Origin: Thermodesulfovibrio sp. 3462-1
GTDB lineage: Bacteria; Nitrospirota; Thermodesulfovibrionia; Thermodesulfovibrionales; Thermodesulfovibrionaceae
Assembly: GCF_040451425.1 (NCBI RefSeq)
Contig: NZ_CP144374.1
Span: 1,156,501 to 1,220,500, forward strand
Length of the DNA stretch: 64,000 nucleotides
Reading direction: 5' to 3'
Below, piece by piece: positions 1-64,000 of this stretch. Position 1 is the stretch's first letter, and the number at the start of each line of letters is the position of its first letter. The notes below the pieces were generated by a model. It saw only the letters and a list, made by a program, of their open reading frames with translations, was not told the origin of the DNA and made no database searches. The translations under genes and the position numbers were made by a program.

Positions 1-2
1 AA

Positions 3-986
3 TTGCTTGAAACAGCACTTATCTCAGCTATAAGAAAAAAGTATGGTAATAGGTCTTCGATTAGAATAAAAATAGATCCTCAAACTTTTGATATCAATAT
101 TTTTGAAATTAAGAAAGTAGTAGAAGAGGTAAAAGATCCAGCAAGTGAAATCTCCATACAAGAAGTACAGCAAAAATATACTGATAAAGGAATTGGAGAT
201 ACAGTTGAAGTTCCATTGTCTATTCAGGATTTTGGTAGAATTGCTGTTACAACGGCAAAACAAGTGCTTTTCCAAAAAATAAGAGAAATTGAGAGATTCT
301 TAATCTATGAAGAATTTAAAGATAAAGTTGGCAACATAGTAAGCGGCACAGTTTTGAGAAAAGAAAAAGGAAATTTTTATATTCTTGTAGGAAAAGCAGA
401 AGCTATCCTGCCAGAAAAAGAAGTGCTGCCGCAGGATAATCTAAAAAGAGGAGATATTGTTAAGGCATATATATTTGAAGTAAAACAAACTTCAAAAGAA
501 CCTGTAATAAAACTGTCACGAACTCATCCGAATTTTGTAATTGGACTGTTTAGTCTTGAAGTGCCGGAGATTCAAGATGGTATAGTGCAAATAAAAAGTA
601 TTGCAAGAGATCCAGGAGAAAGAACAAAAATAGCTGTGGCATCACGGGATCCTTCGGTAGATCCTATTGGAGCCTGTGTTGGTATGAAAGGAACAAGAGT
701 TCAGGCTGTTGTAAGAGAACTGAAAGGTGAAAGAATTGACATAATTCCTTACAGTGATGATCCGAGTCTTTTTATTGCAAAAGCTCTAACTCCTGCAACT
801 GTACTTAAAGTCGGGATAAATGAAAAGGAAAAAACAGCAGTAGTGGTTGTTGAAAATGACCAGCTTTCGCTAGCAATTGGCAAAAAAGGACAAAATGTAA
901 GACTTGCCTCCAAACTGACTGGCTGGAGTATTGATGTCTTAAGTGAATCAGAATATGCTCAGATGAAAACTAAAGAAAATGAATAA
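3..986 (+). CDS. nusA: Transcription termination/antitermination factor NusA (5' end cut by window)
   Basis: NusA binds RNA polymerase and nascent RNA and controls pausing, termination and antitermination. About 327 residues are visible. The N-terminal RNA-polymerase-binding domain is partly present, followed by an S1 domain (from about residue 105) and two KH domains. The KH signatures are GACVGMKGTRVQ and LAIGKKGQNVRLA. The usual first 30-40 residues of the family are missing, so the true start lies left of the window and the first codon here is not an initiator. It ends 5 bases before recG, suggesting co-transcription. There is no C-terminal acidic repeat region, as in most non-enteric NusA proteins. 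Confidence 0.95.
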   Translation: MLETALISAIRKKYGNRSSIRIKIDPQTFDINIFEIKKVVEEVKDPASEISIQEVQQKYTDKGIGDTVEVPLSIQDFGRIAVTTAKQVLFQKIREIERFLIYEEFKDKVGNIVSGTVLRKEKGNFYILVGKAEAILPEKEVLPQDNLKRGDIVKAYIFEVKQTSKEPVIKLSRTHPNFVIGLFSLEVPEIQDGIVQIKSIARDPGERTKIAVASRDPSVDPIGACVGMKGTRVQAVVRELKGERIDIIPYSDDPSLFIAKALTPATVLKVGINEKEKTAVVVVENDQLSLAIGKKGQNVRLASKLTGWSIDVLSESEYAQMKTKENE

Positions 987-991
987 AGTAA

Positions 992-3055
992 ATGAATGGA
1001 TTAAATCTTCCCATTCAGTATCTCAAGGGTGTAGGTCCTAAAAAAGCCAGTCTTCTTAAAAAATTAGGCATACAAACAGTTAAGGATGCTCTATATTATC
1101 TTCCCTTTCAGTATGAAGACAGAAGAAACAAAAAAAACATTTTTGATATAAAACCTGGAGAAATTGTCACTGTACAAGGACATATAGTTCAGATTAATGA
1201 ATTAAAAACAAAAACTAATCTTTCAATAATAGAAGCAATTATCTCAGATTCAACAGGCTATCTTAAAGCAAAATGGTTTAATCAGCTTTATTTGAAAAAA
1301 ATTTTAAAGGAAAAACAAAAAATAAAAATTTTTGGAAAAGCTCAGATTGACTGGAGGGAAGCTTACATAGAAATTGTAAATCCAGAATATGAAATCGCAG
1401 AAACATTGAACTCTCAAAATCAAGAAATTGTCCCTGTATACAGGCTTACTGAAGGTATATCCCAAAGACAGATGCAATCAATAATGCAGGCTGCGGTGGA
1501 ATTTGGTATTCCTCTGATACAGGAGCCCCTGCCTGAAAAATTAATAAAAAAATTAAACTTTCCACATATTAATGAAGCTCTCAAATCTGTTCATTTTCCA
1601 CCGCATGATGTAGATATAAAAGCCTTGAATGAAAAAAATTCTTTATTTCACAAGAGAATCATTTTTGACGAATTATTTTTACTTCAACTTGGAATTCTTA
1701 TGATGAAGCAAAACAGAATTTGTGAAGAAGGTATATCTTTCAAGCCTGAAGGAAAGCTTTTAAAAAAGTTTCTTGAAAATCTTCCTTTTCAACTTACTAT
1801 GGCTCAACAAAAGGTAATAAAAGAGATTTTACAGGATATGGAAAAACCCACTCCAATGAACAGACTTCTTCAAGGGGATGTAGGCTCAGGAAAAACAGTT
1901 GTTGCTCTGGCAGCGATGCTTGCTGCCATTGAGTGTGGATATCAGGCAGCCTTAATGGCACCAACAGAGATACTTGCAGAGCAACATTATTTAAATATTT
2001 CTTCCCTTGTGAAAGGACTGCCTGTTAATGTTTTAATTTTCACATCCACATACAACAAACATGCTAATTTAATTGCATCAGGAACTGCAAACCTTATTAT
2101 TGGCACTCATGCTTTAATTCAGCAGAATGTTCATTTTAAAAACTTAGGACTTGTTGTAATAGACGAGCAACATAGATTTGGAGTAATCCAGAGGGCAATG
2201 TTAAAAAAGAAAGGATTAAATCCAGACACCCTTGTAATGACAGCCACACCTATTCCAAGAACCATGGCACTTACTGTTTATGGAGACCTTGACTACTCTG
2301 TGCTTGATGAACTTCCTCGTGGAAGAAAACCTGTTTTAACAAAAGTTATAGAACCTGAGAATAAAAAATTAGTTTATAAAATGATAGAAGAAGAAGTTAA
2401 AACAGGAGGACAGGTTTATGTTGTCTATCCTTTAATAGAAGAATCTGAAGTAATGGATCTGAAATCAGCAACTCAGGGATATGAAGGCTTACAAAAGCTT
2501 TTTCCTCAATACAGAGTAGGACTACTTCATGGAAAAATGCCACCAAAACAAAGAGAAGAAATAATGAAAGAATTTCGCTCTGGCAGTATCCATATTCTTG
2601 TTGCTACAACAGTTATTGAAGTTGGCGTAGATGTTCCAAATGCTACTTTAATGATAATAACTCATGCAGAAAGATTTGGACTTTCTCAACTGCATCAACT
2701 AAGAGGAAGAGTTGGAAGAGGACCGAGACCTTCAAAATGCATTCTTCTGCCCTATAAATTAACTGAAGAAGCAAAGCTGAGGCTTAAAGCAATTGTAAAT
2801 TACTCTGATGGATTTAAAATAGCTGAAGAGGACATGAAAATAAGAGGACCGGGAGAACTTTTTGGAGTTAAACAGTCAGGAATGCCTGATTTGAAAGTTG
2901 CTGATCTGATAAAAGACCAGAGTCTTCTTGAGGTAGCAAGAAAGGAGGCAGAAATAATTTTAAGGGAGAGCCTTAATCTGAGTTCATATCCAAAAATCCG
3001 AGCTTTATTAGAAGAATTCTGGAAAGATAAAACCGAAATATTTATGACAGCTTAA
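992..3055 (+). CDS. recG: ATP-dependent DNA helicase RecG
   Basis: RecG reverses stalled replication forks and branch-migrates Holliday junctions. The 687-residue length is normal for the family. The N-terminal wedge/OB domain covers roughly residues 1-150 and includes the HhH-like YLKGVGPKKA. The helicase core follows: Walker A GDVGSGKT at about 295-302, the DEQH box at about 391-394, TATPIPRT at about 417-424 and the motif VI region QLRGRVGRG. Start ATG 992 lies 5 bases after the nusA stop and has no strong Shine-Dalgarno, so translation is probably coupled to nusA. The 3' end overlaps the convergent GGDEF gene by 14 bases. Confidence 0.96.
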   Translation: MNGLNLPIQYLKGVGPKKASLLKKLGIQTVKDALYYLPFQYEDRRNKKNIFDIKPGEIVTVQGHIVQINELKTKTNLSIIEAIISDSTGYLKAKWFNQLYLKKILKEKQKIKIFGKAQIDWREAYIEIVNPEYEIAETLNSQNQEIVPVYRLTEGISQRQMQSIMQAAVEFGIPLIQEPLPEKLIKKLNFPHINEALKSVHFPPHDVDIKALNEKNSLFHKRIIFDELFLLQLGILMMKQNRICEEGISFKPEGKLLKKFLENLPFQLTMAQQKVIKEILQDMEKPTPMNRLLQGDVGSGKTVVALAAMLAAIECGYQAALMAPTEILAEQHYLNISSLVKGLPVNVLIFTSTYNKHANLIASGTANLIIGTHALIQQNVHFKNLGLVVIDEQHRFGVIQRAMLKKKGLNPDTLVMTATPIPRTMALTVYGDLDYSVLDELPRGRKPVLTKVIEPENKKLVYKMIEEEVKTGGQVYVVYPLIEESEVMDLKSATQGYEGLQKLFPQYRVGLLHGKMPPKQREEIMKEFRSGSIHILVATTVIEVGVDVPNATLMIITHAERFGLSQLHQLRGRVGRGPRPSKCILLPYKLTEEAKLRLKAIVNYSDGFKIAEEDMKIRGPGELFGVKQSGMPDLKVADLIKDQSLLEVARKEAEIILRESLNLSSYPKIRALLEEFWKDKTEIFMTA

Positions 3056-3806
3056 AGCCTGCATTTATATTTTTGGAAGCAAGTTCAATTTTATTTTTAC
3101 CACTTCTTTTTGCCTGATAAAGTGCCATATCAGCTCTGTGTATTGCCTCTGTTAAGTTGTCATTCGTATCAATCTCTGTTATGCCAACACTTACAGTGAT
3201 AAAAATTTTTTCGCTTCCTGCTTTAACTGGTTTTTTAGCTATATTTTCTCTTACTCTTTCCAGTGCCATTAAAGCTTTTATCTCATCAGTGTCTGGAAGA
3301 ATTATCAAAAATTCTTCTCCTCCGTATCTTGAAACTACATCGGTTGCTCTTAAAAAATTTTTAATCTGCAAAGCAACATGATTTAAAATCCTATCGCCTA
3401 CAAGGTGTCCAAAGTTGTCATTTATAGATTTAAAGTTATCTATATCAACCATTGCTATAGACAAATGCTGCTTATTTCTTTTTATCCTTGCCATCTCTTC
3501 TATCAATCTATTTATCCCAGCTGTTCTATTGTAAACTGAAGTTAGTTCATCAAAATAAAGTTGATTTTCAACTTTTTCAAAAGAATTATGTATTATTTTT
3601 TCCATTTTTCTTTTCAATATTTTAGCAATCAATAAATTAGCCAACACTGAGATTGCTCCTCCTAATGAAATAAGCAAAATAAGTTCTTTCTTGTCATATT
3701 GGCCAGAAATAAAAACAAATGACAAAGCAATTATCAAAAATGCATTCAAGGCAATAAATTTATTGATATCTTTTGTTATGTTCATTACAAGTATTTTAGG
3801 ATTCAT
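3042..3806 (-). CDS. Membrane-anchored GGDEF diguanylate cyclase
   Basis: This predicted diguanylate cyclase makes c-di-GMP from two GTP. The 254 residues contain two N-terminal membrane segments (about 17-34 and 42-62), a short linker, and a GGDEF domain from about residue 85. The catalytic signature is GGEEF (162-166). Five residues upstream sits RATD (153-156), a canonical RxxD product-inhibition site, so activity and feedback control are both predicted. No sensor domain is visible apart from the membrane anchor. Start ATG 3806 has the Shine-Dalgarno AGGAGG six bases upstream. It is a single gene convergent with recG and has its own promoter at 3874-3902. The signal it senses cannot be told. 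Confidence 0.9.
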   Translation of the reverse strand: MNPKILVMNITKDINKFIALNAFLIIALSFVFISGQYDKKELILLISLGGAISVLANLLIAKILKRKMEKIIHNSFEKVENQLYFDELTSVYNRTAGINRLIEEMARIKRNKQHLSIAMVDIDNFKSINDNFGHLVGDRILNHVALQIKNFLRATDVVSRYGGEEFLIILPDTDEIKALMALERVRENIAKKPVKAGSEKIFITVSVGITEIDTNDNLTEAIHRADMALYQAKRSGKNKIELASKNINAGFKLS

Positions 3807-3873
3807 CCAATTCCTCCTAAATTTTTTCTAAAAAAGAATACAAATTCTATGCCACAGTAAAAATTGTTTTAAA

Positions 3874-3902
3874 ATTTTAATTCAAGCAATACTGTCTGTC
3901 AA
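3874..3902 (-). promoter_or_regulatory. Sigma-70 type promoter for the GGDEF gene
   Basis: On the minus strand TTGACA (3897-3902) and TAAAAT (3874-3879) are separated by exactly 17 bases. This predicts a start site near 3867 and a leader of about 60 bases with a good Shine-Dalgarno. Confidence 0.65.
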
Positions 3903-3985
3903 AAAACAGGCATTTTTTACCTAAGAGGGTCAAATTTTCCAACACAGTGAGCAATAACAGTTTTTGAAATTGCCGAAAAAAATTA

Positions 3986-4013
3986 TTGTCTTGATAGCAA
4001 AACAGAGTATAAT
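3986..4013 (+). promoter_or_regulatory. Promoter giving a leaderless alcohol dehydrogenase mRNA
   Basis: TTGTCT (3986-3991), a 16-base spacer and TATAAT (4008-4013). The -10 box ends only 6 bases before ATG 4020 and no Shine-Dalgarno fits between, so transcription should begin at or next to the start codon. Confidence 0.6.
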
Positions 4014-4019
4014 ATCTTT

Positions 4020-5048
4020 ATGAAAGCCTGGGTAATCGGAGAAACAACAGAAATCAAAAATAATCAACCTTTAAATCTCATTGAAATAGGAGATCCTCTG
4101 CCTCAAGCAAAAGAAATAGTTATAAAAGTTCATGCCTGTGGAGTTTGTCACACTGAAATTGATGAAATAGAAGGAAGAGCAACTCCTTCATTTTTCCCTA
4201 TAATTCCAGGGCATCAGATTGTTGGAGAAGTTGTGGAAATTGGTAGAGAAGTAAAAAATTTTAAAATTGGTGACAGAGCCGCTGCAGGATGGATTTATTC
4301 AGCTTGTGGTAAATGTGAATTCTGCTTAAAGGAACTTGAAAATCTATGTAAAGATTTCAAAGCAACAGGCAAGGATGCTCATGGTGGATATGCAGAGTAT
4401 TTTAAAATTAATGAAGATTTTGCTTTTCCTATTCCAGAAAATTTTAAAGATGAAGAGGCTGCTCCACTTTTTTGTGCAGGAGCAATTGGTTACAGAGCTT
4501 TAAGGCTTACAAATCTTGAAAATGGTCAGAATATTGGACTGGTTGGCTTTGGTGCTTCAGGACATCTTGTGCTAAAGATGATAAAATTTTTATATCCTTA
4601 TACAAAAATTTTCGTGTTTTCAAGAACACCTTCAGAAAGGGAGCTCGCTATTGAACTTGGTGCATACTGGGCTGGAGATTTTAATGAAGAGCCTGCTGAA
4701 AAAATTAACTCAGCAATTGACACAACTCCTGTATGGAAGCCTCCAATTATGGTTTTACAACATCTTAAACCAGGAGGCAGGCTTGTAATAAACGCAATAA
4801 GAAAAGAGGAAATTGATAAAAATGAATTTTTAAACATTGACTATCCAAGAGATTTATGGCTTGAAAAGGAGATTAAAACAGTAGCAAATGTTACAAGAAA
4901 AGACATAAGAGAGTTTCTTTACATTGCCTCAAAAATTCCAATAAAGCCAGAGATTGAAATATATCCTTTTTCTGAAGCAAATAAAGCAATTCAGGATATA
5001 AAAAATAGAAAAATAAAAGGCGCAAAAGTTTTAAAAATTGGAGGTTAA
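4020..5048 (+). CDS. Zinc-dependent alcohol dehydrogenase (MDR family)
   Basis: A medium-chain dehydrogenase/reductase that would oxidise an alcohol or reduce an aldehyde with NAD(P). The 342 residues show the catalytic zinc region ACGVCHTEID with GHQIVGEVVEIG. The structural zinc cysteines are CGKCEFCLKELENLC. The nucleotide-binding fold contains GFGASGHLVLK, where the usual third glycine position reads as G-x-G-A-S-G. Length and motifs fit the AdhA/AdhP-like group; the substrate cannot be read from sequence. It is probably leaderless (see promoter 3986-4013). The stop codon lies just before nth, whose Shine-Dalgarno is embedded in the last codons of this gene, so the two are likely one operon. 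Confidence 0.88.
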   Translation: MKAWVIGETTEIKNNQPLNLIEIGDPLPQAKEIVIKVHACGVCHTEIDEIEGRATPSFFPIIPGHQIVGEVVEIGREVKNFKIGDRAAAGWIYSACGKCEFCLKELENLCKDFKATGKDAHGGYAEYFKINEDFAFPIPENFKDEEAAPLFCAGAIGYRALRLTNLENGQNIGLVGFGASGHLVLKMIKFLYPYTKIFVFSRTPSERELAIELGAYWAGDFNEEPAEKINSAIDTTPVWKPPIMVLQHLKPGGRLVINAIRKEEIDKNEFLNIDYPRDLWLEKEIKTVANVTRKDIREFLYIASKIPIKPEIEIYPFSEANKAIQDIKNRKIKGAKVLKIGG

Positions 5049-5049
5049 A

Positions 5050-5682
5050 ATGGACAAAAAAGAAAAAGTCTTAGAGATAATTAAAAGGCTTGACAAAATA
5101 TATCCTAATGTTAAAACAGCACTAAATTTTAATACTCCCCTTGACTTACTTGTAGCGACAATACTTTCAGCCCAAACAACAGATGTGAATGTCAACAAAG
5201 TTACTGAAAATCTTTTCAAAAAATATAAAACTGCCTATGATTACGCAAATGCTTCATTGGAAGAGCTTGAAAAGGACATAAAAAGCATAAACTTTTATAA
5301 AAATAAAGCAAAATACATAAAATCGCTTGCAAAAGAATTGATTGAAAAATTTAATGGAGAAGTTCCAAAAACAATGGAGGATTTAGTGAGCCTTCCAGGA
5401 GTTGGAAGAAAAACAGCAAATATTGTGCTGTGGAATGCCTTTGGAATAAACGAAGGTGTGGCTGTTGATACTCATGTAAAAAGACTATCAAAGCTCCTTG
5501 GACTCACAGAAAATACAGATTCTGATAAAATTGAACAGGATCTTATGAAGATAACACCTCGTGAGTATTGGGGAAAGCTTTCGCACCTACTCATAATGCT
5601 TGGAAGAGAAATCTGTAAAGCAAAATCACCACAGCATAAAATATGTCCATTGAATGATATATGTCCAAGTAGTGGGATTTAA
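5050..5682 (+). CDS. nth: Endonuclease III (base-excision DNA glycosylase/AP lyase)
   Basis: Removes oxidised pyrimidines and cleaves the abasic site. The 210 residues have the helix-hairpin-helix LPGVGRKTA (115-123) with catalytic Lys121, and catalytic Asp140 in VDTHVKRL. The C-terminal iron-sulfur loop is unusual. The family pattern is C-x6-C-x2-C-x5-C, but here the ligands read Cys189, His196, Cys199, Cys205, so the second cysteine is a histidine. I chose ATG 5050 because GGAGGT lies five bases upstream; an in-frame start 12 bases earlier would overlap the preceding stop. The 3' end overlaps fdhD by 4 bases (convergent). Confidence 0.94.
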   Translation: MDKKEKVLEIIKRLDKIYPNVKTALNFNTPLDLLVATILSAQTTDVNVNKVTENLFKKYKTAYDYANASLEELEKDIKSINFYKNKAKYIKSLAKELIEKFNGEVPKTMEDLVSLPGVGRKTANIVLWNAFGINEGVAVDTHVKRLSKLLGLTENTDSDKIEQDLMKITPREYWGKLSHLLIMLGREICKAKSPQHKICPLNDICPSSGI

Positions 5683-6440
5683 AGAATTACCCTTTCAGGA
5701 TTACTGTAAATGTTAAATCTGCTTCCTCTTAAAAAACCTATTACTGTTAAATTGGCTTTTTGAGCCAATTCAACCGCAAGAGAAGTTGGTGCTGTCCTAC
5801 TTACAATAACTGGAATTCTCCATTTTGCAGCTTTTAATGCCATCTCAGAGGAAATCCTTCCACTTACGAGCATAATTTTACCTCTAAAGCCCTCTCTATT
5901 GAGCAATGCCCATCCAATTACTTTGTCCACTGCATTATGTCTGCCAACATCTTCTGCAATAAATAAAATCTCTCTGTCATTTGCCAGTGCTGCAGCATGA
6001 ATGCATCCTGTTGTTCTATAAAGATTTGATTTTTCCTGAAACTCCTTAAAGAGACGAAATAAAGCATTCTGACTGACTTTCAAATCATCATCAATGCTAC
6101 CTTTTACATCATTTAAAAAACTTACAGAACTCATACATCCTGATGTAATTGTTTTACCATTAAGCGAAACATGTCCTTCAAGTTCAACCCGGGCATTAAT
6201 CTCTTTTTCATTTTCTTCAATAATTATTTTTTCAGGACACCAGTCTCCCTTTAAAATATCCTCTGTCATAAGAAAACCTATAACGAGTTCTTTGATCTGC
6301 ATAGGAGAAGCTGATAGAGAAACAACTTCCTCATTGTTTACATAAATTTTTATTCTTTTTTCCACAGCCACAGTATCATCAACTTCTATAGCCTCATCCT
6401 GTTTAACTCTAACTATTTTTTTATTTTCAAGCGGTTGCAT
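5679..6440 (-). CDS. fdhD: Sulfurtransferase FdhD (formate dehydrogenase accessory)
   Basis: FdhD passes sulfur from a cysteine desulfurase to the molybdenum or tungsten bis-MGD cofactor of formate dehydrogenases. The 253 residues carry the family blocks TGCIHAAAL, EDVGRHNAVDK and SGRISSEMALKAA. In the mobile loop, where the E. coli protein has two cysteines (CxxC), this one has a single cysteine: Cys102 in TSGCMSS. No formate dehydrogenase is in the window. It has its own promoter (6447-6475) whose -10 box ends 6 bases before the ATG, with no Shine-Dalgarno, so the mRNA is predicted to be leaderless. Confidence 0.92.
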   Translation of the reverse strand: MQPLENKKIVRVKQDEAIEVDDTVAVEKRIKIYVNNEEVVSLSASPMQIKELVIGFLMTEDILKGDWCPEKIIIEENEKEINARVELEGHVSLNGKTITSGCMSSVSFLNDVKGSIDDDLKVSQNALFRLFKEFQEKSNLYRTTGCIHAAALANDREILFIAEDVGRHNAVDKVIGWALLNREGFRGKIMLVSGRISSEMALKAAKWRIPVIVSRTAPTSLAVELAQKANLTVIGFLRGSRFNIYSNPERVIL

Positions 6441-6446
6441 AATTGT

Positions 6447-6475
6447 ATTTTAGCTCATTAAATTTTTTCTTGCAA
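6447..6475 (-). promoter_or_regulatory. Promoter giving a leaderless fdhD mRNA
   Basis: Minus strand TTGCAA (6470-6475), a 17-base spacer, and TAAAAT (6447-6452), which ends 6 bases before the ATG at 6440. Initiation would fall on the start codon. Confidence 0.6.
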
Positions 6476-6530
6476 AATATTTTTAAAAACTGCTATTCTG
6501 AAGTTAGAAAAAAATTTTTAGGAGGTAGCT

Positions 6531-6851
6531 GTGTTTAGTATCAGTTCAAAAGCAGCCGAAAAGGCAAAAATGATCCTCAAGCAGGAGGGCAAAGAAGGCT
6601 GGGGCTTGAGAATATTCTCTGCAGAAGGATATTGTAGCCCTTCATTTGGTCTTGATATTGATGAAAATCCTCAAGAAGGTGATGAAGTAGTGGAAAAAGA
6701 TGGATTAAGGGTCTTTATGGATAAACAGACCTTTGATCTTCTCAGTGAACTTGAACTTGACTACTATGAGGATGAGGAGCAGGAAGGATTCATTCTTAAA
6801 GGACCAATGCCTTCATGTGGTCCGGGTTGCGGAGGTAGTTGCGGCGTATAA
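6531..6851 (+). CDS. HesB/IscA-like A-type iron-sulfur protein
   Basis: A 106-residue member of the HesB-like fold, proteins that carry or deliver Fe-S clusters. The N-terminal region ([14 protein letters not shown]) and central [12 protein letters not shown] correspond to the first conserved cysteine region of A-type carriers. The C-terminus CGPGCGGSC supplies extra cysteines instead of the usual CGCG. The start is GTG 6531, supported by TAGGAGGT just upstream. hemB follows immediately, with its start 5 bases after this stop. Whether it is a general A-type carrier or a specialised HesB-like protein is not decided by the sequence. Confidence 0.8.
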
Positions 6852-6856
6852 TAGCG

Positions 6857-7828
6857 ATGTTTCCAGTTCATCGCCCAAGAAGACTTAGAAAAAGCGATAT
6901 CCTGAGGCGCATGGTGAGGGAAACAGACCTCACCCCTCAGGATTTTATTTATCCAATGTTTGTTGTTCCTGGAAAGGCAGTTAAAAATCCTATATCTTCA
7001 ATGCCTGAATGTTTTCAGGAAAGTATTGATGAAACAATTAAAACAGCCAGAGAAGTTTTTTCTCTTGGAATTCCTGCGATTATTCTTTTTGGAATTCCAG
7101 AACATAAAGATGAAAAAGCCTCATCTGCTTATGATGAATCAGGAGTTGTTCAGCAGGCTGTAAAAGCAATCAAAGACTCAGTTCCTGATTTAATAGTTAT
7201 AACTGATGTATGTCTCTGTGAGTATACATCTCATGGGCACTGTGGAATCATAAAAAATGGTAAAATTGACAATGACTCAACCCTTGAAGTGCTTGCACTT
7301 GAAGCACTATCTCATGCCCATGCAGGAGCTGACATTGTTGCACCCTCTGACATGATGGATGGAAGAGTTGGAAGAATACGAAAAGCCCTTGATGAAGAAG
7401 GTTTTACAGATGTAGCGATAATGTCCTATTCTGCCAAATATGCCTCAGCCTTTTATGGACCTTTCAGGGAAGCTGCACAAAGTGCTCCAGCCTTTGGTGA
7501 CAGACGCTCCTATCAAATGGATCCCGCAAATCGCAGAGAAGCAATAAAAGAGGTAGCCCTTGACATTGAAGAAGGTGCTGATATTGTAATGGTTAAGCCA
7601 GCACTGGCATATCTTGATGTAATTTCAGATGTAAAACAAAATTTTCATGTTCCTGTAGCTGCCTACAATGTAAGTGGAGAATACTCAATGGTAAAGGCTG
7701 CTTCCCAGCTTGGCTGGCTTAATGAAGAGGCTGTAATGATGGAAATTCTCACTGCCATAAAAAGAGCTGGTGCAGATCTTATCCTTACCTATTTTGCAAA
7801 AAAGGCAGCAAAATTGCTCCAGAGTTAA
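6857..7828 (+). CDS. hemB: Delta-aminolevulinic acid dehydratase (porphobilinogen synthase)
   Basis: Condenses two 5-aminolevulinate molecules to porphobilinogen, the common step to haem, sirohaem and cobalamin. The 323 residues have the cysteine-rich zinc site in [14 protein letters not shown]. The two active-site lysine regions are [14 protein letters not shown] and [12 protein letters not shown] start at ATG 6857 because the protein then opens with [12 protein letters not shown], the normal family N-terminus; an upstream TTG in frame would overlap the previous gene. A TATAAT stands 4 bases before this ATG. Its product feeds the corrin ring that the downstream cobalamin operon completes. 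Confidence 0.95.
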
Positions 7829-7838
7829 ACTATAATCA

Positions 7839-9854
7839 ATGGACAAATTTATACTTCACAGTCCCTTTAAACCAAAGGGAGACCAGCCAAAAGCAATAAA
7901 AGCACTTGTAGAAGGCATAAGCAAAGGTTATAAACATCAGGTTTTACTTGGTGTTACAGGTTCTGGGAAAACCTTTACAATAGCAAATGTCATTGCTAAG
8001 GTTAACAAACCAACACTGATTATTGCCCATAATAAAACCCTTGCTGCACAACTTTACGGTGAGCTAAAAGAGCTTTTCCCTTACAATGCTGTTGAATACT
8101 ATGTTAGCTATTACGATTACTATCAACCAGAAGCTTACATTCCAGAAACAGACACCTATATTGAAAAAGATGCATTGATAAATGATGACATTGACAGGAT
8201 GAGACACTCTGCAACTCTGTCAGTTCTTACTCGCAGAGATGTAATAGTTGTAGCCTCTGTATCATGCATTTATGGAATTGGCTCTCCTGATGACTACATG
8301 GCAATGCACATAAATATTGAAGAAGGCATGATTACTGAAAGAGATGCACTTCTAAGAAAACTCGTTGAAGTTCTCTATACAAGAGCAGAGGATGAATTCA
8401 GAAGAGGTTGTTTTCGTGTAAGAGGAGATGTTGTTGACATATATGCCTCCCATTGTCTTGATAAAGCTTATAGAGTTGAATTTTTTGACAATGAGATTGA
8501 TGCAATTTATGAAATAGACCCTCTTTCAGGAACCCGGATTAGAAGAACTCCAAGAATCCTTATTCCACCAAACAGTCACTGGGTAACTCCTGAACCAAGA
8601 CTAAAGAGAGCACTTGAAACCATAGAAGAAGAACTTATAGAAAGAATAAAATATTTCAAAGAAAGAGGTGAGAACCTTTTTGCTGAAAGAATTGAAAGAA
8701 GAACCCGTTTTGATCTTGAAATGTTAAGCCAGTTTGGGCACTGTCATGGAATTGAAAACTACTCAAGACACCTCAGCGGAAGACTTCCCGGAGAGCCGCC
8801 ATTTACATTAATAGATTACCTTTATGCAGGACCTTCAAAAGGAGATTTTCTAACAGTTATTGATGAAAGCCATGTAACAGTTCCACAAATTGGAGGAATG
8901 TATGAAGGAGACAGGTCTCGCAAGCAAACACTCGTTGATTATGGATTCAGACTGCCCAGTGCACTTGATAACCGTCCATTAAAGTTTGAAGAATTTGAAC
9001 ACAGAATGAATTATGTAATTTATGTTTCAGCTACTCCAGGAGACTATGAAATTGAAAAATCAGGTGGAAGAGTGATTGAACAAATTATAAGACCAACAGG
9101 ACTTGTTGACCCTAAGATGGAGGTTCGTCCAGCTACAAACCAGGTTGAAGACCTTCTTGAAGAAATTCATAAAAGAGTTGAAAGAGGAGAAAGGGTTCTT
9201 GTAACAACTCTTACAAAAAAGATGGCTGAGGATTTGACTGATTATTATAGTTCACTTGGAATTAAAACAAAATATTTACATTCAGATATTGATACCCTTG
9301 AAAGGGTTGAAATTTTAAGAGATCTAAGACTTGGTAAGTTTGATGTCTTAATTGGAGTAAATCTTTTAAGAGAAGGGCTTGACCTTCCAGAAGTCTCTCT
9401 TGTTGCGATATTTGATGCTGATAAAGAAGGATTTCTTCGTTCTGAAAGGTCACTTATTCAAACAGCAGGCAGAGCATCAAGAAATATAAATGGCACAGTA
9501 ATTCTGTACGCTGATACAATTACAGAGTCAATGAAGAGAGCAATTGAGGAAACTGAAAGAAGGAGAAAAATCCAGCTTGAGTATAACAAAAAAATGGGAA
9601 TTGTTCCTGAAACAGTAAAAAGCAAAATTAAAGACATTCTTTCATCAATTTATGAAAGAGATTACTTTACTGTTGATGTTGTCAAAGAAGACACTGAAGA
9701 GTATAAACTCAGTGAAAAAACCTTAAAAAAACTTGAGGAGGAGATGAGACACGCAGCAGAAAATCTTGAATTTGAGAGAGCTGCTCAGATAAGAGACAGG
9801 ATATTTAAAATCAAGGAAAAGATGCTACAGTTAGGATTAAAGCTTAATTCCTGA
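7839..9854 (+). CDS. uvrB: Excinuclease ABC subunit B
   Basis: The damage-verifying helicase-like subunit of nucleotide excision repair. The 671 residues contain Walker A GVTGSGKT (38-45) and the DNA-gripping beta-hairpin region [15 protein letters not shown]. The helicase C-terminal motifs include QTAGRASRN. The C-terminal UVR motif that binds UvrC is [22 protein letters not shown]. The start ATG lies 10 bases after the hemB stop and has no Shine-Dalgarno. The 3' end overlaps btuF on the other strand by 11 bases. No uvrA or uvrC is nearby. Confidence 0.97.
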
Positions 9855-10626
9855 TTTTTACACCTGCCATCTCTTTAATTCCTTCAACTATTCTGGGGCT
9901 AAGATGATAAATTTTATCACTTATAAAATAAATATTGCCTTTTTTAACTGCCTTTGTGTCTTTTAATTTTACGAGCAATCCTTCAGGAACTGTTTCATGT
10001 CCTGCACCAAAAAATATTATTTCGGGATTTAATTTTATTACTCTCTCTATATTGATTGATGAATACTCCGCAATATTTTTTAAGCCCAAAAGATTCATAA
10101 CTTCATTTATGTGAGATGACTTCCCTGCAACTGTTAAGGGTTCAGTCCATATTACAAACAATGCCTTCTGATTATTGAATGTTCGCTTTACTTTCTTTAT
10201 ATTTTTTTGAAATTCATGGGCAACAATTTTTGCCTGTCTTTCCTTGCCAATTGCAATTCCCAGTTTTATCAATTCATCTGGCATATCTTTAAGAGTCTCT
10301 GGAGCATAAACATGAACTTTTATCCCCAATTCTATCAACCTGTTGTAGACCTCTATGGGAGTTACATCCTTTGAAATTATTACTAAGTCTGGCTTTAAAG
10401 CCAGTATTTTTTCATAGGACGGATTAATCATGCCTCCAACCTTAGGTTTGTTTTTAACTTCTTCAGGCCATTTACAGTAATCTGACACAGCCACAAGCTT
10501 ATCAATTGCACCAAGATAATAAATCGCCTCTGTAACTGACGGTGCAAGTGAAATAATTCTTTCTGGCTGAGCAAATGTAAATGTCGGAGAAAATAAAAAT
10601 AGTATAAAAAGAACCAATGCTCTCAT
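9844..10626 (-). CDS. btuF: Cobalamin/corrinoid substrate-binding protein (BtuF-like)
   Basis: Periplasmic binding protein of the BtuF/TroA fold. It has a signal peptide of about 19 residues ending TFA-QPERI. The family start [17 protein letters not shown] follows, then the linker-helix architecture to residue 260. It is the last gene of the cobalamin operon, overlapping cobU by 4 bases. No permease or ATPase (btuC, btuD) accompanies it, so these must be elsewhere or replaced by a shared importer. Its place under a B12 riboswitch makes corrinoid, rather than haem or siderophore, the likely ligand. Confidence 0.85.
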
Positions 10627-11132
10627 TTTATTTGCAGTCCTTGCCCAGCAATCATTAAATAGGCTTTATCACATATATCCATTATTTTCTGATTTAATGT
10701 TCCTGCAATATCAATGAATTTTCTTCCAAGTTCTTTTTCAGGAATTATTCCAAGCCCAACTTCATTTGAAACAATAAATATGTGGATGCTGCCTTTGATT
10801 TTCTTCAATACATCAATGAAAGAGCTAACGAATTCCTGATAATCATAGCCTTCAACAATAAGATTTGTAAGCCATGTGGTAAGACAGTCAATTACAATTG
10901 AAGAGTTTTCAGGAATTTTCATAATCACTCCCATTAAATTTATAGGCTCTTCTATTGTAATCCATTGACTGCCTCTTTCTTTTTTATGTCTTTCAATACG
11001 TTGTCTCATCTCATCATCAATAGCTCTTGCTGTTGCAATATAGTAAAGATTTTTACTCCCCGTGTTTTGTGCTTTTTTAAGTGCAAATTTAGTTTTTCCA
11101 CTTTTTATTCCACCAATAATGAATGTGATCAT
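10623..11132 (-). CDS. cobU: Adenosylcobinamide kinase / guanylyltransferase
   Basis: Phosphorylates adenosylcobinamide and then transfers GMP, giving AdoCbi-GDP for CobS. The 169 residues start with the P-loop GGIKSGKT (7-14). They continue with the region RQRIERHKKER, which supplies the guanylylated histidine, and the Walker-B-like IVIDCLTTWL. Length is near the family norm of about 180. It sits one base after the cobD-like gene and overlaps btuF, deep inside the riboswitch-controlled operon. Confidence 0.93.
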   Translation of the reverse strand: MITFIIGGIKSGKTKFALKKAQNTGSKNLYYIATARAIDDEMRQRIERHKKERGSQWITIEEPINLMGVIMKIPENSSIVIDCLTTWLTNLIVEGYDYQEFVSSFIDVLKKIKGSIHIFIVSNEVGLGIIPEKELGRKFIDIAGTLNQKIMDICDKAYLMIAGQGLQIK

Positions 11133-11133
11133 A

Positions 11134-12174
11134 TTAAATCCTTAAAAATTCTCTCAGTTCTTTAAAAAATTTCTCATTCTCATCTCTGGTTTTCACAGAA
11201 ACTCTTATAAAGTTTTCATTAAGTCCGTAAAAATCTGAACAATCTCGAATGAGGATTCCTCTTTCAAGCATATATTTAAAAATGCCTTTTTTAGGTATTT
11301 CAATGAGATAAAAGTTTGCAACTGATGGAAAATATTTCACTTTAAGTTCATTTAATGTGCATTCAAAGAATTCTTTTTCTTTCATAAAAAATGCATAACT
11401 CTGCCTTTTAAACTCTTCATCCTTAATAATTTCCTCTGCTATCCATTGAGCCAAACTGTTTATGCTCCAGGGTTGTCTGTATATTTTCATTTTTTCAATA
11501 ATTTCAGAGGAAGTTACAGCATAACCAAATCTCAATCCTGCAAGTCCATAAAATTTTGTAAGAGAGCGTAAAACTATAATATTTTTTGATATTGCATTTT
11601 TAATCAGACTTTCATCAGGGACAAAATCAATAAAAGCTTCATCTACTACAAAGACAGTATTTTCATAAAAAGAAGCCAGTCTAAGGATTTCTTTTTTATT
11701 TATTAAACATCCAGTTGGATTATTGGGATTGCATATGAAAACAATTTCATATTTTCTTTTTTGCATTTTTTCTTTAATCCTTTCAAAAATTTCTTCTCTA
11801 TTGAGCGTGAAAATTTTCTCTATCTTCTCTATCCCATTTACTTTACAGGCCCTCTCATACTCTGTAAATGTAGGTTCTAAAATTAAAACAGATGCAGGCT
11901 TTAATGTTTTAACTGTAAGATATATTAATTCTGTTGAACCGTTTCCACATATGATATTTTCAAACGGAATATTATAAAACTCAGAAATAATCTTTTTAAA
12001 CTGCCTTGCTTCCGTATCTGGATATTTATGAATAAATGGAAATTTTTCAATAACTTTTCTTTTTATCTTATTAGGTAAAGGAATTGGATTAACAGAGGAA
12101 CTCATGTCTATGATGTGATAAAGAGATTTTCCTGTTATCTCTGAAGCAGTATAAATATCACCTCCGTGTGTCAT
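11134..12174 (-). CDS. cobD: Threonine-phosphate decarboxylase CobD-like (PLP, class I aminotransferase fold)
   Basis: Predicted to decarboxylate L-threonine O-3-phosphate to (R)-1-amino-2-propanol phosphate, the linker of the cobalamin nucleotide loop. The 346-residue fold-type I PLP enzyme has NPNNPTG, the aspartate of VVDEAFIDF, and the PLP lysine in SLTKFYGLAGLRFGYA. It resembles HisC as this family does; its N-terminus (THGGDIYTAS) and its place between cbiB and cobU point to CobD. A separate true hisC lies at 25769. It overlaps the cbiB stop by 4 bases. Confidence 0.88.
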   Translation of the reverse strand: MTHGGDIYTASEITGKSLYHIIDMSSSVNPIPLPNKIKRKVIEKFPFIHKYPDTEARQFKKIISEFYNIPFENIICGNGSTELIYLTVKTLKPASVLILEPTFTEYERACKVNGIEKIEKIFTLNREEIFERIKEKMQKRKYEIVFICNPNNPTGCLINKKEILRLASFYENTVFVVDEAFIDFVPDESLIKNAISKNIIVLRSLTKFYGLAGLRFGYAVTSSEIIEKMKIYRQPWSINSLAQWIAEEIIKDEEFKRQSYAFFMKEKEFFECTLNELKVKYFPSVANFYLIEIPKKGIFKYMLERGILIRDCSDFYGLNENFIRVSVKTRDENEKFFKELREFLRI

Positions 12175-13145
12175 AAAAGGTTCCTCAGAAAAATGGATGC
12201 TAAAATAAATAAAAAACTGCTAACTGTAATAATTTTAATGCTTAAATTAATTAGTTCTGAACTAATACTATTCAAGTCTTCTCCAATATATGGTTTTTCT
12301 ACAAGAATACCCCCGTAGTAGTTGGGACCTCCAAGCCTCACCCCCAATGCTCCTGCCATTGCTGCCTCTGGTATTCCACTGTTTGGACTGCTATGATTTT
12401 TCCCATCTCTTAGCATGATTTTAAGCGATCTTTTTCCTGTAGAAAAACCAAGCAAAATAAAGGAGCTTAAAACTATGAAAATTCCTGTTATTCTTGCTGG
12501 AACATAGTTAAAAATGTCATCCATCTTAGCTGAAAACCATCCAAATTTTATATATCTTTCATTTTTATAACCAACCATTGAATCAAGCGTGTTTACTGTT
12601 TTATAAAAAACAAGAAAAGGAAATCCACCGAGAAAAAAGTAAAACAATGGAGCAATAACTGCATCACAGAGATTTTCCGCAAGACTTTCAATAATTGCTA
12701 TTCTTATTTTTTCAGGGATGAGATTTTCAGTATCTCTTCCAACAAGAGCTTTCAAAGAAATCCTTGCCTGAACTAAATTGCCTTCATTTAAAAGTTTATC
12801 TACCTTTTTAGCCTCATAAATTAGACCTCTTAAAGCAATAAAAAGACTGCTAAATAACACAAGGAAAATACGTGAAAAAAGCCATCCAATCATTGATAGA
12901 CTATTCATTTTTTCAATAAAATAAACAAAAATAATTGAAAATAAAAAAATAGGAGCTGTTGTTAATAAAAAAAGTAAGAAGCCTCCAAATCTGCCAGTGA
13001 GTTTTCTGTTTCTTAAAAATGACTCATTTTTTTCAATGAGTTTACCAATTGCCTTAATAGGATGATATTTTTTATGGTATCCACTCAAAAAATCAATTAA
13101 AAAGGCTGCAACTACTGTCCAGTTTTCAACATAGAATATTTTCAT
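12171..13145 (-). CDS. cbiB: Adenosylcobinamide-phosphate synthase CbiB
   Basis: Membrane protein that attaches aminopropanol phosphate to adenosylcobyric acid. About 324 residues with several hydrophobic helices. Typical family blocks are visible: ENLCDAVIAPLFYFFLGG, NTLDSMVGYKNERY, DDIFNYVPARITG and NSGIPEAAMAGALGVRLGG. I start at 13145, where ATG overlaps the cobQ stop as ATGA, a common coupling arrangement; an in-frame ATG also exists at 13163. It belongs to the cobalamin operon and acts in the same membrane as CobS. Confidence 0.93.
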   Translation of the reverse strand: MKIFYVENWTVVAAFLIDFLSGYHKKYHPIKAIGKLIEKNESFLRNRKLTGRFGGFLLFLLTTAPIFLFSIIFVYFIEKMNSLSMIGWLFSRIFLVLFSSLFIALRGLIYEAKKVDKLLNEGNLVQARISLKALVGRDTENLIPEKIRIAIIESLAENLCDAVIAPLFYFFLGGFPFLVFYKTVNTLDSMVGYKNERYIKFGWFSAKMDDIFNYVPARITGIFIVLSSFILLGFSTGKRSLKIMLRDGKNHSSPNSGIPEAAMAGALGVRLGGPNYYGGILVEKPYIGEDLNSISSELINLSIKIITVSSFLFILASIFLRNLL

Positions 13146-14656
13146 ATACCAGCTATTTCCCATATTTTATCCATATTAATGTGTTTTTCTACGATTTCTG
13201 AAATACTGTCTAAAAATGACTCCTTAAGCTTTTTCCATGAAAAGGTATATTCAATAGGATTTAATCCCTTTTTAATTCTGTGTCTGTTTATAAGCCATCT
13301 TCTTAAGCTATCATTTTCAAATAATCCATGGATATATGTTCCCCATACATTTTCACAAACAATTCCATCAAATAAAATCTGGCCTGTTGATTTTCTTTTT
13401 ATTTTAAAAAGTCTCATAGGTCCGTAACTTATTCCCTTATGAATCTCATAACCTGTAATTTTTATTAAAGGTTCTGAACAAAGATAACCTTCAACCTGAG
13501 TGGTTATTTTGTCAGGATAAAATACTGTTTTAACCGGTAATAAACCAATTCCATTAATTTCTTTATGACACCTCCCTTCTGTCATGCATAAATCAAAAAA
13601 TGAGCTTTCAACCATATAGGGGTCTATTAATTTTTCTCCAAGCATCTGAAATCCACCACATATTCCAATAATTTCAACTTTATTCTTAGCAAGCTCTTTT
13701 AGTATTTCATCAATTTTTAGCTGTTTGAGCAAAGTTAAATCTTCAAAGGTGTTTTTTGAACCAGGAATGATTATTATATCAGCATTAATAAGATCTTCTT
13801 TTCTTAATGAATAAACTAACTCCACATCTGGTTCAAATCTTAATGGTTCAAAATCACTGAAATTTGAGATATATCTCAGCTTTAGAACAACTATTTTTAC
13901 TGCTGCATCTGATTTGAGAATGAAAGAATTTGAAAGCCTTAAGGAAATTCCATCTTCATCAGCTATTCCTGTTTCATGTATGTAGGGAATCACACCCACA
14001 CATGGCTTTTTTATCATTTCCTCAAGCTTTTTTATCCCTGGTGAAAGAATATCAATGTAACCTCTAAATTTGTTGATTATGAAACCTTTGATAAGGTGGT
14101 CATATTCCTCAAGAAGTTTTACAGTTCCATAAATAGAGGCAAAAACTCCACCTCTATCAATATCTCCTACAATTAATACAGGTGCTTTAAGATAATCTGC
14201 CACAGCCATATTTACAATATCATTTTCAATGAGATTTATCTCTGCAGGGCTTCCAGCACCCTCAATAATTAAGAGTTCATATTCTTTGGTTAGATAATCA
14301 AGTGAGATTTTAACAGCATCCCACAGTTTTTTCTTCTCCCAGTAAAAATCATTTAATTTCAATGTTTTGTAAAGCTTTCCATGAACAACTACCTGGGTGC
14401 CCTGTTGCCCTGCTGGTTTAAGTAAAATGGGATTCATGTGAATAAGAGGAACAATACCAGCTGCCTCTGCCTGTATTGCCTGAGCAAGGGCTATCTCTCC
14501 TCCATCTTCTGTAACAAAACTTTGTAAACTCATATTCTGAGCTTTAAAAGGAGCAACTTTTATACCCCTTTGTTTTGCAATTCTACATAAAGCTGTAACC
14601 AATAAGCTTTTCCCGCAATTTGAAGATGTTCCCTGTATCATCAATAACTTAGCCAT
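13142..14656 (-). CDS. cobQ: Adenosylcobyric acid synthase (glutamine-hydrolysing)
   Basis: Amidates four side chains of adenosylcobyrinic acid a,c-diamide using glutamine and ATP. About 504 residues. The dethiobiotin-synthetase-like P-loop domain begins MIQGTSSNCGKSLLV. The C-terminal class I glutamine amidotransferase domain has the nucleophile region IIGICGGFQML and a late histidine in GTYIHGLFEN. The family N-terminus MAKLLMIQGT supports ATG 14656. A TTG at 14680 follows GGAGGT by 13 bases, so an eight-residue extension cannot be ruled out. It overlaps cobS and cbiB. Confidence 0.93.
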   Translation of the reverse strand: MAKLLMIQGTSSNCGKSLLVTALCRIAKQRGIKVAPFKAQNMSLQSFVTEDGGEIALAQAIQAEAAGIVPLIHMNPILLKPAGQQGTQVVVHGKLYKTLKLNDFYWEKKKLWDAVKISLDYLTKEYELLIIEGAGSPAEINLIENDIVNMAVADYLKAPVLIVGDIDRGGVFASIYGTVKLLEEYDHLIKGFIINKFRGYIDILSPGIKKLEEMIKKPCVGVIPYIHETGIADEDGISLRLSNSFILKSDAAVKIVVLKLRYISNFSDFEPLRFEPDVELVYSLRKEDLINADIIIIPGSKNTFEDLTLLKQLKIDEILKELAKNKVEIIGICGGFQMLGEKLIDPYMVESSFFDLCMTEGRCHKEINGIGLLPVKTVFYPDKITTQVEGYLCSEPLIKITGYEIHKGISYGPMRLFKIKRKSTGQILFDGIVCENVWGTYIHGLFENDSLRRWLINRHRIKKGLNPIEYTFSWKKLKESFLDSISEIVEKHINMDKIWEIAGI

Positions 14657-15420
14657 ATTCTTGCACAAAGTAAAAAACAAAAAAGAAAAATTACCTCCGT
14701 TATTTCAACAGTAGCTCCAAGATGATCTCCTGTTATTCCGCTGAATTTATCTTCAAAAAAGTTTTTCAAAATAAAAAGAATTAAGCAAAGTAAAAGTACA
14801 ATCAATGGCAAAAAAATGAAACTTTTTACAGTAAAGTAAATTACCAAAAATACAGGCAAAGCTGTAGATAGAATAAACTGCTCTTTACTAATTTTGCCGA
14901 CAAACATAGCTCCAAGTCCCTTTGTTTTTGCAGGCTTTCCATAATACATTAATGGAATTACAGACCATCTTGAAAATACAAACGTAAAAATAAATATCAT
15001 GAATTGATTACCATCAATGAGCTCCCTGAAAAAAACAAATCTGCAGAGAATATCAAATGTTGAAGCTACAACTCCAGCTACACCAATTGTACTATCGCTT
15101 ATTATTTCAAGTCTTCTTTGTATATCCTTTTCTTTGTCTCCTGTTTCTTTATAAAAAAGAGCATCAAAGGTGTCTGAAAGTCCATCTATGTGAAATATTC
15201 CTCTCAATGAAAATAAAAATAAAAGTAAAATAACGGAAATAACCGAAGATGAGAATATATAATTCAATTTCTTAATCAGTAAAAAAGAAAAGACCCCCTC
15301 TAAAAATCCTACAAAAGGGAAAAAAATAACAGAACTTGCAATCTCTTTTTCGTTAATTTTCTTTACTTTTAAAGGCAAAACAGTTAAAAATGAAAGAGCC
15401 ATTAAAAATCTATTTAACAC
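14641..15420 (-). CDS. cobS: Cobalamin (5'-phosphate) synthase
   Basis: Integral membrane enzyme that joins AdoCbi-GDP to alpha-ribazole (phosphate). The 259 residues are mostly hydrophobic and carry the family motif GIFHIDGLSDTFDAL, with acidic metal-binding residues. Further blocks are DSTIGVAGV and FSGITGDHLGATVEI near the end. Length is normal. It overlaps cobT by 11 bases and cobQ by about 16, so these genes are translated as a coupled block. Confidence 0.92.
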   Translation of the reverse strand: MLNRFLMALSFLTVLPLKVKKINEKEIASSVIFFPFVGFLEGVFSFLLIKKLNYIFSSSVISVILLLFLFSLRGIFHIDGLSDTFDALFYKETGDKEKDIQRRLEIISDSTIGVAGVVASTFDILCRFVFFRELIDGNQFMIFIFTFVFSRWSVIPLMYYGKPAKTKGLGAMFVGKISKEQFILSTALPVFLVIYFTVKSFIFLPLIVLLLCLILFILKNFFEDKFSGITGDHLGATVEITEVIFLFCFLLCARIWLSY

Positions 15421-16453
15421 TTTTACTTACGCCTGCTTCATCAAAAGTTGCCATTTCTTTGTAAATCTTTAGTCCTGCTTCTATAATTGTCATAACAATT
15501 GCTGCACCAGTTCCTTCTCCAAGCCTTAGATTCAAATCAAGCAAGGGTTTTAATCCCATAAATTCAAGGGCTATTTTATGTCCTCTTTCAACAGAATTGT
15601 GAGAAGCAAAAATATAATCTCTCACAACAGGATTTATACAGTAAGCAATCAAAGCTCCTGCAGTTGAAATGAATCCGTCAATAACAACAGGAATTTTTAA
15701 GGAAGCACAACCTAAGACAACTCCTGCAATTGCTCCTATCTCAGGTCCTCCAACCTTTGCAAGAACATCAACAGGATCTGAAGGATTTGGTTTATTTATC
15801 TTAATTGCTCTTTTAATTACTTCAATCTTTCTTTTAAAGGTTTCTTCATCTATACCTGTTCCTTTTCCTGTAACTTCCTCTACTTGAGAATGTGTAAGAA
15901 CACTCACTACTGCAGAGGAAGGAGTTGTATTACCAATCCCCATCTCTCCTGCGGCAAAGAGATTGTAACCTTTTTGGTGATATTCTTTTACTAATTCAAT
16001 GCCGATTTCTATACACTTTATTGCATCAGAACCGCTAAGTGCAGGAGCTTTTGTAATATTCCCAGCTCCTTTTACAACTTTTTTTGATATCAATCCTTTA
16101 CACTCACCAAAATCATAATCAACACCAATATCAACAACTACAACATCTGCTCCTGCATGTCTTGCCAAAACATTTATTCCTGCTCCACCTCTAAGCATAT
16201 TAAAAACCATCTGTGCAGTAACTTCCTTTGGATAGGCAGAAACACCTTCTTCTGTCACTCCGTGATCAGAGGCAAAGACAAGCACAGCCTTTTTCTTTAT
16301 TTCAGGCATTGGATCTTCATAAATCCCAACAAGTCTTGCTGCAATCTCTTCAAGCCTTCCAAGACTTCCCTGCGGTTTTGTAAGACTGTTGAGCCTTTTC
16401 CATGCAATATCAATAAAATCTTTTTTTACCGGTTCAATCTTAAAATTTAGCAT
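15410..16453 (-). CDS. cobT: Nicotinate-nucleotide:dimethylbenzimidazole phosphoribosyltransferase
   Basis: Activates the lower-ligand base as alpha-ribazole phosphate. About 347 residues with the family blocks LTKPQGSLGRLE, FASDHGVTEEGVSAYP, GEMGIGNTTPSSA and GGPEIGAIAG. The catalytic glutamate is in RLGEGTGA near the C-terminus. I prefer ATG 16453, which has GGAG eight bases upstream, over ATG 16459, which is too close to it. The base this organism uses is not visible, because no bluB or bza genes are in the window. It overlaps the preceding ATPase gene by 7 bases. Confidence 0.94.
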   Translation of the reverse strand: MLNFKIEPVKKDFIDIAWKRLNSLTKPQGSLGRLEEIAARLVGIYEDPMPEIKKKAVLVFASDHGVTEEGVSAYPKEVTAQMVFNMLRGGAGINVLARHAGADVVVVDIGVDYDFGECKGLISKKVVKGAGNITKAPALSGSDAIKCIEIGIELVKEYHQKGYNLFAAGEMGIGNTTPSSAVVSVLTHSQVEEVTGKGTGIDEETFKRKIEVIKRAIKINKPNPSDPVDVLAKVGGPEIGAIAGVVLGCASLKIPVVIDGFISTAGALIAYCINPVVRDYIFASHNSVERGHKIALEFMGLKPLLDLNLRLGEGTGAAIVMTIIEAGLKIYKEMATFDEAGVSKSVK

Positions 16454-17106
16454 TTCCATATCTCCAGAAACAGATTTTTATCTTTTTGTATCCATTTACC
16501 TGTACAAACCCTGATAGGAAATTTAAAAATTGGTCCATCATAAACAAAAGTGTGGTACTCTCCTTTTTCACCACAGAGGTCAATATTTCCAAGGACTTTT
16601 AAATCTTTAATGAAATCAAAATCAACTTCTCTGCCAAGCCATTCACTGCCAAGAAAAAAAGAATTTATTGAGCAAACTATGGCTTTAAAACCAGAATTTA
16701 TAAACTCTCCAAGAAGTATCTCTTTTTCTTCATTCCATAAAGGCAAAATCGCTTTTATTCCTGTCTCCACGCATATTTTTTCAACCCAGTCTTTGTGCTC
16801 CTGAATATCAATATCTCCAAATACGCCTGCGTGAACACCTTCTTTTTTTAACCAGAGGAGAGTTTTTTTAAATTCCTCTTCATAACTTTCCCATGTAGTT
16901 TTCTTCTGAATAATTGGAACTCCTATTGCTTCTGCCTGTATTTTGAGAAGCTCTGAACTTATTCCATGGGAACGCGAATAATTTCCGTCTTCTGAAAGCA
17001 TATTAATAAGACAAATAATATGAATCCCCTTCATTCTTGCTCTATAAAAGGCTAATGAACTGTCTTTGCCTCCAGACCATGAAACAAAAGCTTTTAAAAG
17101 AGCCAT
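16447..17106 (-). CDS. PP-loop ATP pyrophosphatase (diphthine-ammonia ligase-like, COG2102/MJ0570 family)
   Basis: A 219-residue adenine nucleotide alpha-hydrolase with the PP-loop SGGKDSS (11-17). Family blocks include YSRSHGISSELLKIQAEAIGVP, GVFGDIDIQEHKDWVE, and the C-terminal GEKGEYHTFVYDGP. Archaeal and eukaryotic relatives amidate diphthine on EF2, but bacteria lack diphthamide, so its job here differs. It sits between btuB and cobT under the B12 riboswitch, with overlapping ends, so a role in corrinoid processing or uptake is inferred. One speculative idea is amidation or adenylation of a corrinoid or lower-ligand precursor. The start follows GGAG closely. Confidence 0.82.
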   Translation of the reverse strand: MALLKAFVSWSGGKDSSLAFYRARMKGIHIICLINMLSEDGNYSRSHGISSELLKIQAEAIGVPIIQKKTTWESYEEEFKKTLLWLKKEGVHAGVFGDIDIQEHKDWVEKICVETGIKAILPLWNEEKEILLGEFINSGFKAIVCSINSFFLGSEWLGREVDFDFIKDLKVLGNIDLCGEKGEYHTFVYDGPIFKFPIRVCTGKWIQKDKNLFLEIWKC

Positions 17107-19070
17107 TTAACTCCACCAATGATTGTTCTTCTTGGCATAGGATAGTACTGAACATATTCATATGCTCTATCAAATAGATTTTCCACAGACAGTGTTATCT
17201 CAAGATTTTTAATTGGTCTGTATGAGCCTTTAAGATTTACTACAGTAAAATCAGCTTTATCTACAACTTTTCTATAGTTTTTAGATAAAGGATTCCAGTC
17301 TATAACCTTTTCATCTCCAATATAATTTGCGATCAATTTTAAATCCCACTTTTCCTTTCCTGCTCTTATCCCAAATGAAGCAGTGCATTTTGGTGTATAC
17401 GTAAGATTTTTTCCATATTCTTTTATCTCAACTTCATCTTTACTTGAGTATCTTGTATGATATGTAAAATTGATAAATGGCTCCAAAGAGAAATTTAAGC
17501 CTGCTAATGCTCCAATATCATAGGAAAGATTTCCTTCTATGCCCTGAATTGTAGCTCCTTCAACATTTTTAAATGTTTGGGCATTGAGAGTGTTATCATA
17601 GTAACTAAGAATTTTGTCTTTAAATTCTGAATGAAAAAAAGTAAGCTCAGCATTGAAAAAATCTTTTGTATAGGCAAATCCTACATCATAGGATTTACTT
17701 TTTTCTGGTTTTAAATCTGGATTACCCAAATAATGTATCCCCCATGAAATATAATCAACTGCAAGCTCATCAGGTGCAGGAGCTCTGAATGCAGTGCCAG
17801 CATTGGCTTTTATTGATAAACTATCTGTAATTTTGTATAAAATACCCCCTCTTACTGTTAGATGATCAAGATTTTCTTTTCTTGGTTTTAAGCTTAAAAT
17901 ACCTTCTGTTGGAAGTATTTCGTTTTCAAAGTAGTCATAACGGATTCCTACGTTTAGTAAAAGTTTTTTCTTGAACAGACTTAATCTTCCTTCAGTAAAT
18001 ACTCCGCAACTGTCATACTTTGAGTTTGGATTGTAGGGAGCACCGGTATTTCTTGAATTTTTAACTTCTATTCTATCCCACTGTCCGCCGATTATAATTC
18101 TGTGGTCATCTATTGAAAACATCTTCTGAATGGTTGCACCCTGAGTGGTTGTCTTTTTTAAAGTAACTTCATTTGGTATCTCCCATGTACCTGCTATAGA
18201 GCCTTCATGATATTCATTCCTGTCCTTTGTAAAATAATATCCAGCTTTAAATGTTGACGTTTTATACTCTAAATCAAATCTATTTCTTTCAATGTTGTTG
18301 TAATCATCAGGATCTGGTTCGTATATTGGACCAGGAGAGCCAATCTTCCATCCTCTCCAATGCTGAAATCCTAAGGAAATATGGTGTTTATCAAAAAAGC
18401 TGTATCCTAAGCGCGCTGATAAAGATTCATCATTGTAACCTGTATTTTCTATTTTTCCATAATTTTTTGCAGAATAATCATCCACTTCAGCACGGCTGGC
18501 TGAAATATAAAAATCAAAATTATTTTTTTTGCCATACAATTCAGCTTTTGTTTTCCAGAAATCCCATGAACCTGCTTGACCACCAATTGAACCATGTATA
18601 CCTTCTTCTTTTCCATGTTTGGTTATTATGTTAATTACACCTCCCATTGCTGAAGAACCATAAAGCACTGATGCAGGTCCTTTAACTATTTCAATTCTAT
18701 CTATATCATCAACAGGTATGGTTGCAAGATTTACTGTGCCAGCACGATTTCCATTTATAAGAACCAAAACCCTGCTTTTGAGGTCATCAAATAGATCAGT
18801 CCTGAATCCTCTTAATCCAATACTACTCGTTAATAAACCTGGATATTTTTGAACATGTCCAATTGCCGCTTCTGCAATCAAGTCACTCGCATTGTCTGCA
18901 GTAGAACTTTTAATATCTTCCTGAGTGATAACCTGAACAGAATAAGCAACATCCTTTTTTAGCTCTTCGAATTTTGTTGCTGTTACAACAATTTCTTCAA
19001 GTCTGGATTCCTCTGCTAAAACAGATTGACAGAAAAGAAATGAAATAAAAAAGATAAGAAGAAAAATCAT
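17094..19070 (-). CDS. btuB: TonB-dependent outer-membrane corrinoid receptor (BtuB-like)
   Basis: Outer-membrane receptor that imports corrinoids with TonB energy. It has 658 residues, a signal peptide of about 19 residues ending SVLA-EES, and a TonB box within EEIVVTATK (25-33). The plug domain includes RIEIVKGPASVLYGSSAMGGVINI. A 22-strand barrel follows, ending in a terminal phenylalanine (GGVKWLF). The ATG follows GGGAGGG by 7 bases, and this Shine-Dalgarno lies in the short palindrome CCTCGAGG, suggesting how the upstream B12 riboswitch could block translation. It is the first gene of the operon. Confidence 0.94.
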   Translation of the reverse strand: MIFLLIFFISFLFCQSVLAEESRLEEIVVTATKFEELKKDVAYSVQVITQEDIKSSTADNASDLIAEAAIGHVQKYPGLLTSSIGLRGFRTDLFDDLKSRVLVLINGNRAGTVNLATIPVDDIDRIEIVKGPASVLYGSSAMGGVINIITKHGKEEGIHGSIGGQAGSWDFWKTKAELYGKKNNFDFYISASRAEVDDYSAKNYGKIENTGYNDESLSARLGYSFFDKHHISLGFQHWRGWKIGSPGPIYEPDPDDYNNIERNRFDLEYKTSTFKAGYYFTKDRNEYHEGSIAGTWEIPNEVTLKKTTTQGATIQKMFSIDDHRIIIGGQWDRIEVKNSRNTGAPYNPNSKYDSCGVFTEGRLSLFKKKLLLNVGIRYDYFENEILPTEGILSLKPRKENLDHLTVRGGILYKITDSLSIKANAGTAFRAPAPDELAVDYISWGIHYLGNPDLKPEKSKSYDVGFAYTKDFFNAELTFFHSEFKDKILSYYDNTLNAQTFKNVEGATIQGIEGNLSYDIGALAGLNFSLEPFINFTYHTRYSSKDEVEIKEYGKNLTYTPKCTASFGIRAGKEKWDLKLIANYIGDEKVIDWNPLSKNYRKVVDKADFTVVNLKGSYRPIKNLEITLSVENLFDRAYEYVQYYPMPRRTIIGGVKWLF

Positions 19071-19099
19071 TGCAAAACCCTCCCTCGAGGAATTGGAAG

Positions 19100-19275
19100 C
19101 TCAAATAGCCTCCAGCTGGACAGGTCTTCCGGCTCAGGGCTCAGTGCCTACTTGCCCGCCTTCCCAAACCCTTTTCACTACATTGTTTAAAGGGTTCAGT
19201 GGCATGAATGGGCTTTCGTTCCCAACACGGCTGCGGGGCAGCGGAGGATTCTCACCTCTCTTCCCTAAGTCCAAC
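19100..19275 (-). ncRNA. Cobalamin (B12) riboswitch
   Basis: On the minus strand the leader contains the B12 box GAGCCGGAAGACCTGTCC (plus-strand positions about 19117-19134). It also has the upstream conserved GGTGAGAATCC and GCTGCCCCGCAGCC core (about 19228-19256), in the order and spacing of AdoCbl riboswitches. It lies between a promoter at 19282-19311 and btuB. By analogy, bound adenosylcobalamin should repress the nine-gene operon, probably by hiding the btuB Shine-Dalgarno, since I see no U-tract terminator between the aptamer and the start. Confidence 0.93.
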
Positions 19276-19281
19276 CAAAAA

Positions 19282-19311
19282 AGTATACAAGATTTATCTA
19301 AAACTGGTCAA
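19282..19311 (-). promoter_or_regulatory. Promoter of the cobalamin operon
   Basis: Minus strand TTGACC (19306-19311), an 18-base spacer and TATACT (19282-19287), just upstream of the riboswitch. It is divergent from the sirtuin promoter, whose -35 box begins 5 bases away. Confidence 0.6.
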
Positions 19312-19316
19312 ATCTC

Positions 19317-19345
19317 TTGACATAACGCAATCTTTTTGATATTTT
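19317..19345 (+). promoter_or_regulatory. Promoter giving a leaderless sirtuin mRNA
   Basis: TTGACA (19317-19322), a 17-base spacer and TATTTT (19340-19345), 8 bases before ATG 19354. No Shine-Dalgarno lies between. Confidence 0.6.
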
Positions 19346-19353
19346 TTAAAAAT

Positions 19354-20100
19354 ATGAATTTAACCTATCAGGAAAAAATTAAAAAAGCTTCACAACTTAT
19401 TAAAAACTCCAACTATACTGTGGCTTTCACTGGAGCAGGAATTTCTACAGAATCTGGAATACCTGATTTCCGTAGTCCTGGTGGATTGTGGCAGAGATTT
19501 AGAATTGTCACATATCAGGAATTTATTTATGACAGGCAAGCAAGAGAAGAATTCTGGAGAATGAAAAAAGAACTCATTCATCATCTCACAAATGCAAAAC
19601 CAAATAATGCACATATTGCCCTTGCAGAGCTTGAAAAAAAGGGATTTATTAAACATGTTATAACACAAAACATTGATGGACTTCATCAAATGGCTGGCAG
19701 TAAAAGCGTTATTGAACTTCACGGTAATCAAAGAGGTGCAATCTGTCTTGACTGTGAAAAACTTTATAAAATGGATGAAATATTGAAAATGCTTGAGGAA
19801 CAGCTTGATTTAAGATGTTACGACTGTGGTGGCATAATAAAGCCAACAGTTGTATTTTTCGGAGAACCAATGCCTGAAAAAGAACTCATTATGGCACAGC
19901 AGATCGCCAATCAATGTGACCTCATGCTCGTAATTGGAACATCTCTTCAGGTTGAACCCGCTGCTTCAATCCCGAGAATTGCCCATACAAGAGGTGCAAA
20001 GCTCATTTTCATAAATAAGGCAGAAACAGACTGGGATTGGATGGCAGAGATAGTATTTTACGGTAGTGCTAGTCAGGTTTTAAAAGATATAGCAATATAA
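19354..20100 (+). CDS. cobB: NAD-dependent protein deacylase (Sir2 family)
   Basis: Removes acyl groups from lysine using NAD. The 248 residues have GAGISTESGIPDFRSPGGLW, the catalytic TQNIDGLHQ with histidine in ELHGN. Zinc cysteines are in CLDCEKLY and CYDCGG, and the nucleotide site is GTSLQVEPAA. A possible TTG start at 19336 would lie inside the promoter spacer and -10 box, so I chose ATG 19354. The symbol refers to the sirtuin CobB, not to cobyrinate amidase. It is a single gene divergent from the cobalamin operon; a functional link to it is not shown. Confidence 0.92.
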   Translation: MNLTYQEKIKKASQLIKNSNYTVAFTGAGISTESGIPDFRSPGGLWQRFRIVTYQEFIYDRQAREEFWRMKKELIHHLTNAKPNNAHIALAELEKKGFIKHVITQNIDGLHQMAGSKSVIELHGNQRGAICLDCEKLYKMDEILKMLEEQLDLRCYDCGGIIKPTVVFFGEPMPEKELIMAQQIANQCDLMLVIGTSLQVEPAASIPRIAHTRGAKLIFINKAETDWDWMAEIVFYGSASQVLKDIAI

Positions 20101-20210
20101 TTTTAAGATAAAATTAATCCAGACTTAAAGAAAAAAGTGCTTGAGGCTATATGTGATGAACATGTGTTGAATAATATGGAGAATAAAAATCAACAACTCT
20201 TTAAAATCAA

Positions 20211-20283
<73 letters not shown>

Positions 20284-20291
20284 ACAAATTT

Positions 20292-20321
20292 AGAATACAA
20301 AAAAATAAGCTAAAAGGTCAA
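20292..20321 (-). promoter_or_regulatory. tRNA-Lys promoter
   Basis: Minus strand TTGACC (20316-20321), an 18-base spacer and TATTCT (20292-20297), which ends 8 bases before the first tRNA nucleotide. Confidence 0.5.
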
Positions 20322-20353
20322 CTTTAATTAGTTTATGCTATTATAATAAATTA

Positions 20354-20818
20354 ATGTATTTTGCCTGCGTAAAAACTCCTGTTGGTTTTCTTGAAATTTT
20401 ATTTGATAATTCATTAGCAGTAACGAAAATATCTTTAACAAATCTTGAAAAAACATGCATCCCAGGAATTGCCTTGAATTTTGTTGAACAACTGAATGCG
20501 TATTTTGTAGGAAAACTCTCAGAGTTTAATTATCCTGTAAACATCCAGAATGTATCTGAGTTTGATAGAGCAGTTCTTGATTTAACCCTTAAAATACCAT
20601 ATGCTCATACTGTTACATACAACTGGATTGCTAACAAACTTAATACATCACCAAGAGCTGTTGGACAGGCTTTAAAGCGAAATCCTTTACCGATTGTTAT
20701 TCCCTGTCATAGAGTAATCAAATCTGACGGAACCACAGGAGGATATAGCCTTGGAATAGAGGCAAAACAGTGGCTCATAAAACATGAAAAGTCTGTGCTT
20801 CTAATAAAATCTTATTGA
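20354..20818 (+). CDS. ogt: Methylated-DNA--protein-cysteine methyltransferase
   Basis: Suicide repair protein for O6-methylguanine. The 154 residues include the DNA-binding helix region SPRAVGQALKRNP and the active-site IPCHRVIKSDGTTGGY, with the acceptor cysteine in PCHR. There is no Shine-Dalgarno; TATAAT (20342-20347) ends 6 bases before ATG 20354, so the transcript is probably leaderless. The next gene's -10 box starts right after this stop codon. Confidence 0.93.
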   Translation: MYFACVKTPVGFLEILFDNSLAVTKISLTNLEKTCIPGIALNFVEQLNAYFVGKLSEFNYPVNIQNVSEFDRAVLDLTLKIPYAHTVTYNWIANKLNTSPRAVGQALKRNPLPIVIPCHRVIKSDGTTGGYSLGIEAKQWLIKHEKSVLLIKSY

Positions 20819-20835
20819 ATGTTATAATAAAATTT

Positions 20836-21573
20836 ATGTTTGACAAATATCAGGCATTCGCATGGAATGGAAAAGACAGACAGCTAAAGCCTGTTATAAG
20901 GATTCCAAAACAAAACATTAATGAACTTTACGGAATTGAAAAACAGAAACAGTTGATTATTGCAAACACGAAAGCTTTTATTGAAGGCAAAAGAGTAAAT
21001 AATGTCCTTTTATGGGGTGAAAGAGGAACAGGTAAAACCACGCTAATAAAGAGTTTACTTAATTATTTTAAAGAAACGCCTTTAAAAATGATTCAGGTTC
21101 TAAAAAATGATATTATCACCATTTCCTATCTTTATGACATAATTTATGAAAATCCCAATTTCAGGTTTATTATATTCATAGATGACCTCTCTTTTAATGA
21201 AGATGACCAAGAATTTAGAGACTTAAAGATTATTATGGATGGCGGAATTGAAGAAATTCCTGAAAATTCTGTTATTTATGCCACTTCAAATAGAAGAAAT
21301 CTCATGCCCGCTATATCCAACTCTGACAATGAGCTTTTTCCAGAGGATAATCTGCAGGAGCGGGCATCTTTAATTGAGAGATTCGGCTTGAGAATTGGAT
21401 TTTACAGGTTTTCAGAGGAACAGTATCTTGAAATAGTAAGGTATTATGCAAGTAAAAATGGAATAAGTATGCTTCCTGACGAATTAATTAAAAAAGCCCG
21501 TGAATGGGCTTTAGTTCACGGCACAACTGGAAGATCAGCCTATCAATTCGTGTTAAGCCTTCAAATTCTTTAA
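20836..21573 (+). CDS. AAA+ ATPase of the DUF815 family
   Basis: A 245-residue AAA+ protein of unknown cellular role. Walker A is GERGTGKT, Walker B is FIIFIDDLSF, and a sensor-1-like segment is VIYATSNRRN. The block LIERFGLRIGFYRFSEEQYL and the C-terminal ARSxxQF-like GRSAYQFV are typical of DUF815. A TTG at 20815 overlapping the ogt stop is possible, but ATG 20836 is better: TATAAT (20823-20828) ends 7 bases before it. It is convergent with leuA, 42 bases away, with no hairpin terminator between. Confidence 0.85.
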   Translation: MFDKYQAFAWNGKDRQLKPVIRIPKQNINELYGIEKQKQLIIANTKAFIEGKRVNNVLLWGERGTGKTTLIKSLLNYFKETPLKMIQVLKNDIITISYLYDIIYENPNFRFIIFIDDLSFNEDDQEFRDLKIIMDGGIEEIPENSVIYATSNRRNLMPAISNSDNELFPEDNLQERASLIERFGLRIGFYRFSEEQYLEIVRYYASKNGISMLPDELIKKAREWALVHGTTGRSAYQFVLSLQIL

Positions 21574-21615
21574 GTTTACTGTTAAATCTTTTTCAGTTTC
21601 GCTCATAAAATTACT

Positions 21616-23130
21616 TTAGTTTTTGAGATTCTTTAATGCAAGCTTATTCAGTGCATTGATGTATGCTTTCGCAGAGGCGACAATTATGTCTGTATCAGAG
21701 CCATGTCCTCTTACAGTATGTCCACCTTCTTCAAGGATAACTGTTACTTCTCCCAAAGCATCTGTTCCACCTGTTATTGCCTTTATCTCAAATTTATTCA
21801 GTTCAGCCTTTGAACCTGTAAGTTCAGTAATAGCTTTGTAAACTGCATCAACAGGTCCATCACCTGAAATAGTGATTTCTTTTTCCTCTCCGTTTATTTT
21901 CATTCTTACTGTAGCTGATGGTTTTTTCTTTGTTCCGCTTGACACCTCAAGATCTATCAATTGATAGACCTCTGTTATTCTTAAAACTTCATCGGAAACC
22001 AGTGCCTCAATGTCCTCATTGAAAATATATTTTTTCTGATCAGCAAGTCTTTTAAATCTTTCAAAAGCACGGTTTATCTCCTCTTCTGTAAGGCTGAAGC
22101 CAAGTTCTTCAAGTCTTTTCTTGAAGGCATGTCTTCCAGAGTGTTTACCGAGCACTATTTTAGAGCTTGGAATTCCTATGTCTTCAGGTCTCATGATCTC
22201 ATAGGTTGTTCTCTCTTTGAGAACTCCATCCTGATGAATTCCAGCTTCATGGGCAAAGGCATTTGCTCCAACAATTGCTTTATTGGGCTGAACAATCATT
22301 CCTGTAATTTTACTTACAAGCCTGCTTGTTCTGTAAATTTCCTGAGTAACAATTCCTGTATCAGCCTTAAAAAAGTCATTTCTTACTTTAAGTGCCATAA
22401 CAATCTCCTCAAGAGCAGCATTTCCAGCTCTTTCACCAATTCCATTAATTGTGCATTCTACCTGCCCAGCACCTTTAAGTATCGCAGTAAGAGAATTTGC
22501 TACTGCAAGCCCGAGATCATTATGACAGTGAACACTTATTGTGGCTTTATCTATGTTGGGAACTTTATTCATAATATATTCAATAAGCTCTCCATATTCC
22601 TGCGGAATTGTGTATCCCACAGTATCAGGAATGTTTACAGTTGTAGCACCTGCTTTTATTACTTCTTCAGTAACCTTACAGAGATAATCCCAGTCTGAAC
22701 GGGTTGCATCCTCAGCTGAAAACTCAACATCATCAGTATACTGCCTTGCTTTTTTAACAGCTTTCACTGCTGCTTCAATAACCTGATTTCTGTCCATTCG
22801 GAGTTTGTATTTTAAATGTATATCTGATGTGGCAATAAATGTATGAATTCTTTTTTGTTCTGCCGGTTTCAATGCCTCAGCTGCTCTTTCAATGTCTTCA
22901 TCACGAGCTCTGCAAAGTCCGGCAATAACTACACCTTTTACTTCCTTTGAAATTCTGTTTACGGCTTCAAAATCTCCTGGTGATGCTATTGGAAATCCTG
23001 CCTCTATTATGTCAACGCCGAGTTTTCTAAGCTGTTTTGCCACCTGTATTTTTTCATCCACATTCATTGATGCACCAGGAGATTGCTCTCCATCTCTCAG
23101 TGTTGTGTCAAATATTTTTATCCTTCTCAT
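21616..23130 (-). CDS. leuA: 2-isopropylmalate synthase
   Basis: First committed step of leucine synthesis: acetyl-CoA plus 2-oxoisovalerate. The 504 residues begin [20 protein letters not shown]. They continue with the metal site [15 protein letters not shown] and end in the C-terminal regulatory domain (from about 390, with [13 protein letters not shown]) that binds leucine. It is the last gene of ilvC-psd-pssA-leuA and overlaps pssA by 23 bases. The link to IlvC is metabolic, since IlvC supplies the precursor pathway; the phospholipid genes are inserted between. Confidence 0.95.
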
Positions 23131-23928
23131 CCTGCACCTCAGATTTTGACTCTTTCGGGCTTATGCCCTCATAAAAATGCAAAGCATTTTGTCTTCTTTT
23201 TTTGATTAAAATTATTATATTTTCAATTATACCTGAAACAACATAAAGGCTTGCAAGTATAAATATGGCAAGAGGTGGATGAATTGCGATAAAGAAAATC
23301 AAAAGGATAAAAAACAGGAGTATCCAGAAAGGTTTTTTCTCCTTAAAGTCAACCTCTTTGAGCCCATGAAATTTAAGATTGCTGACCATCATAAAAGACA
23401 AAATAAATGTAAGCACAGGAAAAAATAAATTTCTCTGCGGAGTAAAGTTTAATATTTCCTGACAGAAAATAACAGTAGCAGCAAGCATTGTAGCAGCACC
23501 TGGTATTGGTAGACCTTTAAATGATTTAATACCTCCAACTTGAATGTTAAATCTTGCAAGCCTTAAAGCTCCACAGGCAGCAAATAAGAAAGCTATTGCA
23601 AATCCCACTCTTCCAAAGTCAAAAAGTGACCATTTGTATATAAGAATTGCAGGAGCTACTCCAAAGGCAACAAGGTCTGAAAGAGAATCAAGCTCAACAC
23701 CGAATCGTGTAGTTGTTCTTGTAAGTCTTGCCACCCATCCATCAAGTCCGTCAAAAATATTTGCAAGAATTATTGCCCATGCAGAATGAATAAACTTTCC
23801 ATTTATTGCTGTTATTATTGCATAAAAGCCAAAAAACATACCACAAAGTGTAAGTGCATTTGGAAGAATGTAAACGCCTTTTCTGGGTTTTTTATTCGGA
23901 TCTCTTATTTTCTTTTTGGCTTTTATCA

Positions 23929-23929
<1 letters not shown>
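23108..23929 (-). CDS. pssA: CDP-diacylglycerol--serine O-phosphatidyltransferase
   Basis: Makes phosphatidylserine from CDP-diacylglycerol and serine. The 273-residue membrane protein has the CDP-alcohol phosphotransferase motif [26 protein letters not shown] split over two membrane segments. The N-terminus is basic and the C-terminal tail about 40 residues long and charged. It lies directly after psd (1-base overlap), which decarboxylates its product to phosphatidylethanolamine, so the two form a functional pair. Confidence 0.93.
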
Positions 23930-25731
<1,802 letters not shown>

Positions 25732-25760
25732 TTGACAATATTTGAATGACCAATTATGAT
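25732..25760 (+). promoter_or_regulatory. Promoter giving a leaderless hisC mRNA
   Basis: A consensus TTGACA (25732-25737), a 17-base spacer and TATGAT (25755-25760), ending 8 bases before ATG 25769. No Shine-Dalgarno is present, making this one of the clearest leaderless cases in the window. Confidence 0.7.
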
Positions 25761-25768
25761 AAAAATCT

Positions 25769-26830
25769 ATGGACAAATTGAATCTGGAATCTCTTCTAAG
25801 AAAAAATATTCAGAAACTGAAGCCATATCAGGCAAAGGAAATTCCGTGTAAAATTAAGCTTGATGCCAATGAATCGCCTTTCCCTGTTAAATTGTCCGAT
25901 TTTATTTCAGAAATTAATATTCATCTAAACAGATATCCTGATCCAGAAGCCATTTTGCTAAGAAAAGCTCTTGCCAGAAAAGTAAAACTCAGCCATGAAA
26001 ACATAATGCCTGGAAATGGTTCTGATGAATTAATTTATTATCTTATTCTTACTTTTGGAGGGCCTGTTCTTTATCCAGCACCTACCTTTGCAATGTATGG
26101 AATAATAGCTCAATCAGTTGGAGTTGAAACAGTTGAATGCAGTCTTGATAATAATTTTGATATAAATGATGAAGAATTTTTGAAACTAATTAAATTAAAA
26201 AAACCGCGTTTAATTTTTCTCAGCTCTCCAAACAATCCCACAGGCAATACCTTTTCAACTGATAAAATTTTAAAAATCATAGAATTTGCTCAAAAAAATT
26301 CATCAATCGTAGTGATTGACGAAGCATATCAACCCTTTTCAAGTAAAAAAGGATTTTTACCGTTTTTGAAGGATTATGATAATCTCTTAATTTTAAGAAC
26401 ACTGAGCAAAATCGGATTTGCTGGATTGAGACTGGGATATCTTATAGGAGAAAAAAATTTCTTTTATGAAATAAACAAGGTAAGACTTCCCTATAATGTG
26501 GACTCCATTACCCAGTATGTGGCAACAGAGGCTCTTAACAGGTTTTATCCGCAGATAAAAAAATTCATCTGTCAGATTATAAAAGAAAGACAGAGGCTTT
26601 ACAGGGAACTGTTAAGGATTCAAAAGATAAAAGTTTATCCATCGGAGGCAAATTTTATATTATTACAAATTGAAAATAGCAAAAGTATTTACAGGAAGCT
26701 TATAAAGGCTGGAATTCTTGTAAGAGACCTCTCTTCAGTCATAAATAATGCCTTGAGAATAACAATTGGAACAAGCGAAGAAAATGAGGAATTTTTAAAA
26801 ACAATAAAGAAAATATTAGGAGAAACCTGA
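25769..26830 (+). CDS. hisC: Histidinol-phosphate aminotransferase
   Basis: PLP enzyme that transaminates imidazole-acetol phosphate. The 353 residues have KLDANESPFPV, GNGSDELIYYLI, SSPNNPTGN, VVIDEAYQPF and the PLP lysine in TLSKIGFAGLRLGYL. Adjacent hisB (1-base overlap) confirms the histidine role. It shares the fold of the cobD-like protein at 11134 but lacks that protein's N-terminal features. Confidence 0.94.
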   Translation: MDKLNLESLLRKNIQKLKPYQAKEIPCKIKLDANESPFPVKLSDFISEINIHLNRYPDPEAILLRKALARKVKLSHENIMPGNGSDELIYYLILTFGGPVLYPAPTFAMYGIIAQSVGVETVECSLDNNFDINDEEFLKLIKLKKPRLIFLSSPNNPTGNTFSTDKILKIIEFAQKNSSIVVIDEAYQPFSSKKGFLPFLKDYDNLLILRTLSKIGFAGLRLGYLIGEKNFFYEINKVRLPYNVDSITQYVATEALNRFYPQIKKFICQIIKERQRLYRELLRIQKIKVYPSEANFILLQIENSKSIYRKLIKAGILVRDLSSVINNALRITIGTSEENEEFLKTIKKILGET

Positions 26831-27405
26831 TGAGAAAAGCCTCACTAAATAGAAAAACAAAGGAAACAGATATTAAAATGGAATTCAACTTAGATGGAAA
26901 TGGACTGGCTAATATAAGTACTTCCATTGGATTTTTAGACCACATGTTTGAACTTTTTGCTTTTCATGGAAACTTTGATTTAACTATTGAGGCAAAAGGT
27001 GACATACATGTAGATTATCACCATTTAATTGAGGACATAGGAATTGTCTTAGGTAGATGCATTGATAAAGCGCTGGCTGACAGGAAAGGTATAAAAAGAT
27101 ACGGTTTTTCATCAATTCCAATGGATGAAGCACTGACTCAAGTATCATTAGATCTTGGTGGTAGATCTTTTCTTGTTTACAATGTTCCATTTGAAGGATA
27201 TATAAGGGATATTGACATTGGACTTTTTGAAGAGTTCTTCAGAGCAGTTGTCAATAACGCAAAAATAACTTTACATGTGAATGTCCTTTATGGAAAAGAT
27301 CTTCATCATGTTATTGAATCCATTTTTAAAGCCTTTGCAAAAGCAATACACGAAGCGAGCAGAGTGATGGGAGAAATTTTGCCATCAACAAAAGGCACGC
27401 TATGA
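26830..27405 (+). CDS. hisB: Imidazoleglycerol-phosphate dehydratase
   Basis: Dehydrates imidazole-glycerol phosphate in histidine synthesis. The 191-residue monofunctional form has the metal-binding motifs GFLDHMFELFAFHG, DYHHLIEDIGIVLG and the second pair NVLYGKDLHHVIESIFKAF. It lacks the phosphatase domain of the enteric enzyme. It overlaps hisC by 1 base and thyX by 4. Confidence 0.96.
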   Translation: MRKASLNRKTKETDIKMEFNLDGNGLANISTSIGFLDHMFELFAFHGNFDLTIEAKGDIHVDYHHLIEDIGIVLGRCIDKALADRKGIKRYGFSSIPMDEALTQVSLDLGGRSFLVYNVPFEGYIRDIDIGLFEEFFRAVVNNAKITLHVNVLYGKDLHHVIESIFKAFAKAIHEASRVMGEILPSTKGTL

Positions 27406-28130
27406 AAGAAGCCTCTCTTAAAGTATCAATTCTTAGTCATACACCAGACCCTGAAGAGGTAGTTGCTCTTTCTGCAAGACTCTGTTACAGCCCGGTAGGG
27501 ATTGATGAATTAAAAAAAAAGTTAACAGAAGATGAAAAAGAAAGATTAATTAATCTTTTAAGAGAAAATGGACATCTCAGTCCTTTTGAACATGTCAGTT
27601 TCAGTTTTGCTGTTGAAGGAATCTCAAGGGCATGTTCTCATCAACTTGTAAGACATAGAATTGCCTCTTACAGTCAACAATCGCAGAGATATGTAAGTGA
27701 AGAAAAAGGCTTTGATTTTATAATTCCACATACAATAAATGAAAATGAAGAAATAAGAAAAATTTTTCTTGAAGCAATGCAAAAAGCTCATGAATACTAC
27801 TGCAGAATTCTTCAGGCGCTGGAAAAACAGGGATTAAAAGGAGAACTGGCACGACAGGATGCAAGATTTGTCCTTCCAAATGCTGCTGAAACTAAAATAG
27901 TTATTACAATGAATGCAAGAGAATTACTTCATTTTTTCAGAGTTCGATGCTGTAATCGTGCTCAATGGGAGATAAGAGAACTTGCAACAGAGATGTTAAA
28001 ACTTGTAAAAAAAATTGCTCCAAGAATTTTTAAAGACGCAGGACCTGCTTGTGTTAGAGGACATTGCCCAGAAGGGAATTTCAGCTGTGGAAAAATAAAA
28101 GAAGTAAGGAAAAAGTTTAAAAATTTGTGA
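27402..28130 (+). CDS. thyX: Flavin-dependent thymidylate synthase
   Basis: Methylates dUMP to dTMP using FAD and methylene-THF. The 242 residues contain the ThyX signature RHRIASYSQQSQRY, and a C-terminal substrate-binding block LPNAAETKIVITMNARELLHFFRVRCCNRAQWEIR. No ThyA is in the window. It is translationally coupled to hisB by an ATGA overlap. Confidence 0.95.
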   Translation: MKEASLKVSILSHTPDPEEVVALSARLCYSPVGIDELKKKLTEDEKERLINLLRENGHLSPFEHVSFSFAVEGISRACSHQLVRHRIASYSQQSQRYVSEEKGFDFIIPHTINENEEIRKIFLEAMQKAHEYYCRILQALEKQGLKGELARQDARFVLPNAAETKIVITMNARELLHFFRVRCCNRAQWEIRELATEMLKLVKKIAPRIFKDAGPACVRGHCPEGNFSCGKIKEVRKKFKNL

Positions 28131-28142
28131 TATAATGATTTC

Positions 28143-29051
28143 ATGAGTGTTTTAGATATTATAGGAAATACACCACTTATAAGGCTTGATAGAATTAATC
28201 CAAATCCGAAAGTAAAGCTTTACGGAAAATTTGAAGGAGCAAATCCTGGTGGTTCTGTTAAAGACAGGACTGCTTTTTATATGATAAAAGAAGCTGAAGA
28301 AAAAGGCTTACTTACAAAGGATAAAATAATACTTGAACCAACTTCAGGCAATACAGGTATAGGGCTTGCGATGATTGCTGCAGCTAAAGGATACAGGATA
28401 AAACTTGTAATGCCTGCCTGTGTAAGTGTGGAGCGTAGAAGAATTCTTGAGGCACTCGGTGCAGAATTAATTCTCTCTTGTGCTGAGGAAAGTACTGATG
28501 GAGCAATAAGGCTTGCATATCAGATATATGAAGAAGCACCTGAGCTTTATTTTATGCCAAATCAGTTTGACAATGAAGCCAACATAAGAGCTCACTATGA
28601 AACAACTGGGAAAGAAATTATAGAGCAAACAAAGGGTGAAGTTACCCATTTTGTAGCAGGGATGGGAACAACAGGAACAGTTATGGGCGTAAGTAAACGC
28701 CTAAAAGAGTTTAATAGCAATATTCAAATCATCGGAGTTGAACCTGTCAGAGGACATAGAATTCAAGGATTGAAAAATATGTCTGAAGCCATTGTGCCTA
28801 AAATTTTTGATCCTTCAAGGCTTGATGAAAAAATTTATGTAAATGATGAAGAAGCCTTTGATACAACAAGAAAATTAGCCATAAGAGAAGGAGTATTTGT
28901 TGGGATGTCATCTGGTGCTGCAATGTATGTGGCATTAAAAAAAGCCAGTGAACTTCGTAGTGGAGTTATTGTTGTAATTTTGCCTGACAGAGGAGACAGA
29001 TATCTTTCAACATCACTTTTTGCATCAATCTGCAGCAAATGCCCACCGTAA
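28143..29051 (+). CDS. cysM: Cysteine synthase (O-acetylserine sulfhydrylase, CysM/CysK type)
   Basis: PLP enzyme making cysteine from O-acetylserine (or O-phosphoserine) and sulfide. The 302 residues have the PLP lysine in GGSVKDRTAFYMI, TSGNTGIGLA, and the glycine loop GMGTTGTVMG. The C-terminus PDRGDRYLSTSLF is closer to CysM. There is no Shine-Dalgarno; TATAAT (28131-28136), overlapping the end of thyX, ends 6 bases before the ATG. The next gene is convergent, 1 base away. Confidence 0.9.
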   Translation: MSVLDIIGNTPLIRLDRINPNPKVKLYGKFEGANPGGSVKDRTAFYMIKEAEEKGLLTKDKIILEPTSGNTGIGLAMIAAAKGYRIKLVMPACVSVERRRILEALGAELILSCAEESTDGAIRLAYQIYEEAPELYFMPNQFDNEANIRAHYETTGKEIIEQTKGEVTHFVAGMGTTGTVMGVSKRLKEFNSNIQIIGVEPVRGHRIQGLKNMSEAIVPKIFDPSRLDEKIYVNDEEAFDTTRKLAIREGVFVGMSSGAAMYVALKKASELRSGVIVVILPDRGDRYLSTSLFASICSKCPP

Positions 29052-29052
29052 T

Positions 29053-29451
29053 TTAAGAGCTGCCTTTGAAATTTTTCGTAAACTCAATAATTTTCTTTAT
29101 TGTTTCCTCTGATAAATCATGTTCCATCTTATGAGCATCTCTCTGGGCTGTCTCTGGAGTTACTTTAAGAATTTCAGTTAAAAATTTATAAAGGATTCTT
29201 TTTTTGCTTTCAATTTCTTTTGCTATTTTAAGTCCTTTTTCAGTCAATGTGATATATTCATATTTCTGATAGTTTATTAGCCCTTTCTCAGCAAGGCTTT
29301 TTGCAGCAATAACTGCACTTGACAGTTTTACATTTCTTTTTTTTGCAATATCCTTTATCCTCGCAATAGGAGCAATTTTCAAGATTTCAAAAATGTCATA
29401 TAAATAATCTTCAAGATTTTCAGTTAGTTCTAATTTTATTTTAGCATTCAT
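29053..29451 (-). CDS. DtxR/MntR-family metal-dependent transcriptional regulator
   Basis: A winged-helix repressor of the DtxR/MntR family that would bind operators when loaded with Fe(II) or Mn(II). About 132 residues. The N-terminal DNA-binding part is ENLEDYLYDIFEILK, RIKDIAKKRNVKLSSAVIAAKSLAEKGLI, with YEYITLTEKGLKIA as the wing. The dimerisation and metal helix contains AHKMEHDLSEETI. There is no SH3-like third domain, as in MntR. Start 29451 is chosen because TATAAT (29458-29463) ends 6 bases before it; a GTG/ATG start 39 bases earlier would place that box inside the gene. Its place beside feo genes makes iron the likely signal. Confidence 0.85.
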   Translation of the reverse strand: MNAKIKLELTENLEDYLYDIFEILKIAPIARIKDIAKKRNVKLSSAVIAAKSLAEKGLINYQKYEYITLTEKGLKIAKEIESKKRILYKFLTEILKVTPETAQRDAHKMEHDLSEETIKKIIEFTKNFKGSS

Positions 29452-29471
29452 ATAACTATTATAGCATAAAA

Positions 29472-30140
29472 TTAAATCAAACCAATCCATGTTTTTACCT
29501 TACCTTCAACTTCAATTAAAGCATTAACCACATCAGGGTCAAATAAAATTCCGCTGTTTTTTGTTATTTCTTCCATGGCTTCATCCCACGAGAAAGCCTT
29601 TCTGTAAGGTCTTTCCTGCAAAAGAGCACTTAATACATCAGCTACTGCTATAATTCTTGCACCTAAAGGAATATCTTTTTCCCTCAGTCCCTTAGGATAT
29701 CCACTTCCATTCCATCTTTCATGATGATAAAGAACCATCTCACATATTCCACTCTTTATACAAAAATTCACTCTTGATAAAATTTTAGCTCCATATTCAG
29801 GATGCCTTTTTATAATTTCAAATTCTTCGGAAGTTAGTTTATCAGGTTTTAACAAAATACTTTCAGGAATAAATATTTTCCCTATATCATGCAAATGCCC
29901 AGCTACATGAATAATATCTGCTGCATAACCAGGAAACCCCAAAGTTAATGCTAACATGCAACTAATAACTGCTACTTGTTCAGAATGTTTGAACGTAAAT
30001 TTGTCCTTAGAATCAATAGCACTTCCTAAAGCCTCACTAAATTCATGGATATTAATAAAGTTTCTTTGAGATGCGATAGAACATAGTTTCTGAATCTCGA
30101 AAACTTGCTCTTTAGTGAGTTTCTTCATTTTTATCACCAT
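29472..30140 (-). CDS. HD-GYP domain protein (c-di-GMP phosphodiesterase type)
   Basis: About 223 residues of HD-GYP fold, a family that hydrolyses cyclic di-nucleotides. It has the HD pair in AGHLHDIGK, then VLYHHERWNGSGYPKGL with an intact GYP, and GARIIAVADVLSAL. There is no N-terminal sensor domain. Start ATG 30140 has no Shine-Dalgarno but has TATAAG 7 bases upstream; a longer GTG start at 30197 would translate through a 10-bp hairpin and is unlikely. It lies between the NifX-like gene and the DtxR-type regulator. A decayed second copy is at 35885-36015. Confidence 0.87.
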   Translation of the reverse strand: MVIKMKKLTKEQVFEIQKLCSIASQRNFINIHEFSEALGSAIDSKDKFTFKHSEQVAVISCMLALTLGFPGYAADIIHVAGHLHDIGKIFIPESILLKPDKLTSEEFEIIKRHPEYGAKILSRVNFCIKSGICEMVLYHHERWNGSGYPKGLREKDIPLGARIIAVADVLSALLQERPYRKAFSWDEAMEEITKNSGILFDPDVVNALIEVEGKVKTWIGLI

Positions 30141-30155
30141 TTTTTTTCTTATAGA

Positions 30156-30180
30156 ATTGGGGAGGATAAACCTCCCCAAT
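30156..30180. terminator. Perfect 10-bp hairpin between NifX-like and HD-GYP genes
   Basis: ATTGGGGAGG (30156-30165) and CCTCCCCAAT (30171-30180) form a perfect stem with a 5-base loop. It lies just after the NifX-like stop on the minus strand. No U-run follows directly, so it may be a processing or stabilising hairpin rather than an intrinsic terminator. Confidence 0.5.
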
Positions 30181-30186
30181 AAAAAT

Positions 30187-30573
30187 TTAGCAACCACCTT
30201 CTTTGCCTAAATGAGCTGGCTCTGTCGAAGCTTTAAGAGGCATTTGCAAATTTCCTTTTTCAATAGACTCAATAACCTGTTGAACAGAAAGTTTTACTCC
30301 AGGATGAAGTTTAACACCATGGCTTGTCAATGTTTCAAAAGGTTTTGGACCTATTAATACTGTAATTACATGTTTTACTCCTTTCCCAATAAGAAATTCT
30401 GCAGCCGTTATTCCTCTTGAAGATTCTAATTTAGCTCCAGGATTCTCTGCAGCTTCCCATTTTTTTGTAGCTGGATCATAAATAATAAAATAAGGAGTTA
30501 CTCCGAAATGAACCAATACCTCTGATTCCAAAGTGCTACCTCCTGCTAGGATTGCTACTTTTCCTTCTAACAT
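30187..30573 (-). CDS. NifX/NifB-type dinitrogenase iron-molybdenum cofactor-binding family protein
   Basis: A 128-residue protein of the NifX/NafY/NifB-C-terminal fold (COG1433), proteins that bind Fe-S or FeMo-cofactor precursors. Family features are KVAILAGGSTLESEVLVHFG, YFIIYDP, and AAEFLIGKGVKHVITVLIGPKPFETL. No nitrogenase gene is in the window, so it is not evidence for nitrogen fixation; such proteins are common in anaerobes next to metal genes. It is co-directional with and 18 bases after the DUF2325 gene. The C-terminus ends in a lone cysteine. Confidence 0.82.
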   Translation of the reverse strand: MLEGKVAILAGGSTLESEVLVHFGVTPYFIIYDPATKKWEAAENPGAKLESSRGITAAEFLIGKGVKHVITVLIGPKPFETLTSHGVKLHPGVKLSVQQVIESIEKGNLQMPLKASTEPAHLGKEGGC

Positions 30574-30591
30574 AATTACTCCTCCTTTGAG

Positions 30592-30900
30592 TTAGGTTGT
30601 TTTATCCGCCAAAGGCGGAAATTGCTGTTTTTGTAAAGATTCAATACATTTTCTCAGAGAACTTATTCCACAACTGTGGCACATCAAGCAGGGACATTGC
30701 ATGTTCATTTTTTTTAGTATTGCTTTGAGTTCATGGGAGACCTTGTTCGTAAAAACAATTACTCCATCTACTTTTCCCATCTTTTTTTCTAAATTCTTTT
30801 CAAGTTTTGTAAAAACTTTCAGCGTTACATTCATTTTTTTTGCTTCTTCAAAATAATGTCTTTCAAGCCTGTCCATTCCTCCAATAAGTGCTATGCACAT
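30592..30900 (-). CDS. DUF2325 family protein
   Basis: A 102-residue protein. The N-terminus IALIGGMDRLERHYFEEAKK and central KVDGVIVFTNKVSHELK fit the Rossmann-like DUF2325 family. The C-terminal segment CPCLMCHSCGISSLRKC has five cysteines and could bind metal. The start has AGGAGG upstream. The last codons encode a small hairpin (CCGCC/GGCGG at about 30605-30619). It is first in a transcript with the NifX-like gene, behind a strong promoter and palindromic operator, so metal-dependent control is inferred. Confidence 0.75.
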   Translation of the reverse strand: MCIALIGGMDRLERHYFEEAKKMNVTLKVFTKLEKNLEKKMGKVDGVIVFTNKVSHELKAILKKMNMQCPCLMCHSCGISSLRKCIESLQKQQFPPLADKTT

Positions 30901-30928
30901 ATGAACCTCCTATAGATATTTAAAATTG

Positions 30929-30946
30929 AATTAGATTAATCTAATT
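30929..30946. promoter_or_regulatory. 18-bp perfect palindrome, candidate DtxR-type operator
   Basis: AATTAGATTAATCTAATT reads identically on both strands. The inner TTAGATTAATCTAA resembles DtxR/IdeR-type operators such as TTAGGTTAACCTAA. It overlaps the -10 box of the DUF2325 promoter, where a repressor would block RNA polymerase. The DtxR/MntR-family protein at 29053 is the obvious candidate to bind it; that pairing is inference. Confidence 0.6.
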
Positions 30947-30972
30947 ATAAATTAAATTACTAATTTTGTCAA
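30944..30972 (-). promoter_or_regulatory. Consensus sigma-70 promoter of the DUF2325-NifX transcript
   Basis: Minus strand TTGACA (30967-30972), a 17-base spacer and TATAAT (30944-30949), both perfect consensus. The leader is about 35 bases with AGGAGG before the first start. Confidence 0.75.
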
Positions 30973-31075
30973 GTAGGACTAAAAAATTAAAATTAGTATT
31001 AGAAATTTAGTTTCTTAAGCGAATTTAGAGATTCTTTGGTCAAATTTTTCTATCGGCAATTTAAAAAATTTTTTA

Positions 31076-31110
31076 AATAAAAAAAGGGCTTCCAATTTTT
31101 GGAAGCCCTT
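31076..31110 (-). terminator. Intrinsic terminator after feoB
   Basis: On the minus strand a 12-bp stem (AAGGGCTTCCAA at 31084-31095 pairing with TTGGAAGCCCTT at 31099-31110, 3-base loop) is followed by a run of Ts, 26 bases after the feoB stop. It ends the porin-feo operon. Confidence 0.9.
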
Positions 31111-31136
31111 TGCAAGCTCCTTAATAAAATTAAAAC

Positions 31137-33284
31137 TTATTCTAATCCCAATAATCTTCCGCCTTGATAAACAACAAAAGCAGTTATCCACGGCAAAATT
31201 AAATAGATAATTAATACCCACCCCAATGTTTTCCATCCAAATTCAGCTCTCAGAGTAAAGGCAAAAGTAAGGCATGGTAAATAAAGTAAAACAAAAACTA
31301 AAAAAGCGTAAGCACTTAATGGAGTAAATACTGTTTGAAGCTTATTTTGAAGCTCTTCTGGTTGTTCTTCTGTTTCCCAGGCTGATATTCCAAATCTTGA
31401 AAAAACATTATAAAAAGCCTCTCCCACAGCAGAAACAAATCCAGCAAAAATATTTTTTATTTCTTCACTGAAAGCAGGTTGTTCTTTTTCCTCTTTTTTC
31501 TCTGGAACATAAATCTCTGCCATTGTAGTTACAACCACTTCTTTCGCTATCACACCTGTTATTAAAGCAGAAGTAGCCTGCCAATTACCAAATCCAAGAG
31601 GTTCAAAAACAGGGCTTACTGTTTGCCCAATTTTTCCAAGATATGAATTTTCTTTTTCAACTCCATATGGTGTATTTAATAAAAACCAAAATACAATAGA
31701 GGAAGCAAAAATAAATGTTCCAGCTTTAATCAGAAAATGTTTAAGTTTCTGCCATGTATGAATTCTTAAATCTCTTAATGTTGGAATTCTGTATGGAGGA
31801 AGCTCCATAATAAATGGAGGAGTAGGTCCTTTAAAGAGAGTATTTTTAAGGATAAAACCAACTACAATCCCCATAATTATTCCTAATATGTAAAGAGACC
31901 AAAGCACTGTAGCTCCGTTAGCAGTGAAAAAAGCACCTATAAAAAGCACATATACTGGAAGCCTTGCACCACATGAGATAGGTGGACATATCATTGCAGT
32001 AAGCTTTCTATCTCTTTCTGTTTCAAGAACTCTTGTTGCATAAATAGATGGAACATTGCATCCAAATCCTAAAACCAAAGGAATGAAAGATTTTCCATGT
32101 AGCCCTATAAAATGCATAAGTCTATCCATTACAAAAGCAGCTCTTGCCATATATCCGCTTCCTTCAAGTAAAGTCATAAGAAACATAATAATTCCAATAA
32201 GAGGAACAAAAACTAAAACAGCTCCAACTCCTGTAATAATTCCATCAGTAACAAGAGAAACAAGCCATTCTGGAGAATTTAAGGCATTAAGCCCCACCGT
32301 TGCCCAACGTTTAATTGGTCCTGATATTAATCCATCAATCCAGTCGCTAAAAGGCTGTGAAAAATCAAAGGCAAGTTTAAAGGCAAGCCACATTATAGCG
32401 AGAAATATTGGAATCCCAAGATATCTATTCAAAACGATTTTGTCTATCTTTTGTGTTAAGTCAATTCTTGCCACATCTTTTTTTCTCAGAACTTCTTGTG
32501 TTATACCGTGAGCTATTCCATATCTTATTTCAGCAAGCATTGATTCAATATCTTCCTCTTGGGCTTTAAGAATATGTGATTTCGCTTTCTTAAGAAACTC
32601 TTCCTCTCCTGTAAAACCTGTTTCCTTGAGGACCCTTTCATCTTCCTCAAGAAGCTTTAAACAAAGCCATCTTATCGGATAAATCTCAATTAATTCCTTA
32701 CGAGATTGCCTTATTCCATTTTCAATTATCTTTAATGCATTTTCCACATCTGCTCCATAATTAAGTATTCTGGGTCTAAATTTATCTGGAGAGTCAGCAA
32801 TTTCTTTTATAGCTTGAAGTAATTCCTTTATTCCTTCTTTTCTTGTAGCAACAGTTGGAACTACTTTTATACCAAGTAGTTGCTCCATTGCATTTGTATT
32901 TATCTCGTACCCCTTTTTCTTTGCCTCATCATAGATGTTTAACGCAACAACCACAGGAATTCCAAGTTCAAGAAGTTGAATTGCAAGATAAAGGTTTCTT
33001 TCAAGATTTGTTGAATCAACAACATCAATTATGATGTCAGGTTTTTCTTTTACAATAAAATCCCTTGCAATAATTTCTTCCTGGGTATAAGGACTAAGAC
33101 TGTATGTTCCAGGAAGGTCAACGAGATCAATAGTTAAATCATCAACTTTAAATGTAGCTGTCTTTTTCTCAACTGTTACTCCAGGCCAGTTACCTACATA
33201 AAGATTTGTGCCTGCTATTGCATTTATAAGAGTTGACTTTCCTGAGTTTGGATTTCCTGCTACAGCAACTTTAATTGTCTTCAT
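31137..33284 (-). CDS. feoB: Ferrous iron transport protein B
   Basis: The GTPase-gated Fe(II) permease of the inner membrane. The 715 residues start with a G domain: G1 GNPNSGKST (10-18), G3 DLPGTYSL (from 56), G4 NIYD. A helical domain and about ten membrane segments with gate motifs such as GFGCNVPSIYATRVLE and CPPISCGARLPVY follow. A cytoplasmic loop near residues 590-650 is rich in Lys and Glu. It overlaps feoA by 4 bases and ends just before a terminator. The family is well established as Fe(II)-specific in anaerobes. Confidence 0.97.
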   Translation of the reverse strand: MKTIKVAVAGNPNSGKSTLINAIAGTNLYVGNWPGVTVEKKTATFKVDDLTIDLVDLPGTYSLSPYTQEEIIARDFIVKEKPDIIIDVVDSTNLERNLYLAIQLLELGIPVVVALNIYDEAKKKGYEINTNAMEQLLGIKVVPTVATRKEGIKELLQAIKEIADSPDKFRPRILNYGADVENALKIIENGIRQSRKELIEIYPIRWLCLKLLEEDERVLKETGFTGEEEFLKKAKSHILKAQEEDIESMLAEIRYGIAHGITQEVLRKKDVARIDLTQKIDKIVLNRYLGIPIFLAIMWLAFKLAFDFSQPFSDWIDGLISGPIKRWATVGLNALNSPEWLVSLVTDGIITGVGAVLVFVPLIGIIMFLMTLLEGSGYMARAAFVMDRLMHFIGLHGKSFIPLVLGFGCNVPSIYATRVLETERDRKLTAMICPPISCGARLPVYVLFIGAFFTANGATVLWSLYILGIIMGIVVGFILKNTLFKGPTPPFIMELPPYRIPTLRDLRIHTWQKLKHFLIKAGTFIFASSIVFWFLLNTPYGVEKENSYLGKIGQTVSPVFEPLGFGNWQATSALITGVIAKEVVVTTMAEIYVPEKKEEKEQPAFSEEIKNIFAGFVSAVGEAFYNVFSRFGISAWETEEQPEELQNKLQTVFTPLSAYAFLVFVLLYLPCLTFAFTLRAEFGWKTLGWVLIIYLILPWITAFVVYQGGRLLGLE

Positions 33285-33508
33285 TGCATCACCTCCACTT
33301 CTATTTTTTCTGCCTCAGATTTTCTCAATGAAAGATGATAATTTTTCACTACAATATCAATAGGATCACCAAGAGGAGCAACCTTTTCTACAATTATAGG
33401 TTCTCCATCTAAAACTCCCATATCCATAAGCCTTCTTTTGATTATTCCCTTTGTTTTTATTGACAAAATTTTTGCCTTTTGTCCAACTTTAAGTTCGCTA
33501 AGTTTCAT
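33281..33508 (-). CDS. feoA: FeoA family protein (second copy)
   Basis: A 75-residue SH3-like FeoA protein, the small cytoplasmic partner of FeoB. It has the family pattern LSELKVGQKAKI, KRRLMDMGVLDGEPI and NYHLSLRKSEAEKIEV. It is coupled to feoB by a 4-base overlap and follows another feoA directly. With the FeoA domain of the upstream GGDEF protein, this makes three FeoA modules in one operon. Confidence 0.93.
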   Translation of the reverse strand: MKLSELKVGQKAKILSIKTKGIIKRRLMDMGVLDGEPIIVEKVAPLGDPIDIVVKNYHLSLRKSEAEKIEVEVMQ

Positions 33509-33732
33509 TGTATCCTCCTTATCAAAATTTTCATTGCCATTCCTCTACCAATAGCAACTCTTGATTCATCAATTTTTAAAAGTATCGGGCCACGTTCTTG
33601 ATTGCTTAATACCTCAACTACCTTACCAGGGAAAATTCCTATATCTCTAAGACGACAAAAGAGGGCTCTGCCAGCTTTAATAAAATCTACAATTTCAACT
33701 TTCTCTCCTTCTTGAACCAATGCAAGCGGCAT
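33505..33732 (-). CDS. feoA: FeoA family protein (first copy)
   Basis: A 75-residue FeoA-like SH3 domain: ALVQEGEKVEIVDFIKAGRALFCRL, then DIGIFPGKVVEVL and SRVAIGRGMAMKILI. It diverges from the second copy, so the two probably have different contacts on FeoB. GTG 33735 or ATG 33732 may be used, both behind AGGAGG; ATG is annotated. It overlaps the next feoA by 4 bases and lies 69 bases after the FeoA-GGDEF gene, a gap in which I see no promoter. Confidence 0.9.
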   Translation of the reverse strand: MPLALVQEGEKVEIVDFIKAGRALFCRLRDIGIFPGKVVEVLSNQERGPILLKIDESRVAIGRGMAMKILIRRIQ

Positions 33733-33804
33733 CACTATAAAAACCTCCTTTTTTAAAAAATTTTAAATCACCATAGATTGCATGATTTTTTATGTAGCTT
33801 CATG

Positions 33805-34572
33805 TCACATTTTCCAGAAAAAAGTGCATACTCGATTTTTACCTCTGCTCTTTGCTGCATAAAGAGCTTTATCAACTTTTTCAATCAATTCATTCATCGG
33901 AACATATGGAGGAACTCCATCAACTCCTGCGCTTATTTTTATCACTTTTCCATGCGGTGGTATATCAAGGCATTGAGCACATTCTCTCAATCTCTCAGTA
34001 ACTACATAAGATGATTCTACATTCAGTCCTTTCATCAATATGAGAAACTCTTCACCACCCCATCTAAAAACTATATCTGTTCTTCTCACATTTTTCCTGA
34101 GCATACTGCCAAGTTCACTTAAAACTCTGTCTCCAAAAGCATGTCCGTAAAGATCATTAATTTTTTTAAAATCATCAATATCTATAAGGATAATTGACAG
34201 AGGTATTTTAATATTTGTAACTTTCTCATACTCTGCAGGTAAAATCAGGGAAGCTGCATTTTTATTTAAACAACCTGTAAGAGAATCATAAAAAGCCTGT
34301 TCTTTGTAAAAGTTATACCATGACCTTATAGGTCTTACTCTAATAAATTCTGCTATCTCTGCATCAAAAGCTAAATAAGAATCGGCAACTTTTAATACAA
34401 CTTTTTTATTCAACAAAGGATCAAAAGAAATTAATTCAATTAAAACTCCTTCTCTTACTCCCATATCTCTCAGTTTTTTAGCTAATGGAATATTTCTATC
34501 TATATACACAATCTCAGCAGTTTCACCAATGTATAACTCTTTTAGGGATAAAAAATTTTTCCCTGAAATCAT
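33805..34572 (-). CDS. FeoA domain-GGDEF diguanylate cyclase fusion
   Basis: A 255-residue protein joining two domains not normally found together. Residues about 7-80 are a FeoA/SH3-like domain with the family pattern LSLKELYIGETAEI, KKLRDMGVREGVLIEL and DSYLAFDAEIAEFIRV. Residues about 90-250 are a GGDEF domain with active site GGEEF (172-176) and an intact inhibitory site RRTD (163-166) five residues before it. It has no membrane segment. The gene starts 13 bases after the porin stop and precedes feoA-feoA-feoB, so it is made with the Fe(II) transporter. I infer that the FeoA domain docks on FeoB or senses iron status and controls c-di-GMP synthesis. Both domain assignments are strong; the function is unproven. 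Confidence 0.88.
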   Translation of the reverse strand: MISGKNFLSLKELYIGETAEIVYIDRNIPLAKKLRDMGVREGVLIELISFDPLLNKKVVLKVADSYLAFDAEIAEFIRVRPIRSWYNFYKEQAFYDSLTGCLNKNAASLILPAEYEKVTNIKIPLSIILIDIDDFKKINDLYGHAFGDRVLSELGSMLRKNVRRTDIVFRWGGEEFLILMKGLNVESSYVVTERLRECAQCLDIPPHGKVIKISAGVDGVPPYVPMNELIEKVDKALYAAKSRGKNRVCTFFWKM

Positions 34573-34585
34573 TTTAAAATTCTCC

Positions 34586-35719
34586 TTAAAAGTTAATGTT
34601 AAATCTTACTCCATATATATGTCCTGCTTTTGTGCCTTCTTGACGGGTTTTGTCCTGTATGTATTGATAATCAAGGGTTATGTCAGAGCTTAAAAACTTA
34701 TAAGCAAACAACTTAAACTTTACATAGGATTCAAATACTTGACTACGACTCAAATCCAGATTCTTTGATGGACTCTTTAAATATGCATAACCAACTCCCA
34801 CTTCATCATCCTTTCTCCCCCACACTGATCCATTAAGATTTAATCCAAATGAAATCATTCTGTTGTAATCCACTGCTGCAGAGTCATCCTGCCATCCTGC
34901 ACGGAGGAAAGCTCCAAGTGTGTCTTTTATTAGTTGTTGGTCAAAGGATACTCCAATCCCTCTTAATGCCTTATATGCATCTGCATCCCAGTTTTCAAAC
35001 TTCTTGTTTGTTGTATAGGCATAAAGCCTGTAGTTTCCCTCACCAAGTGAGCTTTCAACTTTGTATCCAATCTGTGCACCTATCCAGTTATAGTTTTTTA
35101 CATCCATATTTTCATTTTCATTTTTTGAACGCATTCCTACTAATCTTAAATGAAATCCACCTGCTTCAAATTCTGCTGCTACACCAGCATCATAGCTTGG
35201 TAAATTAGCTAAAGGATTATGAACCAGAGCTTCATTCATAAATTGATGTAATTCATCTGCTGCATAGGCATTGTCATCAATAAAAGCTGTTGAATCAATT
35301 ATTCCTGCTGTTAGCTTAATGGACATATCTTTCTGAATTGGAAACTTATGAGAATACCACAACTCCTGTAAGTGATCCCTTGAATGACCATTAATATTTT
35401 GAAGATCAACAAATAAATCATCAGCATTGGGATTGAGCGTAAAAGGATAATCTCCTTGTCTATGAAATCCGCTTCCTTTTGCAAAGCTTGCCCTTACAAA
35501 AAATTCATCGTTTTCAGTTGGTTTAAGGGATACATTAAAATCAATAACTGCAGAGCCACGATCCTTGTTTTCAACATTACCTTGAGCTTTGTTGAGCCAT
35601 TGATAAACTGTTGTTGCTGAACCTGAAATTGATAGCCACTCTGTAATGTCAGCTGCATAGGAATTTAAAGAAATAAATAAAACAAATAAAAACGCAAAAA
35701 AACAACTTAAACTTTTCAT
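34586..35719 (-). CDS. Outer-membrane beta-barrel porin-like protein
   Basis: About 377 residues. The signal peptide (MKSLSCFFAFLFVLFISLNSYA) is followed by alternating polar and aromatic strands, and the protein ends in a C-terminal phenylalanine (GVRFNINF), as barrel proteins do. It resembles porins of deltaproteobacteria and Thermodesulfovibrio but has no residue-level clue to substrate. Its place as first gene of the feo operon suggests passage of Fe(II) or a chelate. ATG 35719 has GGAGG upstream and starts the signal peptide. A second in-frame ATG at 35782 also has AAAGGAG, and would add 21 charged residues before the signal. Confidence 0.8.
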   Translation of the reverse strand: MKSLSCFFAFLFVLFISLNSYAADITEWLSISGSATTVYQWLNKAQGNVENKDRGSAVIDFNVSLKPTENDEFFVRASFAKGSGFHRQGDYPFTLNPNADDLFVDLQNINGHSRDHLQELWYSHKFPIQKDMSIKLTAGIIDSTAFIDDNAYAADELHQFMNEALVHNPLANLPSYDAGVAAEFEAGGFHLRLVGMRSKNENENMDVKNYNWIGAQIGYKVESSLGEGNYRLYAYTTNKKFENWDADAYKALRGIGVSFDQQLIKDTLGAFLRAGWQDDSAAVDYNRMISFGLNLNGSVWGRKDDEVGVGYAYLKSPSKNLDLSRSQVFESYVKFKLFAYKFLSSDITLDYQYIQDKTRQEGTKAGHIYGVRFNINF

Positions 35720-35814
35720 AATGCTTCCTCCTTTTTTTGTTTTAAAATTAGCTTCATCTAAATTTCTACGACTTCTATTCATTTTTTAAACTCCTTTAAA
35801 TTGTTATGATTATA

Positions 35815-35828
35815 TAAAATATATTTTA
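35815..35828. promoter_or_regulatory. 14-bp palindrome downstream of the porin-feo promoter
   Basis: TAAAATATATTTTA is perfectly symmetric and lies just after the expected transcription start. It could be an iron-regulator operator, but a palindrome made only of A and T in such a region may be chance. Confidence 0.3.
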
Positions 35829-35836
35829 GTATTTTA

Positions 35837-35865
35837 ATTTTATAAAAATAATAAAAAATTGTCAA
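35837..35865 (-). promoter_or_regulatory. Promoter of the porin-feo operon
   Basis: Minus strand TTGACA (35860-35865), a 17-base spacer and TAAAAT (35837-35842). The leader to ATG 35719 is about 110 bases. Confidence 0.7.
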
Positions 35866-35884
35866 GATTTTTTAAATAGAGGAA

Positions 35885-36015
35885 TATAAGGCAAGATTAT
35901 CCATGTTTTGACCTTACCTTCAACTTCAATTAAAGCTATGTGATTTAAATACCCAGCTACATTAATAAAATCAGGAAATAAGCAGGAAATCTCAAAGCTA
36001 ATGCTAACATATCCT
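35885..36015 (-). pseudogene. Decayed copy of the HD-GYP gene
   Basis: The plus-strand stretch 35899-35936 matches the 3' end of the HD-GYP gene (29485-29522) at 37 of 38 bases. Positions about 35941-36012 match its HD region (about 29889-29960) with scattered changes. Read on the minus strand it gives MLALALRFPAY, then after a frameshift DFINVAGYLNH, and then ALIEVEGKVKTWI. About 110 codons between the HD motif and the C-terminus are deleted, and the histidine-aspartate pair is lost. The final stop falls in the -35 box of the porin-feo promoter. Confidence 0.85.
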
Positions 36016-36094
36016 ATTCATTTGGAAAAAATCACTGTTTCGGCTGGATCAGTACTTGTAATAAGGATAGAACATCAAAATTCGTAAATAAGAA

Positions 36095-37114
36095 TTAGGC
36101 AAATTGATAGCTCAGGTAAACTTTAGCTATGCCTTTCTGCTGGGCATATTTAAATACTTGAGGATTGACAACCTGATGAGTCACCATTAGGAGTATTTTT
36201 TCTTGAGCGTGAACTTTCTCTATTTTGCTTAATTTTTTTAAAAAAGCATCAATATCAGCCTTCTTTAGCTGTGTTTTTGCCTCGCCAACTATTATCAGTT
36301 CTTTGCCGTTCTTTCTTCCTTTACCAAATATATTCACTTCTTCATATCTGCCATCGGGAAGTTCAATGAAGTCTCTTATTAGCCTTCCTTCAACATCTAT
36401 TCCAAAGTCTTCCATAAGAAGTTTTGGCAAATGTTTGTAAGCTTCATTTTCAAGAATGTAACCTACTGTATTTGATAAACCTCCAAGATGTTCTCTTGTT
36501 TTTTTATGTTCTTCTGTAAGCTTCCTCAGAGATTCTTCTGTGCGTTTTTGTGCCTCAGCAAGTTCTTCCACTCTTTGTTCTGTGCGTTTTTGTGCTTCTG
36601 AGAGTTCCTGGATAGCTTTATCAAGGCGAGATACTTCTTTCTGCATTTCTTTCTGTGCCTCTGCAAGTTCAGCAACAGTTTGTTCAAGACGTGTAAGTCT
36701 CTCCTCTGCATGCTTCTGTGCCTCTGCAAGTTCAGCAACAGTTTGTTCAAGACGTGTAAGTCTCTCCTCTGCATGCTTCTGTGCCTCTGCAAGTTCAGCA
36801 ACAGTTTGTTCAAGACGTGTAAGTCTCTCCTCTGCATGCTTCTGTGCCTCAGCAAGTTCAGCAACAGTCTGTTCAAGACGTGTGAGTCTCTCCTCTGCAT
36901 GCTTCTGTGCCTCTGCAAGTTCCTTTACATTTTTTGATAGTTCTTTTACGTTTTCTGAAAGTTCTTCTACAGCCCTCTTTAAAGCAAGAAAATCTTCTTT
37001 TTTAACAACATCACCGATTGTTTGTTCGATAAGTCTCAAAATTTTTAAAAAAGCAGTTCTAACTGCGGGATCAAGTTTTTCAAGCTCTTCTATTAATTCA
37101 ATACCAAAAATCAT
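36095..37114 (-). CDS. Coiled-coil protein with C-terminal PD-(D/E)XK nuclease-like domain (DUF3782-like)
   Basis: A 339-residue protein of unknown role. After a helical N-terminus, residues about 50-210 form a long coiled coil. This includes four near-identical 21-residue repeats ([21 protein letters not shown]) and related degenerate ones. The C-terminal domain (about 225-339) shows [21 protein letters not shown] and [11 protein letters not shown], the E...E-x-K pattern of PD-(D/E)XK nuclease folds, then LLMVTHQV. Such DUF3782-type proteins are frequent in thermophiles and archaea. The repeats are nearly identical in DNA and so recently amplified. There is no Shine-Dalgarno; TATATT lies 6 bases before the ATG. 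Confidence 0.75.
36654..36905 (-). repeat. Four tandem 63-bp repeats within the coiled-coil gene
   Basis: Units start at 36654, 36717, 36780 and 36843 with a partial fifth at 36906. The first three are identical or nearly so and the fourth has a few changes. Each encodes 21 residues in frame (three heptads), so gain or loss of a unit keeps the coiled coil in register. Confidence 0.95.
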
Positions 37115-37206
37115 ACTATAAATATAGCACTTTTTATATAAAAAAATAAAACAATCAAAAACTCACACTGATGGATGACTCTGGAATGACTAATTTATCC
37201 TGATGA

Positions 37207-37710
37207 TCACTTTGCCTGATTTTTTATTTCTCTCTTAATCTTATCAGCTTTCTCAAGAACCTTACTGTACATCTCCATTCTTTTCTGTTTGAGCTTATCT
37301 TTCATTTCAGGATATTTCAAGGATAGAATCTCGCACGCAAGGTAAGCTGCGTTTTCAGCTCCATTAATTCCAACTGTTGCAACAGGAACTCCTGGCGGCA
37401 TCTGAACAGTTGAAAGCAAAGCATCAAAGCCATTTAAAGCACCTGAGGCTATAGGAACACCTATAACTGGAAGGGTTGTATGTGCTGCTATAAATCCTGC
37501 AAGATGAGCTGCCATTCCAGCAGCAGCTATTATTACCTCAATCCCTTTTTCTTGTGCTTGTTCTGCATATTTTTTAGCTCTATCAGGTGTTCTGTGGGCT
37601 GAGCAAACATCAATCTCAAAAGATACCTCCATATCAGATAAAACTTTCGCTGCTTTTTTCATTACATCAAAATCACTGTCACTACCCATTAAAATTAGAA
37701 CTTTTGCCAT
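37207..37710 (-). CDS. purE: N5-carboxyaminoimidazole ribonucleotide mutase
   Basis: Purine synthesis enzyme of PurE class I. The 167 residues have the phosphate site MGSDSDFDVMKKA, the catalytic histidine region CSAHRTPDRAKKYA, and AAGMAAHLAGFIAAHT. It overlaps htpX by one base. No purK is adjacent. Confidence 0.94.
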   Translation of the reverse strand: MAKVLILMGSDSDFDVMKKAAKVLSDMEVSFEIDVCSAHRTPDRAKKYAEQAQEKGIEVIIAAAGMAAHLAGFIAAHTTLPVIGVPIASGALNGFDALLSTVQMPPGVPVATVGINGAENAAYLACEILSLKYPEMKDKLKQKRMEMYSKVLEKADKIKREIKNQAK

Positions 37711-38561
37711 TAATATAACCCCTTTGCCATTGCTTCAAGACGAGCAATTCTCTCTTCAATTGGTGGATGTGTGCTGAAAAGTTTCATCAGGCTACGACCA
37801 GAAAGAGGATTTACGATGAACATATGAGCTGTTCCAGGATTTGCATCCATTGGTATTGCCTGGCTTGCATAATGAAGCTTCCTCAAAGCATTGGCAAGAT
37901 AAAGAGGATTACCAGTGAGCCTTGCACCACCAGCATCAGCTTCATACTCACGAGCTCTGCTTATCGCAAGCTGAATAATCATTGCAACAAGAGGTGCTAT
38001 TATCAACATTAACAGTGTAACAATTGGATGACTGCCACCTTCCTCATCGTCAGAGGCTCTCCCAAAAATCATTGCCCATTGAGCCATTTGAGCAAGATAA
38101 GAAATTGCTCCAGCAATTGTAGCAGCAATCGTGCTTATAAGAATGTCCCTATGTTTTATATGAGAAAGTTCATGCCCAATTACTCCTTCAAGCTCCTCAC
38201 GGGATAGTATCCTCATGATTCCTGTTGTCACTGCAACAACCCCATGCTTTGGAGATCTTCCTGTTGCAAAAGCATTTGGCTGCTCAGAATCAATTATATA
38301 AACCTTAGGCATTGGAAGTCCTGCTCTTTGTGACAGTCTTCTTACAATACTGTAAAGTTCTGGAGCTTCTGCTTCTGTGACCTCTTTTGCTCCATACATG
38401 GCAAGAACCACCTTGTGGCTAAAAAAGTAAGCAAAGAAGTTCATTCCAAAAGCCATAATCAAGGCAATTGTAGCTCCATGTTTGCCTCCAATGACTGAAC
38501 CAACAAAGATGAAAAATACTGTAAGAAAAACCATTAAAACCATAGTCTTCAATGTATTCAT
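37710..38561 (-). CDS. htpX: Membrane zinc metalloprotease HtpX
   Basis: Quality-control protease of the inner membrane. The 283 residues have two N-terminal membrane segments, the zinc motif [11 protein letters not shown], two further membrane segments, and the third ligand in [15 protein letters not shown]. The start follows GGAGGTG. It is paired with purE by overlap, a link with no evident functional logic. Confidence 0.93.
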
Positions 38562-38637
38562 ATTTTACACCTCCATTGTCCTAATTTTTGAGGATTTAAT
38601 TTAAAATTAGCATAAAAAATCGTGGAAAGTCAAAAGC

Positions 38638-39591
38638 TCAATAAGTTGTTGCCACAGTCATTCCGATGTTTTTAAAGAAATTTTTCCAGAACTCGTAGGA
38701 ACCTCTTGATTGTCCTTTGCCAGGATAAATTTCATAAAAGGTTCTATATTTTTCAGGAGTTATATCAGGCATAACAACATTTGCCCCTACTTGAAAAGCT
38801 TTTTCTCCTAAATCAAAAGAAATTGTTCTCAAAGCTGTTGTTGCAGGAATGTTTGCAAGGGGAAGCAAAATTCTCATAATTGCCAGAACTTTCAGAGTTA
38901 TCAAAGGATTGCCCATTGGTGCGTTTTTTAAAGGAGTTTCAGGATGTGGAATAAATGGTCCGATTCCAAGCATATCAAGCTCAAGCTCTTTCATAAGAAA
39001 AATATCATCTGTTAGAGATTGAATTGTCTGTCCCGGCAATCCCACAATTACTCCAGAGCCTGTTTCATATCCAAGCTCTTTAAGCCATTTAATGCATTGG
39101 ATTCTTTTCTGAAGGTTTGTATCAGGCTTTAATGCTTTAAAAAGCTTAGCATCCGATGTTTCAAACTTAAGAAGATATCTATCAGCACCAGCTTCTCTGA
39201 GCATTGCATAGTCTTTATAGCTTAACTCTCCAACAGAAAGAGTTACAGCTACATCAAACTTTTTAATTTCTTTTACAACTTCACTGATTTTTTTAGCATT
39301 CCATTGAGGGTCTTCTCCAGACTGTAAAACCACTGTTTTAAAACCTGCATTTGCTGCCTGGTGAGCTGTTTCAATTATTTCTTTACTGCTCATTCTATAT
39401 CTTGGCAATTTTTTATTGTCCCTTCTTATCCCGCAAAAAAGACAATTGCATTTGCAGTAGTTTGAAAACTCAATAATTGCTCTCAGGTGAACTGTATTTC
39501 CGTGAAATTTTTTTCTTACCTCATCTGCAATTTTTGCTACTTCTTCAAAAGGAGTCTCTGTAAGAAGCTTTAATATCTCTTGTTTATTCAC
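38638..39591 (-). CDS. hydE: [FeFe]-hydrogenase maturase HydE (radical SAM)
   Basis: Radical-SAM enzyme that helps build the dithiolate bridge of the H-cluster. The 317 residues have the SAM cluster motif CKCNCLFC (C-x3-C-x2-C), followed by VVLQSGEDPQW. The family C-terminal barrel runs on past GLPGQTIQSLTDD. It is somewhat shorter than the roughly 350-residue Thermotoga enzyme. It overlaps hydF by 4 bases. Methylornithine synthase PylB is a relative, but the hydFG neighbours settle the call. Confidence 0.93.
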   Translation of the reverse strand: MNKQEILKLLTETPFEEVAKIADEVRKKFHGNTVHLRAIIEFSNYCKCNCLFCGIRRDNKKLPRYRMSSKEIIETAHQAANAGFKTVVLQSGEDPQWNAKKISEVVKEIKKFDVAVTLSVGELSYKDYAMLREAGADRYLLKFETSDAKLFKALKPDTNLQKRIQCIKWLKELGYETGSGVIVGLPGQTIQSLTDDIFLMKELELDMLGIGPFIPHPETPLKNAPMGNPLITLKVLAIMRILLPLANIPATTALRTISFDLGEKAFQVGANVVMPDITPEKYRTFYEIYPGKGQSRGSYEFWKNFFKNIGMTVATTY

Positions 39592-40865
39592 CTTCTACCT
39601 CTTATTTTCTTTAAACTCTCTATCTCTTCTTTCATGTCATCCATTGTTTCACTTATGATTGATTGTAAGTGAGGAAAAGGAGAAAGGGCTCTGTGAAGAA
39701 CTCCATGAATGTGAGCCATTATTACCCCATAATTGACAATTGGAACTCCTGCTACCTTTGCTTGCATGATTCTGCTTAACATCTCTTTACGATTGAGCAT
39801 ACAGGCACCACAGTGAACAATTAATTTGTATTGATTAAGAGGCTCTGGAAGAGGTCCTCCTCCTGCCTTTACATCTATATCAAGATCACCACCAACCTGA
39901 GCCCTTAGCCATCTTGGAATTTTAACCCTTCCAATGTCATCTTCAACAGGATGATGGGTGCATGCTTCAGAGATTAAAACTTTATCGCCTGGTTTAAGAT
40001 TTTTAACTGCTTTAACTCCCTCAACAAGTGTTTGAAGGTCTCCTTTGTAACGGGCAAACAGAATTGAAAAAGAAGTAAGTCTTATATCAGAGGGAGTATC
40101 TGCTGCAGCCTTATTGTAAACTGAAGCATCGGTTACTACAAGCGAGGGCTTTTTATTGAGATAATTAAAAGCATGGATGAGTTCTCTCTCTTTAACAACC
40201 ATAGCCATTGCTTCGCTGTCAATAATGTCTCTTATCACAATTTGTTGAGGTAAAATCAGTCTTCCTTTTGGAGCTGCCTTATCAACAGGGATTACGCAAA
40301 TTACCACATCTCCAGGATTAATAAGGTCTCCAACAACCGTGGGAAGTATCCATTCCTTTGGAGCATGGTTGATAATTGCTTGTTTTAATTCATCTATGCC
40401 CTTACGGGTTAAAGCACTTACAAAAACCACTGGCTGCAAATTAAGTGGTTTGAATTGTTCCAGAAGTTCAGATGGTTGATAAAGATCTACTTTGTTGATT
40501 ACATAAATAACAGGAGTTTGAGTTTTTTGAGCCTTTTGCACAACTTCCTTTTCAAACTCTCCATATCCTGCTTGAGGATCAATTACAAGAAGAACAAGGT
40601 CTGTTTTTTCAAACACTTCATAGGATTTTTTCTTTCTAAGTTGTCCAAGTTCACCAACATCATCAATTCCTGCTGTGTCAATAAGAACAACAGGACCTAA
40701 AGGAAGTATCTCCATTGCCTTAAAAACAGGATCAGTTGTGGTTCCAGGAACATCTGAAACAATGGCAAGGTCTTGACCTGTAAGCGCATTTATTAAAGAA
40801 GACTTCCCTGCATTTCTTCTTCCAAATAAAGCTATGTGAAGTCTTTGACTTTTTGGTACTGTCAT
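39588..40865 (-). CDS. hydF: [FeFe]-hydrogenase maturation GTPase HydF
   Basis: Scaffold and carrier of the 2Fe subcluster. The 425 residues start with a Ras-like G domain (FGRRNAGKSSLINAL, IDTAGIDDVG, NKVDL). The cluster-binding ligands follow in the C-terminal domain: SEACTHHP and VHCGACMLNRKEM. It belongs to the maturation operon with hydE, hydG, aspA and a regulator. Confidence 0.95.
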   Translation of the reverse strand: MTVPKSQRLHIALFGRRNAGKSSLINALTGQDLAIVSDVPGTTTDPVFKAMEILPLGPVVLIDTAGIDDVGELGQLRKKKSYEVFEKTDLVLLVIDPQAGYGEFEKEVVQKAQKTQTPVIYVINKVDLYQPSELLEQFKPLNLQPVVFVSALTRKGIDELKQAIINHAPKEWILPTVVGDLINPGDVVICVIPVDKAAPKGRLILPQQIVIRDIIDSEAMAMVVKERELIHAFNYLNKKPSLVVTDASVYNKAAADTPSDIRLTSFSILFARYKGDLQTLVEGVKAVKNLKPGDKVLISEACTHHPVEDDIGRVKIPRWLRAQVGGDLDIDVKAGGGPLPEPLNQYKLIVHCGACMLNRKEMLSRIMQAKVAGVPIVNYGVIMAHIHGVLHRALSPFPHLQSIISETMDDMKEEIESLKKIRGRR

Positions 40866-40949
40866 GGTTTTGCCTCCTTCATTTCTTCTTTACAGACTGC
40901 TTCAGGACATTGAATCCCTCACAGTGACAGATGAAATGGCTTATTTGCA

Positions 40950-41225
40950 TCAACAATCTCCGCCGTTTATTGCAACCTTGCAGAGACTGACCACAGCTTC
41001 TTTTTCCTTTATCTTTTCCCACTCATTTGATACAATCGCATATCTCTCACTCAAATAAATAACCTCTGAAGGAAGAAAGGAGTCCTCCCTATGTCCAGCT
41101 ATGTATGAATGTCTCTTTCCCATAATTTCAACAAACCAGATGTTTGCTCCATATTTTTCTTTAACATAGTTAGCTATTTCATCAAATTTTTCAATGAGAT
41201 TAGAAGTAGAGGTCTCTTTCTCCAT
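40950..41225 (-). CDS. Small unknown protein in the hydrogenase maturation operon
   Basis: A 91-residue protein I do not recognise. It is mixed helix and strand, with segments EKFDEIANYVKEKYGANIWFVEIMGKRHSYIAG and SEVIYLSERYAIVSNEWEKIKEKE, and it ends in NGGDC. There is no signal peptide or membrane segment. ATG 41225 follows AGGAGG by 7 bases and overlaps the end of hydG by 26 bases, so it is translated with the maturases. A role in H-cluster assembly is inferred from position only. Confidence 0.6.
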   Translation of the reverse strand: MEKETSTSNLIEKFDEIANYVKEKYGANIWFVEIMGKRHSYIAGHREDSFLPSEVIYLSERYAIVSNEWEKIKEKEAVVSLCKVAINGGDC

Positions 41226-42705
41226 TCTGAATCCTCCTGTAGTATTCAAGAAGCTTGTTATAAACTTTCTCTGGAACACGCTCCCTTAGCTCTTCAAGCT
41301 CTTTCTGGATAACCTTTTCACCTGCTGCCTTAGTCTCAGGAGAAGCAAAGTCATCAAGCCATTCTCTGAATGTGAGAACTGCATTGAGCTTACAAAATAC
41401 AGCTTCTTTACCTGTTCTAAGCAGTGTCATAATACGCTCACCTGTTCTTCCGCAACGGTATCCTGCAGTGCAAAAGCTTGTAATCATTCCCATTTCTGCA
41501 AGTTCGCGGATAACTTCATCAAGACTACGGGTATCCCCAAGTTCAAACTGCTGACGCTCAAGTTCCTGCTCATTATATCTATCTGAGTATGCGCCTATGC
41601 CAATTCGGGTTGAGGCATCTGTCTGAGTAATCATTCCAGAAGCAATAATTTCTCTTCGAATGTGCGCTGGCTCACGAGCAGTGAGAATCATTCCTGTATA
41701 TGGAACAGAAAGCCTTATCACAGCAATGAGCTTTTTAAAATCTTCATCAGAAACCCTGTATCTTGTTTCCTGAACAAATGGAGTATTGGCAGCAGGTTCA
41801 AGTCTTGGAAAAGAGATTGTATGAGGACCGATGCCAAACTGTTTCTCAAGGTCTCTTGCATGATAGAGAAGTCCCATAACTTCAAATCTCCAGTCATAAA
41901 GTCCAAACAAAACACCAAGTGCTACATCATCAACTCCCGCTTCCAGAGCCCTGTGATGACAGTAAAGTCTCCATTGATAATGAGCCTTAATCGTGCCCTT
42001 AGGATGAAGTTTTTCATATGTTTCATGATGGTATGTCTCCTGAAACACCTGATAAGTGCCAATTCCAACTTCCTTAAGCATCTTTAAATCATCAATGCTC
42101 ATTGGTGCAGCATTTACATTAACTCTTCTTATCTGCCCATATCCGTTTCTTGTTTTTACTCTAACTGAGTATATTGTCTCAATTGTATCTCTTATGTATT
42201 GAGGTCCTGTTAAAGGATGCTCACCATAAACAACAATTAGACGCTTGTGTCCAATCTCTCCTGCTAAAACCTCAGCTTCTCTTCTGACTTCATCAAGAGT
42301 AAGAACTCTTCTTTTTATCACATGATTGTCTCGTCTGAATCCGCAGTAAAGACAGTTGTTCACACATAAATTGCCACAGTAAAGAGGAGCAAATGTGACA
42401 ATTCTGTTATCATAAACCTTTTTCTTTACTTTGCCTGCAGCATCAAATATCTCCTGCCACAGTTCAGGATCCTTTACATTAAGAAGAGCTGCGGTTTCAT
42501 CAGGTTCAAGAGTTTGAATTGAAAGAGATTTTTGAATTATTTCTCTAATCCTTGCTGGTTCAGGGTTTGAATTATCTATTAATTTCTCCCATATTTCTTC
42601 ATCGTTTATGAAATCTTTACCTCCATCCATATACTTTGTTACTTCATCCTCTTTAATAACTTTTTCCATCCATGTTTTTTCCTTTTTTGTTAATACTGCT
42701 GTCAT
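41200..42705 (-). CDS. hydG: [FeFe]-hydrogenase maturase HydG (radical SAM tyrosine lyase)
   Basis: Cleaves tyrosine to supply CO and cyanide as an Fe complex. The 501 residues have the radical-SAM motif in CVNNCLYCGFRRDN. The second, C-terminal cluster motif is CTAYxxG-like: SFCTAGYRCGRTGERIM. The ThiH-like core lies between. The start follows GGAGG. It overlaps aspA by 4 bases. Confidence 0.96.
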   Translation of the reverse strand: MTAVLTKKEKTWMEKVIKEDEVTKYMDGGKDFINDEEIWEKLIDNSNPEPARIREIIQKSLSIQTLEPDETAALLNVKDPELWQEIFDAAGKVKKKVYDNRIVTFAPLYCGNLCVNNCLYCGFRRDNHVIKRRVLTLDEVRREAEVLAGEIGHKRLIVVYGEHPLTGPQYIRDTIETIYSVRVKTRNGYGQIRRVNVNAAPMSIDDLKMLKEVGIGTYQVFQETYHHETYEKLHPKGTIKAHYQWRLYCHHRALEAGVDDVALGVLFGLYDWRFEVMGLLYHARDLEKQFGIGPHTISFPRLEPAANTPFVQETRYRVSDEDFKKLIAVIRLSVPYTGMILTAREPAHIRREIIASGMITQTDASTRIGIGAYSDRYNEQELERQQFELGDTRSLDEVIRELAEMGMITSFCTAGYRCGRTGERIMTLLRTGKEAVFCKLNAVLTFREWLDDFASPETKAAGEKVIQKELEELRERVPEKVYNKLLEYYRRIQNGERDLYF

Positions 42706-44117
42706 TTTAATTCCTCCTTTAAATATTTAATCCCGGCAAAGCCAGGAGTTGTAAGCTCTTCAGGTAAAGTAATTTTTTCAATCTGTTGTTTTGAGAAATA
42801 CCCTTTTTCTATCAATAAATCTTCAACTTTTCTACCAGTTCTAACAGCTTCTTTATAAATTTCTGCACAGGTTTCGTATCCAAGATAGGGGCTAAAAGCC
42901 GTTATTACTGAGCAGCTACGATCAAGAAGTTCCTTACATCGAGCTATATCAACAAAAATTCCAGCCACACATTTTTCTCTAAAAATCCTGTATGTTTCTT
43001 TAAGGAGCTTAAGTGAACCAATAAGCTCATGGGCAATTAAAGGAACAAATGGATTGAGCTCAAGATTGCCAAGACTGCATGCATAACTGACTGCTATATC
43101 TGAAGCAATCACTTTTATTCCAACCTGAGTTACCATCTCAGGTATTACAGGATTTACCTTTCCGGGCATTATTGAAGAGCCAACCTGAACTTGAGGGAGT
43201 ATCAGCTCTCCAATTCCTGCTCGAGGACCTGAACTTAAAAATCTTAGATCAGAGGCAATCTTTATCAAGTCTGCTGCAAGAGTTTTCAAAAATCCTGATA
43301 CTTCTGAAAAGGTGTCTGTATTCTGGGTTGCTTCAAAGAGATTTTCAGCTTTTGCAAGAGGCAGTCCTGTAAACTCTCTAAGTTTTTCAATTGCTATTGA
43401 TATAAATGCTTTTGGACAATTAAGCCCTGTTCCCACAGCTGTTCCACCAAGATTAATTTGACGAACTCTTTCTTCTGCTTTGTTAATTCTCCACCAATCT
43501 CTGTTTAAAGCTTCTGCCCATGCTGAAAACTCCTGCCCTGCTGTCACAGGAACCGCATCCTGCATCTCGGTTCTGCCAACTTTCAAAATTTTTGCATACT
43601 CTTTTTCTTTTTTTTGAAACTCTCCCTGAAGCAAAGCAACTTCATGAGCAAGCTCTTTCAAAAGTTTTATAACCGCTACTTTTACTGCTGTTGGAAACAC
43701 ATCATTTGTTGACTGACTCATGTTTACATCTTCAACAGGATGTATAATGTCGTATCTGCCTTTTTCAAATCCAAGAAGTTCAATGGCTCTATTAGCAATA
43801 ACTTCATTGATATTCATGTTAATTGAAGTGCCTGCTCCACCTGAAAGTGCAGGAACAATAACTTCACTGTCAAACATACCCTTAGCAACTTCATCACAGG
43901 CAGACAATATTGCCTTTGCCTTTTGCTCAGAAAGAAGTCCAAGCTTTGTGTTTGCCCATGTACAGGCTTTTTTAACCATTGCCATTGCCCATATGAGTTC
44001 TCTGTGCGGCAATGCAGCACTTACACAAAAGTTTTCCCTTGCCCTTAATGCATGAATTCCGTAATAGGCATCAGAAGGAATACTTTTTTCTCCAATTGAG
44101 TCTCTTTCTATTCTCAA
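42702..44117 (-). CDS. aspA: Aspartate ammonia-lyase in the hydrogenase maturation operon
   Basis: Fumarase/aspartase superfamily enzyme: L-aspartate to fumarate and ammonia. The 471 residues have the catalytic loop GSSIMPGKVNPV, TNDVFPTAVKVA, and the aspartase-like N-terminus RIERDSIGEKSIPSDAYYGIHALRA. It overlaps both hydG and the TM1266-type gene by 4 bases, so it is a true operon member. Aspartases recur in hyd maturation clusters of other anaerobes, perhaps supplying ammonia, or serving an unrecognised role in making the azadithiolate amine. Confidence 0.92.
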   Translation of the reverse strand: MRIERDSIGEKSIPSDAYYGIHALRARENFCVSAALPHRELIWAMAMVKKACTWANTKLGLLSEQKAKAILSACDEVAKGMFDSEVIVPALSGGAGTSINMNINEVIANRAIELLGFEKGRYDIIHPVEDVNMSQSTNDVFPTAVKVAVIKLLKELAHEVALLQGEFQKKEKEYAKILKVGRTEMQDAVPVTAGQEFSAWAEALNRDWWRINKAEERVRQINLGGTAVGTGLNCPKAFISIAIEKLREFTGLPLAKAENLFEATQNTDTFSEVSGFLKTLAADLIKIASDLRFLSSGPRAGIGELILPQVQVGSSIMPGKVNPVIPEMVTQVGIKVIASDIAVSYACSLGNLELNPFVPLIAHELIGSLKLLKETYRIFREKCVAGIFVDIARCKELLDRSCSVITAFSPYLGYETCAEIYKEAVRTGRKVEDLLIEKGYFSKQQIEKITLPEELTTPGFAGIKYLKEELK

Positions 44118-44377
44118 GTTTCCTCCTTATTTATCGGAATTAAAAGACTTTTTACTGTAACGCCTTTTATACTTCCCAGTTTTCCTGTAAGAGAGCCTAT
44201 TTTGTCTGTATCGCCTTCTACAAAAAGAGATATAAAACCTGTGTCCAGTTCTTTTTGAGGGATTCCCATTCTTCCGATGATTATTTCTGAATGCTCTGAG
44301 AGGATTTTATTTACTAAGGAAGCATTCTTTTTTCTGTCACTGACTATTATTCCGACAATTCCAATCTTTTGTTTCAT
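44114..44377 (-). CDS. TM1266-family iron-only hydrogenase system protein
   Basis: An 87-residue ACT-like protein of the TM1266 family, called iron-only hydrogenase system regulator. It has the family blocks IGIVGIIVSDRKKNASLVNKILSEH, IIIGRMGIPQ and GFISLFVEGDTDKIGSLTGKLGSIKGV. It is first in the operon with aspA, hydG, the small unknown, hydF and hydE. The ligand is unknown. The intergenic stretch upstream (44378-44503) is AT-rich and has no consensus promoter I can point to. Confidence 0.87.
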   Translation of the reverse strand: MKQKIGIVGIIVSDRKKNASLVNKILSEHSEIIIGRMGIPQKELDTGFISLFVEGDTDKIGSLTGKLGSIKGVTVKSLLIPINKEET

Positions 44378-44503
44378 TCCTTGACCTCAGGTAACTCCCT
44401 CAGTCTTAGTTTTAACTTTCAAGCCCTTATCTTCAGGACAAAGTCCTTCAGAATCAGGCAAAAACTTAATTTTTTAAAATTTTAAAAAAAAATTAAAAAA
44501 AAG

Positions 44504-44797
44504 TCAACCTACTACAACACTTCCACCCTCAAGGACATTCTTTAAAGCAAACAGTTCATCTACAATTTCTTCATCATCAATATCTTCTAAAACTTCTTCA
44601 ATAATATCGCTAAGCTTTTTTACATATTCATCATTCAATATGAACCAGTCATTGTATACACCTTTTAATGCTTCTGTGTCATAAAGAAGATAATTTTTCC
44701 TTGAGAGTATTTCCGAAATTTTTATCACTTTTTCTATTGGTGCAAACCAATAATTTCTATTTCCAAGACTATAATAAACCAACATCTTTAGTTTCAT
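44504..44797 (-). CDS. Hypothetical protein in the hydrogenase operon
   Basis: A 97-residue acidic protein I do not recognise. The N-terminus (KLKMLVYYSLGNRNYWFAPIEKVIKISEIL) could form a small alpha/beta domain. The C-terminal half is helical and acidic (SDIIEEVLEDIDDEEIVDELFALKNVLEGG). There are no cysteines or transmembrane segments. It lies 35 bases after the hydrogenase small subunit gene on the same strand, and its Shine-Dalgarno GGAG lies inside the 10-bp hairpin at 44801-44824. Confidence 0.55.
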   Translation of the reverse strand: MKLKMLVYYSLGNRNYWFAPIEKVIKISEILSRKNYLLYDTEALKGVYNDWFILNDEYVKKLSDIIEEVLEDIDDEEIVDELFALKNVLEGGSVVVG

Positions 44798-44800
44798 TTA

Positions 44801-44824
44801 AGGGAGCTCCAGATGGAGCTCCCT
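44801..44824. promoter_or_regulatory. 10-bp hairpin covering a ribosome-binding site
   Basis: AGGGAGCTCC (44801-44810) and GGAGCTCCCT (44815-44824) form a perfect stem with a 4-base loop between the small-subunit stop and the next start on the minus strand. The 3' arm holds the GGAG of the following gene. It could reduce translation of that gene, or stabilise the hydrogenase mRNA end. There is no U-run after it on the minus strand, though TTTGTTT follows on the plus strand. Confidence 0.55.
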
Positions 44825-44832
44825 TTGTTTAT

Positions 44833-45159
44833 TTAAACTCTTGCTTTGTAATGAGTATGGAGCAGTGCTTCACTTATCTCACTCAGTGGATGATGTGCAA
44901 ACTCAGAGTAAAATTTCTTTATCATTGGATTTTCATGGGAAGCAGCCATTTTGAACTTTTCTCTCATTATGATATCATCTTTATACTGTCCTGCCTGTCT
45001 TGCTTTAATTAGATTGATTCTTTGTCTTCCAACAGGGGTGTCAAAGAAGTTATTACTGATGAATTCTTTGCCATAGCCAAGTTTTGGAAATCCAGTAAGT
45101 AAAACAAATGATGTTAATCCAGCAAATTTTATAAATGCTCTTCTTGTTATGTTTCCCAT
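44833..45159 (-). CDS. hydB: Periplasmic [FeFe] hydrogenase small subunit with Tat signal
   Basis: A 108-residue protein with a twin-arginine signal (ITRRAFIKFAGLTSFVLLTGF). The iron hydrogenase small-subunit domain follows, with NPMIKKFYSEFAHHPLSEISEALLHTHY. In Desulfovibrio the large subunit has no signal and travels across with its partner. The same arrangement is inferred here, since the adjacent large subunit lacks a signal peptide. The gene is 12 bases after the large subunit gene. Confidence 0.92.
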   Translation of the reverse strand: MGNITRRAFIKFAGLTSFVLLTGFPKLGYGKEFISNNFFDTPVGRQRINLIKARQAGQYKDDIIMREKFKMAASHENPMIKKFYSEFAHHPLSEISEALLHTHYKARV

Positions 45160-45171
45160 TTCACACCTCCT

Positions 45172-46557
45172 TTATTTCTTTGCTGAGCCAGCAAGAGCAT
45201 AAAGAAATTTTTCCCACAAACTGAGTTCAACTGGATGGCAAGGCTGTCCACCACCATTTATGCATCCACCTGGACATGTCATTACTTCAATAAAGTGATA
45301 AGGACTTTTACCTGCAACTACATCTTCAATCACAGGTTTAAGATGAGCACCATCAGGCCCTATTCCGTTTACAACACAAACTTTTATATTAAGTTGATCT
45401 GTTTTGAAAGCTTTTTTATAATCTGCTTTTAATGGCACAGGAATTGTGGCAGAAACAACAGGATGCCTATATCCTCTTACATCTTCAAAATCCCACTGAG
45501 GACTCATTGCTTTTGGTTCAAGCCCTGAAAGAACATGGAAAGCAAATCTTACTGCTGCTTCCATAACTCCGCCACTAACACCAAATATAGTAGCACCACC
45601 TGTATATTGCATAAAATCTTTTGGCTGTCTTTCTTCAGGAAGCTTCATTGGATTAATATTGAGTTTTCTGAAAACCTCTGCAAGGTCTCTTGTTGTAAGA
45701 ACAGCATCTACATCTCTCATTCCACTTATTTTTAAAAATCTTCCTGCAGAATCAAATTCAGGACGGGATGCCTCAAATATTTTTGCTGTACAGGGCATTA
45801 CTCCAACTGTGAAAATATTTTCAGGCTTTACCTTCCAGACATCTTTAGCACCATAGGTTTTTGCTGTGGCTCCTGCCATCTGCTGAGGTGATTTACAGGA
45901 AGAAATATTTGGTAATACTTTTGGATAATAAATTTCCGCATACCTTACCCATGCAGGACAACAGGATGTGAATTGAGGAAGAGGTTTGTGTTTAAATTCT
46001 TCTACTTCAAGAACTATCTTTTTACCCCACAGTTCAACTGGAAGTTCCTTTAGTCCTGAATGAGCTGCAACTCTTGCAAGAAGTTCTGTTCCTTCTTCAA
46101 GAATTGTCTGGTCAGCAGCAAAGTTGTTTTCATAAATATCAAATCCTGCTGTTTTTAAAGCTGCCCAGAGTCTTCCTACTGTTAAAGTTCCAGGCTCAGC
46201 TCCAAATTCCTCTGCAATTGCAACTCTTACAGCAGGAGCAATAATTGCAACCACCTTTGTTTTTTTGTCTTTAAGCTTTTCAATAACATGATCAACAAAG
46301 CTCATCTGCTCAATTGCACCAAAGGGACAGTTAAGTAAACACTGTCCACAGTTAATACATCGGTCAACATCAATTGAGTGTTTTTCTCCTACAGAGCCTT
46401 TAACAGCTCCTGCAGGACATACAGTTCTACAGGTATCACATCCAACACATGTTTCCTGATCAATTTTGATAATTCCTCTTAACTCTCCTTTTCGATAAGT
46501 TCCAGTGTCATTTGGAACTCCTCCATCACCTTTGAAAGTTTTAACTTTCCTTACCAT
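45172..46557 (-). CDS. hydA: Periplasmic [FeFe] hydrogenase large subunit
   Basis: H2-producing or H2-oxidising catalytic subunit. The 461 residues carry two [4Fe-4S] ferredoxin motifs (Cys37, 40, 43, 47 and Cys67, 70, 73, 77). All three H-cluster motifs are present: TSCCPAW (197-203), MPCTAK around Cys255, and EVMTCPGGCINGGGQP with Cys428 and Cys432. It lacks the C-terminal small-subunit domain, which is a separate gene with a Tat signal. It should work with periplasmic cytochromes as electron partners; none is in the window. Confidence 0.96.
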   Translation of the reverse strand: MVRKVKTFKGDGGVPNDTGTYRKGELRGIIKIDQETCVGCDTCRTVCPAGAVKGSVGEKHSIDVDRCINCGQCLLNCPFGAIEQMSFVDHVIEKLKDKKTKVVAIIAPAVRVAIAEEFGAEPGTLTVGRLWAALKTAGFDIYENNFAADQTILEEGTELLARVAAHSGLKELPVELWGKKIVLEVEEFKHKPLPQFTSCCPAWVRYAEIYYPKVLPNISSCKSPQQMAGATAKTYGAKDVWKVKPENIFTVGVMPCTAKIFEASRPEFDSAGRFLKISGMRDVDAVLTTRDLAEVFRKLNINPMKLPEERQPKDFMQYTGGATIFGVSGGVMEAAVRFAFHVLSGLEPKAMSPQWDFEDVRGYRHPVVSATIPVPLKADYKKAFKTDQLNIKVCVVNGIGPDGAHLKPVIEDVVAGKSPYHFIEVMTCPGGCINGGGQPCHPVELSLWEKFLYALAGSAKK

Positions 46558-46576
46558 ACAACCCCCCTTGTTTTAG

Positions 46577-48346
46577 TTATTTTTTACCTCTTGGAGTGTA
46601 ATGAGTGTGAAGCAGTTGATGAGACTTATGTCCAAGAGGTTCCTTAAGGAATTCTTTATAAATTGCTTGAATTTCAGGGTTTTCATGACTCTTTCTGATA
46701 GGTAGTTTCTTATCTCTTTCATAAATTCCTTTTATACGAAGCTCTCTCTCTTCAACAGTTGTCGGAATCGGCTGCCCGCCTCCACCAATACATCCACCTG
46801 GACATGCCATAATCTCTATAAAGTGATAATCCTTAAGCTCCCCTGCCCTTATCTTATCCATGAGCTGTCTTGCTGCACCGAGTGAATGAGCAACAAGAAC
46901 CTTTACTGTTACTCCGTTCATATTTACTGATGCCTCTTTAATGTCCTTCATTCCTCTTACATCTTCAAAATCAAGTCTTGGAAGGGTTTTTCCTGTAACA
47001 ACTTCATAGGCTGTTCTTAAGGCTGCTTCCATAACTCCACCTGTTGCACCAAATATTTGGGCAGCTCCAGTTCCTTCACCCATTATTGGATCATACTTTT
47101 CATCCGGAAGATTTGCAAAATCAATTCCTGCCTCACGAATCATCCTTATGAGCTCTCTTGATGTAAGCACTACATCCACATCTCTCGTAATATTGGGATT
47201 GTTCCAGTATTTAGAAGCTGCATTCATCTCTGGACGGGCTGCTTCGTATTTCTTTGCTGTGCAGGGCATAATAGAAACAACAAAAATATTTTCAGGATTT
47301 ATTCCTTTTTTCTCAGCATAGTATGTTTTTGCAATTGGCCCTAACATCTGCTGAGGTGATTTACAAGAAGAGATGTGAGGAATTAAATCAGGATAAAACT
47401 CCTCAACAAACTTTATCCATCCAGGTGAACAGGATGTAAATTGAGGTAGAACCCCATTGTTCTTGATTCTGTGAATGAGCTCATATCCTTCTTCCATTAT
47501 TGTCAGGTCTGCTGACCAGTTTGTATCAAAAACTGCATCAAACCCAAGTCTTTTCAGTGCTGCAACCATTTTTCCTGTAATGTCAGTTCCAACAGGAAGT
47601 CCAAAGGCTTCTCCTATTGTTACATGGGTAGCAGGTGCTGTTTGAACAACTACATGTTTGTTTGGATCAGCAATTGCTTCCCATACTTTCCATGTGTCAT
47701 CCTTTTCAACTATTGCAGCAGTAGGACACACAAGAGCACACTGCCCGCAGGCAACGCATTGAGTTTCAATGAGAGGTAGTCCACCTTTTGGTCTTACAAC
47801 TGCATCAAAACCATTTCCATAAAGCTCCAAAGCATCAACTGTCTGTAAAACCTTGCAGGCAGTAATACATCTTTGACAGAGAATACATTTATTTGGATTT
47901 CTCATTATTGATGGAGATGAATCATCTATTGGGAAATCTTTTTTCTCTCCCTGAGGTCTTATCTGTCTAACATTGAGTTCTGCACAGATTGCCTGCAGCT
48001 CACATATACCATTTTTTGGACATGTAGGACAGTCAAGATGATGGTCACTAAGCATCATCTCAAGATTAAGCTTTCTTGCTGCAATAACTTTGGGAGTATG
48101 TGTACGAATTACCATGCCTTCTTCAACAGGTGTGTTGCAGGATGATACAAGATCCTTTTTACCCTCTACTTCTACAACACAAACCCTGCATGCTCCCACA
48201 TCATGTTTTATATGTCTTAATCCAACATGTTCAAGAAAACAAAGAGTAGGAATTTTAACCCCTGCTTTTTCTGCAGCCTTAAGTATTGTTGTTCCCTCAG
48301 GCACTGTAACTTTTTGCCCGTCAATTGTAAGTGTTACATTGGCCAT
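46577..48346 (-). CDS. hndD: Cytoplasmic HndD-type [FeFe] hydrogenase catalytic subunit
   Basis: A 589-residue hydrogenase with a longer electron relay. It has an N-terminal [2Fe-2S] domain (Cys36, Cys53, Cys56, Cys70). A His-Cys3 cluster motif follows in HHLDCPTCPKNGIC, then two [4Fe-4S] motifs (Cys154, 157, 160, 164 and Cys197, 200, 203, 207). The H-cluster L1 reads TSCSPGW (304-310) rather than the TSCCPAW of its neighbour; L2 is MPCTAK and L3 EIMACPGGCIGGGGQP. The C-terminus includes a fused small-subunit domain (HENPEIQAIYKEFL...LLHTHY). No NuoE or NADH-binding NuoF partner is encoded here; the upstream MvhD fusion is its likely electron partner. Confidence 0.94.
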   Translation of the reverse strand: MANVTLTIDGQKVTVPEGTTILKAAEKAGVKIPTLCFLEHVGLRHIKHDVGACRVCVVEVEGKKDLVSSCNTPVEEGMVIRTHTPKVIAARKLNLEMMLSDHHLDCPTCPKNGICELQAICAELNVRQIRPQGEKKDFPIDDSSPSIMRNPNKCILCQRCITACKVLQTVDALELYGNGFDAVVRPKGGLPLIETQCVACGQCALVCPTAAIVEKDDTWKVWEAIADPNKHVVVQTAPATHVTIGEAFGLPVGTDITGKMVAALKRLGFDAVFDTNWSADLTIMEEGYELIHRIKNNGVLPQFTSCSPGWIKFVEEFYPDLIPHISSCKSPQQMLGPIAKTYYAEKKGINPENIFVVSIMPCTAKKYEAARPEMNAASKYWNNPNITRDVDVVLTSRELIRMIREAGIDFANLPDEKYDPIMGEGTGAAQIFGATGGVMEAALRTAYEVVTGKTLPRLDFEDVRGMKDIKEASVNMNGVTVKVLVAHSLGAARQLMDKIRAGELKDYHFIEIMACPGGCIGGGGQPIPTTVEERELRIKGIYERDKKLPIRKSHENPEIQAIYKEFLKEPLGHKSHQLLHTHYTPRGKK

Positions 48347-48365
48347 TTTTTCTCCTCCCCTAAAA

Positions 48366-49190
48366 TTATTTCATCATTATTGATTGCCAGCCAGGATTGG
48401 CTGGGATTGTATGCCCACAGCTTCCTTTAATGTGTGCATCAATATCATTTTTGCAGTACTGAAGAGCAAACTTCACAGCCTTACCTGCCATTTTTCCGAG
48501 ATCACACTTGCTTGATGCACCAATATCCTCTGCAAAATCATAGAGAAGAGAGAGTTCTCTGTCTGAAATTGAACCATTAAAAATTTTTTTGACAATTTCC
48601 TGCATTCTCTTTGTGCCGATTCTACATGGAATACATTCAGCACAGGAGTTTTGTTGGGTGTAGTCAAGGAAAAAGTCAATTATTTCTGCCATGCATTTAT
48701 CCTCTTCCCAGAAAAGCTTTCCTGCTGAACCAACTGTGGCAACAGTTCTTGAAAGAGTTAGCCAGTCAACATCAACTGGTGTTTTAATTGAAAGAGGACC
48801 GAGAGCTTTTATTTTTCCAACAAAATCCCTTGCAACCTGGGCAAATTTAAGTCCTTCTGCTCCTGAAATCCACTCAAGTCTTACCCTTTCCTTTGGAATT
48901 CCTATAACTTCAAGAAATCTTGTAAGTAAATTGAATCTTCTGTTGGCATAATAATTTCCAGTTCTATAATGACAGTCTCCTGGATGACAGCCAGCAACTA
49001 AAACTCCATCAGCACCTGATAAAAAAGCTTTAATGATAAACTCTGGTTCCACTCTTCCACTACAGGGAACTCGAATTGCACATAAATTAGGTGGATAACT
49101 ATACCTCAATGAACCTGCCAGATCACATCCTGCATAACTACACCAATTACACAAAAAGGCAATAATCTTGGGCTCAAACCCTTGCTCCAT
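48366..49190 (-). CDS. MvhD-like subunit fused to a NuoF-type [4Fe-4S] domain
   Basis: About 274 residues in two parts. Residues about 8-125 are an MvhD/FlpD domain, with FLCNWCSYAGCDLAG and GADGVLVAGCHPGDCHY. This family passes electrons from hydrogenase or formate dehydrogenase to heterodisulfide reductase HdrA. Residues about 165-260 match the C-terminal Fe-S domain of NuoF-like subunits: SCAECIPCRIGTKRM with a fourth ligand in SSKCDLG. The FMN- and NADH-binding parts of NuoF are absent. ATG 49190 follows GGAGG by 7 bases; a TTG two codons earlier is possible. It is the first gene of the hydrogenase operon. Confidence 0.88.
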   Translation of the reverse strand: MEQGFEPKIIAFLCNWCSYAGCDLAGSLRYSYPPNLCAIRVPCSGRVEPEFIIKAFLSGADGVLVAGCHPGDCHYRTGNYYANRRFNLLTRFLEVIGIPKERVRLEWISGAEGLKFAQVARDFVGKIKALGPLSIKTPVDVDWLTLSRTVATVGSAGKLFWEEDKCMAEIIDFFLDYTQQNSCAECIPCRIGTKRMQEIVKKIFNGSISDRELSLLYDFAEDIGASSKCDLGKMAGKAVKFALQYCKNDIDAHIKGSCGHTIPANPGWQSIMMK

Positions 49191-49321
49191 CGCCAAACCT
49201 CCTCACAATTTTTTCTTGTTGTGCTTTCTTAGCTTGAGGCCAACCTTCTGGCAGGCAAGTTCAAAGAGTTTTTTATAAAGGCTTCTGCCTTTTTAGACCT
49301 TCCTGGTAATTTTCTACAAAA

Positions 49322-49350
49322 ATTATATATGAACTTTTGATCTTTGTCAA
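49322..49350 (-). promoter_or_regulatory. Consensus promoter of the hydrogenase operon
   Basis: Minus strand TTGACA (49345-49350), a 17-base spacer and TATAAT (49322-49327): perfect consensus. The leader of about 120 bases contains two short inverted repeats, AAAGGC/GCCTTT and GCCAG-like arms, whose role is unclear. Confidence 0.75.
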
Positions 49351-49406
49351 GCCCCCCGAATTGCCTCTGTGACTTTACTTTAGGAATAACACCCCTGTAT
49401 CTTCCC

Positions 49407-50645
49407 TTAAAATTTTTTAAATACAAGGGAAGCATTTGTTCCACCAAAACCAAATGAGTTTGTTATTGCATACCTAATTTCTTTCTTCTTTGGTTTATAA
49501 GGAACATAGTCAAGGTCGCATTCGGGGTCTGGATTGTCAAGATTAATGGTTGGTGGGACAATATTTTCATAAATACTTAAAACTGTAAAAATTGCTTCAA
49601 CTCCACCAGCAGCACCAAGAAGATGTCCTGTCATAGATTTTGTAGAGCTTACGCAGAGTTTGTAGGCATGTTCACCAAAAACTGTCTTTATTGCCTGAGT
49701 CTCAAGCTCGTCTCCTTGCTTTGTCCCTGTTCCATGTGCATTTATATAATCAACTTCTTCTGGATGAATTCCAGCATCATTTATTGCCATTTTCATACAT
49801 CTTGCTCCACCCTCTCCTTCTGGTGCAGGTGCTGTAATATGATAGGCATCTGAACTCATTCCATATCCGACAAGTTCTGCATAAATTTTTGCTCCTCTTT
49901 TCAAAGCATGTTCAAGCTCTTCAAGAATAATAATTCCACTTCCTTCACCCATTACAAATCCATCTCTATCAATGTCAAAAGGTCTGCTTGCTTTTTCAGG
50001 CTCATCATTTCTTGTTGAAAGAGCTCTCATTATGGCAAATCCTGCTACCGCCATTGGTGTGATAACAGCCTCTGTGCCACCTGCAATCATTACATCCGCA
50101 TCTCCATACTGAATCATTCTGAAAGCTTCTCCAATTGAATGATTTCCTGTTGCACAGGCAGTTGTTACTGCAAGATTTGGTCCCTTTATTCCATATCTTA
50201 TGGATATCTGACCAGCAGCAAGATTAACAATAACCATAGGAATGAAAAATGGAGTTACCCTTTTCCATCCTTTCTCAAGCAATAATTTGTGGTAATATTC
50301 AATGGTTGGAAGTCCTCCCATGCCTGAGCCAATCACAATTCCGATTCTTTCAGAATTCTGAGGAGTGATTTTTAAACCTGAATCCTGCAGTGCCATCTCA
50401 GTGGCAGCAATTGCAAAATGGATAAATCTATCCATTTTTTTTATTTCTTTTTGTTCAATGTAGTTCGCAGGATCAAAACCTTTAACTTCTGCTGCAATTC
50501 TTACAGGATAGTCTTTCGCATCGAAATGGGTAATATAAGAAACTCCAGATTTGCCCTGAAGAATTGCCTCCCATGTAGATTTAACATCAAGACCGAGAGG
50601 GGAAACCATTCCCATCCCGGTCACAACAACTCTTCTTTTACCCAT
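49407..50645 (-). CDS. fabF: Beta-ketoacyl-ACP synthase II
   Basis: Elongating condensing enzyme of fatty-acid synthesis. The 412 residues have the active-site cysteine in [14 protein letters not shown], histidines in [11 protein letters not shown] and [13 protein letters not shown], and start with [15 protein letters not shown]. It follows acpP by 6 bases. It is the last gene of fabG-acpP-fabF. Confidence 0.96.
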
Positions 50646-50651
50646 AAAATA

Positions 50652-50888
50652 TTATGCCTGACCTGTTTTATTTTTTATGTACTCAATTGCATCCTTTACC
50701 TTGCTAATCTTTTCAGCGTCCTCATCCGGAATCTCAATACCAAATGCCTCTTCAAATGCCATAACCAGCTCAACAGTATCAAGAGAGTCTGCTCCAAGGT
50801 CCTCCACAAAGGATGCTTCAGGGGTTACCTGAGATACTTCAACACCAAGCTGTTTTGCTATAATTTCCTTTACCTTTTCTTCTACCAT
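50652..50888 (-). CDS. acpP: Acyl carrier protein
   Basis: A 78-residue acidic helical protein. Ser35 in [12 protein letters not shown] is the attachment site of phosphopantetheine. It sits between fabG and fabF, as in most bacteria, with a Shine-Dalgarno GGAGG before its start. Confidence 0.97.
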
Positions 50889-50909
50889 TACTTACCTCCT
50901 TTTCTTTTT

Positions 50910-51647
50910 TTACATGTACATTCCGCCATTTACATGAATAACCTGTCCGGTTATGTATCCAGATTCTGGCAAAGCCAGAAATATTATAGCGTTTGCAACA
51001 TCCTGCGTTGTTCCAAATCTCTGAAGTGGAATCATACGTAGCATCTCTTCTTTAACTTTTTCAGGCAACTGCTCTGTCATGGCTGTTTGAATAAAACCTG
51101 GAGCAACAGCATTAACAGTAATTCCTCGGGAAGCATACTCTTTAGCCAGAGTTTTTGTTAAAGCTACCAGTCCTGCTTTAGATGCTGAATAGTTAACCTG
51201 TCCAGGATTTCCTATAAAAGCCACAACAGAGGCAATATTTATAATTCTACCATACTTGTTTTTTGACATGATTTTCACTGCTTCACGGCAGCATAGAAAT
51301 GCACCTTTAAGGTTTATGTTTAAAACAGCATCCCATTCTTCATCTTTCATCCTTATAAGAAGATTATCTCTTGTTATTCCTGCATTGTTTACAAGAATAT
51401 CAATTTTAGAAAATTTTTTAACTGCTTCATCAAAAAGCTTTCTTACATCTTCTGAATTAGAAACATCTGCTTTAACTCCTAAGGTTTCAACACCATAAAG
51501 AGATTTAATTTCTTCTGCAACTTTTTCAGCATTACCTCCATTTATATCAACAATTACAGTGTTTACTCCTCTTTTAGCAAACTCTTCTGCAGTTGTTCTA
51601 CCAATACCTCTTGAAGAACCAGTTATTATAGCTGTCTGCCCTTTCAT
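50910..51647 (-). CDS. fabG: 3-oxoacyl-ACP reductase
   Basis: NADPH-dependent short-chain dehydrogenase. The 245 residues have the nucleotide motif GSSRGIGRTTAEEF, NNAG (ILVNNAGITRDN), the catalytic tyrosine and lysine in YSASKAG, and the C-terminal GYITGQVIHVNGG. It heads the fabG-acpP-fabF operon; fabD and fabH are not next to it. Confidence 0.95.
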   Translation of the reverse strand: MKGQTAIITGSSRGIGRTTAEEFAKRGVNTVIVDINGGNAEKVAEEIKSLYGVETLGVKADVSNSEDVRKLFDEAVKKFSKIDILVNNAGITRDNLLIRMKDEEWDAVLNINLKGAFLCCREAVKIMSKNKYGRIINIASVVAFIGNPGQVNYSASKAGLVALTKTLAKEYASRGITVNAVAPGFIQTAMTEQLPEKVKEEMLRMIPLQRFGTTQDVANAIIFLALPESGYITGQVIHVNGGMYM

Positions 51648-51973
51648 AAAAAACCTCCCTTCATCAGCATTCTCTGAAAGTAAAATTATAAAAAAATTCT
51701 CTCTAAAAATTCCACTCCGAATTGCCTCATTAAAAATCTATTCAAAAAGGATATCTTCGAGGTATCCCTATACCACAACCGCTCGTATACCTTATTTGTT
51801 CTAAGAAAAAACAGCCAAAAAATTATCCCTTTTAATAAAACATAAAAAGCCTGACTAAATAAGTGTTCGTAAATCCAGAAACAGGTATAGATACTACTGC
51901 ATAATTTTGGAAAACATGTTTTATGACAAAATCATGACAAAATTGCCAAAAAGTAAAGCTTCGATTTTATTTA
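51648..51973. other. Intergenic region between tRNA-Pro and fabG
   Basis: No supported gene in 326 bases. On the minus strand a TATAAT-like box occurs about 40 bases before fabG without a clear -35. A short imperfect hairpin (GGATA/TATCC) lies near 51746-51765. I see no riboswitch or mobile-element trace. Confidence 0.4.
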
Positions 51974-52048
51974 TCGGGGCGAGTGGATTTGAACCACCGA
52001 CCCCCTGCTCCCAAGGCAGGTGCGCTATCCAAGCTGCGCTACGCCCCG
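51974..52048 (-). tRNA. tRNA-Pro (anticodon UGG)
   Basis: A minus-strand cloverleaf of 75 bases. The acceptor CGGGGCG pairs with CGCCCCG. The anticodon stem-loop CCTGCCTTGGGAGCAGG gives UGG. The T arm contains GGTTCAAATCC. CCA is not encoded. A promoter is just upstream. Confidence 0.95.
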
Positions 52049-52057
52049 ATATTTTTT

Positions 52058-52087
52058 AAATTACAAGAAAGCATTGGAAAAAGTCAA
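52058..52087 (-). promoter_or_regulatory. tRNA-Pro promoter
   Basis: Minus strand TTGACT (52082-52087), an 18-base spacer and TAATTT (52058-52063), ending 9 bases before the tRNA. Confidence 0.4.
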
Positions 52088-52146
52088 ATTGTTAACTCTT
52101 CTTAAAATTTAGTATTATATATCAAATACCTTCCAGGAGGTGTAAG

Positions 52147-52767
52147 ATGGTAGAAAATATTAAATGGCTTGGGCATGATACTTTTAAAATTATTGGAGAA
52201 AAGATAATTTACACTGATCCATTCCAAATTAAAAAGCCTGATAAGGCTGATATTCTTCTCATCACCCATGAACATTATGACCATTTCAGTCCTGAAGATA
52301 TTAAAAAGCTTTTAGCGCCTCATACAGTGCTTGTTCTTCCAGAGGACTGTTCTGGCAAAATTAAAGCAAAAGAAGTTATTGTTAAACCAGGAGACAGAAT
52401 TACTGTAGAAGGTATAGAAATAGAGGCTGTTCCATCTTACAACACAAACAAAAAATTTCATCCAAAGGAAAAAGGATGGGTTGGCTATATTTTTAAAGTA
52501 ATGGGTAAAAGAATTTATATTGCTGGAGATACGGATTATATTCCAGAGATGAAAACCTTTAAAGATATTGATATTGCTTTGCTTCCAGTTTCAGGAACCT
52601 ATGTTATGACTGCAGAAGAGGCTGTTCAGGCTGCACTGGATATTAACCCTAAAATAGCAATTCCCATGCACTATGGAAGTATTGTTGGTTCTGAAAAGGA
52701 TGCTCAAGAGTTTGCTAAAAAACTTAAAGGGAAAATAGAAGTAATAATACTTAAACCTGAGGAGTAA
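52147..52767 (+). CDS. Metallo-beta-lactamase-fold metal-dependent hydrolase (UlaG-like)
   Basis: A 206-residue hydrolase of the MBL fold. Metal ligands are in THEHYDHFSPEDI (HxHxDH), the later aspartate in IAGDTDYIPEM, and the last histidine in IPMHYGSI. The sequence KWLGHDTFKI at the start is typical of the UlaG/YtnP-like group of unknown substrate. The start follows AGGAGGT. It opens a plus-strand run with birA and coaX (birA starts 4 bases later). Confidence 0.85.
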   Translation: MVENIKWLGHDTFKIIGEKIIYTDPFQIKKPDKADILLITHEHYDHFSPEDIKKLLAPHTVLVLPEDCSGKIKAKEVIVKPGDRITVEGIEIEAVPSYNTNKKFHPKEKGWVGYIFKVMGKRIYIAGDTDYIPEMKTFKDIDIALLPVSGTYVMTAEEAVQAALDINPKIAIPMHYGSIVGSEKDAQEFAKKLKGKIEVIILKPEE

Positions 52768-52771
52768 GAGC

Positions 52772-53569
52772 ATGGAATTTACAGGTGAAGATTTAAAGAA
52801 GTCATTACCTTCTGGGTTGGAAATAGGAAAAGAAATTGTGGTTTATGATGAGGTTGAATCAACCAATTCTAAGGCAAATGAGCTTTTAAAACAGGGTTAT
52901 CCTTCTGGAACCGTTGTGATTGCAGACAGACAAACAAAAGGTAAAGGGAGATTAGGTAGAACATGGATTTCACCTTCAGGAAAAAATCTTTATATGAGCA
53001 TTGCTTTGAAACCAGGTATTCCTCCAAAATATGCTACACTGCTTACTTTAACAAGTGTTGTGGCTTGTACAACAGCATTAAGAAGATATACTGACATACC
53101 TGTGATGATTAAATGGCCTAATGATATGCTGATTGATGATAAAAAAATTGGCGGGATTCTGACAGAAATGAAGATTGAAGGAGAAAAAATAAAGTCTGCT
53201 GTTGTTGGTATTGGTATTAATGTGAATATGACAGAAGAAGATATACCTGAAGAGATCAAAGATATAGCTTCTTCTCTTAAAATATACAAGGGAGAAGATT
53301 TTTCAAGAGAGATTCTTATAGTAGAGATAATTAAAGAGTTTGATAAATGGTATCAATTGCTTGAAAAAAGACAGAGAAAAACAATTATTGACCGCTGGAT
53401 GCAACTCAGTGGCACCATTGGAAGACAGGTTAAGATAGTTTTAGCAGATAGAGAACTTGTTGCTACAGCAGAAGCAATAGATGAAGAGGGTAGGCTCATA
53501 GTAAAACTTAATGATGGAACTTATGAAAAAATCTGTGCAGGAGATGTCACTTTACTCAGGGCAAAATGA
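52772..53569 (+). CDS. birA: Biotin--[acetyl-CoA-carboxylase] ligase
   Basis: Attaches biotin to carboxyl carrier protein. The 265 residues have the biotinyl-AMP loop KGKGRLGRTWISPSGKN, MIKWPNDMLIDDKKIGGIL, and the C-terminal SH3-like domain. It lacks the N-terminal helix-turn-helix of E. coli BirA, so it is an enzyme only and not a repressor. Its 3' end overlaps the next gene by about 26 bases. Confidence 0.92.
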   Translation: MEFTGEDLKKSLPSGLEIGKEIVVYDEVESTNSKANELLKQGYPSGTVVIADRQTKGKGRLGRTWISPSGKNLYMSIALKPGIPPKYATLLTLTSVVACTTALRRYTDIPVMIKWPNDMLIDDKKIGGILTEMKIEGEKIKSAVVGIGINVNMTEEDIPEEIKDIASSLKIYKGEDFSREILIVEIIKEFDKWYQLLEKRQRKTIIDRWMQLSGTIGRQVKIVLADRELVATAEAIDEEGRLIVKLNDGTYEKICAGDVTLLRAK

Positions 53570-54320
53570 ACTCGTGGCGATTAAAATAGGAAATTCTACT
53601 GTGAATTTCGCTTTTTTCAGAACGCCTTGCTGTTCTGATTTTGATATGATTTCCTTTGAGACAAAGGAAATATTAAATTGGGAATATGATAGTCTTTGTC
53701 GTCTTTTCAGTAACCATCAAAATTGTGATTGTATAGTTTGTTCTGTTGTGCCAGAGCTTACAGAAAAATTTTTTTCTTTTTTAAAAAAAGTTTACAATAA
53801 AGTCATTGTCATCACCTCTAAAACTCCTTCAGGACTGTCTTTAAGAATTCGTAATCCAGAGTCTTTTGGAGTTGATAGACTTGCTGCTACAGTGGCTGCG
53901 TATGAATTATTCAAAAAAAATATAGCAGTTGTAGATGCTGGAACAGCTACCACAATAACAGTTGTCACCCAGGAAGGAGAAATTCTTGGAGGAGCAATAA
54001 TGCCTGGACTGGGTACGATGAATTATTCTCTTAAAGAAAAAACAGCCAGCTTACCATTGGTGGATCTGGAAAAGGATTTTGATGTTCCTGGAATAGATAC
54101 TCATTCAGCAATTCTAAGCGGAATACTGCTGGGGACAGTATATGCTATTGAGGGAATAATAGGGGATATTGAAAAAAAAATAAACCATAAGCTTGAAATT
54201 GTTTTAACCGGTGGATACTCTCAGTTACTTTCAAAATACATGCATAAAAAACATTTATTAAATAAACATCTTGTAATTGAGGGTATGAGATTGATATACT
54301 TAAAAAACATTAAAAATTAG
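53544..54320 (+). CDS. coaX: Type III pantothenate kinase-like protein (CoaX family) with altered first motif
   Basis: An ASKHA-fold protein that would phosphorylate pantothenate for CoA. About 258 residues. The second and third motifs are intact: GVDRLAATVAAY and VVDAGTATTITVV, with GGAIMPGLGTMNYSL. In the first phosphate motif the family has D-x-G-N-[TS], but this protein reads AIKIGNSTVNF, a lysine in place of the metal-binding aspartate. ATG 53544 is used here; GTG 53574 is equally possible and would begin right before the motif. No other CoaA is in the window. It may be inactive or changed in function. Confidence 0.8.
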   Translation: MSLYSGQNELVAIKIGNSTVNFAFFRTPCCSDFDMISFETKEILNWEYDSLCRLFSNHQNCDCIVCSVVPELTEKFFSFLKKVYNKVIVITSKTPSGLSLRIRNPESFGVDRLAATVAAYELFKKNIAVVDAGTATTITVVTQEGEILGGAIMPGLGTMNYSLKEKTASLPLVDLEKDFDVPGIDTHSAILSGILLGTVYAIEGIIGDIEKKINHKLEIVLTGGYSQLLSKYMHKKHLLNKHLVIEGMRLIYLKNIKN

Positions 54321-54329
54321 GAGGGCATT

Positions 54330-54773
54330 ATGAAATTCCAGAAGATTCTTTTACCAACAGATTTTTCAGATGAGTCATTGTACGCTCTTTCTTATGCTGT
54401 AGACCTTGCAAAAATGTTTAATGCAAAGTTATATCTTCTACATGTCATCTACGATATTGAGAAAGCATCAAATCTTCACATTCCACATCCGTCAATAACA
54501 GAGCTTTACAAGGACCTTGAGGCTCATGCTAAAAAGAATCTTGATAGTTTCGGAGCGGATATGCTTGAAGACTTCAAAAATGTTGAAACTGCTGTGTTAA
54601 GAGGCATTCCATATGAAGAAATTATCAAATATGCAAAAGAAAACAAAATTGATTTAATCATTATTGGAACACTTCCAAGAAGTGGCGTTGAAAGGTTTTT
54701 TGTGGGCAGCACAACACAGAGAGTTATTAGAAATGCTCCATGCCCTGTATTGGTAGTGACTAAAAAGCAATAA
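54330..54773 (+). CDS. Universal stress protein (UspA family)
   Basis: A 147-residue single UspA domain. It starts KILLPTDFSDESLYAL and ends with the ATP-binding pattern GTLPRSGVERFFVGSTTQRVIRNAPCPVLVV (G-2x-G-9x-G-[ST]). The start follows TAGGAGGG. It is co-directional with coaX, 9 bases after it. Confidence 0.93.
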   Translation: MKFQKILLPTDFSDESLYALSYAVDLAKMFNAKLYLLHVIYDIEKASNLHIPHPSITELYKDLEAHAKKNLDSFGADMLEDFKNVETAVLRGIPYEEIIKYAKENKIDLIIIGTLPRSGVERFFVGSTTQRVIRNAPCPVLVVTKKQ

Positions 54774-54787
54774 ATTGAAAAATTCTG

Positions 54788-55933
54788 TTGAAAGTGGAAT
54801 GTGAAGTTTTAGTTGTTGGTGGTGGACCAGCTGGTAGCACTGCTTCAAGACTACTTGCAGAAAAAGGGATAGAAACTGTCTTAATTGAAAAAAATCTTTC
54901 CTTTAATAAGCCCTGTGGAGGAGGAATCCCATCTGCAGGGCTAAAAGAATTTAATATTTTAAAGGAAATTCAAAAAGAGGTTGAATTTAACAGAGCAACA
55001 AAAGTAAAAATATTTCCTCCCTTTTCAGAACCAATAGAAGTTTCACTTAGAGATGGAGAGATTCTGATTTTTAATCGTCAAAATTTTGATTCCTTTTTAA
55101 GAAAACTGTCTGAAATCAGAGGAACAAATGTTATTGAAGCAGAACTGGTAAACATAGAAAATCTTGGCAATAAGTTTAAATCAACGGTAAGAGAAAAAAC
55201 AGGTAAAATTATACAAATCTATTCTGAATATATCATTGCTGCCGATGGTGTTAACTCAAAGGTTTGTGCGCTTACAGGATTGCCAAAACCTGATTATTAC
55301 TGGACAGTAAGCCTCCATATTCCTTCAGATTCACAAACAAAAGATACATGTGAGTTCTGGTTTGGTAATGCCCATGCTTCATTTTTTTACTCATGGGTTT
55401 TTCCAGGCACAAACTATTTATCAGTGGGAACTGGTTCAGAGGACATTAGAAAGCTAAAGAGTCTTATTGAAGGTTTTCTTAAAAAAAGATTTGAATTGCA
55501 GGCAGATTATGTTTCACTTAGAGCTTATAAGATTCCGAGATGGAAGAAAAGAAAATTTTTTATGAATAATATTCTTTTTTGTGGAGATGCTCTAGGCACT
55601 GTAATGCCTGTTTCCTTTGAAGGGATATATTATTCTATGAAATCTGCCCAATTTGCCTCAGAAGCAATCATTCAAAAAGATTTAAAGTTATATGAAAAGC
55701 TCTGGAATGAAAATTTTTTAAGACAATTCAGCATAATGAAGAAGTTTCAAGATTTTATGTTTGGCAACGATGAAAGAATGGATCGCTGGCTTAATATTCA
55801 CAGAGACCCTGCCATTCAGGAACTTGCAATGGCTTTATGGTTAAAGAAAAAACATGGAAAGAAACTTATCCCTCTTTATTTAAAAGCCTTCGGAAGCCTT
55901 ATTTCAAGAATTGCTCAATTTAAGATAAAATAA
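54788..55933 (+). CDS. FAD-dependent oxidoreductase of the geranylgeranyl reductase family
   Basis: A 381-residue flavoprotein of the geranylgeranyl reductase/FixC type. It has the dinucleotide-binding motif VVGGGPAGSTASRLLAEKG, the family block KPCGGGIPSAGLKEF, and the second FAD site ILFCGDALGTVMPVSFEGIYYSM. In bacteria such enzymes saturate prenyl chains of quinones or act as electron-transfer dehydrogenases; the substrate here is not evident. The start is TTG 54788 or GTG 54794, with no Shine-Dalgarno for either. It is 4 bases before tonB. Confidence 0.85.
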   Translation: MKVECEVLVVGGGPAGSTASRLLAEKGIETVLIEKNLSFNKPCGGGIPSAGLKEFNILKEIQKEVEFNRATKVKIFPPFSEPIEVSLRDGEILIFNRQNFDSFLRKLSEIRGTNVIEAELVNIENLGNKFKSTVREKTGKIIQIYSEYIIAADGVNSKVCALTGLPKPDYYWTVSLHIPSDSQTKDTCEFWFGNAHASFFYSWVFPGTNYLSVGTGSEDIRKLKSLIEGFLKKRFELQADYVSLRAYKIPRWKKRKFFMNNILFCGDALGTVMPVSFEGIYYSMKSAQFASEAIIQKDLKLYEKLWNENFLRQFSIMKKFQDFMFGNDERMDRWLNIHRDPAIQELAMALWLKKKHGKKLIPLYLKAFGSLISRIAQFKIK

Positions 55934-55937
55934 AATT

Positions 55938-56687
55938 GTGAAGAAAGCTCTATTGTATTCCTGCATGTTTCATATTTCACTATTTATATTTATCCTGATT
56001 TTACAGGATTATTTTAGACCTGCCAAACCTCAAGAACCTGTCTCAGTAGTAATTGTGCCTGTAACTCCTCAAATGCCCAAATTTTCACCATCTTTCAAAA
56101 CTCCTCCACCAAAACACCTTGAAAAACTTCCTCCCATCAGAGAATTAAAACAGCCAAAATATTTAAGTGCTATTCCAAAGGGAAATCAGGGACAAAGCAC
56201 AGAGAAACAGAAAGAAACAGCTTCTTCAGGAAATTTGAAAACAGAAAAACACTTTAAAGAATTAACTCCTGCACAGTCTCCAGATATTTTTGATAAAGAT
56301 GTAATTGCCAGGCTTTCAAGAAAACATCAAAAAAGTAAGGAAGTAGAACAATTACGAGGATTAAGTTTTTCAGCAAAAGAATTCAATGACTGGGGATATC
56401 TTGAAAGGCTAAAGGAAAAAATAGAAAGAGTCTGGCAGTATCCTCCTCAGGCTGCAGAAAGAGGTATATATGGTGATCTTTATATAAGATTTACAATTAA
56501 CAAAAAAGGCAAACTTTTGTCTGTAGAACTTGTAAGGACTTCAGGTTACAGAATGCTTGATGATGCAGCAATAAAGGCACTGAAGGATGCTGAACCATTC
56601 TGGCCTCTTCCTGATGATTGGCAGAAAGACAGCCTTACAATAACAGGACATTTTATCTATACACTACATGGCTTTTATCTAAGGTAA
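55938..56687 (+). CDS. tonB: TonB family energy transducer
   Basis: The protein that carries proton-motive energy to outer-membrane receptors such as BtuB. The 249 residues have one N-terminal membrane segment (about 8-25). A proline- and lysine-rich periplasmic spacer follows (about 30-110), then the C-terminal TonB domain (about 155-245) with YPPQAAERGIYGDLYIRF and SGYRMLDDAAIKALKDAEPF. The start is GTG 55938, with TAAAAT 6 bases upstream and no Shine-Dalgarno. No exbB or exbD is adjacent. It overlaps rsfS by 35 bases at the 3' end. Confidence 0.9.
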   Translation: MKKALLYSCMFHISLFIFILILQDYFRPAKPQEPVSVVIVPVTPQMPKFSPSFKTPPPKHLEKLPPIRELKQPKYLSAIPKGNQGQSTEKQKETASSGNLKTEKHFKELTPAQSPDIFDKDVIARLSRKHQKSKEVEQLRGLSFSAKEFNDWGYLERLKEKIERVWQYPPQAAERGIYGDLYIRFTINKKGKLLSVELVRTSGYRMLDDAAIKALKDAEPFWPLPDDWQKDSLTITGHFIYTLHGFYLR

Positions 56688-57027
56688 ATTCTGTCTGAAT
56701 TCTCGGAGCATCAAGCCATAGTCTCTCAAGATCATAAAATCTTCTTGTTTCTTCTAAAAATATATGAACAATTACATCACCATAATCCATTAAAACCCAG
56801 TGAGCATAAGAAAATCCTTCTACAGAATAGGGTTTATATCCCTCAATTCCCATACTCTCTTCTAAATACTCCGTAAGAGCTTTTACCTGTGTTGTACTTT
56901 CAGCAGAACATATGACAAAGTAATCAGTGATTATAGTAAGATCTTTAAGCTCAAGAATCGTAATGTCCTGTGCTTTTTTATCATAAAGCAATTTTGCTGT
57001 TTTTAAAGCCTTCTGTTTTGAATCCAT
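56653..57027 (-). CDS. rsfS: Ribosomal silencing factor RsfS
   Basis: Binds ribosomal protein uL14 and blocks subunit joining in starvation. About 124 residues, with DYFVICSAESTTQVKALTEYLEE, the family motif YSVEGFSYAHWVLMDYGDVIVHIF, and RRFYDLERLW. I start at ATG 57027 because TATAAT (57035-57040) ends 7 bases before it and the product then matches the family N-terminus. A start at 57066 would extend into rsmE. No nadD is adjacent, unlike in many genomes. Confidence 0.9.
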   Translation of the reverse strand: MDSKQKALKTAKLLYDKKAQDITILELKDLTIITDYFVICSAESTTQVKALTEYLEESMGIEGYKPYSVEGFSYAHWVLMDYGDVIVHIFLEETRRFYDLERLWLDAPRIQTEFTLDKSHVVYR

Positions 57028-57035
57028 CTGTTTAA

Positions 57036-57764
57036 TTATATCATATTTTTTTGATAAAACTTCCATTCAACTAAAAAACTTACCAGAGAAACTGAAACAA
57101 TAGATGCTGTTTCTGCCTTTAAAATTCTTTTGCCAAGCGATGCTATTTTTATATTGTTTTTTTCTGCTTGAACAACTTCTTTTTCGCTAAAACCTCCCTC
57201 AGGTCCTGTTAATAAAAATATATCTTCGTAAGGATTAATCTCAAAAATTATTTGCATTAAAGGATTTGTTGCCTTTTCCCAGAAAAGGATTCCATTTTTT
57301 ATATTCTTAATTAATTCCGGGAAAGATGTTACATCTTCTACTTTAGGAACAATGCTTCTTCGTGCCTGCTCGGAAGCTTGTTTTGCTATTTTCCTCCATC
57401 TTTCAGTTTTACGAGTTTCCTTTACAACAGATCTTTCACTTACAAAGGGAATTATTTTTTTTACTCCCAGCTCTGTTGCTTTCTGTATGACCATTTCCAT
57501 TTTTTCACCTTTTAAAATTGCCTGACATAAAACTATTGAAAAGGCATCTTCAGTGTGAAGTTCTTCCTCTTCAAGAACTTGTATGCTTCTGTCATCAATT
57601 ATTTCTGCTTGAAAGTTTTTTCCTCTACCATCAAAGATTGAAATAATATCTCCTGCCTGACATCTTAAAACATTGAAAAGATATTTCTGGTCCTGACTTG
57701 AAAGCTTTATAATTTTTCCTGGAAAAATTTCACAGTATTGAATACATATTCTTGGCTTAGTCAT
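57036..57764 (-). CDS. rsmE: 16S rRNA (uracil-1498-N3)-methyltransferase
   Basis: SPOUT methyltransferase. The 242 residues have an N-terminal PUA-like domain, then VIQKATELGVKKIIPF and the SAM knot LLTGPEGGFSEKEV with LGKRILKAETASIVSVSLV. It is coupled to argB by a 4-base overlap. Confidence 0.94.
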   Translation of the reverse strand: MTKPRICIQYCEIFPGKIIKLSSQDQKYLFNVLRCQAGDIISIFDGRGKNFQAEIIDDRSIQVLEEEELHTEDAFSIVLCQAILKGEKMEMVIQKATELGVKKIIPFVSERSVVKETRKTERWRKIAKQASEQARRSIVPKVEDVTSFPELIKNIKNGILFWEKATNPLMQIIFEINPYEDIFLLTGPEGGFSEKEVVQAEKNNIKIASLGKRILKAETASIVSVSLVSFLVEWKFYQKNMI

Positions 57765-58636
57765 TTAACAACTTCAGTGCCAACCCCTTTTTGGGTAAAA
57801 ATCTCAAGAAGTAAACTATGAGGAATTCTTCCATCTATTATGTGAGTTTTTTTAACATTGCCTTCAAGTGCGTTAAGACAGGCATAAACCTTTGGAATCA
57901 TTCCTCCAGTAATAATTTGCTGTTCAATTAATTTGAAAGCTTCTTGTATATTCAAAGTAGGGATAAGATTATTAATTTCATCGGTTATTCCCTGTACATC
58001 AGTAAGAAGAATGAGTTTTTCAGCTTTTACAGCTACAGCAATTGCAGAAGCTACTGTATCAGCATTAATGTTGTAGCTACATCCAGAATTGTCAAAGCCT
58101 ATTGGAGCTACAACAGGGATAAAACCTTTATCCTGAAGACTTTCAAGTACCTCTATACAAACTTTTTCTATTTCACCAACAAATCCTAAATCAACTTCTT
58201 CATTGTTTATTTTCAAAAGCTTTTTCCTTGTTTTAAGCAATTTCCCATCTTTACCTGTAAGTCCAACAGCCTTGCCACCGTGAGAGTTAATAAGTTGAAC
58301 AATTTCTTTGTTTATAACTCCTCCAAGAACCATCTCTACAATTTCCATAGTTTCTTTATCAGTAACTCTGTGGCCATGTATGAATTGGGGCTCTTTGCCA
58401 AGCCGTTTCATAACTTCTGTAATTTTAGGTCCACCCCCATGAACAACAACAGGCTTTATTCCAATGAAATTTAGAAGCACAATATCCTGAGCAAAGGCTT
58501 CTTTAAGCGAAGGATCTTTCTGAGCAGCACCACCGTATTTTATTACAAAGGTTTTTCCATAGAATTTTCTTATATAAGGAAGTGCTTCAACAAGAATGTT
58601 TGCTTTTTCAAGGAGTGCCTGGGATATATTATTCAT
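57761..58636 (-). CDS. argB: Acetylglutamate kinase
   Basis: Second step of arginine synthesis. The 291 residues have the phosphate loop KYGGAAQKDPSLKEAF, VHGGGPKITEVMKRLG, NINADTVASAIA and GGMIPKVYACL. It overlaps both neighbours by 4 bases. The enzyme has an N-terminal helix, as in arginine-inhibited hexameric types, so feedback by arginine is possible. Confidence 0.95.
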   Translation of the reverse strand: MNNISQALLEKANILVEALPYIRKFYGKTFVIKYGGAAQKDPSLKEAFAQDIVLLNFIGIKPVVVHGGGPKITEVMKRLGKEPQFIHGHRVTDKETMEIVEMVLGGVINKEIVQLINSHGGKAVGLTGKDGKLLKTRKKLLKINNEEVDLGFVGEIEKVCIEVLESLQDKGFIPVVAPIGFDNSGCSYNINADTVASAIAVAVKAEKLILLTDVQGITDEINNLIPTLNIQEAFKLIEQQIITGGMIPKVYACLNALEGNVKKTHIIDGRIPHSLLLEIFTQKGVGTEVVK

Positions 58637-59688
58637 TGAGTCCTTCTCAAAAACTCCTCTATATCAAATTCATTGCTTATGATTTCTTTTGCTTTCATTG
58701 CCTTGTCTTTTTCTCTTATAACAGCTTTGCCCATAAGTTTTTCCATTCTATCAACTGCTGTAAATGTATCCATAGGAGTAACAATAATCGGAATACCTTT
58801 AGCTTTAGCAATTCCTGTTACAGTTTCATTGACATGCATTCCTCCTGTAAGTATAAGGCACTTTGTTGATGTCTCCATTGCTACTATCTGGATGTCTGTT
58901 CTGTGAATTCCTGTTATAACTGCTTTATTCGGTATTCTTAAAAAGTATGAGAGAGCTGTTTCAGGATCCATTGCTCCAATTGAAAGATTCTCAACAAAAT
59001 CATCAAGTTTATTCTCACAACAGACAAGCCCTCCATTTACTGCTTCCATAAGTCTTCTCACTGTGACAGCTTCAAGAAATTTATCTTTCTTAAAAACTCC
59101 TAAAACTTTTATCCCCTTTCCTTCAATAAAGGGCACAGCTTTTTCCCTGACATGATGAAATTGCTCAGAAGGCACTTTATTTATAACTGCACCAGTAAAT
59201 TTTTCACTAATTAACTGTCTTATGCCGAATATATCATCCATTGCAAGCTCACTATCCCAGTGCTGAATTGCTATAACTCTGCCATCTGTTTCCTTTATTA
59301 AACTTATGGCATCAATTCCCAGTGTAAATCCTTCAAATATGTTATTTGGTCCAACAACTATTACAAAATCTTTATTGCTCTGTTTTGTAAAGGAGTTTAT
59401 AACTTTTTCCTTTATTTTTAAATCACCGCCTTCAAAAAGTCTGTACTGTGTTTCATAAGTGAAAACAAAAGGAGATATTACACTTAAAGGCTCTTCAAGC
59501 CCTAAAAGTTCCTTTATGAAGACAGCTTCTTCATCAAATATTTCCTCGCCTTTTTTAATGGGAATTCTTCCAAGAGGTCTTATATATCCTATTTTAAATC
59601 CTCGTTCCTGAAGTGTAAGAGCCAGGCCTAAGGCAAAAAAGTTTTTCCCTGTGAAGGCTCTGTTTGATATTATAAAAATTGGTATCAT
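58633..59688 (-). CDS. BioD-like N-terminal phosphotransacetylase-type protein with DRTGG domain
   Basis: A 351-residue protein of COG0857 type. Its P-loop-like N-terminal domain (FIISNRAFTGKNFFALGLA) resembles dethiobiotin synthetase, as in long phosphotransacetylases. It is followed by a DRTGG domain (about 205-320, with RTDIQIVAMETSTKCLILTGG). The catalytic phosphotransacetylase domain is absent, so it is probably a regulatory or sensing protein. It is 29 bases after the ADP-forming acyl-CoA synthetase gene, suggesting control of acetyl-CoA/acetate flux. The start follows AGGAGGG. Confidence 0.8.
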   Translation of the reverse strand: MIPIFIISNRAFTGKNFFALGLALTLQERGFKIGYIRPLGRIPIKKGEEIFDEEAVFIKELLGLEEPLSVISPFVFTYETQYRLFEGGDLKIKEKVINSFTKQSNKDFVIVVGPNNIFEGFTLGIDAISLIKETDGRVIAIQHWDSELAMDDIFGIRQLISEKFTGAVINKVPSEQFHHVREKAVPFIEGKGIKVLGVFKKDKFLEAVTVRRLMEAVNGGLVCCENKLDDFVENLSIGAMDPETALSYFLRIPNKAVITGIHRTDIQIVAMETSTKCLILTGGMHVNETVTGIAKAKGIPIIVTPMDTFTAVDRMEKLMGKAVIREKDKAMKAKEIISNEFDIEEFLRRTQ

Positions 59689-59717
59689 TTCTCCCTCCTT
59701 CTAAACTCCTTCGCTCT

Positions 59718-61820
59718 TTAAATTATTATTCTTGCATCAAGCCCAATACCACCGTTATTGAATACCATATAAGGATTAATGTCAATTTCCTTAATCATGG
59801 GAAAATCCATAACCAGCCTTGAAAGCTTTTTTATGCAACTTGCTATGTCATTTTTATCGTATGGTTTTTCACCCCTTACTCCATCAAGTATTCTGCTTGC
59901 CTTTATCTCATTTATCATATCAAAGGCTTCCTCTTCTGTAACTGGAACTATTCTAAAAGAAACATCCTTGAGCACTTCCACATAAATTCCTCCAAGTCCA
60001 AACATAATCATGTGTCCGAAGGTTCTGTCATAACTTACACCAAGAATTACTTCTTTACCTCCGCTAACCATTTCATAAATCATTACACCTTCTATGTATG
60101 CTTCAGGCATAACTCTTTTAACATTTGTTGTTATTTCTACAAAAGCGTTGTAAACAGCTCTTTCATTGTTGAGATTGAGTTTTACTCCGCCAACATCTGT
60201 TTTATGAAGAATATGAGGTGAAGATACTTTCATAACAACTGGATATCCAATTCTTTCTGCAATTGCAACAGCCTCCATTGGTGTTTTTGCCAGTGCTCTC
60301 TCAGGGAAAGAAAATCCATACAGTGAAAGTATTTGCATTGCTTCTTCTCCGCCAATTTCTGATATTCCCTGTGATTTCAGAGTTTGAATAATTTCTTTTG
60401 CTTTTTCAATGTGTTCTCGTGGTACTTCTATTTGAATTTCGCTGGATATTTTTTTCTTCTTGAGTTCTGCAAATTCAATAAGTTTTCCATAGGCATTAAT
60501 TGCAACAGTTGGATCACTAAAACAGGGAATTTTTGATTGTTTAAGCTTATTTACAGCATTTTTTACTCTCTGCCCTCCAATAAATGCTGCAAAAACAGGT
60601 TTTTCTGTATCACGAGCAGAATCAACTACAACATCTGCTACCTGATCAACATCTGTCATTGCCTGGGGAGTGAGAATCACACAAATTCCTTCTACAGCCT
60701 CATCTTTAGTAGCCTGCTCAAGAACAACTTTATACCTCTCAGAAGTCGCATCTCCAATTATATCAACAGGGTTATAAAGAGAGGCAGTTGGAGGAAGTTT
60801 TTCAGCTATTGCGTCTATTGAAGCTCTGGTCATTGGATCAAGTTTTATCTTAAGGCTATCTGCTGTATCAGCTGCAATAATTCCTGGTCCTCCAGCATTT
60901 GTAATAATTAAAAGTCTTCTGCCTTTAGGAATTTTTCTTGAAATAAACATCTCAGCTGTGTCAAACAATTCCTGAATGCCTGATGCTCTTATTATTCCTG
61001 TTTTTCTAAATGCTTCTGTAAAAGCTCTATCAGAACCAGCAAGGGCTCCTGTATGACTGGAAGCAGCACGGGCACCTGCTTCAGTAGCACCAGATTTAAT
61101 CAATACTACAGGTTTTATTTTTGTAACCTCTTTAGCAACCTCAAGAAATCTTTTGCCATCCACAACATCTTCAATATATCCAAGAATTACATCAGTCTCT
61201 GGATCTGATGCAAAGTATTCAAGAAAGTCTGTTTCGTTAAGGTCTGCTTTGTTACCGAAACTTACAAATTTTGAAAAACCGAAGTTATTCTCTAATGCCC
61301 AGTCTATAATTGCAACTCCCAGTGCTCCTGATTGGGAAAAAAAGGCAACTCTTCCAGCTGGAGGCAGCTGAGCAGCAAAGGTAGCATTCATCTTATTTTT
61401 AGTGTTCATCACACCAAGACAATTGGGACCTACCATTTTCATTCCAGAGGATCTCACAATTTCTACTATTTCTTTTTCTCTTGCTACTCCATCTCCTCCA
61501 ACTTCTTTAAAGCCTGCTGTAATAACAACCACACCTTTAACTCCTGCCCTGGCACAATCCTTTAAAGTTTCTGCTACTGCTTTGGCTGGAATTACAATTA
61601 TCGCAAGGTCAACTTTATCAGGGATAGCTGATACAGAAGGATAACAGGGCAGTGAAAGTATTTGAGTTCTTGAAGGATTTACAGGATATATTTTACCTGA
61701 GTATCCATTAATAAGATTTTTAAGAACAGCATTGCCGACCTTTTTTTCTTCAGCAGATGCTCCAACAACAGCAATGGAATCTGGATTAAATATAAAATCA
61801 AGCATGGGATAATTTACCAT
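59718..61820 (-). CDS. acdA: ADP-forming acyl-CoA (acetyl-CoA) synthetase
   Basis: Converts acyl-CoA, ADP and phosphate to the acid and ATP, a direct energy-conserving step in anaerobes. The 700-residue fused alpha-beta form has a CoA-binding domain (VVGASAEEKKVGNAVLKNL) and the Succ-CoA ligase-like domain with phosphohistidine in ASSHTGALAGSD. A C-terminal ATP-grasp domain follows (from about 480, with VMKVSSPHILHKTDVGGVKL). ATG 61820 or ATG 61805 may be the start. Substrate preference among acetate and other acids is not visible. Confidence 0.92.
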   Translation of the reverse strand: MVNYPMLDFIFNPDSIAVVGASAEEKKVGNAVLKNLINGYSGKIYPVNPSRTQILSLPCYPSVSAIPDKVDLAIIVIPAKAVAETLKDCARAGVKGVVVITAGFKEVGGDGVAREKEIVEIVRSSGMKMVGPNCLGVMNTKNKMNATFAAQLPPAGRVAFFSQSGALGVAIIDWALENNFGFSKFVSFGNKADLNETDFLEYFASDPETDVILGYIEDVVDGKRFLEVAKEVTKIKPVVLIKSGATEAGARAASSHTGALAGSDRAFTEAFRKTGIIRASGIQELFDTAEMFISRKIPKGRRLLIITNAGGPGIIAADTADSLKIKLDPMTRASIDAIAEKLPPTASLYNPVDIIGDATSERYKVVLEQATKDEAVEGICVILTPQAMTDVDQVADVVVDSARDTEKPVFAAFIGGQRVKNAVNKLKQSKIPCFSDPTVAINAYGKLIEFAELKKKKISSEIQIEVPREHIEKAKEIIQTLKSQGISEIGGEEAMQILSLYGFSFPERALAKTPMEAVAIAERIGYPVVMKVSSPHILHKTDVGGVKLNLNNERAVYNAFVEITTNVKRVMPEAYIEGVMIYEMVSGGKEVILGVSYDRTFGHMIMFGLGGIYVEVLKDVSFRIVPVTEEEAFDMINEIKASRILDGVRGEKPYDKNDIASCIKKLSRLVMDFPMIKEIDINPYMVFNNGGIGLDARIII

Positions 61821-61846
61821 AAGAATAAAGCCAAATGCAAAAGAAA

Positions 61847-62797
61847 TTATTTATTTTTCATCATAAGTTTTTCTTTCACTTTAATAAGATTTGTGATTGT
61901 TTCATTTACAGGCACGGATAAATTGCATTCTTTAGCAAGCTTAACAATCGCACCATTTAATGCATCTATCTCAGTTTTTTTACCCTGCTTTATATCGTAA
62001 TACATTGATGGAAAATGCTTTGCTGTAGGTGGAACGAGTTTTTCATAAAAATGCTGAAGATACTCTTTGTAGTCCTTCCAGTTAAGTTTTATCTTGTTTA
62101 TCTTTACCACATTGAATATTTCTTCAACAATTTTATTCATTATTTTTCTTGTTTCTTCGTGCTCTGCCAGAGTGCCATAACTACATTCAAGAATTGCTCC
62201 AAGAGGATTTAATGCAGAGTTATAAAGAATTTTATCCCACAAGATAGCATAAACATCGTGAGATACTCTTGTAGGAAGTCCTGCTTCATTAAAAACTTTT
62301 GCAATTTCAATTAATTTTTCCTCAGGAACTGCCTTATCTGGTTGTCCCACAATTATATCATCAGCAAAAACAGTGACTTCAGCTGTGCCAACTTCAACAA
62401 TTTTTGCACCAAAAATTATTCTTGAAAGAATAACTTTTTGTCTGCCAACAATAGAGCTTGCCACTTCATAGTTTCCATATCCATTTTGAGCAAGTAAAAT
62501 CAGAGTATTCTGCCCTACGATTGGTTTAATTTGATTAATAGCGGTTTCAGTATCATAAGCTTTTACTGAAACAATTATAAGGTGAGGAGCTTTGTTTTTA
62601 ATTTGTTCGGTATTTGTAAAGATACCATCAAGTTGAGCTTCTTTATTGCCAAAAAGTCCTTTTATCCTTAGTTTTCTATCCTTTAAATGAGTGATGTATT
62701 TTTCTTTTGTCAATCCAAAAACAGTATGTCCCTGAGATTTAAGACAGGTGGCAAAAACTGTTCCCAATGCACCCAGTCCAAAAACAACTATTTCCAT
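61847..62797 (-). CDS. panE: 2-dehydropantoate 2-reductase
   Basis: NADPH-dependent ketopantoate reductase of pantothenate synthesis. The 316 residues have GLGALGTVFA, VKAYDTETA, and the catalytic lysine region ILWDKILYNSALNPLGA. It is followed by PSMYYDIKQGKKTEIDALNGAIV. The start follows CGGAG. Pantoate made here would feed the substrate of a CoaX-type kinase. Confidence 0.93.
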   Translation of the reverse strand: MEIVVFGLGALGTVFATCLKSQGHTVFGLTKEKYITHLKDRKLRIKGLFGNKEAQLDGIFTNTEQIKNKAPHLIIVSVKAYDTETAINQIKPIVGQNTLILLAQNGYGNYEVASSIVGRQKVILSRIIFGAKIVEVGTAEVTVFADDIIVGQPDKAVPEEKLIEIAKVFNEAGLPTRVSHDVYAILWDKILYNSALNPLGAILECSYGTLAEHEETRKIMNKIVEEIFNVVKINKIKLNWKDYKEYLQHFYEKLVPPTAKHFPSMYYDIKQGKKTEIDALNGAIVKLAKECNLSVPVNETITNLIKVKEKLMMKNK

Positions 62798-62810
62798 ATT
62801 AAAACTCCGT

Positions 62811-64000
62811 TTATCTTGGCATAGATTTAATTTCTTTATTAGTAGAGTCTTTTGGAGATTCAGGATTTGAATTATCTGTGGTTTCCTGGGTAACAGCTGG
62901 ACAGATAAAGTCCTGGATTTCTTTATTGGACAGAGCTTCTTTCATAAATTGTGCCCAAATTGGAGCAGAAACTCTTCCACCTGCCTCTCCAGCTCCAAGA
63001 CTTTTTCTCATGTCATCATAGCCAACCCATACACCTGCTACAAGTTGAGGAGTGTATCCAATAAACCAGGCATCCTTAAAATCGTTGCTTGTGCCAGTTT
63101 TACCTGCCACAGGTCTTCCAATATTTGCTCTTGTTCCTGTTCCATAATTTACAACATCTTTGAGCATATCAGTAATGGTATAAGCAACCTCAGGCGATAT
63201 TGCATCTTCCAATTGTGGTTCATTGTTAAGTAACACTTTTCCAGATGCATCACTTACATATTTTATTGCAATTGGTTTAATTTTTTTACCTCCATTTGCG
63301 AACACAGCAAAGGCTGAGGTTAACTCCAAAGGAGAGACACTGAGGCTACCAAGTGCTAAAGTCAGATCCGCAGGCATTTCTGAGTTAATTCCAGCTCTTC
63401 TGGCGAGGTTTACAATTGAATCAACTCCAAGCATTTCTGCTAATCTTACTGTTGGAACATTTCTTGAATAAGCCAAAGCTACCCTCAATGTAATCTCGCC
63501 CCAAAATTGACCATCATAATTTGATGGTGACCATTCTTTAAGTCCTGTTCTGTAACTAACCGGTTCATCAAGGATGGTGCTTTCAGGTTTAAATCCTTTT
63601 TCGATTGCTGTAGCATACACAAAGGGTTTAAAACTACTTCCAGGCTGTCTTCGTGCATAAACAGCTCTATTAAATTCTCCTCTTTGGAAACTGTATCCAC
63701 CAACCATTGCTCTTATATATCCTGTCTGCGGATCCAATGCAACAACTGCACCTTCTATTTCAGGTTCCTGCTCAAGGGCAAATAAAATTTCTTTACCAAT
63801 TGATTTGAATCTGACCATTATAACATCTCCTGGATGTAAGATATCCGTAAGATGGAAATTTTTTATTACTCTGACTTTTCCTGAAGAATCTATTACTTTA
63901 CTTGCCCATAAAGCATCTTGTAAATTCAGTTTTCCTTTCAATCCTCTTGCTTTAACAACTGCTTGATTTGGCAAAACTGAGATGACAACACCTTTTGCAA
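62811..64000 (-). CDS. mrcA: Penicillin-binding protein 1A, transpeptidase part (5' end outside window)
   Basis: The C-terminal part of a bifunctional class A PBP of peptidoglycan synthesis. An OB-like region (about the first 75 visible residues) precedes the transpeptidase domain. Its active-site motifs are all present: SxxK in PGSSFKPF, SxN in YSRNVP, and KTG in AGKTGTSNDF. The reading frame stays open to the window edge, so the glycosyltransferase half and true start lie at the right. The TTG at 63974 is only an internal codon. The C-terminal tail is rich in Thr, Ser and Asn. Confidence 0.93.
   Translation of the reverse strand, partial: AKGVVISVLPNQAVVKARGLKGKLNLQDALWASKVIDSSGKVRVIKNFHLTDILHPGDVIMVRFKSIGKEILFALEQEPEIEGAVVALDPQTGYIRAMVGGYSFQRGEFNRAVYARRQPGSSFKPFVYATAIEKGFKPESTILDEPVSYRTGLKEWSPSNYDGQFWGEITLRVALAYSRNVPTVRLAEMLGVDSIVNLARRAGINSEMPADLTLALGSLSVSPLELTSAFAVFANGGKKIKPIAIKYVSDASGKVLLNNEPQLEDAISPEVAYTITDMLKDVVNYGTGTRANIGRPVAGKTGTSNDFKDAWFIGYTPQLVAGVWVGYDDMRKSLGAGEAGGRVSAPIWAQFMKEALSNKEIQDFICPAVTQETTDNSNPESPKDSTNKEIKSMPR

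Follow-up and report, generated by a model that had tools for sequence, protein, structure and literature searches.

The window, the whole stretch of 64,000 nucleotides from Thermodesulfovibrio sp. 3462-1 that was analysed, carries on its minus strand, in this order, the genes for an OprB-like porin, a FeoA-GGDEF fusion protein, FeoA, FeoA and FeoB, followed after a 236-base gap by genes for a DUF2325 protein, a NifX-type protein, an HD-GYP protein and a DtxR/MntR-family repressor (Table 1). A first-pass annotation, made from the sequence alone, had described a FeoA-type domain joined to a GGDEF domain and encoded in one operon with two feoA genes and feoB. The domain make-up was confirmed by Pfam matches to both families, and the operon by the shared strand and the short gaps between the genes. 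Because two other assemblies contain the fusion at the same position, it is no assembly artefact. FeoB is encoded by a separate gene and was found to be without a GGDEF domain (Pfam). A Pfam scan of the fusion and eight neighbouring proteins returned no CHASE4 domain, and no riboswitch or other Rfam family was detected between window positions 28000 and 38000.

Table 1. Features of the feo locus in the window (positions in the window; aa, amino acids).
Feature	Position	Strand	Evidence or remark
DtxR/MntR-family metal-dependent repressor, two-domain	29053..29490	-	PF02742 62 bits, PF01325 38 bits
HD-GYP protein, putative c-di-GMP phosphodiesterase	29472..30197	-	PF13487 151 bits
NifX/dinitrogenase FeMo-cofactor-type protein	30187..30573	-	PF02579 63 bits
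DUF2325 protein	30592..30900	-	PF10087 81 bits
Palindrome TTAGATTAATCTAA, putative DtxR-type operator	30931..30944	.	Sole perfect match in the genome
feoB, 715 aa	31137..33284	-	FeoB_N, Gate, FeoB_C; TIGR00437 above its cut-off
feoA, feoB-adjoining copy (A1)	33281..33508	-	PF04023 80 bits
feoA, upstream copy (A2)	33505..33735	-	PF04023 67 bits
FeoA-GGDEF fusion protein	33805..34572	-	ATG start, 255 aa
GGDEF domain, residues 93-247	33832..34296	-	PF00990 135 bits, cut-off 23.8
GGEEF active-site motif, residues 172-176	34045..34059	-	ORF translation and GGDEF alignment
RxxD I-site motif, R163-D166	34075..34086	-	Invariant in 26 GGDEF rows
FeoA (SH3-like) domain, residues 9-81	34330..34548	-	PF04023 48 bits, cut-off 23; Foldseek to FeoA structures
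OprB-like porin, 13 bases upstream of the fusion and first in the stretch	34586..35782	-	PF04966 53 bits
Weak palindrome copy, 12/14, upstream of the porin's likely true start	35748..35761	.	p about 0.09 by shuffling

Structures were predicted from alignments built from window, L055 and viral-contig sequences. The AlphaFold2 model of the whole fusion (mean pLDDT 85.8) contains SH3-like strands at residues 18-81, a helix at residues 83-94 and a GGDEF fold at residues 94-250; the linker between the domains is one 12-residue helix, with no long coiled coil. A Foldseek search with this model recovered solved cyclases, including PleD and WspR. When residues 1-92 were modelled alone, the top eight Foldseek matches were all FeoA structures (best matches: 3e19, 2k4y, 2k5f and 7r7b; target TM 0.65-0.88 in the top six), and the SH3 domains of the DtxR family (DtxR/IdeR/ScaR) ranked next. 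The earlier assignment of residues 1-85 to a FeoA fold was thus borne out, and the fusions of the two relatives described below also matched PF04023 (43 and 33 bits, cut-off 23). Stand-alone FeoA proteins (3e19, 7r7b and 2k5f) have the same fold as residues 9-81 and belong to the same sequence family, but carry no enzyme domain.

The catalytic part appears intact, as had been read from the GGEEF and RxxD motifs. The fusion was aligned to 25 further GGDEF rows and retains every one of the 30 invariant columns, among them D131, N139, D140, G172-F176 and the I-site residues R163/D166, and the domain is not visibly dead. A mixed FeoA/GGDEF alignment was dropped after MAFFT placed FeoA rows over the GGDEF part. 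The best explanation of these sequence and model features is that the protein acts as a diguanylate cyclase in the cytoplasm, with the FeoA domain as its input. The window encodes another GGDEF protein at about 3087-3593 (261 aa frame), and seven GGDEF matches and one PilZ match were found genome-wide.

Aligned to Bacteroides FeoA, the hydrophobic-clamp positions of the window fusion are L30, L34, M37, L67 and F69. Four of these five are hydrophobic in all three known fusions (L34, M37, L67 and F/L69), while position 30 varies among L, Q and A. The same four positions are protected on GTP-dependent docking of B. fragilis FeoA (PMC8980893). Bacteroides FeoA binds the GTP-state FeoB G-domain, apparently through the clamp, its docking slows GTP hydrolysis by FeoB, and a PxxP motif on FeoB has been proposed as the clamp's partner site (PMC8980893). 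PxxP is absent from 7 of the 8 feo-operon FeoB proteins of the genus. By analogy with the Bacteroides protein, we infer that the FeoA domain of the fusion binds FeoB.

Two further species of the genus carry the fusion, G005 (UBA2600, contig DDKK01000047) with 67% identity and G014 with 63-64% identity. In all three carriers it is encoded between the porin and feoA genes, with the porin 9-15 bases upstream, and the feo linkage is therefore conserved in every carrier found, these being three species of a single genus. A search with an N-terminal profile across the 176 genomes of the order detected no fusion in the other 173, and a search with the whole protein across 396 genomes of the phylum (best six candidates per genome) returned only GGDEF-type matches beyond the three carriers. 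Two peptide patterns run against 84,980 species genomes matched one carrier, UBA2600; independent fusions with a diverged FeoA part may exist outside the phylum. Several candidates were rejected on reading their sequences: the N-termini of those in G048 (coverage 9-252) and G259 (coverage 16-252) are not FeoA-like by eye and the proteins look like ordinary sensor cyclases, that in G006 (coverage 4-251) has a CBS-like two-repeat N-terminus rather than FeoA, and those in G001 and G003 look like membrane-anchored cyclases. Plasmid matches at 29% identity carry a diguanylate cyclase annotation only, and the viral-contig scan contained no stand-alone FeoA.

In five species of the genus feo genes occur without the fusion, which import therefore does not require. 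Four of these species have a complete feo operon in which feoA comes next after the porin, across a gap of 6-16 bases; in the fifth, G004, the feo genes lie at a contig end. On the FeoB tree, the window species is sister to G012 and G005 is sister to G002, both pairings well supported and both sister species lacking the fusion. The carriers are thus scattered, which makes repeated loss or exchange likely; the best fit is that the fusion is old and was lost several times, or was exchanged between members of the genus. The three FeoA parts of the fusions (61-65% identical between carriers) form one clade (99/97), which joins the A2 feoA branch with weak support (89/86), so that the fusion may derive from a copy of the neighbouring feoA. 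Across the same pairs of carriers, divergence of the fusion was similar to that of FeoB (dN 0.23-0.31 vs 0.20-0.25), as were the dN/dS ratios (0.10-0.20 vs 0.08-0.19), and by these sequence comparisons the fusion is under purifying selection.

The HD-GYP gene and the palindrome of Table 1 were both absent from the first-pass annotation. The HD-GYP protein contains the motifs HLHDIGK and HHERWNGSGYP, with both the HD pair and the HHExxxGxGYP pattern, and since these motifs are complete the locus encodes a predicted diguanylate cyclase together with an enzyme that probably degrades its product. An HD-GYP gene is present at the feo locus in two of the three fusion carriers; the feo locus of G005 is without one. 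The HD-GYP gene of the window shares bases with the start of the DtxR/MntR gene, and that of G014 with the end of the fusion gene. Among 16 genomes, the window HD-GYP protein is closest to the feo-locus HD-GYP protein of G014 (55%, 216 bits; next best 175 bits). The repressor scores nearer to MntR than to DtxR models, below the equivalog cut-offs of both, and in view of this resemblance the metal could be Mn(II).

The palindrome TTAGATTAATCTAA resembles DtxR-family operators, and from this likeness of sequence we take it to be a candidate operator. It lies directly after a TTGACA-17-TATAAT promoter of the DUF2325-NifX-HD-GYP-dtxR operon. The 1.82 Mb genome contains four sites with at most one mismatch to it; one of them is perfect, and another, a 13/14 copy, stands upstream of the genome's second feoA-feoB operon (G000:C1:1245941-1245954), which suggests, from sequence, a small metal regulon in the genus. 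The porin-fusion operon of the window has the weak copy only. The palindrome is present at 14/14 in G000, G014 and G008, and in G014 the perfect copy, placed after the promoter's -10 element, precedes the whole operon DUF2325-porin-fusion-HD-GYP-feoA-feoA-feoB; a clear palindrome is missing at the feo promoters of G002, G005, G011 and G012.

Some further features of these loci were recorded. In G014 a second feoA-feoB pair lies directly after the DtxR/MntR gene and adjoins the first feo operon (L036:2140-4690). The DUF2325 gene, downstream of feoB in the window, opens the feo operon in all relatives in which the operon start was seen; the DUF2325 proteins of the window and of L035, L036, L040, L041, L042 and L044 mostly have CHSCG or YHSCGLC in their C-terminal region, and a metal-related function is possible. 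Positions 36095-37114 of the window encode a coiled-coil protein that contains about four tandem repeats of nearly identical sequence. Its repeat number seems variable, and its G014 relative, near the feo genes (L036:4790-5536), has a shorter coiled-coil stretch.

The first-pass annotation had proposed an iron-import-coupled switch in which FeoB state or cytoplasmic Fe(II) gates the cyclase. Its structural premises, the FeoA fold and the intact GGDEF domain, are supported; gating by FeoB state stays a proposal, which we develop as follows. Our preferred reading, held tentatively on the basis of sequence, models and the Bacteroides analogy, is that FeoA docks the cyclase on FeoB and so ties c-di-GMP synthesis to metal import. 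At least at loci where the cyclase gene lies behind the palindrome, metal shortage would induce cyclase and importer together. The FeoA domain of the fusion would then bind the cytoplasmic G-domain of FeoB with a preference for the GTP state, as another FeoA does. The 12-residue helix linker is shorter than the usual coiled-coil stalk, so dimerisation would need another source, and for this reason we favour docking on neighbouring FeoB subunits as the event that would pair two GGDEF domains and turn synthesis on. The RxxD site would provide feedback inhibition of the cyclase, the HD-GYP enzyme would clear the signal, and the c-di-GMP level would in this way reflect import activity or a shortage of metal. 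The main weakness of docking, judged from the FeoB sequences, is the absence of the proposed PxxP partner site from most of them. The fuller version, in which the importer bears a self-contained circuit whose cyclase, tethered by FeoA, senses the GTP state of FeoB, whose HD-GYP enzyme, encoded at the same locus, clears the signal and whose DtxR/MntR-type repressor sets the amounts of all components, we regard as doubtful.

The coupling could also come about by shared expression alone, with the cyclase co-produced with the feo proteins under metal scarcity, its FeoA part a leftover, structural or dimerising element that makes no contact with FeoB, and its c-di-GMP released to the general pool. 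The same-strand operon with its short gaps and the DtxR-type palindromes at feo promoters agree with this account, as do the GGDEF and HD genes of the predicted iron regulon of Desulfovibrio, which have no FeoA (PMC545781). The FeoA parts of the three fusions, however, show the conservation that selection would lead one to expect and have kept the clamp residues, as a dispensable tail need not have done, and we consider coupling through expression alone rather unlikely.

The direction of signalling could instead be reversed, the GGDEF domain sensing c-di-GMP through the RxxD site, or GTP, and setting the engagement of FeoA with FeoB, so that c-di-GMP would control iron import. The preserved RxxD site and the slowing of FeoB GTP hydrolysis by docked FeoA (PMC8980893) would suit such control, but a pure c-di-GMP receptor has no need of the catalytic residues, all of which are intact; this reversal we judge improbable. 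Still less probable is direct gating of the cyclase by Fe(II) or Mn(II) bound to the FeoA domain itself. In DtxR proteins the SH3-like domain contributes to metal binding, and the FeoA part is structurally near the SH3 domains of DtxR, IdeR and ScaR; the FeoA structure from S. maltophilia, moreover, contains zinc (3mhx). Against this, residues 1-85 contain no Cys or His in any of the three carriers, which leaves Asp/Glu as the sole possible ligands, makes Fe(II) sensing by the domain itself unlikely and reduces the likelihood of the Fe(II) gating put forward in the first-pass annotation.

Returning to docking of the cyclase on FeoB, parts of the arrangement have counterparts in known systems. 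In B. fragilis FeoAB, FeoA likewise forms the N-terminus of another feo-operon protein, with the SH3-like fold and hydrophobic clamp, but is joined to the FeoB G-domain, whereas in the window it is joined to a signalling enzyme and accompanied by two normal feoA genes (PMC8980893). Ammonium transporter-GGDEF fusions (8qj3, 8qj4 and 8qpf) are nutrient transporter systems that also carry a diguanylate cyclase; there the cyclase is attached covalently, whereas the cyclase of the window is joined to a soluble accessory domain with a presumed link to FeoB. In the IsmP-ImcA system of P. aeruginosa, iron state sets c-di-GMP through protein contact with a diguanylate cyclase, but the iron sensor is the CHASE4 domain of IsmP, and neither FeoA nor a feo operon is involved (PMC10904736). 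The predicted iron regulons of Desulfovibrio and Geobacter place genes for GGDEF and HD-domain proteins under iron control with feoAB; the GGDEF gene and the HD gene predicted in the Fur regulon of Desulfovibrio are, unlike those of the window, separate genes at other loci with Fur boxes, an OprB porin-feoA-feoA-feoB operon is predicted in the iron regulon of Geobacter, and no FeoA-GGDEF protein is reported (PMC545781). A 2022 InterPro survey of 28,444 FeoA sequences lists lone FeoA, FeoA repeats and FeoAB fusions and does not mention FeoA-GGDEF, some of which its large 'separate ORF' class could hide (PMC8980893). No FeoA-GGDEF fusion was found among publications naming both FeoA and GGDEF, most of them represented by title or abstract. 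The earlier statement that no system of this kind had been described therefore holds for the fusion in the literature searched; in its wider sense it does not, since iron-linked control of c-di-GMP and transporter-fused cyclases are known.

The sequence of the locus suggests a direct link between iron import and c-di-GMP signalling. With carriers in three species of one genus, evidence of wider importance is limited. The role of FeoA is a long-open question, and its natural fusion to an enzyme that is easily and sensitively assayed opens its partner and timing to direct measurement. If the circuit described above were true, the importer would sense metal flux and FeoA would serve FeoB as a general adaptor. 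If c-di-GMP output tracks FeoB state, the importer would act as a second-messenger sensor through a detachable adaptor, and iron supply would be linked to lifestyle choice in anaerobic thermophiles.
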